Source of the DNA: Fragum whitleyi
Taxonomy: Eukaryota > Mollusca > Bivalvia > Cardiida > Cardiidae
Direction: 5' to 3'
Length of the DNA stretch: 64,000 nt
NCBI GenBank assembly: GCA_948146395.1
Contig: OX411557.1
Location: forward strand, 33,582,077 to 33,646,076
This document shows, piece after piece, positions 1-64,000 of this stretch; the stretch's first letter is position 1, and the number at the start of each line of letters is the position of its first letter. The notes below the pieces were generated by a model. It was not told where the DNA came from. It searched no databases and saw nothing but the letters and a program-made list of their open reading frames with translations. Made by a program: the position numbers and the translations under genes.

Positions 1-660
1 ACACACTTCTCCTCCATAAGATCTATCCACCCATAAGGTTTCAAGTTGATAGCTATTATACTTTAGGAGATATGCTCTGTGGTCAGATTGCAAGGACTCA
101 AATAAGATGTTATCTTATACAGCAAACATAAAGGTAACAAACATTAAACTCCCTTTTTGCATGACATATTTTTAGACACAAATATCAAATACCTTATGGT
201 AAAGGGCATCTGATTCGCTACTGAAATGTGAAATTTCATCAAATTCTGAGCATGAGACTAGGAGAAATGAAAGAATAACTGTATTTTACGCGCTAGCGTA
301 AAGGTAACAAACATTTAGCCCCCTTTTTCCATGATATTTTTTTTTTACGTTAATTTCAAATTGTTTATAGTAAAGAGCATCTGATTTGCTGCTCAAATAT
401 GAAATTTCACTAAATTCTGACTGTTAGACTAGGAGAAATTTGGGAAAAACTGTTTTTTACCCTAAGTCCCCTTTTCCTGTGACGAGGCCTCAAATCCAAA
501 AACCGCCACAGATGCATCATCACTATATCATGGGGAGTTCACATGGCAAGTTTCATTTGATTTGGCCCAAGGGTTATGGAGAAATAGGTTGAAATGGACG
601 GACGGACGGACGGACAGACGAAACGGCGGCTATATGCTCTCCCTTCGGGGAGCATAAAAA
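1..660 (+). repeat. Hairpin-ended repeat family 3, cut by window start
   Basis: Carries modules with aagtttcaagttgatagc-like text, then ggacggacggacggacagac, and ends with the hairpin tgctctcccttcggggagca plus taaaaa. The 5' end lies left of the window. A full head is seen at 12,097. Confidence 0.85.
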
Positions 661-765
661 ACTCTGCCATTCTTAGAAAATGAGAAATTCGCATGTTGTA
701 ATATTTCCTTGTTCTTTTTTTTCATTTTCCACCACATTTTTTCCAAGCTTGATTTTTTACTTGAA

Positions 766-1224
766 ACAAGAGGCCCAAGAGGGCCTGTATCGCTCTACTG
801 CTTAAGCATCTCAAGATTTGAAAGAGATTGAAAATAGAAGATAATGAAAGTCACAAGCATTCACAAGCCCTGCCATGCCCATATTTGGGGGGTCAATCAC
901 CCAAGGAATAATTATGCCAAGTTTTATTGAAATTGGCTCAATGGTTTGGGAGGAGAAGATTTTTAAGATTTTAAAGTGAAGATATGACCCACCCTGCTAC
1001 GCCTATATTTTGGGGTCAATCGAAAATTCTTGAACAATATGAGAAGAGGGTCACCAAAGGATCATTTCTACCAAGTTTTGGTAAAATCTGTCCATTGGTT
1101 TGGGAGAAGAAGATTATTAAAGAAAAAGTTTATGCACACACAGACAGACGGACCCATGCACGAACCATGATGGACACTCCGCCATGGCAATAGCTTGCTG
1201 GCCCTAGTGGGCAAAGATTAAAAA
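766..1224 (+). repeat. Hairpin-ended repeat (aggcccaagagggcct head)
   Basis: Starts acaagaggcccaagagggcc (a hairpin), followed by tgtatcgctctac. It ends with cagacagacggac and gctggccctagtgggcaaag before taaaaa. Same plan as family 1. Confidence 0.75.
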
Positions 1225-1448
1225 GATAGTGACTCTAGAGTGGCCCATGAATAATTAATATCGGTAACAATAATACTATATCAATAAATTTACAAATCTT
1301 CCACATTGCATATACATTAACAATTCTATTGTTCATTTTGTATAGACAATATTATTGATTGTTCAGAACATTAATGAACACTGAATCAATAGTCTATAAT
1401 ATTGACAGTAATGGATCAAATACTGTATCAACTTGACAGAAATAATAC

Positions 1449-1540
1449 CTCAGGTAGTTGTGATGCCTGCCAATAAGGTACAGTATAAAACCCTGTTCTG
1501 TTGTCTTGAAAATTGGTGTTGGACTCACTTTTGTAGATCT
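1449..1540 (-). CDS. SHIP-like gene, exon 16 seen (C2-like region)
   Basis: 92 bp, phase 0 to 2. The acceptor is cctgttttttcag and the donor CTGAG|gtatta. The peptide RSTKVSPTPIFKTTEQGF and ILYLIG can be aligned loosely with SSRQLPTLKPILADIEYL of SHIP2. It is the last exon of the gene that I can find before the left edge. Splice sites and phase are good. Homology is weak. Confidence 0.6.
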
Positions 1541-1810
1541 CTGAAAAAACAGGCAAACTTTTACAAATGACCTAGAGCTTGACAAATGCTCTAGATATCA
1601 ACAGATATTTATTAAAAGATCTATAATCATGCCAAATATGCACAATATGCCAACAGAAATTGACAATGCCAATATTCTAAGAGGAGGTTTGCCTACACTT
1701 GACCCCTAACAGGTGATCGTAACTATCTCAATTTACCTGATCAACTGATGCATTCAAATGAGTTATAACCATGCCAAATATTAGTATGAATGACATAGGC
1801 AATGTAAGGT

Positions 1811-2695
1811 TTTTAGCTCCACTGACCCAAGTCCACTGGGGTTAGTGTCATGGCGCTGTGTCCGTCATGTGTTCATGCTTCAGTGTGTCTGAGCATCAAG
1901 TCGTAAACTTTTTCTTTAAAAATCTTCTCCTCAGAAACAACTAGATGAATTTCAACCAAACTTCACAAACTCTTTCAAAGTTGTTTCAAGAAATTTTGAT
2001 CCAATAAAAACATGGATTTAATGGGCCTGGCTAATTTCCAAATATGATAATATGTGACTTTTCTCAGATTCTAATTGATGGTTACCAACCAAATTTTACA
2101 TGAATGATCCTTTATCAGTCTACAAAAAAATGATTGTTATCAGATGAAAAAAATGTATTTTATGGGCGAAGGTCATTTCTCTATATGTTATATAGTGGAA
2201 ACTTTGAAAATCATTTTTTCAGAATCTAACTAATGAATATCAGCCAAATTTCTCTGGAATGATCCTTGAGTAACCCTTTATCAGTCTTCAAAAAAAATAT
2301 TGTGATTGGATGAAAAATGTGTCTTTAATATGAGGAGGTCATTTCTCTAAATCTTATATGGTGAAATCTTTGAAAATCATTTTTTCAGAGTCTAACAATT
2401 GGATATCAACAAAATTTCACTGGAATGTTCCTTTTGTGACTTTTCATTAAACTACACAAAATTACTGTATTGTGATTGGATGAAAAATTAGTATCTTACA
2501 GAGACGAGGTTAATTTTCTAGATTTCACTCATCAATCATGAATTTTTCTTTGCAGAAATATTTCAGCATGTGACACTTAAAAACACTTATTTACTTGAAA
2601 TAAAAATTTATTAATTCATTAATTCACTGAAATTCTCATAGTATCAGTAGATTCAGGCCTGTGGAGCAAATCAGCTGCTCAAGCAGCTCTAGTTA
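1811..2695 (-). repeat. Hairpin-ended repeat family 5, minus orientation
   Basis: On the minus strand it begins aactagagctgcttgagcag with gctccacaggcctgaa and ends with the inverted box before agctaaaaa. Internal modules contain aatgatcctt...gtgaaat text repeated about every 150-170 bp. Confidence 0.8.
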
Positions 2696-2726
2696 GACTA
2701 ACTTATGCCAGCATTAGACCTATAAA

Positions 2727-4242
2727 ACTAGAGGGGCTTGAGCGCCTGATTTGCTCCACAGGCCTGAATATCCTGATAATGATTATTAGAGGATGATAAG
2801 GCTGTTAAAAATAAGGATCATTCCAGTGAAATTTGTTTGAAATCAATAAATAGAAAATTCAATACTAACAGAATGTTACTGCATAATATATTGGTATTTT
2901 GTCCACAAAATTTTGATTGTAGATCTTTCCGCTTTTCATTGAACACCAATAAGGGTGTTACTTCACAATAATTGTTTGTCACCAAAACAAAATTCTATCT
3001 TATAATAATAAGAAATAAAATATTAAATCTAATATTTTTATTCTGCCCAATGCCTTAGAGTGCAGTCAACTCAGCTATTTCTTTCCCACTCTGGACCTCA
3101 GTCGGCCACTTTACACCACTTGACCTCTTTCACCCTTCGTTCAACTAAACTGACAAATTCTAAGGGGGTATCTCAGGCTCCCTATTTCACCTAATGTTTC
3201 TACACATTTGGATTCTAACAAAGCTTATGTTCCATCTAACCTACAATCTTTACACCTATTAAATTTAATGAGTCTAAAAAGATTCATCATTTAGGTGATA
3301 CCAAAAGGGTTGTCATGTATTCACTTTATATGTTGAAATGTCCTCTGCAAATATAGAGCATGCTGTTCATCTAATCAAATATTTTTTGCAGCCTGATATA
3401 ACTTCACAGAAATAAAATTCCTATGATATTTGGTTGAAATCCATCTGTTTGAACTGTGAAAAAAGTTTGTTTTACCCCATATTAGATATTACACCATGTA
3501 ACATATCAAAAGAAATGACCTCTGACAATAAAATACAAATTTTGCATCTGATCACAATAAATTTTTTTTGCAGACTGATAAAGTATCACTAAAGAATCAT
3601 TCCAGTGAAATTCGGTCCATATTCATGAGTTAGATTCTGAGTAAATGATTTTCAAAGTTTTCACTATATAACATATAGAGAAATGACCTCCGCCCATAAA
3701 ATGCTTATTTTTCATCTGATCACAATATATATTTACAGACTTGTAAAGGATCATTAAAGAATCATTCCATTGAAATTTGGTTGATATCCATCAATTACAT
3801 TCTGAGAAATTAATTTTCAAAGTTTCCACTATATAACATTTAGAGAAATGACCTCCGCCCATAAAATACATATTTTTCATCTGATCACAATAATTTATGG
3901 TAGACTGATTAAGGGTCACTCAAGGATCATTCATGTAAAATTTAATTGATATCCATCCATAAGAATCTGAGGAAACTCACATATTTCCATATATGGAAAT
4001 TAGCCATGCCAACTACAGCCATGATTTTCAACAGATTAGAATTCTTTGAAGGAATCTGATAGAGGGTCACCCAAGGAACATTCCTGTGAAATTTGCTTGA
4101 AATCCATCCAGTACTTTAGGAGAAGATTTTTAAAGTAAAAGTTTACGGACGGACGGACGGACGGATGGACAGACGCACGCACGGACGACAGGCACCATGC
4201 CATGACAAAAGCCCTATGGCCCCTTTCGGCCATTGGAGCTAA
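2727..4242 (+). repeat. Hairpin-ended repeat family 5, plus orientation
   Basis: Head aactagaggggcttgagc then tttgctccacaggcctgaat. Several ~165-bp modules (gatatccatc...gagaaatgacctccgccc) follow, then ggacggacggacggacgg, and it ends tttcggccattggagct. It faces the preceding copy head to head, 30 bp apart. Confidence 0.85.
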
Positions 4243-5082
4243 TGACATTCACCTAGTCAGATAACCTTGTATCAGAAAATGTGCAACTGAGATTAATCAT
4301 CATATAATTTAAGTATCATAGTCAGGCGGTCATATGGGAATAAGTGCGCTAGAAATCAAGTTTGTGGGCACTTTGGCGGCATGAAGGGCAACAGGCCTTA
4401 AGTTGAAGAGTAACATCTGCTCTTTTAGAATCTGCCTGTTGCCCAACCGAAATATCATTATCAAGGTCAATAAATAAGGTCAAAGGTCATTAGGTGCAAA
4501 ATGGAGTAAAATTAAAAAATTATAGCATATAGGCTATAAATGATGGGCATTCGTAAGCTGTGCGTATCAGAATTACATTGTTATGCCTTTAGACTATAGA
4601 CTAATTGTTTTCTTAACATCATACACAATTATCTTGATATATTCGTCCACCTGTCTGTCATTATTATCAGTTTTTAAAGGAGACAAATGAAAGGCTGCGT
4701 TCCTTTCTTCAGTTAAACCTATAAAAAAACTAATTTGTCGTAAGCTTTTCTTGCGCGATTTTTGTGTGAACTTTATCTGTTTTTGGTGAATGTAACTTTT
4801 TGATAATCGAAAATAATATCTATAATTGCAAGCACTTATCCTCTGACTATCCGTGAAATGGTAAAATACGTTATTTTTAAATACTCCATACAGAAAACTT
4901 CATTGAGGCTTATAATTTGTATTCTTTAAAAACACTTTTGTGTTCTTTTTATTTTGGGCAAATACAACTTTTTCGCAACTTAACACCATGTTTATAATTG
5001 TTACCAGGTATATCATGATTACCAGGGTAATTGTAAAATATGTTACTTTTAAATACTCAACATAGGAAATACGAGGGTTGTC

Positions 5083-6498
5083 CCAGGAATTCGTGAACTT
5101 TTGCGATAACTTTTATATAAAACGTCTGATAAAACTGAAAATTACAAGTAATGTGGATAAATCATTTTTCTTTATTTTTGTGTAATTACATAGGGCTATG
5201 TAGAATACTAGCGAAGATATGATTTATAATGTAACACTAGTAAATGTTTGTCGGCGCACGCTATCAACGTCATTAAAATATACATGAAACGTCGTTTCAA
5301 AACTGAATCACTTATCGAACTAGCGTCCTTACCGGCGTTATGGACTTGTTACGTAGATAGAACCTTTGTCAAAACACATCTCAAATCATTGTTGACATAA
5401 CCCTTTGTTATGCATTCAATGAAATATTTTATTTAAAACCGTTTTCTCAATCTTTTGCGTAGGTACGCATAATCGTATTTTTCTTTTAACCAGAGAAGGG
5501 AAGGGTGAAGTAAATGTTACATTTTTTCATGACCTATCGTTATATTTAGACATTTCGTAAAAGGAACTTTTACTGTATTATACTCACAGGAAATAATAAT
5601 TTGGGTTTGTTTTGAATACCTTAGAATAATAACACTACTACTGCATTAATTCATCAAGATAGACCCACCATAGAAAACTGGGAATTACTGGGAACCGCTT
5701 CCAAATTTCTCATGATGTCGAAAGTGCTTGCATATGTCTTTAATGCCTCGATACCTACCATGTATTGACGCGACTTTTGATCAAGTCATATAAAACTATA
5801 CACTGCTGTTTTACTTACTCTAAGTTTTTGTTTATCCAATCAGACGTTCTGATTGACGTCGGTCCAAAAGTCTTTTGTACCTTTTACGACGCTGCTCGCA
5901 TTGTTTCTCGATCTTTTTTTCCTATTGTCCCTTATCAGTTTAAATTTTATACCTCTTTTATCCGTTATAATAGAGTGTGTGCAACACCCAATTATAGTCT
6001 TTCTTCATTTTGAAATATCATATGCTTTGTATAGGTCTTATTTAGCGATCCAGACCATATTATAAACGATTTTGTGCGCCGAGCGTCGCATGAACTTCGC
6101 CATTTTTACGCCGTTTGACTTGTTCTGGGACATAACAAAACTTTACAACTGCGCACTACGTGCGGTCATTTGTATGAAAATATACATGTGTGAACTCCAA
6201 AGTTGACCGCTTTCAACTATGTTAGTTTTACATCGAACTCCTCGTGAATATCGAAATAAATGACTATCAAATATCTACCATATAACATTCGTAAGCAATA
6301 AATTTGGAGTGCGCCGACCACCCCTACCGAGCGTGTCTTTTAAAGCTATATTTCCGAACATGAACATACTAAAGCCATAAAACCTTTATCAATCGGTTGC
6401 AAATGAACGTGTGTTGTTAGTTAAAGATGTTTATTTTAATCGGACGCTTGAGTTTTGAATAATCGAAAAAGTTCACGAATTTCTGGGACAACCCTCGT
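5083..6498. mobile_element. Tc1/mariner-like TIR element, no intact transposase
   Basis: Ends CGAGGGTTGTCCCAGGAATT and the inverted aatttctgggacaaccctcg, with TIRs of about 30 bp, each flanked by TA. The TA target duplication points to the Tc1/mariner superfamily. The 1.4-kb interior has only short ORFs and I recognise no transposase. Confidence 0.75.
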
Positions 6499-7069
6499 AT
6501 TATTGGGCCTTTCACCTTACAACTTTCGCAATACACTTGATAGTAATAATACTGATAAATTAAGCTGTAGCTAAGAAAGTTTTAGGTAAATTTCGAAGTG
6601 AATGAATGCAAATAATAGATGTAACGAAAATACTGGTAAAAATACGTTATATCCCAGAATTTCGGTTTTCGCCTGTATTTCAGGTTTGACTTTCATTTGA
6701 TTTTGTGGTGTTTTTTTTTTGTAATGTTAAATTTCTCAAAGAACCGTTGTTACGAAACACGACAAATCGTGAAAGAATATTTAATGCCTTTGTAATCGAC
6801 CGATTTACGTTACTGCGGAGGAAAAACGTAACGAATGTAATTGTATTTTCTACTAAATTTGATCTTACCATTTTCTAAAACGGTTTAAATATTTCTTCTA
6901 TATCAACATTATCTTGTTCTATTGCTAATTGAGTGGGAATCAATTTCTAGAAGGATAGAAGTGTGAAAATGCATCTTATGTTGCACCATTTTATACACCC
7001 ATAATACTACATTTTGTAAATGAGTGCAACCCACTCGTATTGCTTACTTAATGTGAATTAAATCGATAA

Positions 7070-7661
7070 AGCCTAGTTTACATTTGCCACGATCGCCGTA
7101 CGATATCGCAGCCTGTGATTTCTTGTATGATATTTTTGACATTCGTACGATTTTTTTCTACGGCGTATGTGTTCACAAAATCGTGCGGTCTCCACACGGG
7201 TTTTCATAAAGCTATTACGAGAATCATTGAGGTGCCAGTGCGGCGATCACAAGATAATCGTGCGAACCCATCGCACGGAGACCGTGCGATTTTTCAACTA
7301 TTTACACTTTAAACCGAGCGGCCTTCGATCATCGTACGGTACCCACACGAGGACCGTAGGATGATCCGCTAAAGAGTAAAAGGTGAAATATCACACGGTG
7401 GCCGTGCGGCGATCGTGTGATTCCTCTAAAACGAGTCTACGAGCTACGGTCTCCGTGTGGTCTTGCGATTTTTAAAAAATTGTATAGCATTTTTTATATA
7501 AAATCGCAAAGGTCTAAGGCACTCGTAAAGCCGTGCGATGATCACACAGACAACGTGTGCCGCCGCACGGCCACTGCACAATTTTAGGGTTACTGCGAGT
7601 TACGGGCGCCGTACGGGCCCCATAAGCCAATTGTAAGCAAGGCTTAAATGTAGACGAGGCC
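7070..7661. mobile_element. Short inverted-repeat element rich in cgtgcgg/ccgcacg motifs
   Basis: Ends gcctagtttacattt and the inverse aaatgtagacgaggc match at 13 of 15. The interior is unusually CG-rich for this window and is packed with short inverted motifs around CGCACGG and CCGTGCG (for example 7,270-7,290 and 7,390-7,415). Confidence 0.6.
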
Positions 7662-10482
7662 ATTTAAAAGTTGGGTAAATGCGCGTCATTGAAAACTTCC
7701 AATATTGTAATTAGAAAATTATCACGGATGATAAATCGATCACTTTCAGCCGAAAAGACATATCTTACGGTGAAACCTTGGTAGCTAGATATTCTTTAAA
7801 GAATAACGATATTTAAATTCCGGTTTAAACAAAACATGGTCTTTATGATCTAACGTTGCCCTTTCGGACAAAAATAACTTTAGAGTATTATTTATGTATC
7901 GATACAAATTAAAATGGCGTTTTGAAAAAAATCAAAGTGTTACATTCTTGGTTTTAAACACGAAAAAGAGTCATTAAATATGCGCCACAATATTACCGGT
8001 TGTTTCGAAAATAATGTGACATAGGTTTACCACATAGAACGACAGTCGATCAATTATTAGGAAAAATGTATGTTGGTTAACGGCTCAACCAACAGCCGGT
8101 GTGGAAAGACAAAATCTCGAATTCGGTTTCATTCGACGAATTGAGCAACGAACAAAAATACATATAAGACCCTGATAAAAGAGCTTTTTACTATCAGTCA
8201 AGTTCAATTGCGCTGCTGACGTGGTAAAAAATTGATCGGCACACTAGTAGCACTGTGCGTTATTAGTGTAACTATACAGATGTAAGATTGCGGTTAAAAT
8301 ATATTAAAGATTATAGTTCCATAAACAAGCTATTCGTCGTAATCACATGTAGCTTTACATATACTTGAAATAGTAAGATGCAATGGGATTTCGGAAAAAA
8401 ACATATGATACACGTATAGAACAAAATGATTGTCAAAACAACACATTATAACAGATATTCATTTCAACAGAAAGAAAGATTATCGTAAATTGTTCCAAAT
8501 AAAATGAATTACAGTATAAAGCTTCGCCATTTTAATTATTTTTTATTAGTAATCTGCGGAGTATGTTACTTTTTCGTCTGTATATTCACGTAAGATATTA
8601 AGTCGTGTCTTTGAGATTGCCTTTTGCAATTCTCAATTCTATATTATTACATACCGCTGTAATTTGCTAGCCTATACATTTTTGAAATCGTTATATCTTT
8701 TTTCTAGTATTCTACTTGATACACAGTAGCAGTGAATATTTGAAAATACAAAAGAATAATTTTCGAGTCAAAGTATCTCAAATTTATCTTCACTGTCTCG
8801 ATTGTCTTGTGCATAATAGTATAGGCGCTCGATTTGTGATTCGAGCCCAACATCACCGACACTGTTTATGGGCAAGAAACTTTATAGCCAGGGCCAGTCA
8901 GCCCAGATGTAGAATCGGGCAGCATTTGGTTTCAAGCCTTTAAATCTCTTCTCTCGTGGCCGTGAAAAGACATTAATTGAGTGTTAATATGTATGTAAAG
9001 GTGAATAAAGTTGACAAAGTTTTCTAAACGTTAAAAAATGTTTAAAAACAATAACACGTATCTTACAAACAAATGGTTCACGGCATTTAAAATTTTGCGC
9101 GAGACTCCACACATAATATAGATTTGAAATTAATAAACGAAACTGAGATATGCATTCCATGAAATACAGTTATAACGTTTCTTCAAATTATCAAATTAAG
9201 ATATAATGGATAACGTGTATTACACATATTTTACCTCACTGAGAAATAATATTATGTTGTTGTTCAATCCAATGCAATACATATCCTTGAAGACGTAAAT
9301 CACTTTCATTGATATATTTCACTTAAATAAAACATATCTAATGAGCTGCGAGTCATTTTTGAGATGCCAATCTTAATAACTAGGGTTTCAACAGCGTAAA
9401 CTATAGAAACTTACACTCGTCTTTTAATGATATTCGAATGTCAAACAATTTTCTTGTGTTCGAGACATTTTGAAAATAAAAAGAAACATTGAAATACGAA
9501 AATGAAAGAAGTTCTAAACTTTGATAACTTCATATATTGTATGTTTTTTTGTTGTTTTTTTTTTATCTTATCTAAATGGGTAACGTATTTTACATATATT
9601 TGAAAAATAGAAACATTAAAGAATTATTATCTTATTCTACCAGAGTCTTCAAATCACAACTTGTCATACTTCTTTTTACTAATTTACTTTATTTATTACA
9701 CACTCTCGTGTTGGTTGTCCAAACATATGTACTTATATGTAATATACTTAAGGCCGATTTATCCCTTTTATAGGCTGAAAAGTATAACGTTATTAACAAA
9801 CGTTTTGTATTTTTTTTTTGAGACAGCATTGTTAACATGTTAATGAATCAAAGACATCCTCAAAATACGAAATAAATGATAACATAGGTCTATATAATGT
9901 TGAACAAAGCTTCTGTCTAAAATCATAAATCAGTAGTCTGTTTAGCAAGGTAAGTCGGCCTTTTTAGTCGAGTTAAGGGTTAAAAATATGACCTTACATA
10001 ATATAACCCAACATCAAATGTTTTTCAAATTAGGAACAAATGGCCCTATAATATTAAACTGATGTTGCTAAAGATTTTTTTCCTTTCAAAAAGACTAAAA
10101 AGACTAATCTTAAAAAAACAATTATACCCATAGAATTCGCTTACGTGAACTGTACTTGGTGACCTTTGACCCGAATTGTGACCTCATTAATGATTTTATT
10201 TTTGGGCAACAGGGCAAAATCTGTTCAGGGATGGTTGCCGAAGCTATTAAGCCTAGTGAGACCTTATGCCGCAAAAGTGCCCACACTTCGAAAATTTTCG
10301 GTCTAAACCACCAGTCTATCAATCTTGAATAAAAGTAGGTCCAAAGAAATGTGCTAAGTTAAGTTTCTATTATATTACATTTTGCAAAAATTTGACCATG
10401 ATAGATGACCTTAATGTTGATGTTGACATCAGTAGATGCATATTTATCATATCTATCATCATACCAAATAAGAGCATTATAC

Positions 10483-10526
10483 CTTGAAAAGGCTCAGAGA
10501 AATTAAAAATGTTAACTTTTTTTGTT
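10483..10526 (-). CDS. SHIP-like gene, tentative 44-bp exon 15
   Basis: A short exon candidate with acceptor tgctgtttacag and donor TTCAAG|gtataa. It is entered in phase 1 and leaves in phase 0, which joins exon 14 to exon 16. The junction reads CLQEQKKLTF, resembling CLEEYKKSF of SHIP2. The rest does not align clearly, so this is inference from splice sites and phase. Confidence 0.45.
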
Positions 10527-11122
10527 CTGTAAACAGCAAACAGACAAATGGTTACCACATGACACTTCTATAATCCTTCAAACTGTATGATCCAGACAAG
10601 CTCAATTTTTACATTTGATCTTGAGCTATAATTTTTAACTTTGAAAATAGGAGTTATAGCTGTGTAAAAGATTTAACAAAAATTATGACCTCTAAAGTGG
10701 TAATAAGGAAAGAGTCATTTAGACTCCTTTTCCTTTTAAATTGATCAGAGTGTCCTTAAAATGAATAGAGGTTTGCTGCAGTGACTAGTAAAACAAGCTA
10801 ACAAACTGAAAAAGATTCACCCAAAGTTTAGAGCTCTAGAATGGTAATATGATAATTGTCATTTAGGCTCCTTTTACATTGGCACTAGCAGGAATGCCAC
10901 TGAAATTGACAGTAATCTTCACCACAAAAATGTTCAACACATTTAAGAAATACAGCAATACAGACACTCAAGAGTCACAAAAGTTCATCTAGAGCAACTA
11001 TAACAAAATCTTGACTTTTAATTTTATAAACAGTTGAGTTAAAAGGTGAATCAATGTCAAACATATCTCTCAAACATATTTTCAAGGAGGTGATTTGGTT
11101 CTTGAAGAGCTTAAAAATTTAC

Positions 11123-11180
11123 CTTGAAGACATGAAGAATAAAAGACAACTTGAAAATACTGCTTACAGCACGTTTTCAC
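11123..11180 (-). CDS. SHIP-like gene, exon 14 seen (C2-like region)
   Basis: 58 bp, phase 0 to 1, encoding VKTCCKQYFQVVFYSSCLQ. It continues exon 13 exactly as SIEAIVKTASRTKFFIEFYSTCLE does in SHIP2. The acceptor is gtatttcag and the donor CAAG|gtaaat. Confidence 0.88.
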
Positions 11181-11694
11181 CTGAAATACAGTTGCAGTGT
11201 TAGACCATTTAGAATGAGTTCAGGTCAGAAATCTGTCTACAGTTAGTGCGTAGACCTATGTCAAACATTAATTCTTATCCTTTTTGTATGCATGTATTGA
11301 GTAAAGCATCACATTTAATTGATTTTACATCAATGATGACTCTATAAGTTGGGGGTCAGAGCAACACTGTTTCAAGTATCTATTTACCTACAGACACTTA
11401 CACTAGTTATACTCTGACCCCTCATAGTAGTTTCCTGCCATTTCTCACCAGCACAACATTACATCAACAACTGGTCATCAAACTTTAATTAATGTATATA
11501 GGTTACTATTGCTTCTGTTCTTGGTATTTTCCTACTGTAAACAATGCTTAAGGAGATAGAATAGAAGATCAGCCTACAGATCTTACAGATCCTAGCCTAC
11601 ACTGTCTGATTTCTTCTTAATTGTTTTGAAGAAAATTTGCACCAGCTGGGTAAACCTGTCCCTGAATTTTACATACCTTTCATCTTAATGTTTG

Positions 11695-11945
11695 TTTGTT
11701 TATTTTGAATGGGGTTTTACACCACTTTAAACAATCTTTCAGTTATCTCACCGGGACTTGAGCACTTAACAGTGGATTACTGGTATTTCTAACACCAGTA
11801 CTACCATTACATCCTTTCCTAGCCTCAAGTTACTATCCCACATAGGTCTACGATTATCGACTTACTAGTGGGAGATAAATAGTTGGAAAGGATAAGTGCC
11901 ACTGGAGATCAAAGCTATGATCTCTATACTGACAGTCCAACTGTC
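11695..11945 (-). mobile_element. tRNA-derived SINE, older copy
   Basis: Minus-strand copy of the SINE at 30,105. The 3' end (ttgaatggggttttac on the plus strand) and body are clear. The tRNA-like head near 11,900-11,945 is heavily mutated. Confidence 0.8.
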
Positions 11946-12096
11946 ATTTTATACTTTAGAAAGTATTTTTGAAAGAAAACTAAGTGCTTGAAAATAGCAA
12001 ATACATTTCAAACAAAGTTTTTCCTGCCACAAAGGATGGTCCTATTCCTTATTGCACTCACTTCTTATTTTTGTCTCCATTCTTCTTAAATTTCAA

Positions 12097-12933
12097 ACAA
12101 GAGCCGTCAGAGACTGATTATGCTCCCCAAATAAGGCATTGTCACAAAAACAAGAGCCATGTTTGACATGGACATCCCCCACCACGAAAGCTTGATAGTA
12201 AACTGAAGCCTAATAGATTAAAGATTCTTTTGTACTGTCAGAGATTTACCTCCTATAAAATATAAGTATCAAAAATAACAAAGGGCAATAACTCCAAAAT
12301 TATGCAAGCAAGAGTTGTAGTTCTTGTGCATAGCACTTCTCCTTCAGGAGATCTATCCACCCATAAAGTTTCAAGTTGATAACTATTATACTTTAGGAGA
12401 TATGCTCAATACATAATCTAAGTATCAAAAATAACAAAGGGCAATAACTCCAAAATTATGCCAGCAAGAGTTGTAGTTCTTGTGCACTGCACTTGTTCTC
12501 CATAAGATCTATCCAACCATAAAGTTTCTAGATGATAGCTATTTTACTTTAGGAGATATGCTCAGTGGTCAGATTGCAAGGACTCAAATAGGTGTTATGT
12601 TATACACCTAACATAAAGGTAACAAACATTAAACCCCCTTTTTGCATGACATATTTTTAGACTCAAATTTCAAATAGTATATGGTAAAGGGCATCTGATT
12701 TGCTACTCAACTTTGAAATTTCATCAAATTCTGAGCATAAGACTAGGAGAAATGAAAGAATAACTGTATTTTACACTCTAAGGTAAAGGTAACAAACATT
12801 TAGCCCCCTTTTTCCATGCCCAAGGGTTATGGAGAAATAGGTGGGGACGGATGGAATTACGGACGGACAGATGGATGGACGGAAGGACAGACATAGCGGT
12901 GGCTATATGTTCTCCCTTCTGGGAGCATAAAAA
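12097..12933 (+). repeat. Family 3 repeat with a family 4 element in its head
   Basis: Head acaagagccgtcagagactg with attatgctccccaa. The inverse end is ttctgggagcata plus aaaa. At 12,150 a second head (acaagagccatgtttgacat, catcccccacc) of family 4 starts inside it. Modules carry gcaataactccaaaattatg and ctatccacccataaag. Confidence 0.8.
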
Positions 12934-13079
12934 TAGGAAAGGATAGTGATTTCCTCACAATCCTCATTCTTTTAAATCCTTTATTAACATTTTGGAAAAT
13001 GAATAAACAGCATGTTATTGTAAATGTTGTACCAGTCTAGAATTTGTCAGCCATTAATGACTCAAGAGTTTCTACATAC

Positions 13080-13225
13080 CTGGGCCTCAATGGAATGGAA
13101 GATGATTTTCACCGGGGCCATTTCTGCCAGTGAACCACGGGTCTGGATAAATTCAGAGGAAATACCCACATTGAAGGAAGAAAAAACTGGTCTATGGTCA
13201 CTGCTTAGTATTGTCTCAGATGAGC
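13080..13225 (-). CDS. SHIP-like gene, exon 13 seen (SDHRPVF motif and C2 start)
   Basis: 146 bp, phase 1 to 0. The acceptor is ctacatttag and the donor CAG|gtatgt. The peptide has ILSSDHRPVFSSFNVGISS and HSIEAQ, matching IVTSDHSPVFGTFEVGVTS and ESIEAI. SDHxPV carries the catalytic His/Asp pair. It then leads into the C2-like domain that follows the catalytic domain in SHIP. Confidence 0.95.
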
Positions 13226-13641
13226 CTAAATGTAGAAGACATTAATACAATAACAGCAAGATGGTGCTTATGTAACAAGAGGACCATAGTTGTCCTAAAT
13301 TGGTCTTATAAGTTGAAAGCTTTCAAACCTGGTATTCAATGCAAGCTTTCAATCCAGATAGAGTAAATACAGTGTAATGACTCAAGCTTAAATAATGGGT
13401 TAAACAAGAGGTCAATGAGGGAGTGAGACAATCTACTGGCTATCAAACTTTTCCTTCATTAAAACCCGATATTTCACAAACTTTGTTCTTACCAAAAAAC
13501 TAAGAACAAAGCAAGTGGATCCCAAGCTATTAGATAGTAAAATAATATATTTCAAAAAATCTTCCAGAGTTTTCTACCTTGTTGATATTAATTGACTTGA
13601 GGTTGTGATCAAACAAGTTCACATACGAGGATAATCTTCAA

Positions 13642-14665
13642 AACTAGAGGCATTTGAGCGCTTGATTCGCTCCACAGGCCTGAATAGGCCCTAACAGGCC
13701 CTAATAATGATTATTAGGGGATGATAAGGCTGTTTAAATGAGAATTGAAGTGAATGAATGTGTGAATGTTTATTTCAAGTAAATAAGTGAATAACTCATG
13801 ATCAGTGAATAACATTGAAAATTGACCTCTACCTGTTATACACATTTTTTCATTTAATCACAAAAATTTTGTGCAGTCTGAGAATGAGTCATCCAATCAT
13901 CATTCTAGTGAAATGGTTAAAATCCGAATATAAAAATTTCAACACTAACAGTATGTTACTGTACAATATACTGGTACTGCAAAATGTTGATTGTAGATCT
14001 TTCCGCTTTTCATTAAACACTACTAAAAGGATGTAACTTCACAATAATTGTTTGTCATAAAAACAAAGTTCTAACAAATGATAATAAGAAGTAAAATATT
14101 CAGTCCAGTCCAATATATTTATTTTATTCTGCTCAATGCCTTAGATTGCAGTCAACTCAGCTCTTTCTACCCCACTCTGAACCTCAGGAGGTCAAAACAT
14201 CATTTTACACCAATTGTACTCTCTGTGCATAGTCACCCTTTGTTCAGCTAAACTGACCAATTCTCAGGGGGTATTCTCAGGCTACTTATTTCAACTAATG
14301 TTTCTATACATTTAGATTTCAACAAAGGTTTGATACCTTCTAATCTTTAATCGTTACACCTATCAAATTCCATAAGTCTAAAAAAATTAATCATGTAGGT
14401 GATACCAAAAGGATGATCAAATATTCACTTTATAAGTTAGAATTTCCTCTGCCAATAAAAATTATGCTGTTCATCAAATCAAAATATTTTTGTAGACTGA
14501 TACAACTTCACAGAAATAAATCCCCATGATATAATCCATCTGTTAAAACTTTCCTTAAACTTTCAGAATAGTTTGTTTTACCCTATATTGGATATCACAC
14601 AATATAACCTATCTGAAGAAAATGACCTCTGCCCATAAAAGACATATTTTTCATTCAATCACGAC
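13642..14665 (+). repeat. Family 5 repeat, 3' truncated
   Basis: Head aactagaggcatttgagcgc with gattcgctccacaggcctga, then degenerate modules, fading after tttttcattcaatcacgac. No closing hairpin. Confidence 0.75.
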
Positions 14666-15171
14666 CTAATCATGTAAATAACAATATTCCATCCCCTTTC
14701 CAAAAACAGCTTTCCTTATTACCCTACAATCTACTTGTAAAAATTTCAAGGATACATGATAAAATTTGTGGACTATAAACCATAAATGTTTTAAACCAGA
14801 CAGACAGACAAGAACCACACCATTTTTATATCTCTTCTGCTTGTAGAGCCTTAAACTAGAGCTTTGATTGAATTTGACTTACCAGTTATACCTGCACAAG
14901 CATGTGATAGTTTACAAAAGGTTTTATGCCACACAAAAACATCAACTGTGATTAAGAAGGGGGAATAATCATTAATTAAATTTTTCACAACTAGTCCCTG
15001 TAATTAGTCAGTAGGATGCATTGTCAAAGTAATGAGGTACCATGTATGCATAAAGAGGGACACCCATTCATAATCTTTCTAAAAAGTAAAAAGATCTAGA
15101 GGACAACATCACAACCATGACAAAATTTTAATGTCCACAAATGTACTCAAGTACAAAATTCTTCAACTCAC

Positions 15172-15253
15172 CATAAGCCACATTTTCTATAAACAGTCCA
15201 GGATAAGACCTCCACAGTACCCTGTCACACCATGATGGAGCATTGATCTTCTC
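15172..15253 (-). CDS. SHIP-like gene, exon 12 seen (PSWCDRVL motif)
   Basis: 82 bp, phase 0 to 1. The acceptor is tatcccttcag and the donor TATG|gtgagt. The peptide EKINAPSWCDRVLWRSYPG matches VRTNVPSWCDRILWKSYPE, including the P-S-W-C-D-R signature of 5-phosphatases. Confidence 0.95.
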
Positions 15254-15723
15254 CTGAAGGGATAAATACCTTACGATCACAATACCAGCCATTTAAAATC
15301 AATTCAGGTCTGACATAAGACCAGACTGTACACTAACAAGATGGTGAGAGGCGTGAAATTTTGGAAATAAGAGTACTTAAACTGTCAAATTAGAGAAAAT
15401 ATCTGCAATGGTCAAAGGCAAAGATGATAGCTTTCTCACAGAAGGGCTCAAAGAAAGCCATTAAAGCATTGACCTAGACCTTTACAGTTGACCTTGACCT
15501 TACAAACAGCAGCATAGTGTTCAAGAAATATTAATGAATAACAAATGAGACAGAAAAATGTCCATTATTTACATTGATAAGTCAATTTTACAAAAATTAT
15601 CATGCTCATATTCAAGAATGTGACAGCTTTAAAGTGGACGATATGATATCCAGTTTTAACCTTTGAGCAAGACTGATCTACAAATTGCGTGGTAGTTTAT
15701 AAATGGGTTATGAATGTATTTAC

Positions 15724-15815
15724 CCCAGTTCTTTTGATTTTTTTCCATGCATATTTATAGCCTGCCAAGTTTCTTTCTAGTCTGTATGTAGGTAGGAATG
15801 TAATATCTGCTTCCT
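15724..15815 (-). CDS. SHIP-like gene, exon 11 seen (PTYR motif)
   Basis: 92 bp, phase 1 to 0. The acceptor is actttttgcag and the donor TGGG|gtaaat. The peptide EADITFLPTYRLERN plus YAWKKIKRTG aligns with EEISFPPTYRYERG and YAWHKQKPTG of SHIP2. The Lys/Arg-rich PTYR loop contacts inositol phosphates in this family. A MITE end lies only 25 bp upstream of the acceptor. Confidence 0.94.
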
Positions 15816-15840
15816 CTGCAAAAAGTATCAAAATTGTAAG

Positions 15841-15879
15841 TATAGTCCTTTGACTTCTATATGGACTAAAATTTTGCCC

Positions 15880-15914
<35 letters not shown>

Positions 15915-16815
15915 TAACAGGGATCTCTCGATAAGGCAAAGGTTAAGTTTTCGGACAGACGGACAGACAGACAGACAGATGGACGGACAGACAGACATGA
16001 GTAAAACAATATGCCCCGATCTCTTGATACGGGCATAAAAATCAGAATCAAACTAATGAAACCAATTTTTTTTCTTGTCATATCATATTTTCCATGTATC
16101 TTAAATAATGATTTTGTCTGTCTGTCTACATGCAAACTTGCCTTTCATACCTTCTTGGAAGGGGCCGAGTCAACAGTGTATGATTTTAAGTGAGTCGTTT
16201 TAGTATAAAAGATAGTATTTTTATAAAATTGGTTTTGTTGAAGATATCAACATCCTAAGGATATCAAATCAGAGTGTATTTCTCTTTGTTCAAAAACCAT
16301 TTGGCCAGATAATTGACAATTGACATTTGACATTTGTTTTTATTCCATTCTGAGATGAACCCGATATTCACATATTTAGACCAATCAAAAAGCATTATTA
16401 AGTTGTTGGGATTTTCATGATAAGCAGGTGAGTAATAACGGTAAAAATCACATGATATTTTAGTAAAAGATGACATAACCATCGATATGCTCATTAGCAT
16501 TTCCAAATAAGGTATAAAATGGACATTTCTTCTGGCAAATGTTTAGTATAAAGCCATGGTATTTTTTCTATATGTTACATTTTCTTACTACTTAACAGCC
16601 TCCATCACCCCTTGTGTTTAAGAGCAGAAAATGTGAAAACATTAGCATTAATTAGACAAAATAATTATTTTGAGACCATTTCTAGTCAAAAAAATATTTT
16701 TTTGGAATGGTATTAAGTTGATATTAAGATTTTGCCACATACAAACTCTTCACTCAAATGTAATTTTATGAGATTGATGAAAAGGTTGGTCCATATAGAA
16801 GTAAAACTGACTTTA
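15841..16815. mobile_element. TIR MITE, copy 1 (with family 7 insertion)
   Basis: Ends tatagtcctttgacttctat and the inverse atatagaagtaaaactgac. It shares its interior with copies at 31,004, 37,146 and 49,601. The left end is 25 bp from exon 11 of the SHIP-like gene. Confidence 0.85.
15882..16041 (+). repeat. Family 7, a 160-bp complete hairpin-ended repeat
   Basis: The smallest complete example of the shared plan: acaagat, hairpin gtgtttgtgaaacac, box aaatgcccccgta, gacagacagacagatggacg microsatellite, inverse box tgatacgggcata, aaaa. It sits inside MITE copy 1. Confidence 0.8.
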
Positions 16816-17354
16816 TGGGTCAAACAGATTGTAAACAAATGGATTGGAGATTAAACAGTAGATTAATGTAATGGATCCATATATGTTTCAAACAAAATCC
16901 TGAGTGTATGACACTGAGCAGGCTGAACATTATTATGGCAAAGCAAAAATATTCAGTGATAGAGAACAGAGACTACAAACTAATGACTACACAGTGAAGA
17001 TACCGTGCAGATTCACAGTCTCATCCAAGTCTTTAAATTTTGTGTATGTAAATTTTTTGGCAATATCACTGACAGGCTCAAATATTGTATGTAAATTGAA
17101 AAATACATGGATATTATGAATAAAACACAATGCAGAAAAAAAGCACAAATACTTAATAATCTCTCATACTTTATCCCATTGAATTACAAAATTATAGAGG
17201 AAAAATTTCATTAAAGTCCTGGAATATGTACAACTTTAATTTCAGCTAAAATTGAATATGATTGTTGTTTTTATAATAACAATTCTTCATTCTAGTTGAT
17301 AAATACAATAAAGATAAGACCTAACATGGTGAATAGTTCTCACCAAATACTTAC

Positions 17355-17454
17355 GAAACCCGCAGAAAGCCGTTTTATTTTTCTGTGATATTTTCAGTTG
17401 ATCTTTTTCTATCAAAGAGTTAAGATCTTTTTCTACTGTTTTGGTTAATATAAC
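17355..17454 (-). CDS. SHIP-like gene, exon 10 seen
   Basis: 100 bp, phase 0 to 1. The acceptor is atacttacag and the donor TTTC|gtaagt. The peptide includes VEKDLNSLIEKDQLKISQ, matching the helical SRKEFEPLLRVDQLNLER of SHIP2 between the GDLNYR and PTYR motifs. Sequence similarity is modest. Position, length, phase and the DQL core make the assignment good. Confidence 0.85.
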
Positions 17455-17491
17455 CTGTAAGTATACAAAACTTTTATATAAAGCTCATTAT

Positions 17492-20265
17492 AACAAGAGG
17501 ACCAAGATGGTCCTAGATCCCTCACCTGAGTCTCTTTGACCCCTGGGACAACACATTAATTAGATAGGCAGGTGTCAAAAAGAAGATAAATGCCTAAGAT
17601 CAATACCATGGAACGTTTTCAGCAAAGAGCAAGACAGATATGCCTTTTTGCTCTTTGATTCTATGTAAAAAGGGTTGCACCCGGGTGGACCCCAAATGTG
17701 ACCCCATGGTCTTGATATGAACAAACTTGGAAGAGGTCCATCAGTTGATGCTACATACTAAATATGAAGGCTGTCTGCCTTCTGGTTTCAGAGAAGAAGA
17801 TTTTTGACAGTTTTCCTGTTTTCACCCATCATGCTCAGCTGAGCTGAAACGGATGCGCCCGGGTGGAGCCCAAATATGACCCAAGGGTCTTGATATGAAC
17901 AAACTTGGTAGGGGCCCACTAGATGATGCTACATACCAACAAGAGTGCCATCGTCACAAAATACGCCGCCACTTTGCTGCTGTTTCACGAAAATAATTGT
18001 AGACACTCCTTATTTTGACAGAACCAAATTCAAAATGACCAAGTTTCATTTAAATCAAGACAAAAATTTTGGAGGAGTTGCCTTCACAAGGCTGCAATTT
18101 CAATAAGCCCCAGGCACTAAGTTTTAAGGGGGCATAATTCAGGGAAATAAATGAGCCATAAAATCCTTGATCCATGTACATCTACAAATCATGGTGATGA
18201 CATTGACCAAGTTTCATTTAAATAAAGACAAAAAAGTAAGGAGGAGTTGTGTTCAAAAGGCTGCGATTTCAATAAGCCCTAGCTACTAAGTTTTAAGGGA
18301 GCATAATTTAGGGTAAAATAAATGAACCACAAAATCCTTACTTCATGCTCATCTACCAATTTCGGTTATAACATCCACCAAGTTTCATTCAGATCCTGCC
18401 AGAAACTTAGGAAGAGTTGCATTCACAAGGCTGCAATTTCAATAAGCCCCAGAGACTAAATTTTAAGGGGGCATAACTGAGGCAATAAGCCCCAGAGACT
18501 AAGTTTTTAAGGGGCATAACTCAGGCAAAAATCAACGAACCATAAAATCCTTCCTTCATGCACATCTACCAATTGAGGTGATTGACCAAGTTTCAAGAAG
18601 ATCCAGCCAGAAACTTAGGAGGAGTTGCATTGACAAGAAAAATGGACCCAGAGACTAGGTTTTTAAGGGGCATAACTCAGGCAAAAATCAACGAACCATT
18701 AAATCATTCTTCATGCACATCTACCAATTGAGGTGAAGAGACTAAGTTTTTAAGGGGCATAACTCAGGCAAAAATCAACGAACCATAAAATCCTTCCATC
18801 ATTCACATCTACCAATTGAGGTGATTGACCAAGTTTCAAGAAGATCCAGCCAGAAACTTAGGAGGAGTTGCATTGACAAGAAAAATGGACCCAGAGACTA
18901 AGTTTTTAAGGGGCATAACTCAGGCAAAAATCAATGAACCATAAAATCATTCCTTCATGCACATCTACCAATTGAGGTGATAACATTGATCAAGTTTCAA
19001 GAAAATCCAGCCAGAAACTTAGGAAGAGTTGTGTTGACAAGAAAAATGGACCCAGAGACTAAGTTATCAAGGGGCATAACTCAGGCAAAAATCAACGAAC
19101 CGTAAAATCATTCCTTCATGCACATCTACCAATTGAGGTGATTACATTGACCAAGTTTGGAGAAGATCCAGCCAGAAACTTAGGAGGAGTTGCGTTGACA
19201 AGAAAAGTGGACCCAGAGACTTAGTTATCAAGGGGCATAACTCAGGCAAAAATCAATGAACTGTAAAATCCTTCCTTCATGCACATCTACCAATTGAGGT
19301 GATAACATTGACCAAGTTTCAAGAAGATCCAGCCAGAAGTTTAGGAGGAGTTGCGTTGACAAGAAAAGTGGATGGACGTACGGACGGACGAATGGACGGA
19401 CGGAGGGACCGACAAGATGACCCCAATATACGTCTGCCTCCGGCGGCGTATAAAAATGAAAGCAGTGTGCCCTCTGGTTTCGATTAAAGAAGATTTTAAA
19501 AGATTTTTGCTCTTCCATTCTATGTAAAAAGGGTTGCGCCCGGGTGGAGCCCAAATATGATCCTAGGGTCTTGATATGAACAAATTTGGTAGAGGTCCAC
19601 TAGATGATGCTACATACTAAATATGAAAGCTGTCTGCCCTCTGGTTTCATAGAAGAAGATTTTTGAAGATTTTCATTTTTTTACCCTTCATGCTCTTAAG
19701 AGATAAAGGGATGCACCCTTGCAAAGCCCAAATATGACACAAGGGTCTTGATATGAACAAACTTGGTAGAGGCCCACTAGGTGATGCTACACACCAAATA
19801 TTAAAGCTGTCTGCCATCTGGTTTCAGAGAAGAAAATTTTTAAAGATTTTCGCTCTTTGATTCTATGTAAAAAGGGTTGCGCCCGGGCAAAGCCCAAATA
19901 TGACCCGAGGGTCTTGATATGAACAAACTGGGTAGAGGTCCACTAGATAATGCTACATACCAAATATGAAAGCTGTCTGCCTTCTGGTTTCAGAGAAGAA
20001 GATTTTCATATTTTCACCCTTTTTGTTAAGGGTACAGGGAAAGTTAAGGGTGGATTTCATTTATTTGAACAACTTTGGTAGAGCTTGACCCAAGGAACAT
20101 CCCTGCCAAGTTTCATCAAAATTGGCCCACTGGTTTAGGAGGAGAAGATGTTTAGAGAAATTGTGGACGACGCACGACGCACGACGGACGACGCACGACT
20201 GACGACGGACATTCTACGATCCCAATAGCTCACCTTGAGCACTTCGTGCTCAGGTGAGCTAAAAA
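17492..20265 (+). repeat. Family 1 repeat with nested family 2
   Basis: Head acaagaggaccaagatggtc, ccctcacctgagtc. Modules have cttgatatgaacaaacttgg and tctgccttctggtttcag. Then a gacgacgcacgacgg run and the hairpin gagcacttcgtgctcaggtg, agctaaaaa. It is interrupted at 17,938-19,456. Confidence 0.88.
17938..19456 (+). repeat. Family 2 repeat, nested in family 1
   Basis: Head acaagagtgccatcgtcac with box aatacgccgcc. About eight ~120-165-bp modules share aggggcataactcaggcaaa, gatccagccagaaacttagg and catctaccaattgaggtga. Microsatellite ggacggacgaatggacggac, inverse box ggcggcgtataaaaa. It splits the host text catacc/aaatatgaaagc, which shows the insertion order. Confidence 0.88.
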
Positions 20266-20655
20266 GGGCAATAACTCAAAAATTATAAATGGTAGAGTTA
20301 GGGTTATTGCGCTATGCACAACCTAGCTATGAGATCTATACACCTGTGACGTTTCAAGACCAAAGGCCTTATAGTTTCAAAGGTATGGACCAGACACGAA
20401 TTTGCTCACTGAATCAAACAAAGGACAATAACTCAAAAATTACAAATGGTAGAGTTGTGGTTCTTGTGCTCTGCATACCCTAGCTATGACATCTATACAC
20501 CTGTGAAGTTTCAAGACCATAGGCCTTATAGTTTGAAAGTTATGGACCAGACACAAATTTGCTAACGGACAGACAGATGGACAGTCAGATGGACAGACAG
20601 ACAGACAGAAGATGCAGACAACAACATAATACGACCCTTCTGGCGTATAAAAACA
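20266..20655 (+). repeat. Repeat with two ~147-bp modules (family 8 end)
   Basis: Two modules share aatggtagagtt, gctatga and caagaccaaaggccttatag. They are followed by gacagatggacagtcag, gacagacagacagac and ccttctggcgtataaaa. A related copy is at 55,018-55,220. Confidence 0.7.
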
Positions 20656-20741
20656 TATTTGATGGTCAGTCTTTGAAGCTGTTAAATTAAAACTTCCCAG
20701 ATGATCCAAGATTGTACATGCTAGGTGTCATAGTGTTATTA

Positions 20742-22572
20742 CACTGCAACTCCATTAAAACGCTGTGGTCGGGGTCCAAGAAATGAAACAGCGGAAGAAG
20801 TGGATGTATCTGCTATAACGCTGTACCCCCCCTGACGCCGCCGATCCCCCCCCCCCCCCCCCCCCCCGCGGTGAACAATAACTAGCGCGGAAACGTAATA
20901 GACACAGGGTCAATATTGATAACGATATCGGATATCTAAATATGCCTATACATGTACATATTTAGGCCATCGCATTATATAATTTTTAAACACGGCAATG
21001 AATTTAAGAACAAGCGCGGTTTATTACTTTGATATTTTTTATTTTAAGATCGCTTTGTTGTCCCCAAGCTAAACAAAACTATCTTTGATAAAGTAATCTA
21101 GTTTGTAGGGTTAAACGATCGCAGACTCCTCTTAGATCTCTGAATCCCGATTTCTCGGGCCTACCCGCCCGACAGCTGAGAAACACTGATAACGACGATC
21201 TCAAAAGGGTAGAGTTAGTAAAATCCATAAAGTTCCATAAGATCAACGAATTTCATATTTTAAATGTTGTCTTCTCGAAAATAATTATCTACGCAATCAA
21301 AATAAACAATACCCTACGTCTGATCGAAACTCTATCAAAGTTATCGAATCTCTCGGAGTGCAGTACCTCATTCTTCGATGAGCGAGAAAAAATGCCGTAA
21401 ATTCAATTAAATGAATCTGTAGCTACGACATTTGGATCGCTGATTTGCAAAGATCATCTTCACGAGTCAAGATGTATCGAAAGCTTCTCGAAAACCGTAT
21501 TAGTAAAACGTTCGTAACCCTGGGTTTGACAAGATGTTATTTCACGGCTTTGATTAATAGATAGTAGATCGTCAGGAAAGAAGTACAGACAATTGCGAAG
21601 CGACGCGGTCACCATCAGTTTCGCGCCATTTTCAGATTCTTTGTTCGACACATCTCAGCGGGAAATGTAGGTTTATATATAGCTTCCTGTTTAAATTTCA
21701 AATAAGTTGTCTATTTAGTGAGAGATAAGAATCAACGACAATAATTCAATCGAACTTTAAAACCTTACTATAATATGAAAAAGTTTAATGAAAAAGAAAC
21801 AAAATTTTATCATATATTTACAAAAAACGTAATATTTATAAGAAAATTCAACGGGATTAGCAAAGGGAGGTAATAAACCAATAAATTGGGTAAGGGGCGA
21901 GTCGCTTTTTGAATCGTTTGTCAACAGCGGTAAATGTTCAAGATTTGAGAATATAAAACGAGATGAGCTCATTTTGCGAAAACACAGCTTCTTCTGAAGT
22001 TTATTAACTTGGATTTAATCGCATCCGAGCTAGACTTTCTTTGTGTTCAATTGCGTCCCTGCCGTCGACACAGAGCAGTTGGTAGCGCGCCGGACTGTCA
22101 ATATTGGGATTCCGTGTATCTCCGACGGCGGCACTCATTCTTTCTGACTATAAGTCACTCACCCATGGGTTAATAATCGTAGACCTAAGTGAGATAGCAG
22201 TTTGGAGTTAGGGAAAGATTGTTGTAGTCGTGAGTTTGGTACTCCAGCGGTAGTGATGTAACTATACGTCTGTCAGCCATCAAACTAGCCATTTCTCTCT
22301 GACCAGAGGCATTTTATCGCCACCACTGCCCCGCGGGAGGTGTGAAAAACAATTGTATTGATTTACCTGGCTTCGCTCAGTATCGATTTTTATCTCGGTG
22401 TTTTCACCCTTCGATCTAAAATCGCGATCAAAACGGCGTTAAGTGCGGATCGGGTAACATCGCCGCAGCATCCCAAAATGGTCGACCCCCCCCAAATTTC
22501 GGGAGCCAAGCGGACCCCGCGTTATATTGGATTTAGCGCTCTAACAGATTTCGTTATAATGGAGTTGCAGTG
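20742..22572. mobile_element. pogo/Tigger-like TIR element
   Basis: Ends CACTGCAACTCCATTAAAAC and the inverse cgttataatggagttgcagtg, each next to TA. The terminal text recalls pogo/Tigger ends (family knowledge). The interior contains a SINE at 22,062 and no intact transposase. Near the left end lies a run of 22 C (20,846-20,867). Confidence 0.75.
22062..22265 (+). mobile_element. tRNA-derived SINE, internally deleted
   Basis: Plus-strand copy. The head contains gcagttggtagcgcg and is followed by the body box cactcattctttctgac. The middle and tail are shortened. It lies inside the TIR element at 20,742-22,572. Confidence 0.75.
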
Positions 22573-23029
22573 TATTATCAGGCACAAGTCAAACCAAATT
22601 CAAAATTCTTAGCAAATTATCTTTCATCTAAAAAAATATTTTCTCTTTTTTTTGTGTGTGTATGACTTTTCAAATGAAGTAAAAGTTTACACCAAATCTA
22701 ATTACAGTTATAATTTTAAGAACTTTAATTGACATTCTTTACTTTTATTTGAAGATATTTGATATTTTATAATAAGCAGATCAGGGGTAAACTTGCCAAA
22801 CAAACTGAATGTTGAAATGGTGGCAGTATTTTTGCATAGGAAAATCATTTTTTATTACAATAACTTTGTAGCTGGAACAAACAAGCCATTTTCACAGCAT
22901 TTTTTTCCACTCTGTATCTGAGGTCATCCATAGATGTATATTTAAATTCTTAGACATATCAATTTATTTTCCTATATTTAACGAAGTTTGTCTATAAAAT
23001 TCTTTACCACCTCTCATATATCATTCTAC
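22573..23029. other. Intronic DNA, nothing recognised
   Basis: AT-rich unique-looking sequence between the pogo-like element and exon 9. I see no exon or repeat signature. Confidence 0.5.
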
Positions 23030-23174
23030 CTGTATTTTTTCTTCTACTCTGTAGTTCAAATCCCCCAGAAAGAACACATGATGAAATTCATTGGTAATGT
23101 CAAAATTGGTGAGATGTTTTTGGCCCAGCGACATTGTCAGTCCTTTGATTATATCACGGTAATTCTGATTACGT
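23030..23174 (-). CDS. SHIP-like gene, exon 9 seen (FFLGDLNYR catalytic motif)
   Basis: 145 bp, phase 2 to 0. The acceptor is attttttcag and the donor CAG|gtagaa. The peptide begins RNQNYRDIIKGLTMS and contains FHHVFFLGDLNYRVEE. It matches RNQNYLDILRLLSLG and THLFWFGDLNYRL of SHIP2. The Trp usual before the xGDxNYR core is Phe here, while Gly, Asp, Asn and Arg are kept. Confidence 0.95.
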
Positions 23175-23312
23175 CTGAAAAAATATCAGAGTAATTCTGA
23201 TTACTTCTGAAAAAACAGAGAAAAATGCCCAATAATAATTGAAAATATAAATGAAAACTTTACCAAATAGATGATAGTAGGTTTTTTTTAAAAAAAACAA
23301 CAATGGATAACA

Positions 23313-23640
23313 AACAAGAGGACCATAATGGTCCTGTATCACCACACCTGAGTCTCCTCGACAACTTGGACATCTTAGACAGGTGACCACTTCTAAGGAG
23401 AAAATGTGCATCTTTTGTTTTCAATGCCCTAGACTGAAATCAGATTATTGTTGAAAGATTACCTTCTTTGTTTCTATGTAAAATTGGAGGCACATGCCCT
23501 GAGCCAAAGGATATGATCTGAAGCACATGATATGAACAAACTTCATATAGGTAAATTTAATGAAGTTTAACACCAAATTTCTAGCTGTCTGCCTCCTGGT
23601 TTTGGAGAAAGAGATTTATCAAGGTTTCACTCTGTTTCTA
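23313..23640 (+). repeat. Hairpin-ended repeat family 1, 5' part, split by the LINE
   Basis: Starts acaagaggaccataatggtc with the cacacctgagtc box and continues to the LINE 3' end. The other part resumes at about 28,425. Its internal text (gatatgaacaaact, tctgccttctggttt) equals that of the copies at 17.5 and 62.1 kb. Confidence 0.8.
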
Positions 23641-23753
23641 TACAATACAATACAATACAATACAATATTCTTTATTACGTAATTAGGCCTCTGGCCCACA
23701 ATACAAGTATTACATTTACAAAACAACATATACAATTACAGTAATGTGCAAAA

Positions 23754-26700
23754 TTATACCAATTCCATCAGTTTTGTCACATAAAAAGACACGTTCTTGA
23801 TCGTATTCGAATTTTGACTACTAAATATAGAATTCAAATGTTCTCTAGTTGGTCTTCCCTTATACCAGGATAATAAATATAAGTCTCTAATTTCTTTGTA
23901 TTTTTCACAAATAAAGAATGCATGGAATTCGTCATCTAGAATTAATTCATTTTTGATTGAGAAGCAACAAATACATACTCTATCTTCTCTAGTTACACCG
24001 AAGTGCCTACCTATTTCAATATTTAATTTGTGATTTGAACATCCAAATCGAGATAGTGAGCGTGTATGATAAGGGTGTATATCTAATGTAATATATTTTT
24101 CAACATTCAATAAACTTTTAAAATTTTTATAAAAATCACATCTGGAAGAATTGTTAATATCACTGTGCCATGTTTGCACGGCAACGTCTTTAAGTCTTTG
24201 TTTAAAAATTTTGATAAAATGAGATGTATCGCCAATTTCTTGTGATATCCAAACTACACCAAATCCGTAAGTGAATAAAAAAAGTCTAATTTTTGAAACC
24301 CAATTTATTCTTCCTAGCTCATCATATCGTTTTAGCATATTGTAACAATTTTTTGGGTATCTCCTGGGATTCATTTCTATAAGTCTCAACCAGTACTTGA
24401 CAAATGTTATATGGTAATGATAGGCAACAGGCAATCTGCCACATTCTCCAAGAGCCATAGCATTATTAACAGTAGCACTAAGGCCAAGATAATCCTTGCA
24501 ATACTTAAACTGGATGTGCTCAATAGTTTCTGAATACTCATAACCCCAGATTTCTGCTCCGTAAGAAAGTATAGGAATAACCATTGTGTCAAAAATTTTG
24601 AAATATTCTCTGTATGAAAATTTGCCAAAAGGTTTCTGAAACTTATAAATTTGGAAAATACTTTTACGAGCCTGTGCAGCAAGTTTCCTTTTAGCCATGT
24701 TCCATGATAATTTCGGGGTAAACAATAAGCCCATATATTTATAAACTGACGTAATTCTAACAGGTTCACCTCTAAATATCCACTTTTCGCTATCCCGTAA
24801 AGGTCCCCCGTTTCGAAAGACAATAATTTCTGATTTTTGTAAATTTACTTGCATACCAGTCTCAGTACAGAATTCATCAATTACGTTAAGTTGCCTTTGA
24901 AGATTTACTGCTGTATCAGCGCAATTTGCAACGTCATCTGCGAACATTATGCATATTATATCAGCTATATCATTTGTAATAAAGATGCCTCTTTCACATT
25001 TGGCAGTTAAAGCCGTGTATAATTGATTAATAAAGATATTAAATATTGTCGTAGAGCACGAATCGCCTTGCTTTAAACCTACATTACAGGAAATTTGAGT
25101 GGTTAACTTTTGGCCTATTTTAACTGAAGCGTTTAAATTTGAATACATTGCTATAAGTGTCTTATACATTTTTCCTTGGATACCTTTTTTGTTTAAGCAT
25201 TGGAATACTTTATCATGGCTTAGGGAATCAAATGCCTTCTTAAAGTCTATATAAAGAACATAGAATCTTCCACCAGGATGCGATAAATATTTCTGTATCA
25301 TACTTTGCAAGCAAAAGATGTTATCAATGGCTGAGTATCCTGTTCTAAACCCAGATTGCATTTCATCGATGATTTCGAATTTATTTGTCCATTTTACAAG
25401 GCGATCGTTAATGATTATTGTAAATATTTTATAAAAGACATTTAAAAGAGAAATGCCTCGATAGTTTGTAGGGTCACTTCTAGAGCCTGATTTATGGACC
25501 GGCATTAAAATCGTTTCTGACCATAGACTTGGAAAAATTCCAGTACTAAAAATTTTGTTGAAAAGAAGAACCAAAGTTGGTGAAATCAGATGAATTGTTG
25601 ATTTATAAAACTCTGCAGGAATCCCATCACTTCCACTAGCCTTATTACTTTTCAGCTTTTTAATACTGTTCGTGACTTCCGCTAATGTAATATCAGTGTT
25701 TAAGACAATATCCATTTCATTGTTATAAAGAGGGTTCTCATTAATAGAAGGAACACTTCCCATTGTGTTATCGAAAAGTAATGAGTCAAAATATCTCAAC
25801 CATTCATGTGCAGGAATTGTATTTATTAACTGTTTCTTTAGAGATACACTTGTGTTTGTTTTTAAAATAGACCAAAATAGTTTAGGGTTGTTACAAGATT
25901 CTGATAAAGTTTGGCGCCTTTTACACTGGAAAGCGATTTTTTTCTTTCGACAAAGTGCTTTAAATTTGTTATTTTCAATTTTGAAATTTGAAAGATCTCT
26001 TCTATCATTTGATAGTCGGAATTTTCTTAACAGATAGAACTTTCTTTTCTTAACAGAGTTGCACTGTGTATCCCACCATTCAGGTTGTGCATCTTTAGAT
26101 GAATTTTGAGCCCGCTTATTTACAAACATATTTAGAGCAGAATCTTTATACAAACCAACTATCTTACAAACAACATCATTAATATTATCTATTCTCTTAA
26201 GAGTTTCTTCTTCTTTATAAAAGTTATCTGAGAAAGCTTTGATGAAAACATCTTTTCGATCTTCTCTCCATCTATACTGATCATAATCAGACAATGTGTT
26301 TTCATTAAAATCATTACTATTAACGTTTACATGAGACAAATCTTTAAAGTTAAGTTTACATAAAACTGGAAAATGATCAGACTGATCTTTATCTTCAATA
26401 TGAAAATAATTGATAAAGGGAAATAACTCTGGTGAGATTATATGATAATCTACCAAACTACATCTGTTATTAGAAAAACAAGTATAATGCCCTACCGCGT
26501 CATCAGAAACACGCCCATTTACAATATGGATACTATGAGTACAACAAAGATCAATCAATGTTTGCCAAATGCATTGAGTTTATCCTTATCCCGTGTGTTT
26601 CGTGACATATCGAAAGTATCAACAACATAGTCAACATCTGTGTTAAATACAAAATCGAGTGTGTCACTCGGTATATAATCGAGTAAATCACTTGTTCTTG

Positions 26701-27228
26701 CATTCAAGTCTCCCGCTAAATAAAACAGGCATTCAGGATATTCGCTTTTTACGTCAGCAATTTTATTTTCAAGTAACAAAATACCATTACTTTCATCTTG
26801 GTTCCTATAAATAGGCATGTTTTCTGGTGAAACATATGTTATGAACAAAATAATATCATTTTTAAGATCATAAATATTTGAACTAATGTGAAGAACAATG
26901 CAGTCAGTAAAATGACAATATATACGTTTAACAAAATTGTTCAAAATTAACTTTTCTTTGACAAATACTCCAACTCTCCACTATTTCTGAAACTAGAATT
27001 ATTTTTCTGTCTTATGCTATCAAAATAAATATAATCATTCAAAAAGTCAGAAAATTCATCTTTTCTTCGGCTCCAGGTTTCTAAAATACCAATAATGTCA
27101 AAATCTGATTAATATTTTTTAACACTTTGATCATTTTCAAATTTAGACAGTCCGGCTATATTCCAGGTTAATATGGAAAGAGTGGTATTTGGTAAAGAGT
27201 TAATTTGTATTGGGCCTTGGCCACACCG
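23754..27228 (-). pseudogene. LINE ORF2 (endonuclease-reverse transcriptase), three lesions
   Basis: The APE endonuclease is visible in three frames. TWNIAGL and ETW lie near 27,170-27,080, with an in-frame TAA at 27,109-27,111. GDLNAR lies at ~26,720-26,740 after a frameshift near 26,975. SDHFPV lies after another frameshift near 26,560. From there 934 codons are open: reverse transcriptase with NYRGIS (res. 365), YIDFKKAFD (436), GLKQGD (494) and FADD (539), then a C-terminal Cys/His cluster (res. ~862-885). There is no ATG in the endonuclease frame between the upstream TAG (27,229-27,231) and TWNIAGL. The copy cannot make full ORF2 but is young. Confidence 0.92.
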
Positions 27229-27333
27229 CTATTTGTCACCGCTAGCTCCGCCCCCAGAATAGTCCTCGTCTACTGAAACGCTTGATTGACGCTGTCTCGT
27301 GCTATCACGTGTACTAGCTGGCTTATTAATCCT

Positions 27334-28347
27334 TTAACTAGTATTACCAATTTTATAAATTTTGTCGTTGATTTCATCATATTTGAAAATTTCGTTTTCT
27401 ATGATTAATTTGTCAAATTTTAACACAGCGTACAATTCCTCCTCTCTGGCCTCCTTTAATCGTTTCCCAAGCTTATATCTACAATGTTTAACCCTGTCCG
27501 TAAAATCTTCTTGAACAAAATAGGGGGTATCTTTCAATTTTTCCTTGGCTGATCTTAGTATCTGATCCCGATCCTTATATTTGGAGAATTTCACAACAAT
27601 GGGCGAACTATCCGGATCTCTTGATCTGACTCTGTGGGCTCTCTCGATTTCAACGTTATCAAGTTCTGGCCGATCCAAATCAAATCTAATAAAATGTCTT
27701 ATCTTCCTTTCTGTTTCATCCCATGACTCTGTTTTTGACCCAGGAATACCGTTAAACCTAAGGTTATTCCTGCGTGAATGTCCCTCGAGCGAATCAACTT
27801 TACTATTTAGCTGGTCTAGTTTAATCTTGATTTCAACATTTTCCTCTCTAAGGGCTTGATTTTCAGATTTTAATTGTTCAATTGAGGTCGAAATACCTTC
27901 CATTTTACTGTTAATAGATGCTAAGTTTGTATTAAAGTCTTGCCTCATATCACGTAGATATGCCATGATATCTGTTTCGGACGCTAAAGGTTTAGGCTGG
28001 GCTCCGGAGCTTCGGGTTTGGGGTCGATTTTTCTGAAGTGCTTGCAACTGTGGGGTCGTACCTGTTTTACGTGGCTCTGATCGTGTTGCAGGAGGAGACG
28101 CCGTTACTTCTGCGAAGGATAACGTGGTTTGTCGTTGAGTACGGGTTTCTGTAGTCGGCCCAAGGTTTAGTTCCACGTCACCACATGTCAATAATAAAGC
28201 GGACAAAATCACCGCAACCTTCAAAACGTTCATAAGTCGCCTCCTAACACTTTTTTGGACTATCAGCGTCTTCATTTTATTACGTACTCTCAATGGCATC
28301 GAGAACCCACCAATACGCTGTCTATACGTCTGTATGTCAACGCCCAT
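27334..28347 (-). CDS. LINE ORF1 protein, L1-ORF1-like with 2A-like N-terminus
   Basis: 337 aa, intact. Residues ~40-53 are hydrophobic. They are followed by a 2A-like motif GDVELNLGP at residues 56-64. Residues ~125-185 form a heptad-rich coiled coil, and from ~187 there is an L1 ORF1-type RNA-recognition domain (SRRNNLRFNGIPG, IERAHRVR, PIVVKFSKYKDRDQIL). ORF1 proteins trimerise and coat the LINE RNA. Active 2A sequences end NPGP, and here the first Pro is Leu. I chose the first ATG of the frame. Several internal Met (17, 25, 39) are possible starts. Confidence 0.9.
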   Translation of the reverse strand: MGVDIQTYRQRIGGFSMPLRVRNKMKTLIVQKSVRRRLMNVLKVAVILSALLLTCGDVELNLGPTTETRTQRQTTLSFAEVTASPPATRSEPRKTGTTPQLQALQKNRPQTRSSGAQPKPLASETDIMAYLRDMRQDFNTNLASINSKMEGISTSIEQLKSENQALREENVEIKIKLDQLNSKVDSLEGHSRRNNLRFNGIPGSKTESWDETERKIRHFIRFDLDRPELDNVEIERAHRVRSRDPDSSPIVVKFSKYKDRDQILRSAKEKLKDTPYFVQEDFTDRVKHCRYKLGKRLKEAREEELYAVLKFDKLIIENEIFKYDEINDKIYKIGNTS

Positions 28348-28424
28348 TTTGAATTTTTTCTTTAATTTCCGACCGTGACAAAAATAATGTCCGCCATTAC
28401 CAAGGGCACATCACTCCACTCCCA

Positions 28425-28945
28425 ATGTATAATGGAATATGCACTGGCAGAGCCCAAACCTGACTCTAATGTTATGATATGAACAAACTTGATAAAATTC
28501 CATTAGATGATGTTACATAACAAATATGATCACTGTCTGCCTTCTGATTTTAGAGAAGATTTATGAAGATTTTCCCTTTTTATGCTTTGTAATACAGGAT
28601 GCACCCTGACAGAGCAAAAATATGACAAAAGAGTCATGATATGAACAAACATGGTAGAGGTACACTAGGTGATGCTAATACCGGTATACCAAATATGAAG
28701 AGTATCTACTTTCTGGTTTCAAAGACAAAGATTTAAAATGTTTTCCTATTCCCTCCCCCTACTCCCATGGCAACAAGATTTAACGATGAATTTCAATTAT
28801 TTGAACAACTGTGGTAAAACTTGACCCATTGAACATCCCTGTTATAGTTTCATTGAGATTGGCCCACTGGTTCAGCAGGAGAAGAAATTATGGACAACGC
28901 ACATTGCACAACTGACGATGGTCATTGGATGACCACAATCACAAT
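28425..28945 (+). repeat. Hairpin-ended repeat family 1, 3' part, split by the LINE
   Basis: Continuation of the element begun at 23,313. It reaches a degraded acgcacattgcac microsatellite, and the closing hairpin is decayed. A further family (start acaagaaggcaggtccagg) begins straight after it. Confidence 0.75.
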
Positions 28946-29618
28946 AAACAAGAAGGCAGGTCCAGGAGGGCCAAGTATTGCTCCAATGGTATTGCCCCAA
29001 GGAAACCAGAAGAAACATGAATTTGATTTAAGTAAAATTTAAGTAAATTATGATTTTAGAAAGCAGGTCAAGGCCTGTGTATGTAAATCTTATCATTGAT
29101 TTAATACAGTCCTAGATCCTATCATTTTAAATTAAAGAAAGTAGGTAACATGTTATGGTAAGGGTCACTGGTTCAACAGGATGCAAGAATCATTGACAAT
29201 CATCTACCAAAACATGTCAAAGGTCAAGATCCTACTCCTATCATTCTGGTGAAGTTTCATTGAAATCTGACCAGAAGTTTCAGGGAAGGAGATTTTTAAA
29301 TATTTCACCATCTGGGGCCTTTTTTGCAATGTGTCAGCCTGTAGTGCCCGTGTTATCAACCTGATTAGAATTTAATGCAGGAAACTGAACAAACATGTCC
29401 TGAGGATCATTACTATAAAGTTTGGTTGAAATTTGACTATCAGAGAAGAAGCTTTGTTTATATTTCACCATTGGAGGCCCAATTGTTTTGGTGACTTGAC
29501 AGCCCCTGGCACCCATAATATCAACACAGTAGTTTCAGAGATGTTTAACAGACTAACGACAGATGACCTGACACATTATAAACTCCACTGGACTTAGTCC
29601 AGTGGAGCTCTAAAAAAG
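28946..29618 (+). repeat. Repeat starting acaagaaggcagg, ending agtccagtggagctctaaaa
   Basis: An acaagaag start with a hairpin-like ggtccaggagggcc, and an end ttagtccagtggagctctaaaaaa. It has the same plan as the other families. A related start is seen near 52,671 (aaagccaaagagggctagta). Confidence 0.6.
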
Positions 29619-29954
29619 AGATTAAAGCCTAGAAATAACTATGCTAAATTAAGCTATTTGAAACAGAATGCAAAGTAACATGTAATGCACGTGATCTATA
29701 AAGCTACTCACAATTTAAATAACAGGGCAAATGTTAATTTTTTGTGCAATATTTTTTTGACAAATAGACAAATAAAAAAAAAAGTAAAATGGACTAGCAG
29801 TTTAACAATGGTAATAATAGGCCTATACATCATTATCATCAGGGCTGTTTGGTCAGTGGAAAACTTAAATATCATGCCATTGACATATTGTGCATAGGAA
29901 CAAAAAAATATTTCAGAATGAAACCACAAGATCTAAACTGTATAATAAACTTAC

Positions 29955-30051
29955 TTGTTCCATCGCTCATCTCCAGACGTTAAATGAGAATTAACAAAAC
30001 AGAAAGATGTTCCATTGAAGAAAAATGAGATTGCTACTGCCCCTTTGTTAC
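29955..30051 (-). CDS. SHIP-like gene, exon 8 seen (GNKGAV...NSHLTSG)
   Basis: 97 bp, phase 1 to 2. The acceptor is cacttcag and the donor ACAA|gtaagt. The peptide is GNKGAVAISFFFNGTS and FVNSHLTSGDERWNK, against GNKGAVGVSFMFNGTSFGFVNCHLTSG in SHIP2. The His of NSHL belongs to the active site (family knowledge). The LINE at 23.6-28.4 kb lies in the intron between this exon and exon 9. Confidence 0.95.
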
Positions 30052-30104
30052 CTGAAGTGGAAACACAATAAATTAGATTTATCTCTAATCTATTGACAAT
30101 CTAA

Positions 30105-30383
30105 TGATTGATTGATTGAATGGGGTTTTACGCCGCTTTCAACATTATTTCAGTTATATCGCGGCGGCTGGAGCACCTAACAATGGATTCCTGGTATTTC
30201 TCACGCCAGTACTACCATTACATCCTTTCCTAGCCTCCAGCTGCTACCTCACATAGGTCTACGATTATCGACCCATTGGTGAGAGACAAATAGTCGGAAA
30301 GAATGAGTGCCGCCGACGGGGATCGAACCCGTGACCTCTAGTTTGACAGTCCGACGCGCTACCAACTGCGCTATGATGGCGGC
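30105..30383 (-). mobile_element. Full-length tRNA-derived SINE
   Basis: On the minus strand it starts with a tRNA-like head with an A box (tagcgcagttggtagcgcg) and a B box (ggttcgatcccc). It runs through a conserved body (cgattatcga...) and ends gcggcgtaaaaccccattc plus ATTG repeats. Both flanks carry caatctaa (30,097-30,104 and 30,384-30,391), a clear target-site duplication. The arrangement resembles mollusc SINEs such as RUDI, but I cannot confirm the family. The head does not fold as a functional tRNA. Confidence 0.85.
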
Positions 30384-31003
30384 CAATCTAAACAGTTTAC
30401 ACAGATAACTATTCATACTAAGGTTGTAAGCTGAACCAAGACAACTAAAGTATGTGCAGCATGTTGTATTAACAGACTACTGATGGCTCAGGGCCAATCA
30501 GTTAAAACTTCCTGTTATTTTATAGGCAGTCACAAGCCATATTCACACTGAGTCATGATTTGTTTTAAGCCAACAGAAACATCCCTAGATCAGTATTTAC
30601 TGGCTTAAAATGGCCTGTGTCACATGACCAGTTGGTGTTAAGAGATGTATTCATGAAATGACAAGAAGTCATAGTTAAAGTGGTACAAATTGTCAATAAT
30701 TTATACCTTCTGAATTAAATATCAAAATATCAATGTTCATTCACACTTAACAAATTGTCTTTGTGAAACAAAGAAAAGTTCATTTTAAAAATCTGACTTT
30801 TATAAACATGTATGACATTGACATTGTAAGGTAACACGGCCCTTGCCAGTTTGTAGATGACACTAGATGACACTAGGTAATTGTCCCAGGATCTTCAGAG
30901 CTTGAAAATTCTACTAATCTGCTCATCCTGCATGATTTTTTCCTTCTTTGTCTGTAGAAACAGGACAAGTAGATTTTGCAAAATTTCACTAATGAAATTA
31001 ATG

Positions 31004-31824
31004 TATAGTCTGTTTGACTTCTATATGGACCAACATTTCGCCAAAGATCTCAAAAATCAATAAATGAAATGTATTTTTTTCTTTTCATTTCATATTTTCC
31101 ATCTAATACAATGACGAATTCTGTTTTTCAGAATTTTTGAATGTAAAATAATGATTTTGTCCATCCTTCTACATGTTAACTTCCAGCCTTTTATACCATC
31201 TTGTGTCTGTATTAAACAGAATAGCGACTTGCTCAACCAAAAATAGTTCTGATTTGCATAGGGGCTGTGTCAAATCTGAGTGTATTCTCTCTTTGTCTAG
31301 AAACCGTTTAGCCAGATAAATGATAATAATTCTTATCTATTCTGAGACGAACCCTATATTCACATATTTAGACCAATCAAAAATCATTATTTAACCAAGT
31401 CGTTGGGAATTTCACGAGGAAAACTAGATAAGCAGGCGAGTAATAACGGTACAATTCACGTGATTTTTAAGTTTAGGATGACATGACTGTGGATATGCTA
31501 ACTAGCATGTCCAAATAAGGAATAATGGACATTTCTTCTGTCAAATTTTCAGTATAAAACCATGTGTTTTTAATATATTTACATCTTCTTACGATTTAAA
31601 CAGCCTTCTTCACCCCTCGTGTTTAAGAGTGGAAAATGCTAAAATATTAACATTAACTAGATAGACAAAAATCATTATTTTGAAGTCATTTTATTTTCAA
31701 AAAATATTTTTTGGAATGGTATTAAACTGAAATTAAGATTTTACCACATACAAATTCTTCGTTCAAACTCAATTTTATGCTATTGATGAAAAGGTCGGTC
31801 CATATAGAAGTCAAACGCACTATA
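31004..31824. mobile_element. TIR MITE, copy 2
   Basis: Ends tatagtctgtttgacttcta and the inverse tatagaagtcaaacgcacta. The interior contains the family text gtaataacggta and tgctaactagcatgtccaa. Confidence 0.88.
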
Positions 31825-32419
31825 TCACTTTATTTTTCTATATAGTAGGTGAGTAGAATTTCAATAATTTTCAAGCCCTGATCTTAACCTTGACCCTTTC
31901 ATTATGGAGAAGAATTGTGTTAGATCGATGAAATGTGGTTGATATGCTCTGAATAAGCTCATTTTCAACATTTTACCTTGACCTTAGAAAAATCTAGCTA
32001 ACAAGAACACCACCTATTTGTGCAAAAGCTTGGCTGCAGGTGCTTGATCATGCAAAAAAAATCTATGTAAAAAAGGGGCATAACTCTTAAAAAATACTTC
32101 AAAGGTATCCCCCTTGATAGTCTGGACAGCTCTTGTGATGTTGAACACACATGCCAAGTTTCGTGAAGAAATCATGAATTTACTTTATGTACAGCAATTT
32201 CAAGGACAAGCTAAATTTCAAAATTTGATGTTGACCTGTAACCTTCAAGCTATCTGAAAATTAGTTTCAAATCCACTCATGATGGAGAGCATTTTATTTT
32301 GAAATCCATTCTATAATGTATGAGAAATTGTCTGGACAAAATGGGACAGACAAACTAACAGACATATACCATTCTGTCATTGTGACAACTTTATCTTGTT
32401 TACCACAAGAAGTCTCAAC
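31825..32419 (+). repeat. Degenerate repeat with an acaagaacacc head near 32,000
   Basis: Contains acaagaacaccacctatttg and a gacagacaaactaacagac stretch near 32,345. The plan resembles the other families, but the end box is unclear. The flanking DNA shows nothing else. Confidence 0.45.
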
Positions 32420-32958
32420 AAACAAGAGGGCCATAGTGGCCCTAAATCGCTCACCTGAATGAACTGTCAAAAATTGTTTAAAGTAGATTTAGAGAGGATG
32501 AAGAATTCGTACCAAAATTTCAGGTTGATTGGGCAAAAAATGATGCCTCTACACAGCTTACAAGGTTTTTCTTAGATTTGATCCCACGACCTAGTTTTTG
32601 ACCCCACTTGACCCAATTTTAAACTTGTCTAAGAATTTCATCAAGACAATCATTCTGACCAAATTTCAGGTTGATTGGGCAAAAAACATGGCTTCTAGAG
32701 TGTCTACTAGGTTTTTCTAAGATTTGACCCTGTGACCTCATTTTTGACCCCACTTGACCCAATTTCAAACTTGTCCAAGAATTTCATCCAGACAATCATT
32801 CTGACCAAATTTCATGTTGATCGGACAAAAAATGTGGCCTCTAGAGTGTCTACAAGGTAAATGTTGACGACACACGACGCACGACGGACGATGGACGACG
32901 GACATCACTCGACCACAAAAGCTCACCTTGAGCACTTTGTGCTCAGGTAAGCTAAAAA
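32420..32958 (+). repeat. Family 1 repeat, short copy
   Basis: Head acaagagggccatagtggcc, aaatcgctcacctga. Modules of the gacccaatttc...ttgtccaagaatttcatc type, a gacgacacacgacgcacgac run, and the hairpin end agcactttgtgctcaggtaa, gctaaaaa. Confidence 0.85.
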
Positions 32959-33061
32959 AACCTACCAGCATACCAACTATGGGCCCTGTATCTTCAGTGG
33001 TCTATGAAAAACAGATAATTTATCTTTGGAAAAGGTATAAATGCAGATATCTTATAATTGC

Positions 33062-33228
33062 TCAACACTTCTAATACAAGTAGATCTTCGTACACGACTA
33101 ATACAATGTTTATAATGTTTCAGCATTGACTATACCAGTCCTGACAGATAATCTATGTATACCACTTATAGAATCTTTATATTCTGGCTTGACAAGGATC
33201 ACTAGCCATATATCCAAGAAAATGAAAT
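33062..33228 (-). pseudogene. Decayed copies of exon 7
   Basis: The minus strand still reads LVILVKPEYKDS and LSVRTGIVNA, clearly related to exon 7 but diverged and without its splice sites. A second fragment matching the middle of the unit (around tcgtacacgactaatac) abuts it. These look like older products of the same duplication process. Confidence 0.7.
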
Positions 33229-34060
33229 TCGGCTTTAAAAAACTCTTTTCAAGGCAAGCAAGAAGAAAAAAAGTGATCTAAATAACAACAGAGATATAAC
33301 GCTGTCTTAAGCAGTTTTGAAATTAAACGTAGCTTTGATATTGACACCCTTAGTGCAGTTATGAGTGTGCACAAAGAGAAATTTTTGCACGGTACTTTTT
33401 TCTATCTATTTATTTTTTTGATTATCAAAAGGGGCAAAGCGAATGGGTAAGAAAAAGATTCCCATCTCTATATTCCAATAATGTAAACTTTACCTCAGGA
33501 ATGACTGACCTAGGCCATCCAAAGTAGATATATAAAACATACCGTCTGAACGCAAAAATCATATATGTTTTAAAACATGTCTGTTTTTTTCTAATCTGCT
33601 TAAACATACCGTGAGAACCCCACTTTAGACGTACCAGTTAACGGCGCAGAGAATTGTGCACGTGTAAACAGGATATTGTTAAATATTGCCAAATTGATAT
33701 ACATATCTCGGGATATCCCAAATGTAAACACGATTTCCGTTGTATATATTGTCCAAACTCATTCCCGCACATAGGCCCATATCGTTGAACAATCGTCACC
33801 CTGTATACCAAGAAATCGTTCTGTATCTTCTCAGAAAGATAATTGCTGCATTTCCAGGCGGTCCACTTGCATAACTGACGTATAGCCCCTATCTTGGAGC
33901 CGATATATCCGAACTGTTTCGAAACAAAAAGTCCTAGGCCGTCGTGACAATATCGGTGTTTGTCCATATAAAAGTGGTAGTAACCCAAAGCACTTGTCCT
34001 TGTCCACTTGTCCACTTTTTACTTTATCTTCAAACATTCTTCTGGAATCCAATTTCGATT
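33229..34060. other. Unassigned intronic sequence
   Basis: It is more GC-rich than its surroundings and has overlapping minus-strand ORFs of 73 and 125 codons (33,638-34,052). They show no family resemblance, no fitting splice phase, and are not needed for the exon 7 to exon 8 join. I see no supported gene here. Confidence 0.5.
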
Positions 34061-34175
34061 TACCTTCATTTCTTGTTATTCAATTGTTATATTTGAGAAT
34101 ATTTTTACTCTATTTCGATATTTCGGCCAATGCCTTTTTCAAGAAATATTACGTGAAAATGAAATGTCACAATTA

Positions 34176-34425
34176 CATCCAAAATACCTACCTAAAGCAT
34201 TGGCTATACCAGTCCTGACAGATGATCTTTGTACACGACTAATTCCATGTTTATGTTCTGGCTTGACAAGGATCACTAGCCGTATACTCCTTAATGTACG
34301 CATCCAAAATACCTACCTAAAGCATTGGCTATACCAGTCCTGACAGATGATCTTTGTACACAACTAATACAGTGTTTATGTTCTGGCTTGACAAGGATCA
34401 CTAGCCACATACTCCTTAATGTACG
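34176..34425 (-). pseudogene. Two tandem partial copies of SHIP-like exon 7 (125-bp unit)
   Basis: Units at 34,176-34,300 and 34,301-34,425 repeat the 3' two thirds of exon 7 plus its donor and about 20 bp of intron. They still read LVILVKPEHKH and SSVRTGIANAL, with the GTAGGT donor kept. They lack the acceptor and the first ~16 codons. The nearest AG (cattaag) would put the exon out of frame and hit TAG. I read them as duplication debris rather than usable alternative exons. Confidence 0.85.
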
Positions 34426-34441
34426 CATCCAAAATACCTAC

Positions 34442-34585
34442 CTAAAGCATTGGCTATACCAGTCCTGACAGATGACCTTTGTACACGACTAATACAGTGT
34501 TTATGTTCTGGCTTGACAAGGATCACTAGCCGTATACCCCATAGTGTACACACTTCTAATAGTTCCATGTCAACCAACACACATG
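34442..34585 (-). CDS. SHIP-like gene, exon 7 seen (VRTGIANALG), tandemly duplicated downstream
   Basis: 144 bp, phase 1 to 1. The acceptor is ctttgtag and the donor TTAG|gtaggt. The peptide contains CTLWGIRLVILVKPEHK and SSVRTGIANALG, matching SLWNIKVAVLVKPEHE and SSVKTGIANTLG. Two further copies of its 3' part plus donor follow in tandem at 34,176-34,425, and older fragments lie at about 33,062-33,228. This copy is the only one with the full exon, the correct acceptor and the right phase. Confidence 0.92.
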
Positions 34586-34932
34586 CTACAAAGATAGAAG
34601 TGTTTTATCTACAAACAACTCTTCTCATATTGGACTTTTGTTGCTCTAGAAATAAAACAAAATTTTCACTTAAATCAAAAGAAGAAATGTCAGTTACATT
34701 TATTTCAGATGTTATTGTAAATCATTTCTTATAAAACTTTCTCCACAAAAATCATATTTTGAAAATAAGTAAGCACCAAGTGTATTGCCATTTTTCTCTG
34801 AAAGTAATACTTTTCTCTATGCCAATTTCTTTTTTTTTTCCTTAAAATAATTTTCCACCGTTTCATGTTAGAAAATCAACAAAATGATGATTTTTTTTTA
34901 TCTCAAAGCTTCAGGAACTATGGCTATATTAC

Positions 34933-35103
34933 CTTTGAGCCCAGCTTTGACTGTATTCACCCAATCTTTCTCTGTCATAGAGCTCTCCTGGGTACCAATC
35001 ACATACATATCATGGGGGATAACTCCCAATACTCTGTCTCTAGATTTACCTGCCCCTGTACATTTCAACCATGTACTCAAACTTTGATTGGGGGAGGTGT
35101 CTC
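34933..35103 (-). CDS. SHIP-like gene, exon 6 seen (HDMYVIGTQE)
   Basis: 171 bp, phase 1 to 1. The acceptor is gttattctag and the donor CAAAG|gtaata. The peptide includes STWLKCTGAGKSRDRV and IPHDMYVIGTQESS, matching IPHDIYVFGTQENS of SHIP2. The Glu of GTQE is the metal-coordinating residue in this fold (family knowledge). The intron to exon 5 is only about 450 bp. Confidence 0.93.
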
Positions 35104-35299
35104 CTAGAATAACAATAAGTCGCTTTTAACATGGGTATGATATATAATGTCTAACATTATTCAACCAAGTATTAAGAAAATACATTATCAGCCTGGAATT
35201 TCTCACAATTCATTTAGAATATTTTTTGATCATCAGACAACAGTATAGTGAATGGGGGAAGTAAAGACAGATCACTGTTGATTCAGTCCCTTGTAATAA

Positions 35300-35365
35300 G
35301 TTCTCACTTTGTTCTTGAGTTAGAGTCTAGAAACGAAAAAAATTTAAAGATGGACAAGATAGATG

Positions 35366-35407
<42 letters not shown>

Positions 35408-35455
35408 TGTGTTGAACTAATACCATCTTAACTTCATAGGTGGTGGGTATAATGA
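35300..35455 (+). repeat. Family 6-like 3' end with (GACA)n
   Basis: A run of gacagacagaca at 35,358-35,406 is followed by aactaataccatcttaac and taggtggtgggtataa, which resemble the family 6 end box. Confidence 0.75.
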
Positions 35456-35556
35456 AATAGGGCCATTTCTAAACCTATTACATTGCAGTTCAAGGAAGTG
35501 AAAAAAGCTTCAGAAAAGAGAATGAGTAATATGAGTCTATGTCACGTTTAGCTTAC

Positions 35557-35754
35557 CCATATTCCATGTTCCGACAAATATTGAGATCTGTTCTATCTCC
35601 GCCTCTGTTGAATGCATATTTTTCATCTGACGTATTTGTAGACAGAAGTTTTCACGCATATGATGGTCAGAGAAAGCGTATGTTTGTTTCTTCTTATCTT
35701 CCAATACAATGTCCAAATGACATTTGTTTTTGGTGCTTTTAATGAGATGTAATA
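35557..35754 (-). CDS. SHIP-like gene, exon 5 seen (start of 5-phosphatase domain)
   Basis: 198 bp, phase 1 to 1. The acceptor is atatttcag and the donor ATGG|gtaagc. The peptide runs from LHLIKSTKNK to ISIFVGTWNMG. The last motif is the hallmark opening strand of the SHIP catalytic domain (human ISVFIGTWNMG). The open frame shown past WNMG in genomic DNA is intron read-through and is not part of the exon. Confidence 0.93.
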
Positions 35755-36565
35755 CTGAAATATAGCATTTCATTTTTTAGTATTTTCGAGTATATCATAG
35801 AGATTTCTGGGTGGATTATCACTCGGTATAATTTTACCAACAAACCAAGATAAATGCAGTTTTGCTAAATCAGAGCTACAGTGGGGGTAATTTGCTTTTC
35901 AAATTAAAATATTTCATTATTTCTTACTCAAATCCTATCTTGTTGGCACTCATTTGAAATATCTTGTCGAGATGATTTAAATGGGTACCCACAACATAGG
36001 GTTTAAATGTGAATTAAAGATTTTAGAATGATTTTACCCCCTCTTATCTGGACCCTTGCTAAATGTAACCTTACTTTTATTTATTTAAAGCTACTACCAC
36101 AGTTTTAGAGGAATCAATCAACTGGTAATATCATCATGATACCTAGTAAATGTGAAGGGGACTGACTATTTTACCCCATAATTCACATTATGATGGCTCA
36201 GGGCATCCCGTCAAATTATTTTTATCATTGTAGCATATATGATAGAAGTAGGATAATGCAATTTTTCATTTCGTTCTTAACCTCCCATGATCACACTAAT
36301 TTCCTTTCTAAATGAAGCAGTACTAGGCACAACAAAACTTCTCATCAAAAATGCCTCCATAAATGTCCACTTGTGTTGATTTTTTTAAAACTTTATGCCA
36401 GCTAACTCAGATAGCTAGATAATTTTACACGCTAAACATGCGACCTAACAATAGATCTTTTGAAATGATCTATATATGCATAAAAAGTAGATTTGAACCT
36501 TTTACTTTTAGGCCCAGTACTTTGTTTCTTACATGTAGATCTAAAGGATTGCAATTAGAAGGGCA

Positions 36566-36709
36566 GAGTGTACTTTCACTGCGTTTATTGGAGTATAGAG
36601 TCAATCGCCTTAGCACATGGTCTTAACATAATGCCCTACGGTAGTTATTTGCCATGTGCTAAGGCAAATTGCACTTAGGACTCAAATAAATGCAGTGAAA
36701 AATACACTC
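36566..36709. repeat. Fold-back element in intron 4
   Basis: Two ~55-bp arms, from gagtgtactttcactgcgtt to ccttagcacatgg, and the inverse ccatgtgctaagg to tgcagtgaaaaatacactc. They form a long imperfect hairpin with a ~30-bp loop. Confidence 0.8.
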
Positions 36710-36923
36710 ATCCCTAAAATCAAGAAGAGGTTCACTTAAAATTTTAGACTCAGTAAACATCAGTTTCTTTAAAAAAAAATCTGATGTGGCATCATAAATA
36801 ACTTTAATTTTGGTTAATCATACCGCCAGTTGGCAACCAAAGTCTCATAACTATGGCTTAGCCAAACTGAAATAATATTTTAGTTGGCCAATACACTTAA
36901 TTTCTGAGAATACACATACTTAC

Positions 36924-37101
36924 TTTTTTCATGTGATATAGTAGTTTGGTCGAGTGTTTCTCGACTTGTCTGTTTGAGTATTGAATACCGACCATTCTGC
37001 AGGTCTACGGTCAGGGTAAGAGAATGTGTAACCTTATTGTGTTTAATCTTCTTTACCTGGAATTCAATTTGGAAAGAGATATTTTGTACTTCTATTCTAA
37101 T
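36924..37101 (-). CDS. SHIP-like gene, exon 4 seen (before the catalytic domain)
   Basis: 178 bp, phase 0 to 1. The peptide starts IRIEVQNISF and ends TISHEK. The core HSLTLTVDLQNG aligns with KFTLSVDVEGG of SHIP2, and the junction with exon 5 gives SHEKILHLIKS (human THDRIRQLIKS). The acceptor is ttctatttgag. It is weak and sits 44 bp from the end of a MITE. The donor is A|gtaagt. The segment between IEV and HSL is about nine residues longer than in human SHIP2. Confidence 0.85.
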
Positions 37102-37145
37102 CTCAAATAGAACACTGCTTTCTTGGATATAAGGTTTGTACATGG

Positions 37146-38051
37146 TATAGTCCCTTTGACTTCTATATGGACCGACATTTCACCGAAAATCTCAGAATCC
37201 AATGAATTAATCGTATTTTTTTCTTGGCTTATCATATTTTCTATCTAATACCATGAAGAATTTAGTTTTTCAGAATTTTTGATTGTAAAATACTGATTTT
37301 GTCCGTTTGTCTACATGTTAACTCTCAGTCATTCATACCTTCTTGTGACTGTATTAAACGGAACAGCAAATTGTCTATCCCAAAATAGTTCTGATTTGCA
37401 TAGGGACCGAGTCAAAAATGTATGATTTAAAGTGAATCGTTTTGTTATAAAATCGAGTATTTTTATAAGATTAATTTTATCGAAGATTTTCACTTCCCTC
37501 GGATATCAATTCTGGGTGTATATTTTCTTTGTTTAAAGACGGTTTGACCTGATAATTGGAAATTGTTTTTATCTATTTTGAGATGTACCCTACACTACCT
37601 TAATTAGACCAATCAAAAAGCATAATTTTTACTAAGACCTTGGGATTTTCACGAGGAAAATTAGATAAGCAGGCTATTAATAACGGTACAAATCACGTGA
37701 TATTCAAGTTCAAGATGAATTGACCGTCGATATGCTAATTAGCATGTCCAAATAAGGAGTAATAGGCATTTCTTCTGTCAAATGTTTAGTATAAAGCCAC
37801 GTGTTTTTACTATTTTCTTACTACTAAACAGCCTTCATCACCCCTGGTGTTTAAGAGTGAAAAATGCGAAAATATTAACATTAATCAGATAGGCAAAATC
37901 ATTATTTTGAAATCATTTCATTTTCAAAAAATATTTTTTGAAATGGTATTAAGCTGAAATTAAGATTTTTCTACATAAAAATCTTTCATTCATAATCAAT
38001 TTAATGTAATTGATGAAAAGGTTGGTCCATATAGAAGTCAAACGGACTATA
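37146..38051. mobile_element. TIR MITE, copy 3
   Basis: Ends tatagtccctttgacttcta and the inverse tagaagtcaaacggactata. It lies 44 bp upstream of exon 4 on the gene strand, so it forms most of the 3' end of intron 3. Confidence 0.9.
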
Positions 38052-38139
38052 ATCAAATTTGAAGAACAAATATAACTGATGAATTTCATATTTTGGAGAA
38101 ATGAAACAAAACAAAATACTAATTGGTGTTATGAGTACT

Positions 38140-39924
38140 TCAAATTTACTATGTGGTATATGTCTTTACTATGAGGAGAGGAATGGTATAGATTATATAG
38201 TATGACTCAAATGTACTTTGGTATATACAGTGAAGAGAGGAATGGTCCATAAAGTTTACCTCTAATTTACTCTGTGGTATAAAATGTCTATACTGTGAGG
38301 ACTAGAAGGGTTGATTGATAAAATGGAGTTTTACGCTGCTTTCAACAATTATTCAGTTATGTTACAGCAGCTGGAGCGCCTAACAATGGTTTCCTGGTTT
38401 CCTCTCACCAGCACAACCAGCAGATCTTTTCCTAGCCTCCAGCTGCTATCTCACATAGGTCTACGATTATCAACCAATTGGTGAGAGACAAAATGGTTGG
38501 AGAGAATGAGTGCTGCCATTGGGGATGGAACCTGGGACCTCTAGATTGACAGTTTGATGCGCTACAAACTGTGCTATGACGGCAGCCCAAGGACAAGAAG
38601 AGACTAGATTTGTAAAGATTACCTCAAATTGACTTTGTGGTATATAATGTCTATACTGTGAAGAGAGGAAGGGTCCAGATTTATAAAGTTTACCTCAAAT
38701 TTACTCTGTGGTATATAATGTAATAATATATATAATGTATAAACTGTGAGGAGAGGAATGGTCCAGATTTATAAAGTTTATCTCAAATTTACTCTGTGGT
38801 ATATAATGTATAAACTGTGAAGAGAGGAAGGGTCCAGATTTATAAAGTTTATCTCAAATTTACTCTGAGGAAAATAATGTATAAACTGTGAAGAGAGGAA
38901 GGGTCCAGATTTATAAAGTTTATCTCAAATTGACTCTGTGGTATATAATATCTATACTATGAGGACAAGAAGGGTCCAGATTTATAAAGTTTACCTCGAA
39001 TTTACTCTGTGGTATGTAATGTCTATACTGTGAGGACAAGAAGGGTCCAGATTTATAAAGTTTACCTCGAATTTAGTCTGTGGTATATAATGTCTATACT
39101 GTGAGAACAAAAAGGGTCCAGATTTATAAAGTTTACCTCAAATTTACTCTGTGGTATATAATGTATAATGTATAAACTGTGAGGACAAGAAGGGTCCAGA
39201 TTTATAAAGTTTATCTCAAATTTACTCTGTGGTATATAATGTATAAACTGTGAAGAGAGGAAGGGTCCAGATTTATAAAGTTTATCTCAAATTTACTCTG
39301 GGGAAAATAATGTATAAACTGTGAAGAGAGGAAGGGTCCAGATTTATAAAGTTTATCTCAAATTGACTCTGTGGTATATAATGTCTATACTATGAGGACA
39401 AGAAGGGTCCAGATTTATAAAGTTTACCTCGAATTTACTCTGTGGTATATAATGTCTATACTGTGAGGACAAGAAGGGTCCAGATTTATAAAGTTTACCT
39501 CGAATTTACTCTGTGGTATATAATGTCTATACTGTGAGAACAAAAAGGGTCCAGATTTGTAAAGTTTACCTCAAATTTACTCTGTGGTATATAATGTCTA
39601 TACTGTGAGGACAAGAAGGGTCCAGATTTATAAAGTTTACCTCAAATTTACTCTGTGGTATATAATGTCTATACTGTGAGAACAAAAAGGGTCCAGATTT
39701 ATTAAGTTTACCTCAAATTTACTCTGTGGTATATAATGTCTATACTGTGAGGACAAGAAGGGTCCAGATTTATAAAGTTTACCTCAAATTTACTCTGTGG
39801 TATATAATGTCTATACTGTGAGAACAAAAAGGGTCCAGATTTATAAAGTTTACCTCAAATTTACTCTGTGGTATATAATGTCTATACTGTGAGGACAAGA
39901 AGGGTCCAGATTTATAAAGTTTAC
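38140..39924 (-). repeat. 71-bp minisatellite made from exon 3 end plus 5' splice site
   Basis: About 20 units of 71 bp. The spacing of the gggtccag box is exactly 71 for nearly all steps between 38,830 and 39,973. Read on the gene strand, each unit holds a pyrimidine tract ending cctcacag, 33 coding-like bases and GAG|gtaaac. Six units (after the boxes at about 38,759, 38,830, 38,901, 39,192, 39,263 and 39,334) have lost the GT. The left part is degenerate and interrupted by a SINE. Confidence 0.92.
38309..38588 (-). mobile_element. tRNA-derived SINE inserted in the 71-bp array
   Basis: A minus-strand copy of the same SINE as at 30,105. It ends with the ttttacgctgctttcaac box and begins with a decayed tRNA-like head. 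The flanks aggactagaag and aggacaagaag look like a target duplication, although the array itself supplies similar sequence. Confidence 0.8.
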
Positions 39925-40080
39925 CTCAAATTTACTCTGTGGTATATAATGTCTATACTGTGAGGACAAGAAGGGTCCAGATTTGGGTTGTAGATCTCCA
40001 GCTGTAAACACATCATTACTGATCTGTTCCACAACTTCATACTCAGATGAGATGGATGCAAGTTGTAAAGTTTCTTGAGC
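39925..40080 (-). CDS. SHIP-like gene, exon 3 seen, whose 3' end seeds a minisatellite
   Basis: 156 bp, phase 0 to 0, 52 residues from AQETLQLASISSEYEVV to YIPQSKFE. The acceptor is aatttcag and the donor GAG|gtaaac. The end YIPQSKFE followed by IRIEV of exon 4 matches TIPVQAFE-VKLDV in SHIP2, which fixes the donor. The last ~48 bases of the exon plus the first 23 of the intron form the unit of the 71-bp array immediately downstream at 38,140-39,924. The exon is therefore the template of that array. Confidence 0.85.
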
Positions 40081-40282
40081 CTGAAATTATCGAGGTGAAT
40101 AAAAATAAAATCCAGCATCTTTAATTGTCTTTGTTGCAATACCTTGGTTAAATCTTTAAATACACAACAACCAAAATTTGGTACTAAAATTATTATTCAA
40201 CAATCCATGTCTTGGTCTTTTTTTCATATTAAGCCACTTGTTTTCTAGTGCTCGCAGTCATATGATTTTAATGCAAATCTGA

Positions 40283-40842
40283 AACTAGAACTGTCACAGA
40301 GCGGACTAATACCTCCCACAAGCACTTTGTCAGAAAGCAAGTGATATTAGTGCAGGATGTATTTGTAACAAATATTGAGGTCATATGCAGCATTTGCATG
40401 AAGTTTCATGATTCTAGGTCGCTTGTTTTTTGAGTTAGAGTCCAGAAATGAAAATTGAACAAAAATTGACTGTGACCTTCCCTTTGCCCTATGTGACCCA
40501 AAAAATAAAGGGCACTTCCTTGGGTCATAAGCAACATTTGCATAAAGTTTCATGATTGTAGGCCACTTGGTTCTTGAGTTAGAGTCCGGAAACAAAGATT
40601 GAACAAAGGCTGACTGGGACCTTGACCTTTGACCTATGTGACCCAAAAACAATAGGGCACTTCCTTGGGTAAAAGGAACATTTGTATAAAGTTTCATGAT
40701 TGTAGGTCATTTGGTTCTTGAGTTAGAGTCCGGAAACCAAAAGGTCTACGGATGGACGGACGGATTGACGGACGGATGGACAGACAGACAGACATGGTGA
40801 AACCAATATACCCCCCCTCTACTTCGTAGGTGGGGGGTATAA
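40283..40842 (+). repeat. Hairpin-ended repeat family 6
   Basis: Head aactagaactgtcacagagc, box ctaatacctcccaca. Two ~120-bp modules (aagtttcatgattgtaggtc, gagttagagtccggaaa), gatggacggacggattgacg microsatellite, inverse box taggtggggggtataa. Confidence 0.85.
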
Positions 40843-41559
40843 CAAAGAGGACTATAAGCCCTGGTTTGCTCACCAAGAAGCTTTATATTTATAACAAGAG
40901 CAACGCCTACGAGTACCTACACTCGGCTGTCGAGTGCTGGATGGTGGGAAAACCAGAGATATAACAAAATGTCAAAGTTTTCGCAAGACGATGACAATGA
41001 CGACGTCGACATGGAGGCTATAGCAATACCTCGGGTTTTCTCCGAAAACAGCCAAGCTAAAAATGATTTAGAATCATCTATTTATCCAAGACATATTTAA
41101 TTAGACTTTTTATTTTGGAAGGAAAATATTCTTGAAGTTCTGAAAATTGAGCATTTTTAAAAAAGACTTTAAACCCTTGTACTTTGTAATGATCTCAAAT
41201 TTTAAATAACTATAATTAATTGTTTGGATATTCTGTTTGAAGGCAAGTTAAATAAAAGATTTTTGATATGAAGCCGTAAATTAATACCCCCTCATAACAA
41301 AGTCCTTAAAGGGGTATACTGTTTCTATGTTGTCTTCTGTCCATCAGTAGGTGGGTGTGTCTGTTTGTATATCCATATGTCTATGTGTAATGGTTTTTTT
41401 TAATATCTTAAAGGGTTCTCCATAGAATTTTCCATACAATATATTGAACATACTTTTAACACTTGCAAGTAGGTTTGCATTTAAAGGCTTTTACCATTTC
41501 TTTCTTTTGCGATGATATTTATTAACCCCTGTTTAAAATGAAAATTTGAATTATAAAAT

Positions 41560-41975
41560 TGAAATGATGGAAGAATTGCTTTGTCAAAAAACAAGTGCTA
41601 TTAGTGCAGGATGTGCTTGAAACAAATATTGCGAATAAGTAGTATGCCTGTGCTTGATTGAAGGTCACTTGGTTCTTTAGTTAGAGTCTAGAAACGAAAG
41701 GGTCAAGCAAAAATGTATCAAAAATTGACTGTGACCTTGACCTTGGACCTATGAGACCCCAAAACAACAGGGCACTTCCTTGGGTCATTGGAAGCATTTG
41801 CATGAAGTTTCGTGATTCTTGGACAGACATGGTGAAACCAATATAACCCCCTCTACTTTGTAGGTGGTGGGGTATAAAAAAACTACAAATGGATGGACAG
41901 ACAGACCAACCAACCAACCAACCAACCAATAACTGACTCCTATATACTCTCTAAACATAGCTTATGGGGGGTATA
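41560..41975 (+). repeat. Family 6 repeat, rearranged
   Basis: Two end boxes (ctctactttgtaggtggtgg near 41,851 and tatggggggtataa near 41,964) with a gacagaccaaccaacc run between them suggest two overlapping copies. The region between 40,843 and 41,559 is AT-rich and otherwise unremarkable. Confidence 0.6.
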
Positions 41976-42126
41976 AAAATGTCACACCCTGCCAAGCTAA
42001 TATTTATGAGCCAATCTGAATTCTGCAAACAAATTTGGAAGAGGGTCAATCCTCTTACAAAATTTCATTGAAATCAGCATGAATCAATTGGTTTAAGAGG
42101 AGAAGTTGCTCTGAGACTTTATAGTG

Positions 42127-43325
42127 AACTAGAAAGCCATGAATGGCTTGAGTCGCTCCACAGGCTTGAAATTCTTGTAAAAGCAAATAAATGTTTTGAC
42201 TAGATTTTTAGATATTTGGGGTTCTACTGATGTTGAAAAAGATTTTCAAAGTTTCTTCTAAATAACAGATAGAGAAATGATCTCTGCTATCATCAAATCA
42301 AAATAATGTTTGGCTGCATGATAATGGGTCACCCAAAGATCATACCAAAAATGTTTGATTGATATCCATCAGTTACATTCTGAGAAAATGATTTTCATAG
42401 TTTCCACTATTTAACATATTGAGAATTGACCTCCACCGATAAAATGTATATTTTTCATCCAATCAAAATAATTTTTGGAACATTGATAAAGGGTCACTCA
42501 AGGATCATTCCAGTAATATTTAGTTGATATCCAAACATCAGATTCTGAGAAAATGATTTTCAAATTTTCCGCTATATAACATATAGAGAAATGACCTCTG
42601 CCCATAAAATGCATATTTTACATCCAATCAAAATAATACTTGGTACACTTATAAAGGGTCACTCAAGGATCATTCCAGTGAAATTTGGTTGATATCCATC
42701 TATTACATTCTGAGAAAATGAATTTCAAAGTTTCCACTATATAACATATAGAGAAATGACCTCCGCCCATAAAATGCATATTTCCCATCCGATCACATTG
42801 ATTTTTTTTAGACTGATAAAGGGTCATTCAAGAATCATTCCAGTGAAATTTGGTTGATATCCATCTATTACATTCTGAGAAAATGATTTTCAAAGTTTCC
42901 ACTATATAACATATAGAGAAATGACCTCCGCCCATAAAATGCATATTTTCCATCCGATCACAATAATTTTTTGTAGACTGTTAAAAGGTCACCCAAGGAT
43001 CATTCATGTAAAATTTAATTGGTATCCATTGATTAGAATCTGAGAAAACTCACTTTTTACCATATTTGGAAATTAGCCATGCCCATTTAATCCATGTTTT
43101 TCATTGGATCAAAATTTCTTGAACAACTTTGAAAGAGGGTCACCCAAGGATCATTTCTGTGAAGTTTGGTTGAAATCCATCCAGTCGTTTCTGAGGAGAA
43201 GATTTTTAAAGAAAAGTTTACGACCGGACGCACGCACGCACGGACGGACGGACTGACGGACGGACGCACGACGGACACAACGCCATGACAATAGCCCCAG
43301 TGGCTTTCAGCCAGTGGAGCTAAAA
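42127..43325 (+). repeat. Family 5 repeat, complete
   Basis: Head actagaaagccatgaatggc (hairpin), cgctccacaggcttgaa. Four to five ~165-bp modules with gatatccatctattacattc. Run cgcacgcacggacggacgga, end ggctttcagccagtggagct, aaaa. Family 1 begins in its A tail. Confidence 0.88.
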
Positions 43326-44235
43326 ACAAGAGGGCAAGAATGGCTCTAAACAGCTCACCAGAAGTCCATATTTATGGCCAAATCAAAAAAATGTCACATA
43401 TTCTTTTTTTTTTGAAAAGGATCAAAGGAGATACATTCTGGCAATGTTTCGTCTAAAATAGTTTAAGGTTAAGGAGGTAATTATGTTCACAGTTTTGAGA
43501 AGGGTCACCCAAGAAATATTTTTGCTAAGTTTGGTTGAAATCTGCCCATTAGTTACTGAGGAGAAAAGTTTAAAGATTTCAAAACATGCCCAGCCCTGCC
43601 ACACAAATATTTATGGGCCAATCAATATTTGGCAAACAATTTTTGAAAAGGGTGTTCCAAGGAATATTTCTGCCAAGTTTACATCTGCTCTTTGGTTACT
43701 GAGAAGACATTGAAAGATTTTGTGCTCAAAATAAGCCATGCCCTGCCACATCCATATTTGGGGGTCAATCACAATTTCAAGAACAAGCTTACGTTTAATC
43801 CAAGTCCACCCAGTGGTTCAGGAGATGTTGGTCAAAGATATCAAGCTCAAAATAAAGTCTGTCCTGCTTTGCCCATATAAATGGGCCTATCAAAATTTTG
43901 CAAACAAATTTAAAAGTGGGTCATCCAAGGAACAGTCTGGCAAAGTTTCATTGAAGACAGCCCAATAGTTCAGGAGGAAATGTCGTTCAAAGATTTAAGG
44001 CTAAAAATAAGCCCCTTTCTGTCACACCCAAATTTATGAGCCAATCAGAATTTCACAAACAGCTTTTGAAGAGGGACATTTCGGCAAAATTTCATTGAAA
44101 TTGGCCCAGCGATGTAGGAGGAGAAAAAATTGAAAGAAAGTTGATAATGCAAGGCACACAAAAAATGACAGACAATGGAGTCAGGGTTACCCTAAAAGGT
44201 CCCCTTGAGCATGTTGTGCTCAGGTGAGGTAAAAA
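43326..44235 (+). repeat. Family 1 repeat, degenerate
   Basis: Head acaagagggcaagaatggct, aacagctcaccag. Modules around aagtttcattgaaatnggcc, end catgttgtgctcaggtgagg, taaaaa. Confidence 0.8.
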
Positions 44236-44298
44236 GGGTTGATCTATGAAGAACTCTATTCATTATAAAAGTTTATACATCTTGGTATATATACTTAC

Positions 44299-44376
44299 TT
44301 TTGTTTGTACATTTAGTATGTCAGATCTGACCCGACTGAGCTGCTCTAACATAGATGGAATAACAGGACCCGACAA
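44299..44376 (-). CDS. SHIP-like gene, exon 2 seen (helical linker)
   Basis: 78 bp, phase 0 to phase 0, 26 residues. The acceptor is ctgcttgcag and the donor AAA|gtaagt. The peptide contains MLEQLSRVRSDILNVQTK, matching the SHIP helix before the catalytic region (human LVLKLSVLKDFLSGIQKK). It joins exon 3 in frame to give QTK-AQETLQ, as in QKK-ALKALQ of SHIP2. Confidence 0.8.
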
Positions 44377-44519
44377 CTGCAAGCAGAAAAAAAAGGATAT
44401 GTCCAATTTGAATATATCAGAGTAGTAACAGAAATAATGTTGGAGAAATGTACAACTAACAATTTCAATGATAGATAAATCAGCAAAAAGTTTATAGTAG
44501 GATCCTTTTCCATTTTCAA

Positions 44520-45440
44520 CAAATGTTTTGCTCCTTCTAATCTATAATCTTTACACCTATTAAATTTTATAAGTCCAGAAAAATTCATTATTTAGGAGTA
44601 ACAATAGGGTGATCAAATATTCGCTTTATATGTTAGAATGTCCTCTGCCAATAAAAAAAACTAATCAAAATAATTTTTGCAGACTGATACAACTTCACAG
44701 AAATTAAATTCCATGACATCTAATTCATCTGTTTTAAAGTTTCAGGATAGTTTGTTTTACCCTATATTGGATATAGGAATAAATGACCTCTACCCATAAA
44801 AGACATATTTTTCATCTGATCACAATATTTTTTCTAAACTAATAGAAGATCACTAAAGAATCATTCCAGTGAAATTTGGTTGAAATCCATCTATTAGTTT
44901 CTGAGAAAATGATTTTCAAAGTTTTCACTACATAACATATAGAGAAATGACCTCCGCCCATAAAATAAATATTTTTCATTTGATCATAATAATTTTTTAT
45001 AGACTTGTTGAGGGTCACTCAAGAATCATTCCAGGGAAATTTGGTTGATACCCATTGGTTAGATTCTGAGAAAATGATTTTCAAAGTTACCACTTTATAA
45101 CAAATAGAGAAATGACCTCCGTGCATAACAGACATATTTTTCATCCGATCGCAATGATTTTTTGTAGGCTGATAGAGGGCTACTCAAGGGTTATTTATGT
45201 GATGTTTGGTTTACATCCATCAATTAGTTTCTGAGAAAAGCCACCTATTACCATATATGGAAATCAGCCATGCCTACTACAGCCATGAATTTTCGACTTA
45301 TCAAAAATATTTGAAGGAAACTGATAGAGGGTCACCCAAGGAACATTCCTGTGAAATTTGATTGGAATCCATCCAATATTTTATGAGGAAAAGATTTTCA
45401 AAGTAAAAGTTTATGAATTGACGGATGGACGCACACACTG
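44520..45440 (+). repeat. Family 5 fragment
   Basis: Modules with gagaaatgacctccgccc and gatcattccag-like text, with neither a clean head nor a closing hairpin. Confidence 0.7.
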
Positions 45441-45692
45441 AAGTTCCGAAGTAATGCTCCATGTAAGAATTAAGTGAAAATAACAAACTCAAGGGGAGAT
45501 AATTCAGCAACCAATCATAGGAGCTTCAAAATTGAAGCTGCACAGATATGCATTATGTATAAATTTCAAATCATTATATGCAATAGTGAAGGAGATATGT
45601 CCAAAACAACATGTAATAAATTGAAATTTACATGTTGAATGAAAAGATTATTCAACAACCAATGATAGAGGAGGCCTTTAAATAAAAAATTC

Positions 45693-46178
45693 ACAAGAGC
45701 CATCTCGGACATGGCCATCCCCCGCCGAGAAAGCTTGATAGTAAACTGAAGCCTAATAGATTAAGGGTTCTACTTTAAGAAATTAAGCCCCTACAAAATC
45801 TAAGTCTTTAAAATAACAAAGGGCAATAACTCCAAAATTAAGTAAGCGAAGGTTGTAGTTCTTGTGCACTGCACTTCTCCTCCATGAAGTCTATCCATCC
45901 ATAAAGTTTCAAGTTGATAGCTTTAATACTTTAGGAGATATGCTCCAGACAAAATCTAAGTCTTGAAAATAACAAAGGGCAATAACTCCAAAATTATGCA
46001 AGCAAGAGTCGTAGTTCTTGTGCACTGCACTTCTTCTCCATGAGATCTATCCACCCATAAAGTTTCAAGTTGATAGCTATTATACTTTAGGGGATATGCT
46101 CCGGACAAGTTTAGTGACGGAATGACGGACAGAGCGCATTACTATTATCCCCTCGCCGAAAACGGTGGGGGATAATAA
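45693..46178 (+). repeat. Hairpin-ended repeat family 4, complete
   Basis: Head acaagagccatctcggacat, box ggccatcccccgccgagaaa. Two ~125-bp modules, a short gacggacagag, inverse ctcgccgaaaacggtggggg, ataataa. Confidence 0.88.
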
Positions 46179-46509
46179 GCAGTTTCACATAATGTATGAT
46201 TTGCAAAGCTGTAGATGAACAGAAAGACAGAAATACACAAATCCATGGTGATTCCAGTATAACATAGGAGGTATAATCTATATTGCTTTAGAGCATTCAC
46301 ATACCTATAAATTTTGCAAGCAATTAAAGGGTTTCAAAATGATACCAAGTTCACCCAGGAATATCATTTCAATCTTTTTATAACAACATTAAAATGTTAA
46401 GAAATGTGTTTGTGGAATGTTTATGCACCCAGAACCACAATATTTGAGAAGTTTCGACCTTGATAATTAACCTTGACCTTGTCAGGTGACCTTGACCTTA
46501 ATGTTCAAA

Positions 46510-46610
46510 GATTTTGATTGATGATTGATGGAACCTTTATGCCAAAATAACAATATTTGATGGAACCTTTATGCCAAAATAACAATATTTGATGGAACCT
46601 TTATGCCAAA
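46510..46610 (+). repeat. 32-bp tandem triplication
   Basis: Three near-identical units around gatggaacctttatgcca and aataacaatattt at about 46,528, 46,560 and 46,592. Confidence 0.85.
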
Positions 46611-46629
46611 GACTATTAAGTCTAAAATG

Positions 46630-47290
46630 GGTTAACATTTCACTTAAGTCAAAGTCTGAGCAATGAATCTATGTCTATGGGCTGATACTATAGTCACAAA
46701 AGCAAGTGAAAAGTTTTAAAGTAAAGGCTTAGTACAAACAGAGATATTACAGATATTACAGATGATCAACAGTTGCACGTAAAAGATTTGTAAGTCCGAA
46801 AAGGGTCAATTCTACAAAATTAAATTTCAGAGTGATAATTTTAAGTTTTTGTCTAGGGCCTGATATTATGGTCACAGAAGCATGTGAAACATTTCAAAGC
46901 AATAAGCTTTAATACAAACTGTGATATTACAGATAGTCAACACCTGCATGTAAGAACTTAACAAAGACTTCAAAGTTCAAAAAGGGTTAACAATTTGACT
47001 TAATTAAATGTCAAAGTGATTATTTTTTGTCTATAGGCTGATATTATGGTCACAGAAGCATTTGCAAAGTTTCAATGCAAAAACTTTAGTACAAACAGAA
47101 ATATTACTAATAGTCAACAGTTGCATCTAAAAACTTAACAAAGATTTGTGAGTCAAAAAAGGGTTAAAATTTGACTTAATTAAAGGTCAGACTGAATTGT
47201 CTATTGGTTAATATTATGGTTAGATAACATTTACAAATTTCAGAGCTATAGCATAAGTAGAAATAGAGGATAATCAACTGGTTATATGTG
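46630..47290 (+). repeat. Degenerate ~180-bp tandem repeat
   Basis: Four diverged units share ctgatattatggtcacagaag, tttcaaagc and acaaactgtgatattaca at roughly 180-bp spacing. I see no coding potential here. Confidence 0.6.
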
Positions 47291-47586
47291 ATGTGAAAAA
47301 TATTTCACTAGAATGTGTTATTAGGTATTAAAATTGAGTCGGTAAGTCAAGTTTTTCAACACCGTAATAACATATTCCATGAAAGATTTTTCATATCAGA
47401 CATGACCAGTTGATTATTCTTTTTATTATATTCCAAATAACTATATTTTAATTTCTGAAATAATGTTTCTTGTAATTTTCTATTGTCGGCCCTAGCAAAT
47501 TTCGCGTATTGATACAAAGAAGATTCTTATCACCCTCTTGGATTACGCTTAAAAAATCAAGGAAATTTTAAGATACTATAAAGCAA

Positions 47587-49481
47587 ACAAGAGGGCCATA
47601 GTGGCCCTTAATCGCTCACCTGAATTAACAATCTTAAAATGTTTTTCTAAGATTTGACCCCATGACCTACTTTTTGACTCCACTTGACCCAATTCCAAAC
47701 TTGTCCGAGATTTCATCAAGTGATCATTCTGTACAATTTTCAGGTTGATTGGGCAAAGAATATGGCCTCTAGAGTGTCCACAAGGTTTTTCTAAGATTTG
47801 ACCCCGTGACCTAGTTTTTGACCCCACTTGACCCAATTTCAAACTTGTCCGAGATTTCATCAAGATAATCATTCTTACCAATTTTCAGGTTGATTGGGCT
47901 AAAAATATGGCCTCTAAAGTGTCCACAAGGTTTTTCTAAGATTTGACCCTGTGACCTAGTTTTTGACCCCACTTGACCCAATTTCAAACTTGTCCGAGAT
48001 TTCATCAAGATAATCATTCTGACCAATTTTCTTGTTGATTGGGCTAAAAATATGGCCTCTAAAGTGTCCACAAGGTTTTTCTAGATTTGACCCCGTGACC
48101 TAGATTTTGACCCCAGTTGACCCAATTTCAAACTTGTCCGAGATTTCATCAAGATAATCATACTGACCAATTTTCAGGTTGATTAGGCTATAAATATGGC
48201 CTCTAGAGTGTCCACAAGGTTTTTCTTAGATTTGACCCCGTGACCTAGTTTTTGACCCTACTTGACCCAATTTCGAGCTTGTCCGAGATTTCATCAAGAT
48301 AATCATACTGACCAATTTTCAGGTTGATTGGGCTAAAAATATGGCCTCTAGAGTGTCCAAAAAGTTTTTCTAAGATTTGACCCCGTGACCTAGTTTTTTA
48401 TCCCACTTGATCCAATTTCAACCTTGTCCAAGATATCATCAAGATAATCATTCTGACCAATTTTCAGGTTGATTTGGCCAAAAATATGGCCTCTAGAGTG
48501 TCCACAAGGTTTTTCTAAGATTTGACCCCGTGACCTAGATTTTGACCCCACTTGACCCAATTTCAAACTTGTCCGAGATTTCATCAAGATAATGATTCTG
48601 ACCAATTTTCAGGTTGATTAGGCCAAAAATATGGCCTCTAGAGTGTTGACAAGGTTTTTCTTAGATTTGACCCCGTGACCTAGTTTTTGACCCCACTTGA
48701 CCAAATTCCGAACTTGTCCGAGATTTCAGCAAGATAATCATTCTGACCAATTTTCAGGTTGATTGGGCTATAAATATGGCCTCTAGAGTGTCCACAAGGT
48801 TTTTCTAAGATTTGAACTCGTGACCTAGTTTTTGACCCCACTTGACCCAATTTCGAACTTGTCCGAGATATCATCAAGATAATCATTCTGACCAATTTTC
48901 AGGTTGATTGGGCTAAAAATATGGCCTCTAGAGTGTCCACAAGGTTTTTCTAAGATTTGACCCCCTGACCTAGTTTTTGACCCCACTTGACCCAATTTCG
49001 AACTTGTCCGAGATTTCAGCAAGATAATCATTCTGACCAATTTTCAGGTTGATTGGGCTATAAATATGGCCTCTAGAGTGTCCACAAGGTTTTTCTAAGA
49101 TTTGACCCCGTGACCTAGTTTTTGACCCCACTTGACCCAATTTCGAACTTGTCCAAGATTTTATCAAAGTAATCATTCTGACCAATTTTCAGGTTGATTT
49201 GGCCAAAAATATGGCCTCTAGAGTGTCCACAAGGTTTTTCTAAGATTTGACCCCGTGACCTAGTTTTTGACCCCACTTGACCCAATTTCGAACTTGTCCA
49301 AGATTTTATCAAGATAATCATTCTGACCAATTTTCAGGTTGATTGGGCTAAAAATATGGCCTCTAGAGTGTCCACAAGGTAAATGTTGAAGACGGACGAC
49401 GGACGACGCACGACGGACGACGGACATCAAGTAACCCCAAAAGCTCACCTTGAGCACTTCATGCTCAGGTGAGCTAAAAAA
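47587..49481 (+). repeat. Family 1 repeat expanded to about 12 modules of 145 bp
   Basis: Head acaagagggccatagtggcc, aatcgctcacctga. About 12 tandem ~145-bp modules share tatggcctctagagtgtcca, gatttgaccccgtgacctag and aatcattctgaccaattttc. Then a gacggacgacggacgacg run and the hairpin gagcacttcatgctcaggtg, agctaaaaaa. The repeated minus-strand ORFs of 71 codons are shadows of this array. Confidence 0.92.
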
Positions 49482-49600
49482 CCAATCTCTAGACGTTAGA
49501 CAAACTTGAAGAAAAAAAATACTTTGGGCTAGAGGTTTAAATGACAAATTTGTCAATGATGAAAATATTGGAGCACCGGGATTTTTTGAAAGCAACAGGG

Positions 49601-50507
49601 TATAGTCCGTTTGACCTCTATATGGACCAACCTTTTCATCAATTACATAAAATTGCGTTTGAATGAAGGATTTGTAAGAAGTAAAATCTTAATTTCAGCT
49701 TTATACCATTTCAAAAAATATTTTTTGAAAATAAAATGATTTCAAAATAATGATTTTGTCTATCTAGTTAATGTTAATATTTTCGCATTTTTTGCTCTTA
49801 AACACGAGGGGTGAAGAAGGCTGTTTAGTCTTAAGAAATTGTAAACATTTATAGTAAAAACACGTGGTTTTATACTAAACATTTGACAGATGAAATGGCC
49901 ATTATTCCTTATTTGGACATGCTAATTAGCATATCGACGGTCATGTCGTCTAAAACTTAAATAGCACGTGATTTTTACCGTTATTACTCGCCTTCTCATC
50001 AAGTTTTCCTCGTGAAATTCCCAACTACTTCGTTTAATAATGATTTTTGATTGGTCTTAACATGTAAATATAGGGTTCATTTCAGAATAAATAAAAACAA
50101 TAATCAATTATCTGGTCAAACGGTTTCTTAAGAAAGAAGGAATATACTCAGATTTGATATCCAACGTTAGCAAAAATCTTCGACAAACTTAATTATATTG
50201 AAATACTCGATTTTATACTAAAACAAATCTTACACTTTTGACTTGGCCCCTATGCAAATCAGTGCTATTTTTGGTTATACAATTCGCTGTTCCGTTTAAT
50301 ACAGTCACGAGTAGGTATGAAAGGCTGGAAGTTAACATGTAGACGGACGGACAAAATCATTATTTTACATTCAAAAATTCTGAAAAACAAAATTCGTCAT
50401 GGTATTAGCTTGAAAATATGATATGTCAAAAAAAATGTGAGTTTCAACCATTAATTTCTGAGATTTTCGGCGAAATGTTGGTCCATATAGTAGTCAAACG
50501 GACTATA
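49601..50507. mobile_element. TIR MITE, copy 4 (opposite orientation)
   Basis: Ends tatagtccgtttgacctcta and the inverse tagtagtcaaacggactata. The interior matches the other three copies in reverse. It lies in the large intron between exons 1 and 2. Confidence 0.9.
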
Positions 50508-52670
50508 CCATGATGGCAATACTGGAAGAATTGTGTAGTCTGTGATCATTCAATCCCTTAGGATGAACATTTAAAAACAGCTTATGCTCAGGCTGGATTG
50601 GGTTTGGGATGTTGATTTACAAATTCTTTTGATAGTCTGTTATTGAGAAGCTTCAGAGGGGAATGGGGTGGGGTCAATTAACACCCCATCTGTAGCCTGA
50701 TATTTCCTTTTTGGGATAAATATTTAATACAAATTCTATAATCATTAGAAAACCTACCCCATATTTGGCATTTTGAACCCCTTATGCAGATATCCTGAAC
50801 CTGTAATTGGGCTTGAATTTATTATCACAGCGGTCTGAGTAGGACCCAAGCTACTTGAAAAAAAGGAGACTTACTGTAACCTCCAGTGAATTTATTACAC
50901 TGGGAAATCCTAAGAGTTCACGGTCAGAAAAATAATTAACAGAGATTATACACCAGTTGCATGTAAAATCTTACGAAAGCATTATGTCTTAAAGAGCTGA
51001 CTGTATGTACTCAATTTAGACCACACTTGAAGCGAATTGGCCAATCAGAGAACAGTATTTCCAAAGTATATATCACAGATACAACTCCGGACATTGTATT
51101 TACAGATATACGATTGTAGTGTGTCTCGTGCTGCGGTATATGGGAAATAGACACTCGCTGACGCTCGTGTCTATTTCCCATATACCACGGCACTCGTTTT
51201 CTATCCTATACTTAATATATGTCTTGTTATATGATATACAAACCTCCTCAATATCCACATAGAATACTGATGTCATTATATTTTACCATGTTATATCTCC
51301 CATCATAAGTCACAAAATATATCATCTCATATCCCTTCCTTGTTTACAAACACAATGTATTTCAGGTCAGTCACTAGATATCTTGTATTATACAGGTATT
51401 ATAGCATTTTTATCCTGTTAAACAGGTCATTAAGAGAATTTTGATCCCAAATCACTTGATCATAAAACATATTTCAAATGGTCAGCATAAGTCTTTTGTA
51501 AGTTCTAATTAATATAGGCACTTTAATTACAAAAAAAACACAAAAAAAACTAAATGTTACTGCCAGTATTCAAAGAACTTTTAATTTCAATTCTTGCTTA
51601 TCATTCACACTGAATAAACTCGAAATATACACTTTACAGTGTATCGAAATCCTTTATGAAAGTGTTATTATTTTTTTATTTAGCTGACTCTTGTTCTTGT
51701 TCTTGCTCTGACTAAAAGTTCCCAGTAAGGGTACAACAAGCAGTTACAGTTGTACCAGAGTAGATACATCAAAGTAATAACTTAGTCCTGTTTGTGTGAA
51801 AGGTTAAATTTTCAGGTTTTGTATGACAATATTATATTCCTGTAAATTTGATGAAAAGACACCCAGGTGGGTCTAGAGATGGCAATTCCAGAATATTTCA
51901 TTGTTATACTGGTATATCTGGTATATCTAAACTTTGAGGAATCTAGGCTACCTGGAGAGCACATAGTGAAGACTGGAATCAAAATGTGTGAATGCACAGG
52001 CTTATCGGGTACACATGTAATATCACATACAGGTATATTCACACACAAAATCCACAAGTAATCACACAACATAGATAACCCTTGAAGACAGCTTTTGAAA
52101 TTCTTATTCTTAATAATGATCTTATCTGCATTGCAACAATTACCAGTTATATATATATACATGTCCACATAAAAAATCTGATCTCAGCCTGTATAAACGT
52201 CAAAATAAACCAATCACTACACTGTATAATTTAACAGTCCTCTCTATCACAATATTACCAATGTAATTATGACAAATCATATTAGCTTAATTACTATATT
52301 AATTATCTTATGATTTTATCACATTTGATAAAATCTGTATTAATCTAAGTTATATTGTAAAGGAAAGATAAGCGCCATTGTAAAAATATGCACAACATAA
52401 ATGAAAAAAGCCAACTTCAAAGGGCCATGGATGGATAGTAAAAATGATTTCAGTTTAGTGTTACATGTAAATGAAAGCATTCCTCTGTAAATGAAATCTT
52501 TAATGTCAATTTTTGAGAACAAAAACAATTTTATGGTACACCGTAATATACTGGTAATTTTGTTATCAACCTTATTACACTGCACACAGCTTTCAGATTG
52601 AATTCATTATCAGAGTAAATAATGAATCTATAATGTTGAAATTAATACACTATGAAAAGGATCAGAACAA
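50508..52670. other. Intronic DNA, mostly unique, with one palindrome
   Basis: No exon fits the SHIP-like gene here, and the phases of exons 1 and 2 already join. ORFs of 64 and 118 codons overlap on opposite strands at 51,812-52,168 without family resemblance. The palindrome at 51,125-51,196 is listed separately. Confidence 0.5.
51125..51196. repeat. Near-perfect palindrome
   Basis: Arms of about 29 bp (core ggtatatgggaaatagacac and the inverse gtgtctatttcccatatacc) around a ~12-base centre, tcgctgacgctc. About 26 of 29 positions pair. Confidence 0.9.
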
Positions 52671-52736
52671 AAAGCCAAAGAGGGCTAGTATTGCTCCAAT
52701 GACACTATCTGACCAGTTGATTTCGAGAACTAGAGC

Positions 52737-53973
52737 TGCTTGTGCAGCTGATTCGCTCCACAGGCCTGAATCTACTGATATGATTAGATGAGAATAATAA
52801 GTGGATAAGTGAATGCTTATTTCAAGTTAATCAGATTTTTTATGTGTCTTATGCTGAAATATTTATGCAAAGAGAAATTCATGATTGATGAACAGAATAT
52901 AGAAAATTGACCTCTGCCTGTTTATTAGATACTTTTCATCTAATGACAAAAAAATGTGTAGTATGATAATAGCTAGGTCACCCTAGGATTAGGTTGATAT
53001 CCATCACTTAGATTCTTAGAAAATGTTTTTCAAAAGTTTAAACTATATAACATACAGAGAATGAACTTCGCCCATAAAAGACATATTTTTTTCTGATCAC
53101 AGTAATTTTTTGTAGATTGTTTAACCCTTTGCTGTTTAATCCCTGCTTTTTACCACAGGGCTTTTTAGCGTTCTTTATCTCTTACATGTATATATATGTA
53201 AGAGATAAAAAACGCTAAAAAAGCCCTGTGCATTTTACGTGCCTGTGATTTTATGATTGAGAAAACATTGTGAAAAAGAAGAAATTGCTTCTGACAAGCA
53301 ATTTCCTCTTTTTCCACACTATTTTCTACTCTACTGAATGGTTATTTTTCAAATTAAATCCACTTTAAATTTTCGTCTGCAAAACCTTTGAAATTGGACT
53401 GGTCCAAAATTTTGTACAACAGGGAAGGGTTAAAGGCCACCCAAGGATCATTCCAGATAATCTGGTGGACATATATCACTTAGACTCAGAAAAAAAAAAA
53501 TCAAAGTTTCCACTATATAAAATAATGAAATAGAGAAAAGAATTCACTCATAAAAGACATTTTTCATCTAATCACAATTTTTTTTGTAGACTGATAAAGA
53601 ATCACCCAAGGATCACTTAAATGAAATTTGGTTGATATCCATCACTAAGATTCTGAGAAAATGTTTTTCAAAGTTTCAACTACATAACATATAGAGAAAT
53701 AACCTCCACCCATAAAAAGACATATTTTTCTTCTGATCACAGTAATTTCTTGTAGACTAAAAAAGGGTTACCCAAGGATCTTTTCAATATAATTTGGTTG
53801 ATATCCATTATTTAGATTCTGAGAAAATGATTTTCAAATTTTCACTATATTACATAAAGAGAAATGATCTCCGCCCATAAAAGATATATTTTTCTTCTGA
53901 TAACAATAATTTTTTGCAGAAAGATAAAGGTTCACCCAAGGATCACTTAAGCTTCGGCCAGTGGAGATAAAAA
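52737..53973 (+). repeat. Family 5 repeat split by a piggyBac-like MITE
   Basis: Head actagagctgcttgtgcagc, gctccacaggcctgaat. Modules with ggttgatatccatcac, end gcttcggccagtggagat, aaaaa. Interrupted at 53,125-53,429. Confidence 0.8.
53125..53429. mobile_element. piggyBac-like MITE with internal hairpins
   Basis: Flanked on both sides by TTAA (53,121-53,124 and 53,430-53,433). It starts CCCTTTGCTGTTTAATCCCT and ends acagggaaggg. Removing it restores the host text tagattgt..aaaggccacccaagg. Inside are a 77-bp hairpin (53,154-53,230) and a second at 53,270-53,319. The TTAA duplication supports piggyBac. Confidence 0.85.
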
Positions 53974-54152
53974 TGTCAAATAGGACCTTTTTTCAGTGAC
54001 TCAATGGTCCAAACAGTCTGTGTTTCAGAGAAGAAGATTTTTCTTTATTTCATCAAGCTGGACTTTTTTTAGGTGCCTGCAGAGCTCACATTATCAGCCG
54101 GATGGGACATTAACAAAGTGCAAACTGAATCAAACAAAGGGCAATAACTCAA

Positions 54153-55020
54153 GTAGAAAGCCATGAATGACTTGGGTCGCTCCACAGGCTTGACATTCTT
54201 GTAATAGCAAATCTAAGTTTTGACTAGATTTTTAGATATTTTGGGTTCTACTGATCTTGAAATGATTTTCAAAGTTTCCACAATATAACATATAGAGAAA
54301 TGACTTCCGCCCATAAAAGACATATTTTTCATTCAATGACAATAATTTTTGGCTGCATGATAATGGGTCACCCAAGGATCATACTTATGAAGTTTGATTG
54401 ATATCCATGTGTTACATTCTGAGAAAATTATTTTCAAAGTTTTCACTATATAACATATAGAGAAATGACCTCCGCCCATAAAATATATATTTTCTAACCA
54501 TTCACAATAATTTTTGGTAGACTGATAAAGGGTCACTCAAGGATCATTCCAGTAAAATTTGGTTGATATCCATCAATTACTTTCTTAGAAAATGATTTTC
54601 AAAGTTTCCACTATATAACATTTAGAGAAATGACCTCTGCCCATAAAATACATATTTTTCATCCGATCACAAAAATTTTCGGTAGACTGATAAAGGGTCA
54701 CCCAAGGATTATTCATGTAAAATTTAATTGGTATCCATCAATTAGACCCTGAGAAATGTCACTTTTTACCATATTTGGAAATTAGCCACGCCCATTAAAT
54801 CCATGTTTTTCATGTGATCAAAATTTCTTGAACAACTTTGAAAGAGGGTCACCTGAGGATCATTTCTGTGAAGTTTGGTTGAAATTCATCCAGTAGTTTC
54901 TGAGGAGAAGATTTTTAAAGAAAAAGTTTACGACAGCACCCACGCAGGGACGGACGGACGCAAGATGGACACAACGCCATGTCAATAGCCCCAGTGGTTC
55001 CCAGCCAGTGGAGCTTAAAA
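54153..55020 (+). repeat. Family 5 repeat
   Basis: Head tagaaagccatgaatgactt, cgctccacaggcttgac. ~165-bp modules, a short gacggacggacg run, end ggttcccagccagtggagct, taaaa. Confidence 0.85.
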
Positions 55021-55222
55021 TTACAAATGGTAGAGTTGTGGTTCTTGCGCTCTGCACACCCTAGCTATGAGATCTATACACCTGTGAAGTTTCAAGACTT
55101 AGGCCTTATAGTTTCATAGTTATAGACCAGACACGAATTTGCTAACGGACAGACAGAAGGACAGACAGACAGACAGACGTGGCAGACAATAAAGTAATAC
55201 AACCCTTCGTTCGTATTAAAAG
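55018..55222 (+). repeat. Family 8 repeat, one module
   Basis: Shares aatggtagagttgtggttct and gatctatacacctgtgaagt with 20,266-20,655. Ends gacagacagacagacgtgg and cccttcgttcgtattaaaa. Confidence 0.75.
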
Positions 55223-56330
55223 GAGTAAGTGATCCAAACTTGCGGAAGTAACAAAACACTACATAAAACCCTCTAAATTACAATATTGGGGAAAAATGCC
55301 TTCATTAAGATGTTTAACAAATCCTTTCACAAAAACATAATCAAATACAATTTTGGAGCCATTTTACATTATACAATAAAGAATATGATGTCAGAGTCGT
55401 TTTTGTATTTGTAGGTTTTTGAAACATTAAGATTCCCACACATATTCAGGCACCATGCAATGTGAATCCGATAGCTAACCGTTACATTTCATTTTGATGA
55501 AGTTAATTTTTGTAAGGTCTTTATATTAAGGTAACTAGGTCGTTTTTGATTATTATTTTTAAGATCGAGCGCCATTTGAATTTATCTACATAATTGATTT
55601 ATTTAAGAAGGATTGAATATCATTGATTTTGTACATAGAATTGGCATTAGAAAATGAATCTGAAGTCATTTTTCCTTAGTGTCAAAACTGGGTGACCTAA
55701 AATTTTGCACTTTTTCTAAAAAAATTAGCACGGTGACCATATCAATTTTTTATATCAATATGTCATGAACATATAATTATCTACAAAATATAGAAAAAAT
55801 AAAATTATCTTTCTCAAGGTTTTCATGAAATTTGATCAAAAGTAATAAATTTTGAAAAAAAAGTTCATTAATTTTTGATATACATTTCGATGTACTAGTT
55901 TTTACACATTTGGGAAAAATACAATAAAAAAAAAAATGTTTATCTTTCAATCGATATTTGCGTATTATATTTAGTTCAAAAAACTTTCCTACCTATAAAT
56001 TAAAATAAATTTGATATGAGTTGTCTCCTTAGATTTGATTGTGATATTGTTTTATGTCATTACCAAGAAATGAAAATCATTGGAAAATTCAGACAAAAAT
56101 GGTTACTCAATACCTAAGACATTCTATGACGTTTTATGAAAGATTTGGTGACTCCTTTTTTCTTTCCAATTTTACAATTGGCATTCTTTTATTTACAAAT
56201 TATGAAAAAATAAGAAAAATCTATTTCAGGAAAAAAAATCTAGTAAACGTCCTTAAGGCACTGCGGTGATATAACATGGTAGAATATTTGGACTCCTTGA
56301 AAATCTAACAACAATTGCAGGGATTAATCT
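55223..56330. other. AT-rich intronic DNA, nothing recognised
   Basis: About 1.1 kb of very AT-rich sequence with short spurious ORFs. I see no repeat head or exon. Confidence 0.5.
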
Positions 56331-56339
56331 TAGAAGTTC

Positions 56340-57590
56340 AGGAATAACCTAACTTGCAATAAAAAGGGGTTTGAAGCTTGTTTATTTGATGCTGTGACGT
56401 CATTAAGGGCCAACCCCTTTTTGACCTGCCAAAATCAGTATAAATTATGCATTTTTTTCTGAAATAATGGGCCAATTTTCATGAAAACAAAATTTGAAAG
56501 AGAAATTTTGAAAAAAGAAGTTAATGAAAGTCACCATCATTCAGAAGGAATTCTGACTTTTTCCAAATTGAAATTTATATACAAGCTATCAGCATATACC
56601 CTACCCACCCATTCATTACTGAGGAGACTCAAAATAAGCCCCACCCTGCCGTATCCATACTTATGGGCTAATCAAAGTTTTACAAGCAGTTTTTGAAAAC
56701 CACATTCTGGTAAAGTTCATTGAAATTGGCCAACTGATTCAGGAGGAGATGTTATTCAGAGATATTGGACTTAAAATTAGCCCTACCTGCCATGCACATA
56801 TTTATGGACCAAACATTATTTTGCAAAGGAACATTCTGGTAAAGTTTCATTGTTATTGGCCAAAATAATTCAGAAGGAGATCTTGTTTGAAGATTTGCAG
56901 CTCAAAATAAGCCCCCAACACTGCCACACCCATATTTATAGGCCAATAAAATTTCACGCACAACATTTGAAAAGGGACACCCAAGGAAGATACTTGTAAA
57001 GTTTCATTGAAATTGGTCAATTGGATTTGGAGGAGATGTTGTTCAAAGATTTCAGGCTCAAAATAAGCCCAACCTGCCACCCACATATTAATGGGCAAAA
57101 CATTATTTCGCAAAAAAAATTTTAAAAACAGTCTCCCAAGGAACATTTTGGTAAAGTTTCATTGTAATTGGCCAAATAGTTCAGGATAAGTTGTAGTTCA
57201 AAGATTTTGAGCTCAAAATAGGCCCCACCCTGCCACGCCCATATTTTTGGGCCAATCAAAATTTTGCAAACATTTTCTGAAATGTGTCACCAAAGGAACC
57301 TTCTTGTAAAGTTTCATTGAAATTGGCCCAGTGGTTCAGGAGGAGATGTCATTTCAAAGATTTTAGACTCAAAATAAGCTCCGTCCTACCATTCCCATAT
57401 ATACGGGCCAATCAAAATTTTGTAGTACATTTTTTGAAAAGGGTCACCCAAGGAACATTCTGGTAAAATTTCATTGAAATCTGCCAAGTGGTTCAGGAGA
57501 AGATGAAGCTTTTAAGATTGTTGACGACCAACGACGCGTGAGGGATGACAGACTCATGGTGATCCACGTTGTGCTCAGGTGAGCTAAAAA
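56340..57590 (+). repeat. Family 1 repeat, 5' truncated
   Basis: Modules with aagtttcattgaaattggcc, caggaggagatg and ctcaaaataagcccc at ~150-bp spacing, ending gttgtgctcaggtgagctaa, aaa. No clear head. Confidence 0.75.
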
Positions 57591-58039
57591 CAGGTAAAAA
57601 TCTTTGGTTAACTCACTTGTTAATTGCAGTGAGTTAACCAAGTGATGAACTGCCAATATTTCTAGATTAACATATCTAGATAATAGGCCGAAAATCGTGA
57701 AAGAAATGTTATAATTGCATTATATAAATCATTTGTATATATATATTTGTGTATATATATTTGTGTATTATATCTTTTCATTTTTGTTGCCTCCTCCAGA
57801 TATACAGGCTCCTCAGGAACTCTATACTATTCAGTTTTGTACCCAATTAAGTTTAATAACCCCTTGTTATCAGTGTTACTGTAATTCTGGACTGTTTGCT
57901 ATAGATTACAAAACCAGGAAGTACTGTTATGTTCACAATTTAAATCTTTTACAATCTGTTTACTGTTATCAGACTGACATTGATACTAATAATCTTAACC
58001 CTGCATTACAACTCAAACAGGAAATCTGAATAGGTTGAA

Positions 58040-58330
58040 AGAACAAGAGCTGCTTGAGCGCCTGATACGCTCCAAAGGCCTGAAGTTTGTGATGAGGATA
58101 AGAAAACATTCAAGAGAAATTGAATTGAAAATAAATTGATACATTCTAATGATTTTAAAGTTTCCCTTAAATTTAGCAGACAGGGAAATTAGTTTCATCC
58201 AGAAAAGCATGTTTAAACAATCTGACTGTATCATTCTTTGAAGGTTGATGTTAGATCACACTCGGATCATTTAAATGACATTTGGTGTTAACACAACATG
58301 ACACAACATCATATTACCAAGCAGGAAAAA
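58040..58330 (+). repeat. Family 5 head fragment
   Basis: Head acaagagctgcttgagcgcc, atacgctccaaaggcctga, then decaying module text. The sequence between 57,591 and 58,040 shows nothing else certain. Confidence 0.65.
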
Positions 58331-58392
58331 TCTAAGAGAGCTCTATAAAAATAACATTGCTGCCAAATATTATCTAATGATTTGTATCTGAG

Positions 58393-60263
58393 TCAAGAGG
58401 ATCATTGCCCCTTAAGCACTCACCTGATGCATATACTTTACAATGGTGGAAAAGTGCCAACACTAATTATTTGAAATTCATTACTGGCTTATGAAAAGTC
58501 AACGCTATCAAGAAGACAAACATAAGAGTCAAAAATGTTGCCTCTGAAGTACTGATTTTTTTTACAAAAGTTCTGACCAAGATGCAGAATTTTCAATCCA
58601 AGTGTGCACACAAGGTTTTCCTGAGATTTGACCACTTCTTTTTTTTTTACCCAACTTATACCTCTTTCGAACTGGAACTAGATTTCATGAAGTTCAATTC
58701 TATTGGCCAAAAATGGAGCAGCTAGCACACAAGGTTTTCTAAGATTTGAACCCTTGACCCCATTTTTGACCCCATTTAACCTTCAATTTCAATTTTGTCA
58801 TAGATTTCATGGGGATAAACATTATGACTTAGTTTCAAGACATTTGAGTAAAAGATGTGGCCTCTGGAGCACACAAGTTTTTTTTCTAAAATTTGACCCC
58901 TTGACCCCATTTTTGACCCCACTCGACTCAATTTCAAACTTGACTGAGCTTAATGAAGACAATAAATCTGTCCACATTTCAGGTCAATTGAGCCAAAAAT
59001 GTGGCCACAAAAGTGATCAAAAGGGTTTTCTAAAATTTAAGCTCTTGCCCCATTTTTGCCCCAATTTCAAACTTGACAGAGATCTAATGGAGACAAACAT
59101 TCTGACCAATATTCAAGATATTTGGGCCAACAATATGGCCTCCAGAATGCACACAAGGTTTTTCTTAAATTTGACCTCTTGACCAAATTTTTGACCCCAC
59201 TTGACCCAATTTTCAAACTTGACCAAGATTTGATTGAGAAAAACATTCTGACCAAGCTTCAAAACATTTGGGCAAAAAATGTGGCCTCTAAAGTGCACAC
59301 ACGTTTTTTCTAATCTTTGACCCCATTTTTGACCCTACTTGAGCCAATTTCAATCTTGACCCTGATTTGATCAATGCAAACATTCTGGCCAAGTTTCAAG
59401 ATATTTGGACCAAAAATGTGGCCCCTAGAGTGCACTCAAATTTTTCTGAAATTTGACCCCTTGACACTCTTTTTGACCCTACTCGACCCAATTTCTACTT
59501 GACCAAGATTTGATGGAGACAAACATTCTGACCAAGTTTCAAGACATTTGGGCAAAAAATGTGGCCTCTAGCGTGCACACAAGGTTTTTCTAAAATTTGA
59601 ACCCTTGATCCCATTTTTGACCCCACTTGACCCAATTTCAAACTTGACCAAGATTTGATGGAGAAAAACATTCTGACCAAGCTTCAAAACATTTGGGCAA
59701 AAAATGTGGCCTCTAAAGTGCACACACGTTTTTTCTAATCTTTGACCCCATTTTTGACCCTACTTGAGCCAATTTCAATCTTGACCCTGATTTGATCAAT
59801 GCAAACATTCTGGCCAAGTTTCAAGATATTTGGACCAAAAATGTGGCCCCTAGAGTGCACTCAAATTTTTCTGAAATTTGACCCCTTGACACTCTTTTTG
59901 ACCCTACTCGACCCAATTTCTACTTGACCAAGATTTGATGGAGACAAACATTCTGACCAAGTTTCAAGACATTTGGGCAAAAAATGTGGCCTCTAGCGTG
60001 CACACAAGGTTTTTCTAAAATTTGAACCCTTGATCCCATTTTTGACCCCACTTGACCCAATTTCAAACTTGACCAAGATTTGATGGAGAAAAACATTCTG
60101 ACCAAGTTTCAAGACATTTGGGCCAAAAATGTGGCCTCAAAAGTGCACACAAGGTAAAATTTGATGACGCACAATGGACACTGGATGATGGATGACAGAC
60201 GATTGACAGCACCCGATCACAATAGCTCACCTTGAGCACTTCATGCTCAGGTGAGCTAAAAAA
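58393..60263 (+). repeat. Family 1 repeat with ~140-bp modules and a 425-bp duplication
   Basis: Head caagaggatcattgcccctt, gcactcacctga. About ten modules share catttttgaccccacttgac, aaaatgtggcctctag and acattctgaccaag. A block of three modules is repeated without visible change 425 bp later. End gagcacttcatgctcaggtg, agctaaaaaa. Confidence 0.9.
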
Positions 60264-60783
60264 GTGCCATATTCAGCCAAGTAAACAGTCAAAGGCAATG
60301 TTTTTTACCTAAACATACTTTCTTAAAGGGATCTTACAGAGAATGTTTCAATGAATCATTTCTGTGAAAGATGACTGAAATCTGACCTTTTTCCTTAAGC
60401 GACAGCCAATAGCACTTATGTTTTTGGCAAAAGCACAGGAATCTGAGAAAGAATGTCTAAAGAATAATTTTTTTGAAATAGTGTTATTCTGCCTAGTAAT
60501 TTTAGTGAAGAACTTTTTTGATCGTTTAACATATTGGACCTTTTTCCTGATGTAATGGCCTTTAGCACCTATGATTTTGGTCCAATCTAAATTTCTTAAA
60601 GGAACCTAAGAGACTATGTTCTTAGGATAATTTCAATCAAATTAGGTGATATCATGCCTTGTACTTCCTGAGGAGAAGATGTCAAAAGATAAGATTTACA
60701 GACACACAGACAGGATACATCCACACACCACAGAAACATCACAATGACAATAGCTTGCTGCCTTCAGCCAGTGGAGCTAAAAA
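60264..60783 (+). repeat. Family 5-like 3' fragment
   Basis: Degenerate modules ending gccttcagccagtggagcta, aaaa. Microsatellite reduced to cagacacacagacag. Confidence 0.6.
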
Positions 60784-60994
60784 TACTCTTTTACCCAGGC
60801 CATTTTAGGCAAACCCATAAAAACAGATGTTCACACATTCAATTATTTAAGTTCTTTGCCACTGGGAACAATTCCTTTAAAGTGTGGTTAAACTTTTCAA
60901 CTATTTCAATTGATTGATTTCAAGCTCTTCAAAATATCATGTACGCAAACAGTCTGACAAAGTATAAAGACATTTGGGTCTCTAGAGTGCACAC

Positions 60995-61215
60995 AATGTT
61001 TTTCTACAATTTTTGTAGGGGCTTCAAAATTGCAGGTGCACAACTTCATATGCAGAAACCCATTATGTATAAATTTCAAAGCTGCAGCTAAAATAGTCTC
61101 TTAGAAAACTTCTGGACAAAATGGTGTCTATGGATGGACAGACGGACAGACAGATAGACGGCCATGGCCAATCCAGTATACCCCACTCTTCTTTGTAGGT
61201 GGGGGGTGTAATAAT
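60995..61215 (+). repeat. Family 6 3' end
   Basis: gatggacagacggacagaca microsatellite followed by cttctttgtaggtggggggt, gtaata. Confidence 0.7.
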
Positions 61216-61416
61216 CTTTATAAGAGGATAAACATTTAATTAATCAATTTTATAGTGAAGGTACAACTCAAATACGGTATTGTGACTTGTGATTACAGTG
61301 CATTTGTATACAATCGACGAGTCAGAATAGCGAATTCAACTTATAGTTTGGATACAACCACTATTTATAATGTTTGTTTATCTATAGAGGAAGGAAAGTA
61401 TAGCTTAATTTACTAC

Positions 61417-61513
61417 CTTTTTCTTTGTGTCGTTAGATTGTTGTCTTGAGGTACTACTCCCTCTCAACAAATCATTGAGGATTTCAATCTTCTTCATGAA
61501 CACATCTAACTCC
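61417..61513 (-). CDS. SHIP-like gene, exon 1 seen (helical linker)
   Basis: 97 bp, entered after two bases of a codon and leaving in phase 0. The acceptor is tgtttacag and the donor AAG|gtagta. It encodes 32 residues beginning ELDVFMKKIEILNDLL, which align with the SHIP linker (human EVDKVLSGLEILSKVF). The first exon of the gene must lie beyond the right edge, because the SH2 domain is missing. A 17-kb intron separates it from the next exon. The call rests on splice sites, phase and linker similarity. Confidence 0.75.
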
Positions 61514-61643
61514 CTGTAAACAATAAACACTCATTACTGATATATAGTAACTGTCATGAGATTCTCTACAACACAAGATATGATCTTAATTATTTTAGAA
61601 TAAAGAAATAATCTTCAGTGAAAAGATTGAGTAAGAAATACTA

Positions 61644-64000
61644 ACAAGAGGGCCATAGTGGCCCTTAATTGCTCACCTGAGTTTACTGTGTTAAGATCTG
61701 ACCTCTTATCCTAGTTTTTAACCACACTCAAATTCAAACCAGACTACAATTTTCTAAAATAAATCATTTCGACCAATTTTCAGGATGATAAAGCAAAACT
61801 AGAGTATCTACAAGGATTTTTCTAAGATTTGACCCCATGACCTCATTTTTTACCACACTTGCATTTGACCAATACTTTACCTGATTTTCATCAAGACAAT
61901 CATTCTGGCCAATTTTCAGGTTGATTTAGCAAACATTTATAGCTTCTAGAGTATACAGAAGGTTTTTACTAATTAGAACCCAAGACCTAATTTTTGACCC
62001 CACTTCATCTAATTTTTAACTCAACATAGATTTTATCAAGACAATCATTCTGACAAATTTTCAGGTTGATAAAGCCAAAAAAAAAAAAAAAAAAAAAGAA
62101 AACAAGAGGACCAAGATGGTCCTAGATCGCTCACCTGAGTCTCTATGACCCCTGGGACATCACATTAAATAGATAGGCAGATGTCAAAAAGAAGATAATT
62201 GCCTAAGATCAATACCATGGAACATTTTCAGCCAAGAGCAAGACAGATATGCCTTTTTGCTCTTTGATTCTATGTAAAAAGGGATGCACCCGGGTGGACC
62301 CCAAAAGTGACCCCAGGGTCTTGATATGAAAAAACTTGGAAGAGGTCCATAAGATGATGCTACATTCTAAAATGAAAGCTGTCTGCCTTCTGGTTTCAGA
62401 GAAGAAGATTTTTGAAGGTTTTCCCATTTTCACCCATCATGCTCAGATGAGCTGAAAGGGATGCGTCCGGGTGGAGCCCAAATATGACTCAAGGGTCTTG
62501 ATATGAACAAACTTGGTAGAGGCCCACAAGCTGATGCTACATACCAAAAATAAAAGCAGTGTGCACTCTGGTTTTGATTAAAGAAGATTTTAAAAGATTT
62601 TCGCTCTTTGATTCTATGTAAAAAGGGTTGGGCCCGGGCAAAGCCCAAATATGACCCTAGGGTCTTGATATGAACAAACTTGGTAGAGGTCCACTAGATG
62701 ATGCTACATACCAAATATGAAAGCTCTCTGCCTTCTGGTTTCAGAGAAGAAGATTTTTGAAGATTTTCATTTTTTACCCTTCGTGCTCATAAGAGATAAA
62801 GGGATGCACCTGTGCAAAGCCCAAATATGACCTAAGGGTCTTCTTATGAACAAATTTGGTAGAGGCCCACTAGCTGATGCTACACACCAAATATTAAAGC
62901 TGTCTGCCATCTGGTTACAGAGAAGAAGATTTTTAAAGATTTTCGCTCTTTGATTCAATGCAAAAAGGGTTGGGCCCAGGCAAAGCCCAAACGTGACCCC
63001 AGGGTCTTGATATGAACAAACTTAGTAGAGGTCCACTAGATGATGCTACATACCAAATATGAAAGCTGTCTGCCTTCTGGTTTCAGAGAAGAAGATTTTT
63101 AAAAATTTTCATATTTTCACCCTTTTTGTTAAGGGTAAAGAGAAAGTTAAGGGTGGATTTCATTTATTTGAACAACTTTGGTAGAGCTTGACCCAAGGAA
63201 CATCCCTGCCAAGTTTCATCAAGATTGGCCCACTGGTTTAGGAGGAGAAGATGTTTAAAGAAATTGTGGACGACGCACATCGCACGACGCACGACGGACG
63301 ACGCACGACTGACGACGGACGACGGACATTCTACGATCCCAATAGCTCACCTTGAGCACTTTGTGCTCAGGTGAGCTAAAAAATGGCCTCTAGAGTGTCT
63401 ACAAGGATTTACTAAGATTTGACCCAATGACCTAATTTTTGAACTCCACTTAATCCAATTTTGAAGAAGACCCAAACTTCATCAAGACTATCATTCTGAC
63501 CAATTTTCAGGTCGATTGAGCAAAAAACATGGCCTCTAGAGTGTCTACTATTTTTTTCTTTTAAGATTTGACCATGTGACCTCATTTTTGACCCCACGTG
63601 ACCAGATTTTGAACTTGACCTACCTATCATCAAGACAATCATTCTTACCAGTTTTCAGGTTGATTGAGTAAAAATATAGCTTCTAGAGTGTCTACAGAAT
63701 TTTTCTAAGATTTGATCCTGTGACCTTATTTTTTACCCCAATTTTGAACTCGACCTAGATTTGCTCAAGATAATCATTCTGACCAATTTTCAGGTTGATT
63801 GAGCAAAAAATTAGCCTCTAGAGTATCTTCTAGGTTTTCTTTAAGATTTGACCCTGTGACCTCATTTTTGACCCCACATGACCCAATTTTGAACTTGACC
63901 TAGATATCATCAAGACAATCACTCTTGCCATTTTCAGGATGATTCAGCAAAAATATTGCTTCTTTAGTGTATACAAGGTTTTTCTAATATTTGAACCTGT
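61644..64000 (+). repeat. Family 1 repeat running off the window, with a nested family 1 copy
   Basis: Head acaagagggccatagtggcc, aattgctcacctga. ~145-bp modules, interrupted at 62,102-63,383, then continuing to the window end. Confidence 0.88.
62102..63383 (+). repeat. Nested family 1 repeat preceded by A21
   Basis: Head acaagaggaccaagatggtc, end agcactttgtgctcaggtga, gctaaaaaa. It lies inside the host text attgagc-aaaaaa-tggcctc. The upstream flank is a run of 21 A (62,077-62,097), so insertion occurred in an A tract. It is close to the copy at 17.5 kb but lacks the family 2 insertion. Confidence 0.88.

What the first reader, a model, noticed from the sequence alone, without database searches (positions are those of the whole stretch)
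38140..40080. An exon end and its 5' splice site amplified into a ~20-copy 71-bp minisatellite
The array unit is the last ~48 bases of exon 3 of the SHIP-like gene plus the donor GAG|gtaaac and 17 more intron bases. On the gene strand every unit carries a pyrimidine tract and cctcacag, 33 bases open in phase 0 (YRHYIPQSKFE-like) and, in 13 units, a GT donor. Each is a possible in-frame 11-residue microexon, and the gene has many competing 5' splice sites. The variants I translated have no stop, despite coding changes (FIHY, SQFE). Array membership is seen directly. Use as exons is inference.
Basis: partly seen in the sequence, partly recalled or inferred. Interest (0 to 1): 0.87.

Follow-up and report, generated by a model that had tools for sequence, protein, structure and literature searches.

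The report
Exon tail copied into intron array
In a mollusc (likely a clam relative) the end of one exon of a signalling-enzyme gene is present in 19 further tandem copies in the next intron, 13 of them with the splice site intact; splicing likely ignores most of them, but 11 would each make a tiny in-frame exon, so the locus can test how splicing chooses among identical sites.

Summary
The array is real, and its source is the exon. The gene is a bivalve SHIP2-like inositol 5-phosphatase on the minus strand. The 71-bp unit is the last 60 nt of exon 3 plus the first 11 nt of intron 3, not 48+23. There are 20 clear units: U1 is the exon end itself, U2-U20 are intronic, and U20 is split by a SINE. 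Fourteen of 20 keep GT. The exon end is conserved in relatives, and the array was found nowhere else in the 1.22-Gb assembly, so the exon seeded a locus-specific minisatellite. Running exon 3 on to a later donor gives a stop codon. An included 33-nt cassette only lengthens a linker before the first C2 domain. Changes in the array favour synonymous sites (10 of 19), but also outside the cassette and in unusable units. Most likely the first donor is used, with decoy leakage and rare microexon inclusion. No transcript could be examined. Splice-site minisatellites (IFI6) and spliced tandem repeats (UBC) are known, so this is a new variant.

The parts
44299..44376 (-). Exon 2 of the SHIP2-like gene, phase 0/0
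   Evidence: tblastn of Ruditapes, Mactra and Mya proteins; splice sites read
39925..40080 (-). Exon 3 (156 nt, 52 codons, phase 0/0), ends IPQSKFE
   Evidence: tblastn; conserved in relatives; translation
39914..39984 (-). Unit U1: last 60 nt of exon 3 plus first 11 nt of intron 3; source copy with the authentic donor gtaaac at 39919-39924
38612..39984 (-). Contiguous array U1-U19, 71-bp unit (U12 78 bp, U18 88 bp)
   Evidence: TRF, unit table, alignment
39126..39558 (-). Six-unit block U7-U12, duplicated as U13-U18 at 38683-39125 (96% identical over 443 columns)
39126..39203 (-). U12: 7-bp insertion, 40-nt segment, GT donor, stop if included
38683..38770 (-). U18: 17-bp insertion, 50-nt segment, GT donor, stop downstream if included
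38260..38292 (-). U20 cassette (YRHFIPQSKLE, GT donor) beyond the SINE
38310..38600 (-). tRNA-derived SINE splitting U20 (ends approximate); family dispersed genome-wide: 41 further matches when 40 of 7401 candidates were scored
   Evidence: sub-threshold tRNA head, 23.3 bits against a gathering score of 29
38140..38248 (-). Degenerate distal units without intact donors
36924..37056 (-). Exon 4 (starts VKKIKH, phase 0/1), weak predicted acceptor
34176..34549 (-). Second exon-tail array in the same gene: about the last 108 nt of exon 7 plus 17 nt of intron, 3 copies, each with gtaggt
23151..23215 (-). Two-copy 32-bp duplication across the exon 9 acceptor

Best explanation
Intron 3 of this SHIP2-like gene holds 19 tandem copies of the last 60 bases of exon 3, 13 of them with its 5' splice site intact, and splicing likely still uses the exon-joined site, so the copies would act mostly as decoys and only rarely as 11-residue microexons. 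Shown: the exon end is conserved coding sequence, the copies were found only here in a search of the whole assembly, the copies nearest the exon are least diverged, and a SINE has landed in a distal copy. Inferred: an ancestral tandem duplication spanned the exon 3/intron 3 boundary. It was tolerated because the first donor still makes the normal mRNA, and it grew by unequal exchange or slippage with the selected exon copy as master. Predicted: under exon definition (flanking introns 4.2 and 2.9 kb) the first of the equal donors is favoured. Leakage to later donors as exon extension meets a stop within the second unit, and so likely triggers decay. Occasional inclusion of a cassette from U3 onwards adds 11 residues ahead of the first C2 domain and leaves that domain's own start (IPQSKFE|VKK) unchanged, so it would be tolerated.
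For: Exon 2, 3 and 4 phases agree, and the spliced model carries PF24150 (first C2, starting at IPQSKFE) and PF22669. YRPYIPQSKFEVKK is found in Ruditapes, Mactra and Mya, and F[EDK]V at this place in 51 of 52 relatives aligned, the other being truncated there. The I[PQ]xx(x)F[EKDQ]V motif is in 104 of 120 relatives, and 0 of those 104 has a second copy of the 11 residues (at least 7 of 11 alike) just upstream. The array matches only this locus in the 1.22-Gb assembly (2 of 2 matches). Spliced exons 2-5 match only this locus (24 of 24 matches: four exons and 20 array copies), so no retrocopy or paralog was found. Divergence from U1 rises with distance: Spearman 0.74, P 0.0005, 18 units, which are not independent. 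All 18 extension products (donor positions U2-U19, of which 12 have GT) stop after residue 76. With near-equal donors in long introns the upstream 5' splice site is preferred (PMC9225289, abstract and section 6; human data).
Against: Predicted acceptors of U1-U19 score 9.1-10.5, or 7.3 in the two CATAG units, above exon 3's own (5.3) and exon 4's own (1.6), so cassettes could compete well (recalled approximate human matrix). The synonymous preference is also what translated cassettes would give, and it holds for singletons (5 of 7, P 0.004-0.009; 4 of 6 with site 45 counted once, P 0.015-0.027). The upstream preference in PMC9225289 is partial (60% over all near-equal events), so appreciable leakage is possible. 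No RNA was seen. Three junction-spanning duplications in one gene (3 of 11 exons against 0 of 20 kinase exons, P 0.037; post hoc) hint that passive chance may not be the whole story.
Confidence: 0.68

Rival explanations
1. The array is a working bank of in-frame microexons: splicing includes none, one or several 33-nt cassettes, lengthening the linker before the first C2 domain in 11-residue steps, and the cassettes are kept by selection.
For: 12 of 20 units are complete GT in-frame cassettes; strong predicted acceptors; synonymous excess in the 33 nt, 6 of 12, P 0.005-0.014; each insertion leaves the C2 start unchanged.
Against: Counting the one ambiguous change as non-synonymous gives 5 of 12, P 0.035-0.112. 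Variable sites are as dense in the 33 nt as outside. Synonymous changes also occur outside the cassette and in units without donor or frame. 6 of 20 units lost GT and 2 GT units are frame-broken. 38-nt spacing makes neighbouring cassettes unlikely to be used together (inference). 0 of 104 relatives shows a duplicated block, though none of them is this species.
Confidence: 0.15
2. The array is a poison switch: the 13 intronic decoy donors draw U1 snRNP and send a set fraction of transcripts to nonsense-mediated decay, so array length tunes SHIP expression.
For: Extension to any donor position U2-U19 stops after residue 76. 11 of the 12 GT donors among U2-U19 are identical to the true one, and U20's also reads gaggtaaac. 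The same gene has a second donor array (exon 7, 3 copies), whose later donors also give stops.
Against: Upstream donors are favoured under exon definition (PMC9225289). No expression data, and no sign that donors are conserved: 6 of 20 units lost GT.
Confidence: 0.12
3. The array is an ordinary intronic satellite or an assembly artefact with no special tie to the exon.
For: The window is rich in tandem arrays (21.4% against a mean of 4.8% in 20 random 10-kb stretches), and 3 of 22 junctions in arrays is what that local coverage predicts (P 0.88).
Against: The unit is the exon's own conserved coding tail and was found nowhere else in the genome. Unit differences, a block duplication and an inserted SINE argue against collapse or assembly error (inference).
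Confidence: 0.05

Closest known systems
Human IFI6 (6-16) minisatellite giving multiple splice donors (Turri et al. 1995; seen only as cited in PMC4526556 passages; the paper itself is not held)
   Same: A minisatellite repeats splice donor sites at an exon end; later repeat units can serve as donors.
   Different: Here the unit is 71 bp, carries 60 nt of conserved coding exon and a predicted acceptor, so it is a whole in-frame cassette. Donor-only extension gives stops here, whereas IFI6 uses two downstream units as donors.
Human polyubiquitin UBC, tandem array of dual-specific splice sites (PMC10809524, abstract and passages)
   Same: Tandem coding repeats bounded by splice sites, with splicing that can include a variable number of units.
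   Different: In UBC the same sequence is both 5' and 3' site, introns are multiples of the unit, and the repeats are coding monomers. Here donor and acceptor are separate, predicted introns are 71 nt multiples minus 33 (shifted by the two insertions), and the copies are intronic.
[quoted passage not shown] PMC4974935 passages; PMC3629103 passages)
   Same: Tandem duplication of exonic DNA brings cryptic splice signals into play, in fission yeast with several 24-nt copies.
   Different: Here the duplication spans an existing exon-intron boundary and sits inside an existing intron; no new intron is needed for a normal protein.

Membership tests
SHIP1/2 inositol 5-phosphatase | 5-phosphatase domain and first C2 (PH-related) domain in order | tested here: met
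   PF22669 E 2.1e-33 and PF24150 E 5.2e-9 in the spliced exon 2-9 model; 76% identity to the Ruditapes protein
SHIP1/2 inositol 5-phosphatase | N-terminal SH2 domain | tested here: inconclusive
   Present in the Ruditapes protein, not located in the window; tblastn reaches only residue ~215 of it, so it may lie upstream
Minisatellite | Head-to-tail units of about 10-100 bp at one locus | tested here: met
Minisatellite | Copy number varies between individuals | not testable with these tools
   Only one copy of the locus was found in the one assembly held
IFI6-type splice-donor minisatellite | Array begins at an exon's own donor and repeats it | tested here: met
   U1 is the exon end; 14 of 20 units keep GT
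IFI6-type splice-donor minisatellite | More than one repeated donor is used in mRNA | not testable with these tools
   No transcript of this species found: best relative 76% identity; 0 of 233 candidates at E <= 1e-10 in the fragment search
UBC-type dual-specific splice-site array | The same site serves as donor and acceptor; intron length is a multiple of the unit | tested here: not met
   Predicted acceptor and donor are 33 nt apart; predicted introns from U1 are 38, 109, 180 ... nt
Tandem-duplication intron gain | A new intron arises inside former exon sequence | tested here: not met
   Copies lie inside intron 3, and exons 3 and 4 keep matching phases
Microexon (short in-frame exon in mRNA) | Included in mature transcripts | not testable with these tools
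   No RNA data

The most novel reading that the evidence does not exclude
A coding exon has turned its own tail into a length-variable bank of ready-made microexons: splicing draws none, one or several of ten spliceable 33-nt cassettes (among U3-U20), so one gene makes a ladder of SHIP proteins whose linker before the first C2 domain grows in 11-residue steps, with the minisatellite's length setting the isoform range in each animal.
Probability: 0.15. Interest if true: 0.75.

Novelty: new variant of a known kind. Interest (0 to 1): 0.46.

Why it matters
It is a natural experiment with 14 GT donors in near-identical context, 12 of which also carry an in-frame cassette. One RNA data set would show directly how distance from the true exon governs donor and cassette choice. 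It also suggests an origin route for new in-frame exons: copy an exon tail that happens to hold an AG and a pyrimidine tract. If the cassettes are used, minisatellite length would set protein linker length, a link between repeat instability and protein form.

Tried and rejected
Xylosyltransferase C-terminal hit (PF12529, E 0.006) on the exon 3 open frame: below its cut-off (16.7 against 25 bits) and overridden by the SHIP alignment.

Chance that splice junctions fall in arrays: 3 of 22 junctions (E3 donor, E7 donor, E9 acceptor). This is not unusual at the window's own array coverage (P 0.88), is borderline at the genome mean of 4.8% (P 0.086), and is 3 of 11 exons against 0 of 20 kinase exons (P 0.037). 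It was tested after being seen. The 20 kinase exons were picked by hand from 152 matches, some with a stop inside the match, and were tested for an array within 20 nt of the match, not at a fixed junction. I draw no conclusion. The 22 junctions leave out exons whose splice sites I did not fix: the ones near 61.5, 17.4, 11.2 and 1.5 kb.

Transcripts of the species: two protein searches found none. The first lists the best 120 of 2772 proteins; the second gave 0 hits at E <= 1e-10 among 233 candidates.

Retrocopy of the spliced mRNA: none found.

Search of the genome for the exon 7 unit and for COX1, to name the species, did not complete.

Splice-site scores use a human weight matrix recalled from memory, so only large differences mean anything.

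Full report
What was checked. The finding describes a 71-bp array next to exon 3 of a SHIP-like gene on the minus strand. TRF gives one array at 38729-39984 (period 71, 17.6 copies, 92% matches) and an overlapping 88-bp row at 38641-38810. Cutting the gene strand at a fixed anchor gives 19 contiguous units, U1-U19, from 39984 down to 38612. A 20th is split by a tRNA-derived SINE, and beyond it lie degenerate pieces down to about 38140.

Gene. tblastn of Ruditapes, Mactra and Mya SHIP2-like proteins against the window finds 15 exon-sized matches on the minus strand. The nearest protein is that of Ruditapes philippinarum at 76% identity over 96% of the region searched, so the host is a bivalve or close to one. 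That is an inference; no name was available. The spliced exon 2-9 model carries PF22669 and PF24150 above their cut-offs. Exon 2 ends and exon 3 begins in phase 0, exon 3 ends and exon 4 begins in phase 0. Exon 3 is 156 nt, and the introns around it are 4218 and 2868 nt.

Unit and origin. U1 is the exon end itself: AAATCTGG...GAG (60 nt, KSGPFLSSQYRHYIPQSKFE) followed by gtaaactttat (11 nt). Compared with the copy 71 bases further on, identity is 10 of 10 in each block from 39984 down and 0-5 of 10 above it, so this is the segment that was repeated. I aligned 52 of the 120 relatives listed (2772 were found). The exon end is recognisable (F[EDK]V) in 51; the other is truncated there. Ruditapes, Mactra and Mya read YRPYIPQSKFEVKK. 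By pattern, 104 of 120 have it, and none of the 104 has a second copy of the 11 residues just upstream. A search of the 1.22-Gb assembly with the array finds only this place and its own distal units. The tool skips very common words, so this is not proof of uniqueness. Spliced exons 2-5 give 24 matches, all here: four exons plus 20 array copies. The direction exon to intron is therefore established as far as these tools go.

Internal history. Mismatches to U1 rise along the array (U2-U8: 0-3; U9-U19: 2-9; Spearman 0.74, P 0.0005; units are not independent). U7-U12 and U13-U18 are a duplicated six-unit block, 96% identical. Near the exon two unit types alternate (U2-U8). Where units differ in amino acid within the 33 nt, U1 has the residue of the nearest relatives at five sites (Y, R, I, S, K); at the sixth U1 has His and they have Pro. 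This fits growth from the exon side with the selected copy as master; the exchange mechanism is inferred.

Splice potential. GT is kept in 13 of 19 units, 14 of 20 with U20; AT replaces it in U9-U11 and U15-U17. On a recalled human matrix the donor scores 6.7 (6.3 in U19; the gene's ten other fixed donors score 5.2-10.0). The acceptors of U1-U19 score 9.1-10.5, or 7.3 in the two CATAG units. Exon 3's own acceptor scores 5.3 and exon 4's 1.6; the best real ones, of exons 2 and 8, score 9.8 and 9.9. From the first donor to the U2 acceptor is 38 nt, to U3 109 nt, to U19 1269 nt. Human introns of 43 nt are spliced (PMC4463651 passage); I saw no animal example at 38. So U2 is unlikely as a separate exon, and neighbouring cassettes are unlikely to be used together. 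Of the 12 in-frame GT cassettes one is exonic and one is U2, which leaves ten.

Outcomes. Running exon 3 on to any of the 18 later donor positions U2-U19 (12 of them GT) gives a stop after residue 76. Inserting one cassette leaves the frame open for the 33-nt units U2-U19 and gives a stop for U12 and U18; the U20 cassette is 33 nt and open. The first C2 model begins at IPQSKFE, so an inserted copy lengthens the linker and leaves the domain's own start unchanged. In human data, near-equal donors flanked by long introns favour the upstream one (PMC9225289, abstract and section 6). Hence the prediction that U1 dominates, with some leakage.

Is there constraint? Taking U1 as ancestral, 10 of 19 derived states in the 60 coding nt are synonymous, 8 are not and 1 is a stop, against 3.7-4.3 synonymous expected (P 0.001-0.004). 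The other two frames give 5 of 19 and 2 of 19. Within the 33 nt it is 6 of 12 (P 0.005-0.014), or 5 of 12 with the one ambiguous change left out of the synonymous count (P 0.035-0.112). Collapsing clustered changes leaves 6 of 13 (P 0.026-0.055), and singletons alone are 5 of 7 (P 0.004-0.009). But the 27 nt that a cassette would leave out show the same tendency (4 of 7, P 0.07-0.10). The density of variable sites is no lower in the cassette (11 of 33 against 11 of 38, P 0.80), and usable against unusable units do not differ (3 synonymous, 2 not, against 3 and 5, counted by hand, P 0.59). Copying from the selected exon explains all of this without use of the cassettes. The sample is too small to separate the two.

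Background. Tandem arrays of period 20 or more cover 21.4% of this window and on average 4.8% of 20 random 10-kb stretches of the same genome, though 2 of the 20 reach 23-25%. The same gene has two more junction-spanning duplications: the exon 7 tail with its donor (3 copies of 125 bp, about 108 nt exon plus 17 nt intron; later donors give stops; a decayed fourth copy at 33122-33215) and the exon 9 acceptor (2 copies of 32 bp). At local coverage 3 of 22 junctions is unremarkable (P 0.88). Against 0 of 20 hand-picked kinase exons it is not (P 0.037), but that comparison was made after the fact.

Known relatives. A minisatellite giving several splice donors is known in IFI6 (passages of PMC4526556 citing Turri 1995). 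Stochastic splicing of tandem coding repeats is known in UBC (abstract and passages of PMC10809524). Tandem duplication as a source of splice signals is known in potato, fission yeast and vertebrates (passages of PMC4974935 and PMC3629103). Ten paper searches were answered; the nine that bore on this topic showed me, in listings, no array of complete exon cassettes born from an exon tail. The library is partial, so this is no claim of absence from print.

Verdict. A real, exon-born, locus-specific minisatellite carrying repeated splice sites, likely mostly bypassed by splicing. It is a new variant of a known kind, of moderate interest, and decidable with one RNA data set.

Noticed in passing
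34176-34549 (minus strand), decayed copy 33122-33215: A second exon-tail array in the same gene: about the last 108 nt of exon 7 plus 17 intron nt in 3 copies, each with gtaggt; use of donor 2 or 3 would give a stop.
   Followed up: partly
23151-23215 (minus strand): A 32-bp duplication across the exon 9 acceptor gives two tttttcag sites.
   Followed up: partly
window, whole: Tandem arrays of period 20 or more cover 21.4% of the window against a mean of 4.8% (range 0-25%) in 20 random 10-kb stretches of the same genome.
   Followed up: partly
23754-26980 and 27334-28410 (minus strand): Long open frames that look by eye like a LINE (reverse transcriptase-like and a coiled-coil ORF1-like frame) in the intron between exons 8 and 9; not searched.
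   Followed up: no
38310-38600; also about 30108-30384, 22059-22219, 11708-11936: tRNA-derived SINE family with four copies in the window and 41 further matches in the genome when 40 of 7401 candidates were scored.
   Followed up: partly
47641-49380: A 12-copy, 145-bp array (93% matches) whose unit resembles by eye the 146-bp and 135-145-bp arrays elsewhere in the window.
   Followed up: no
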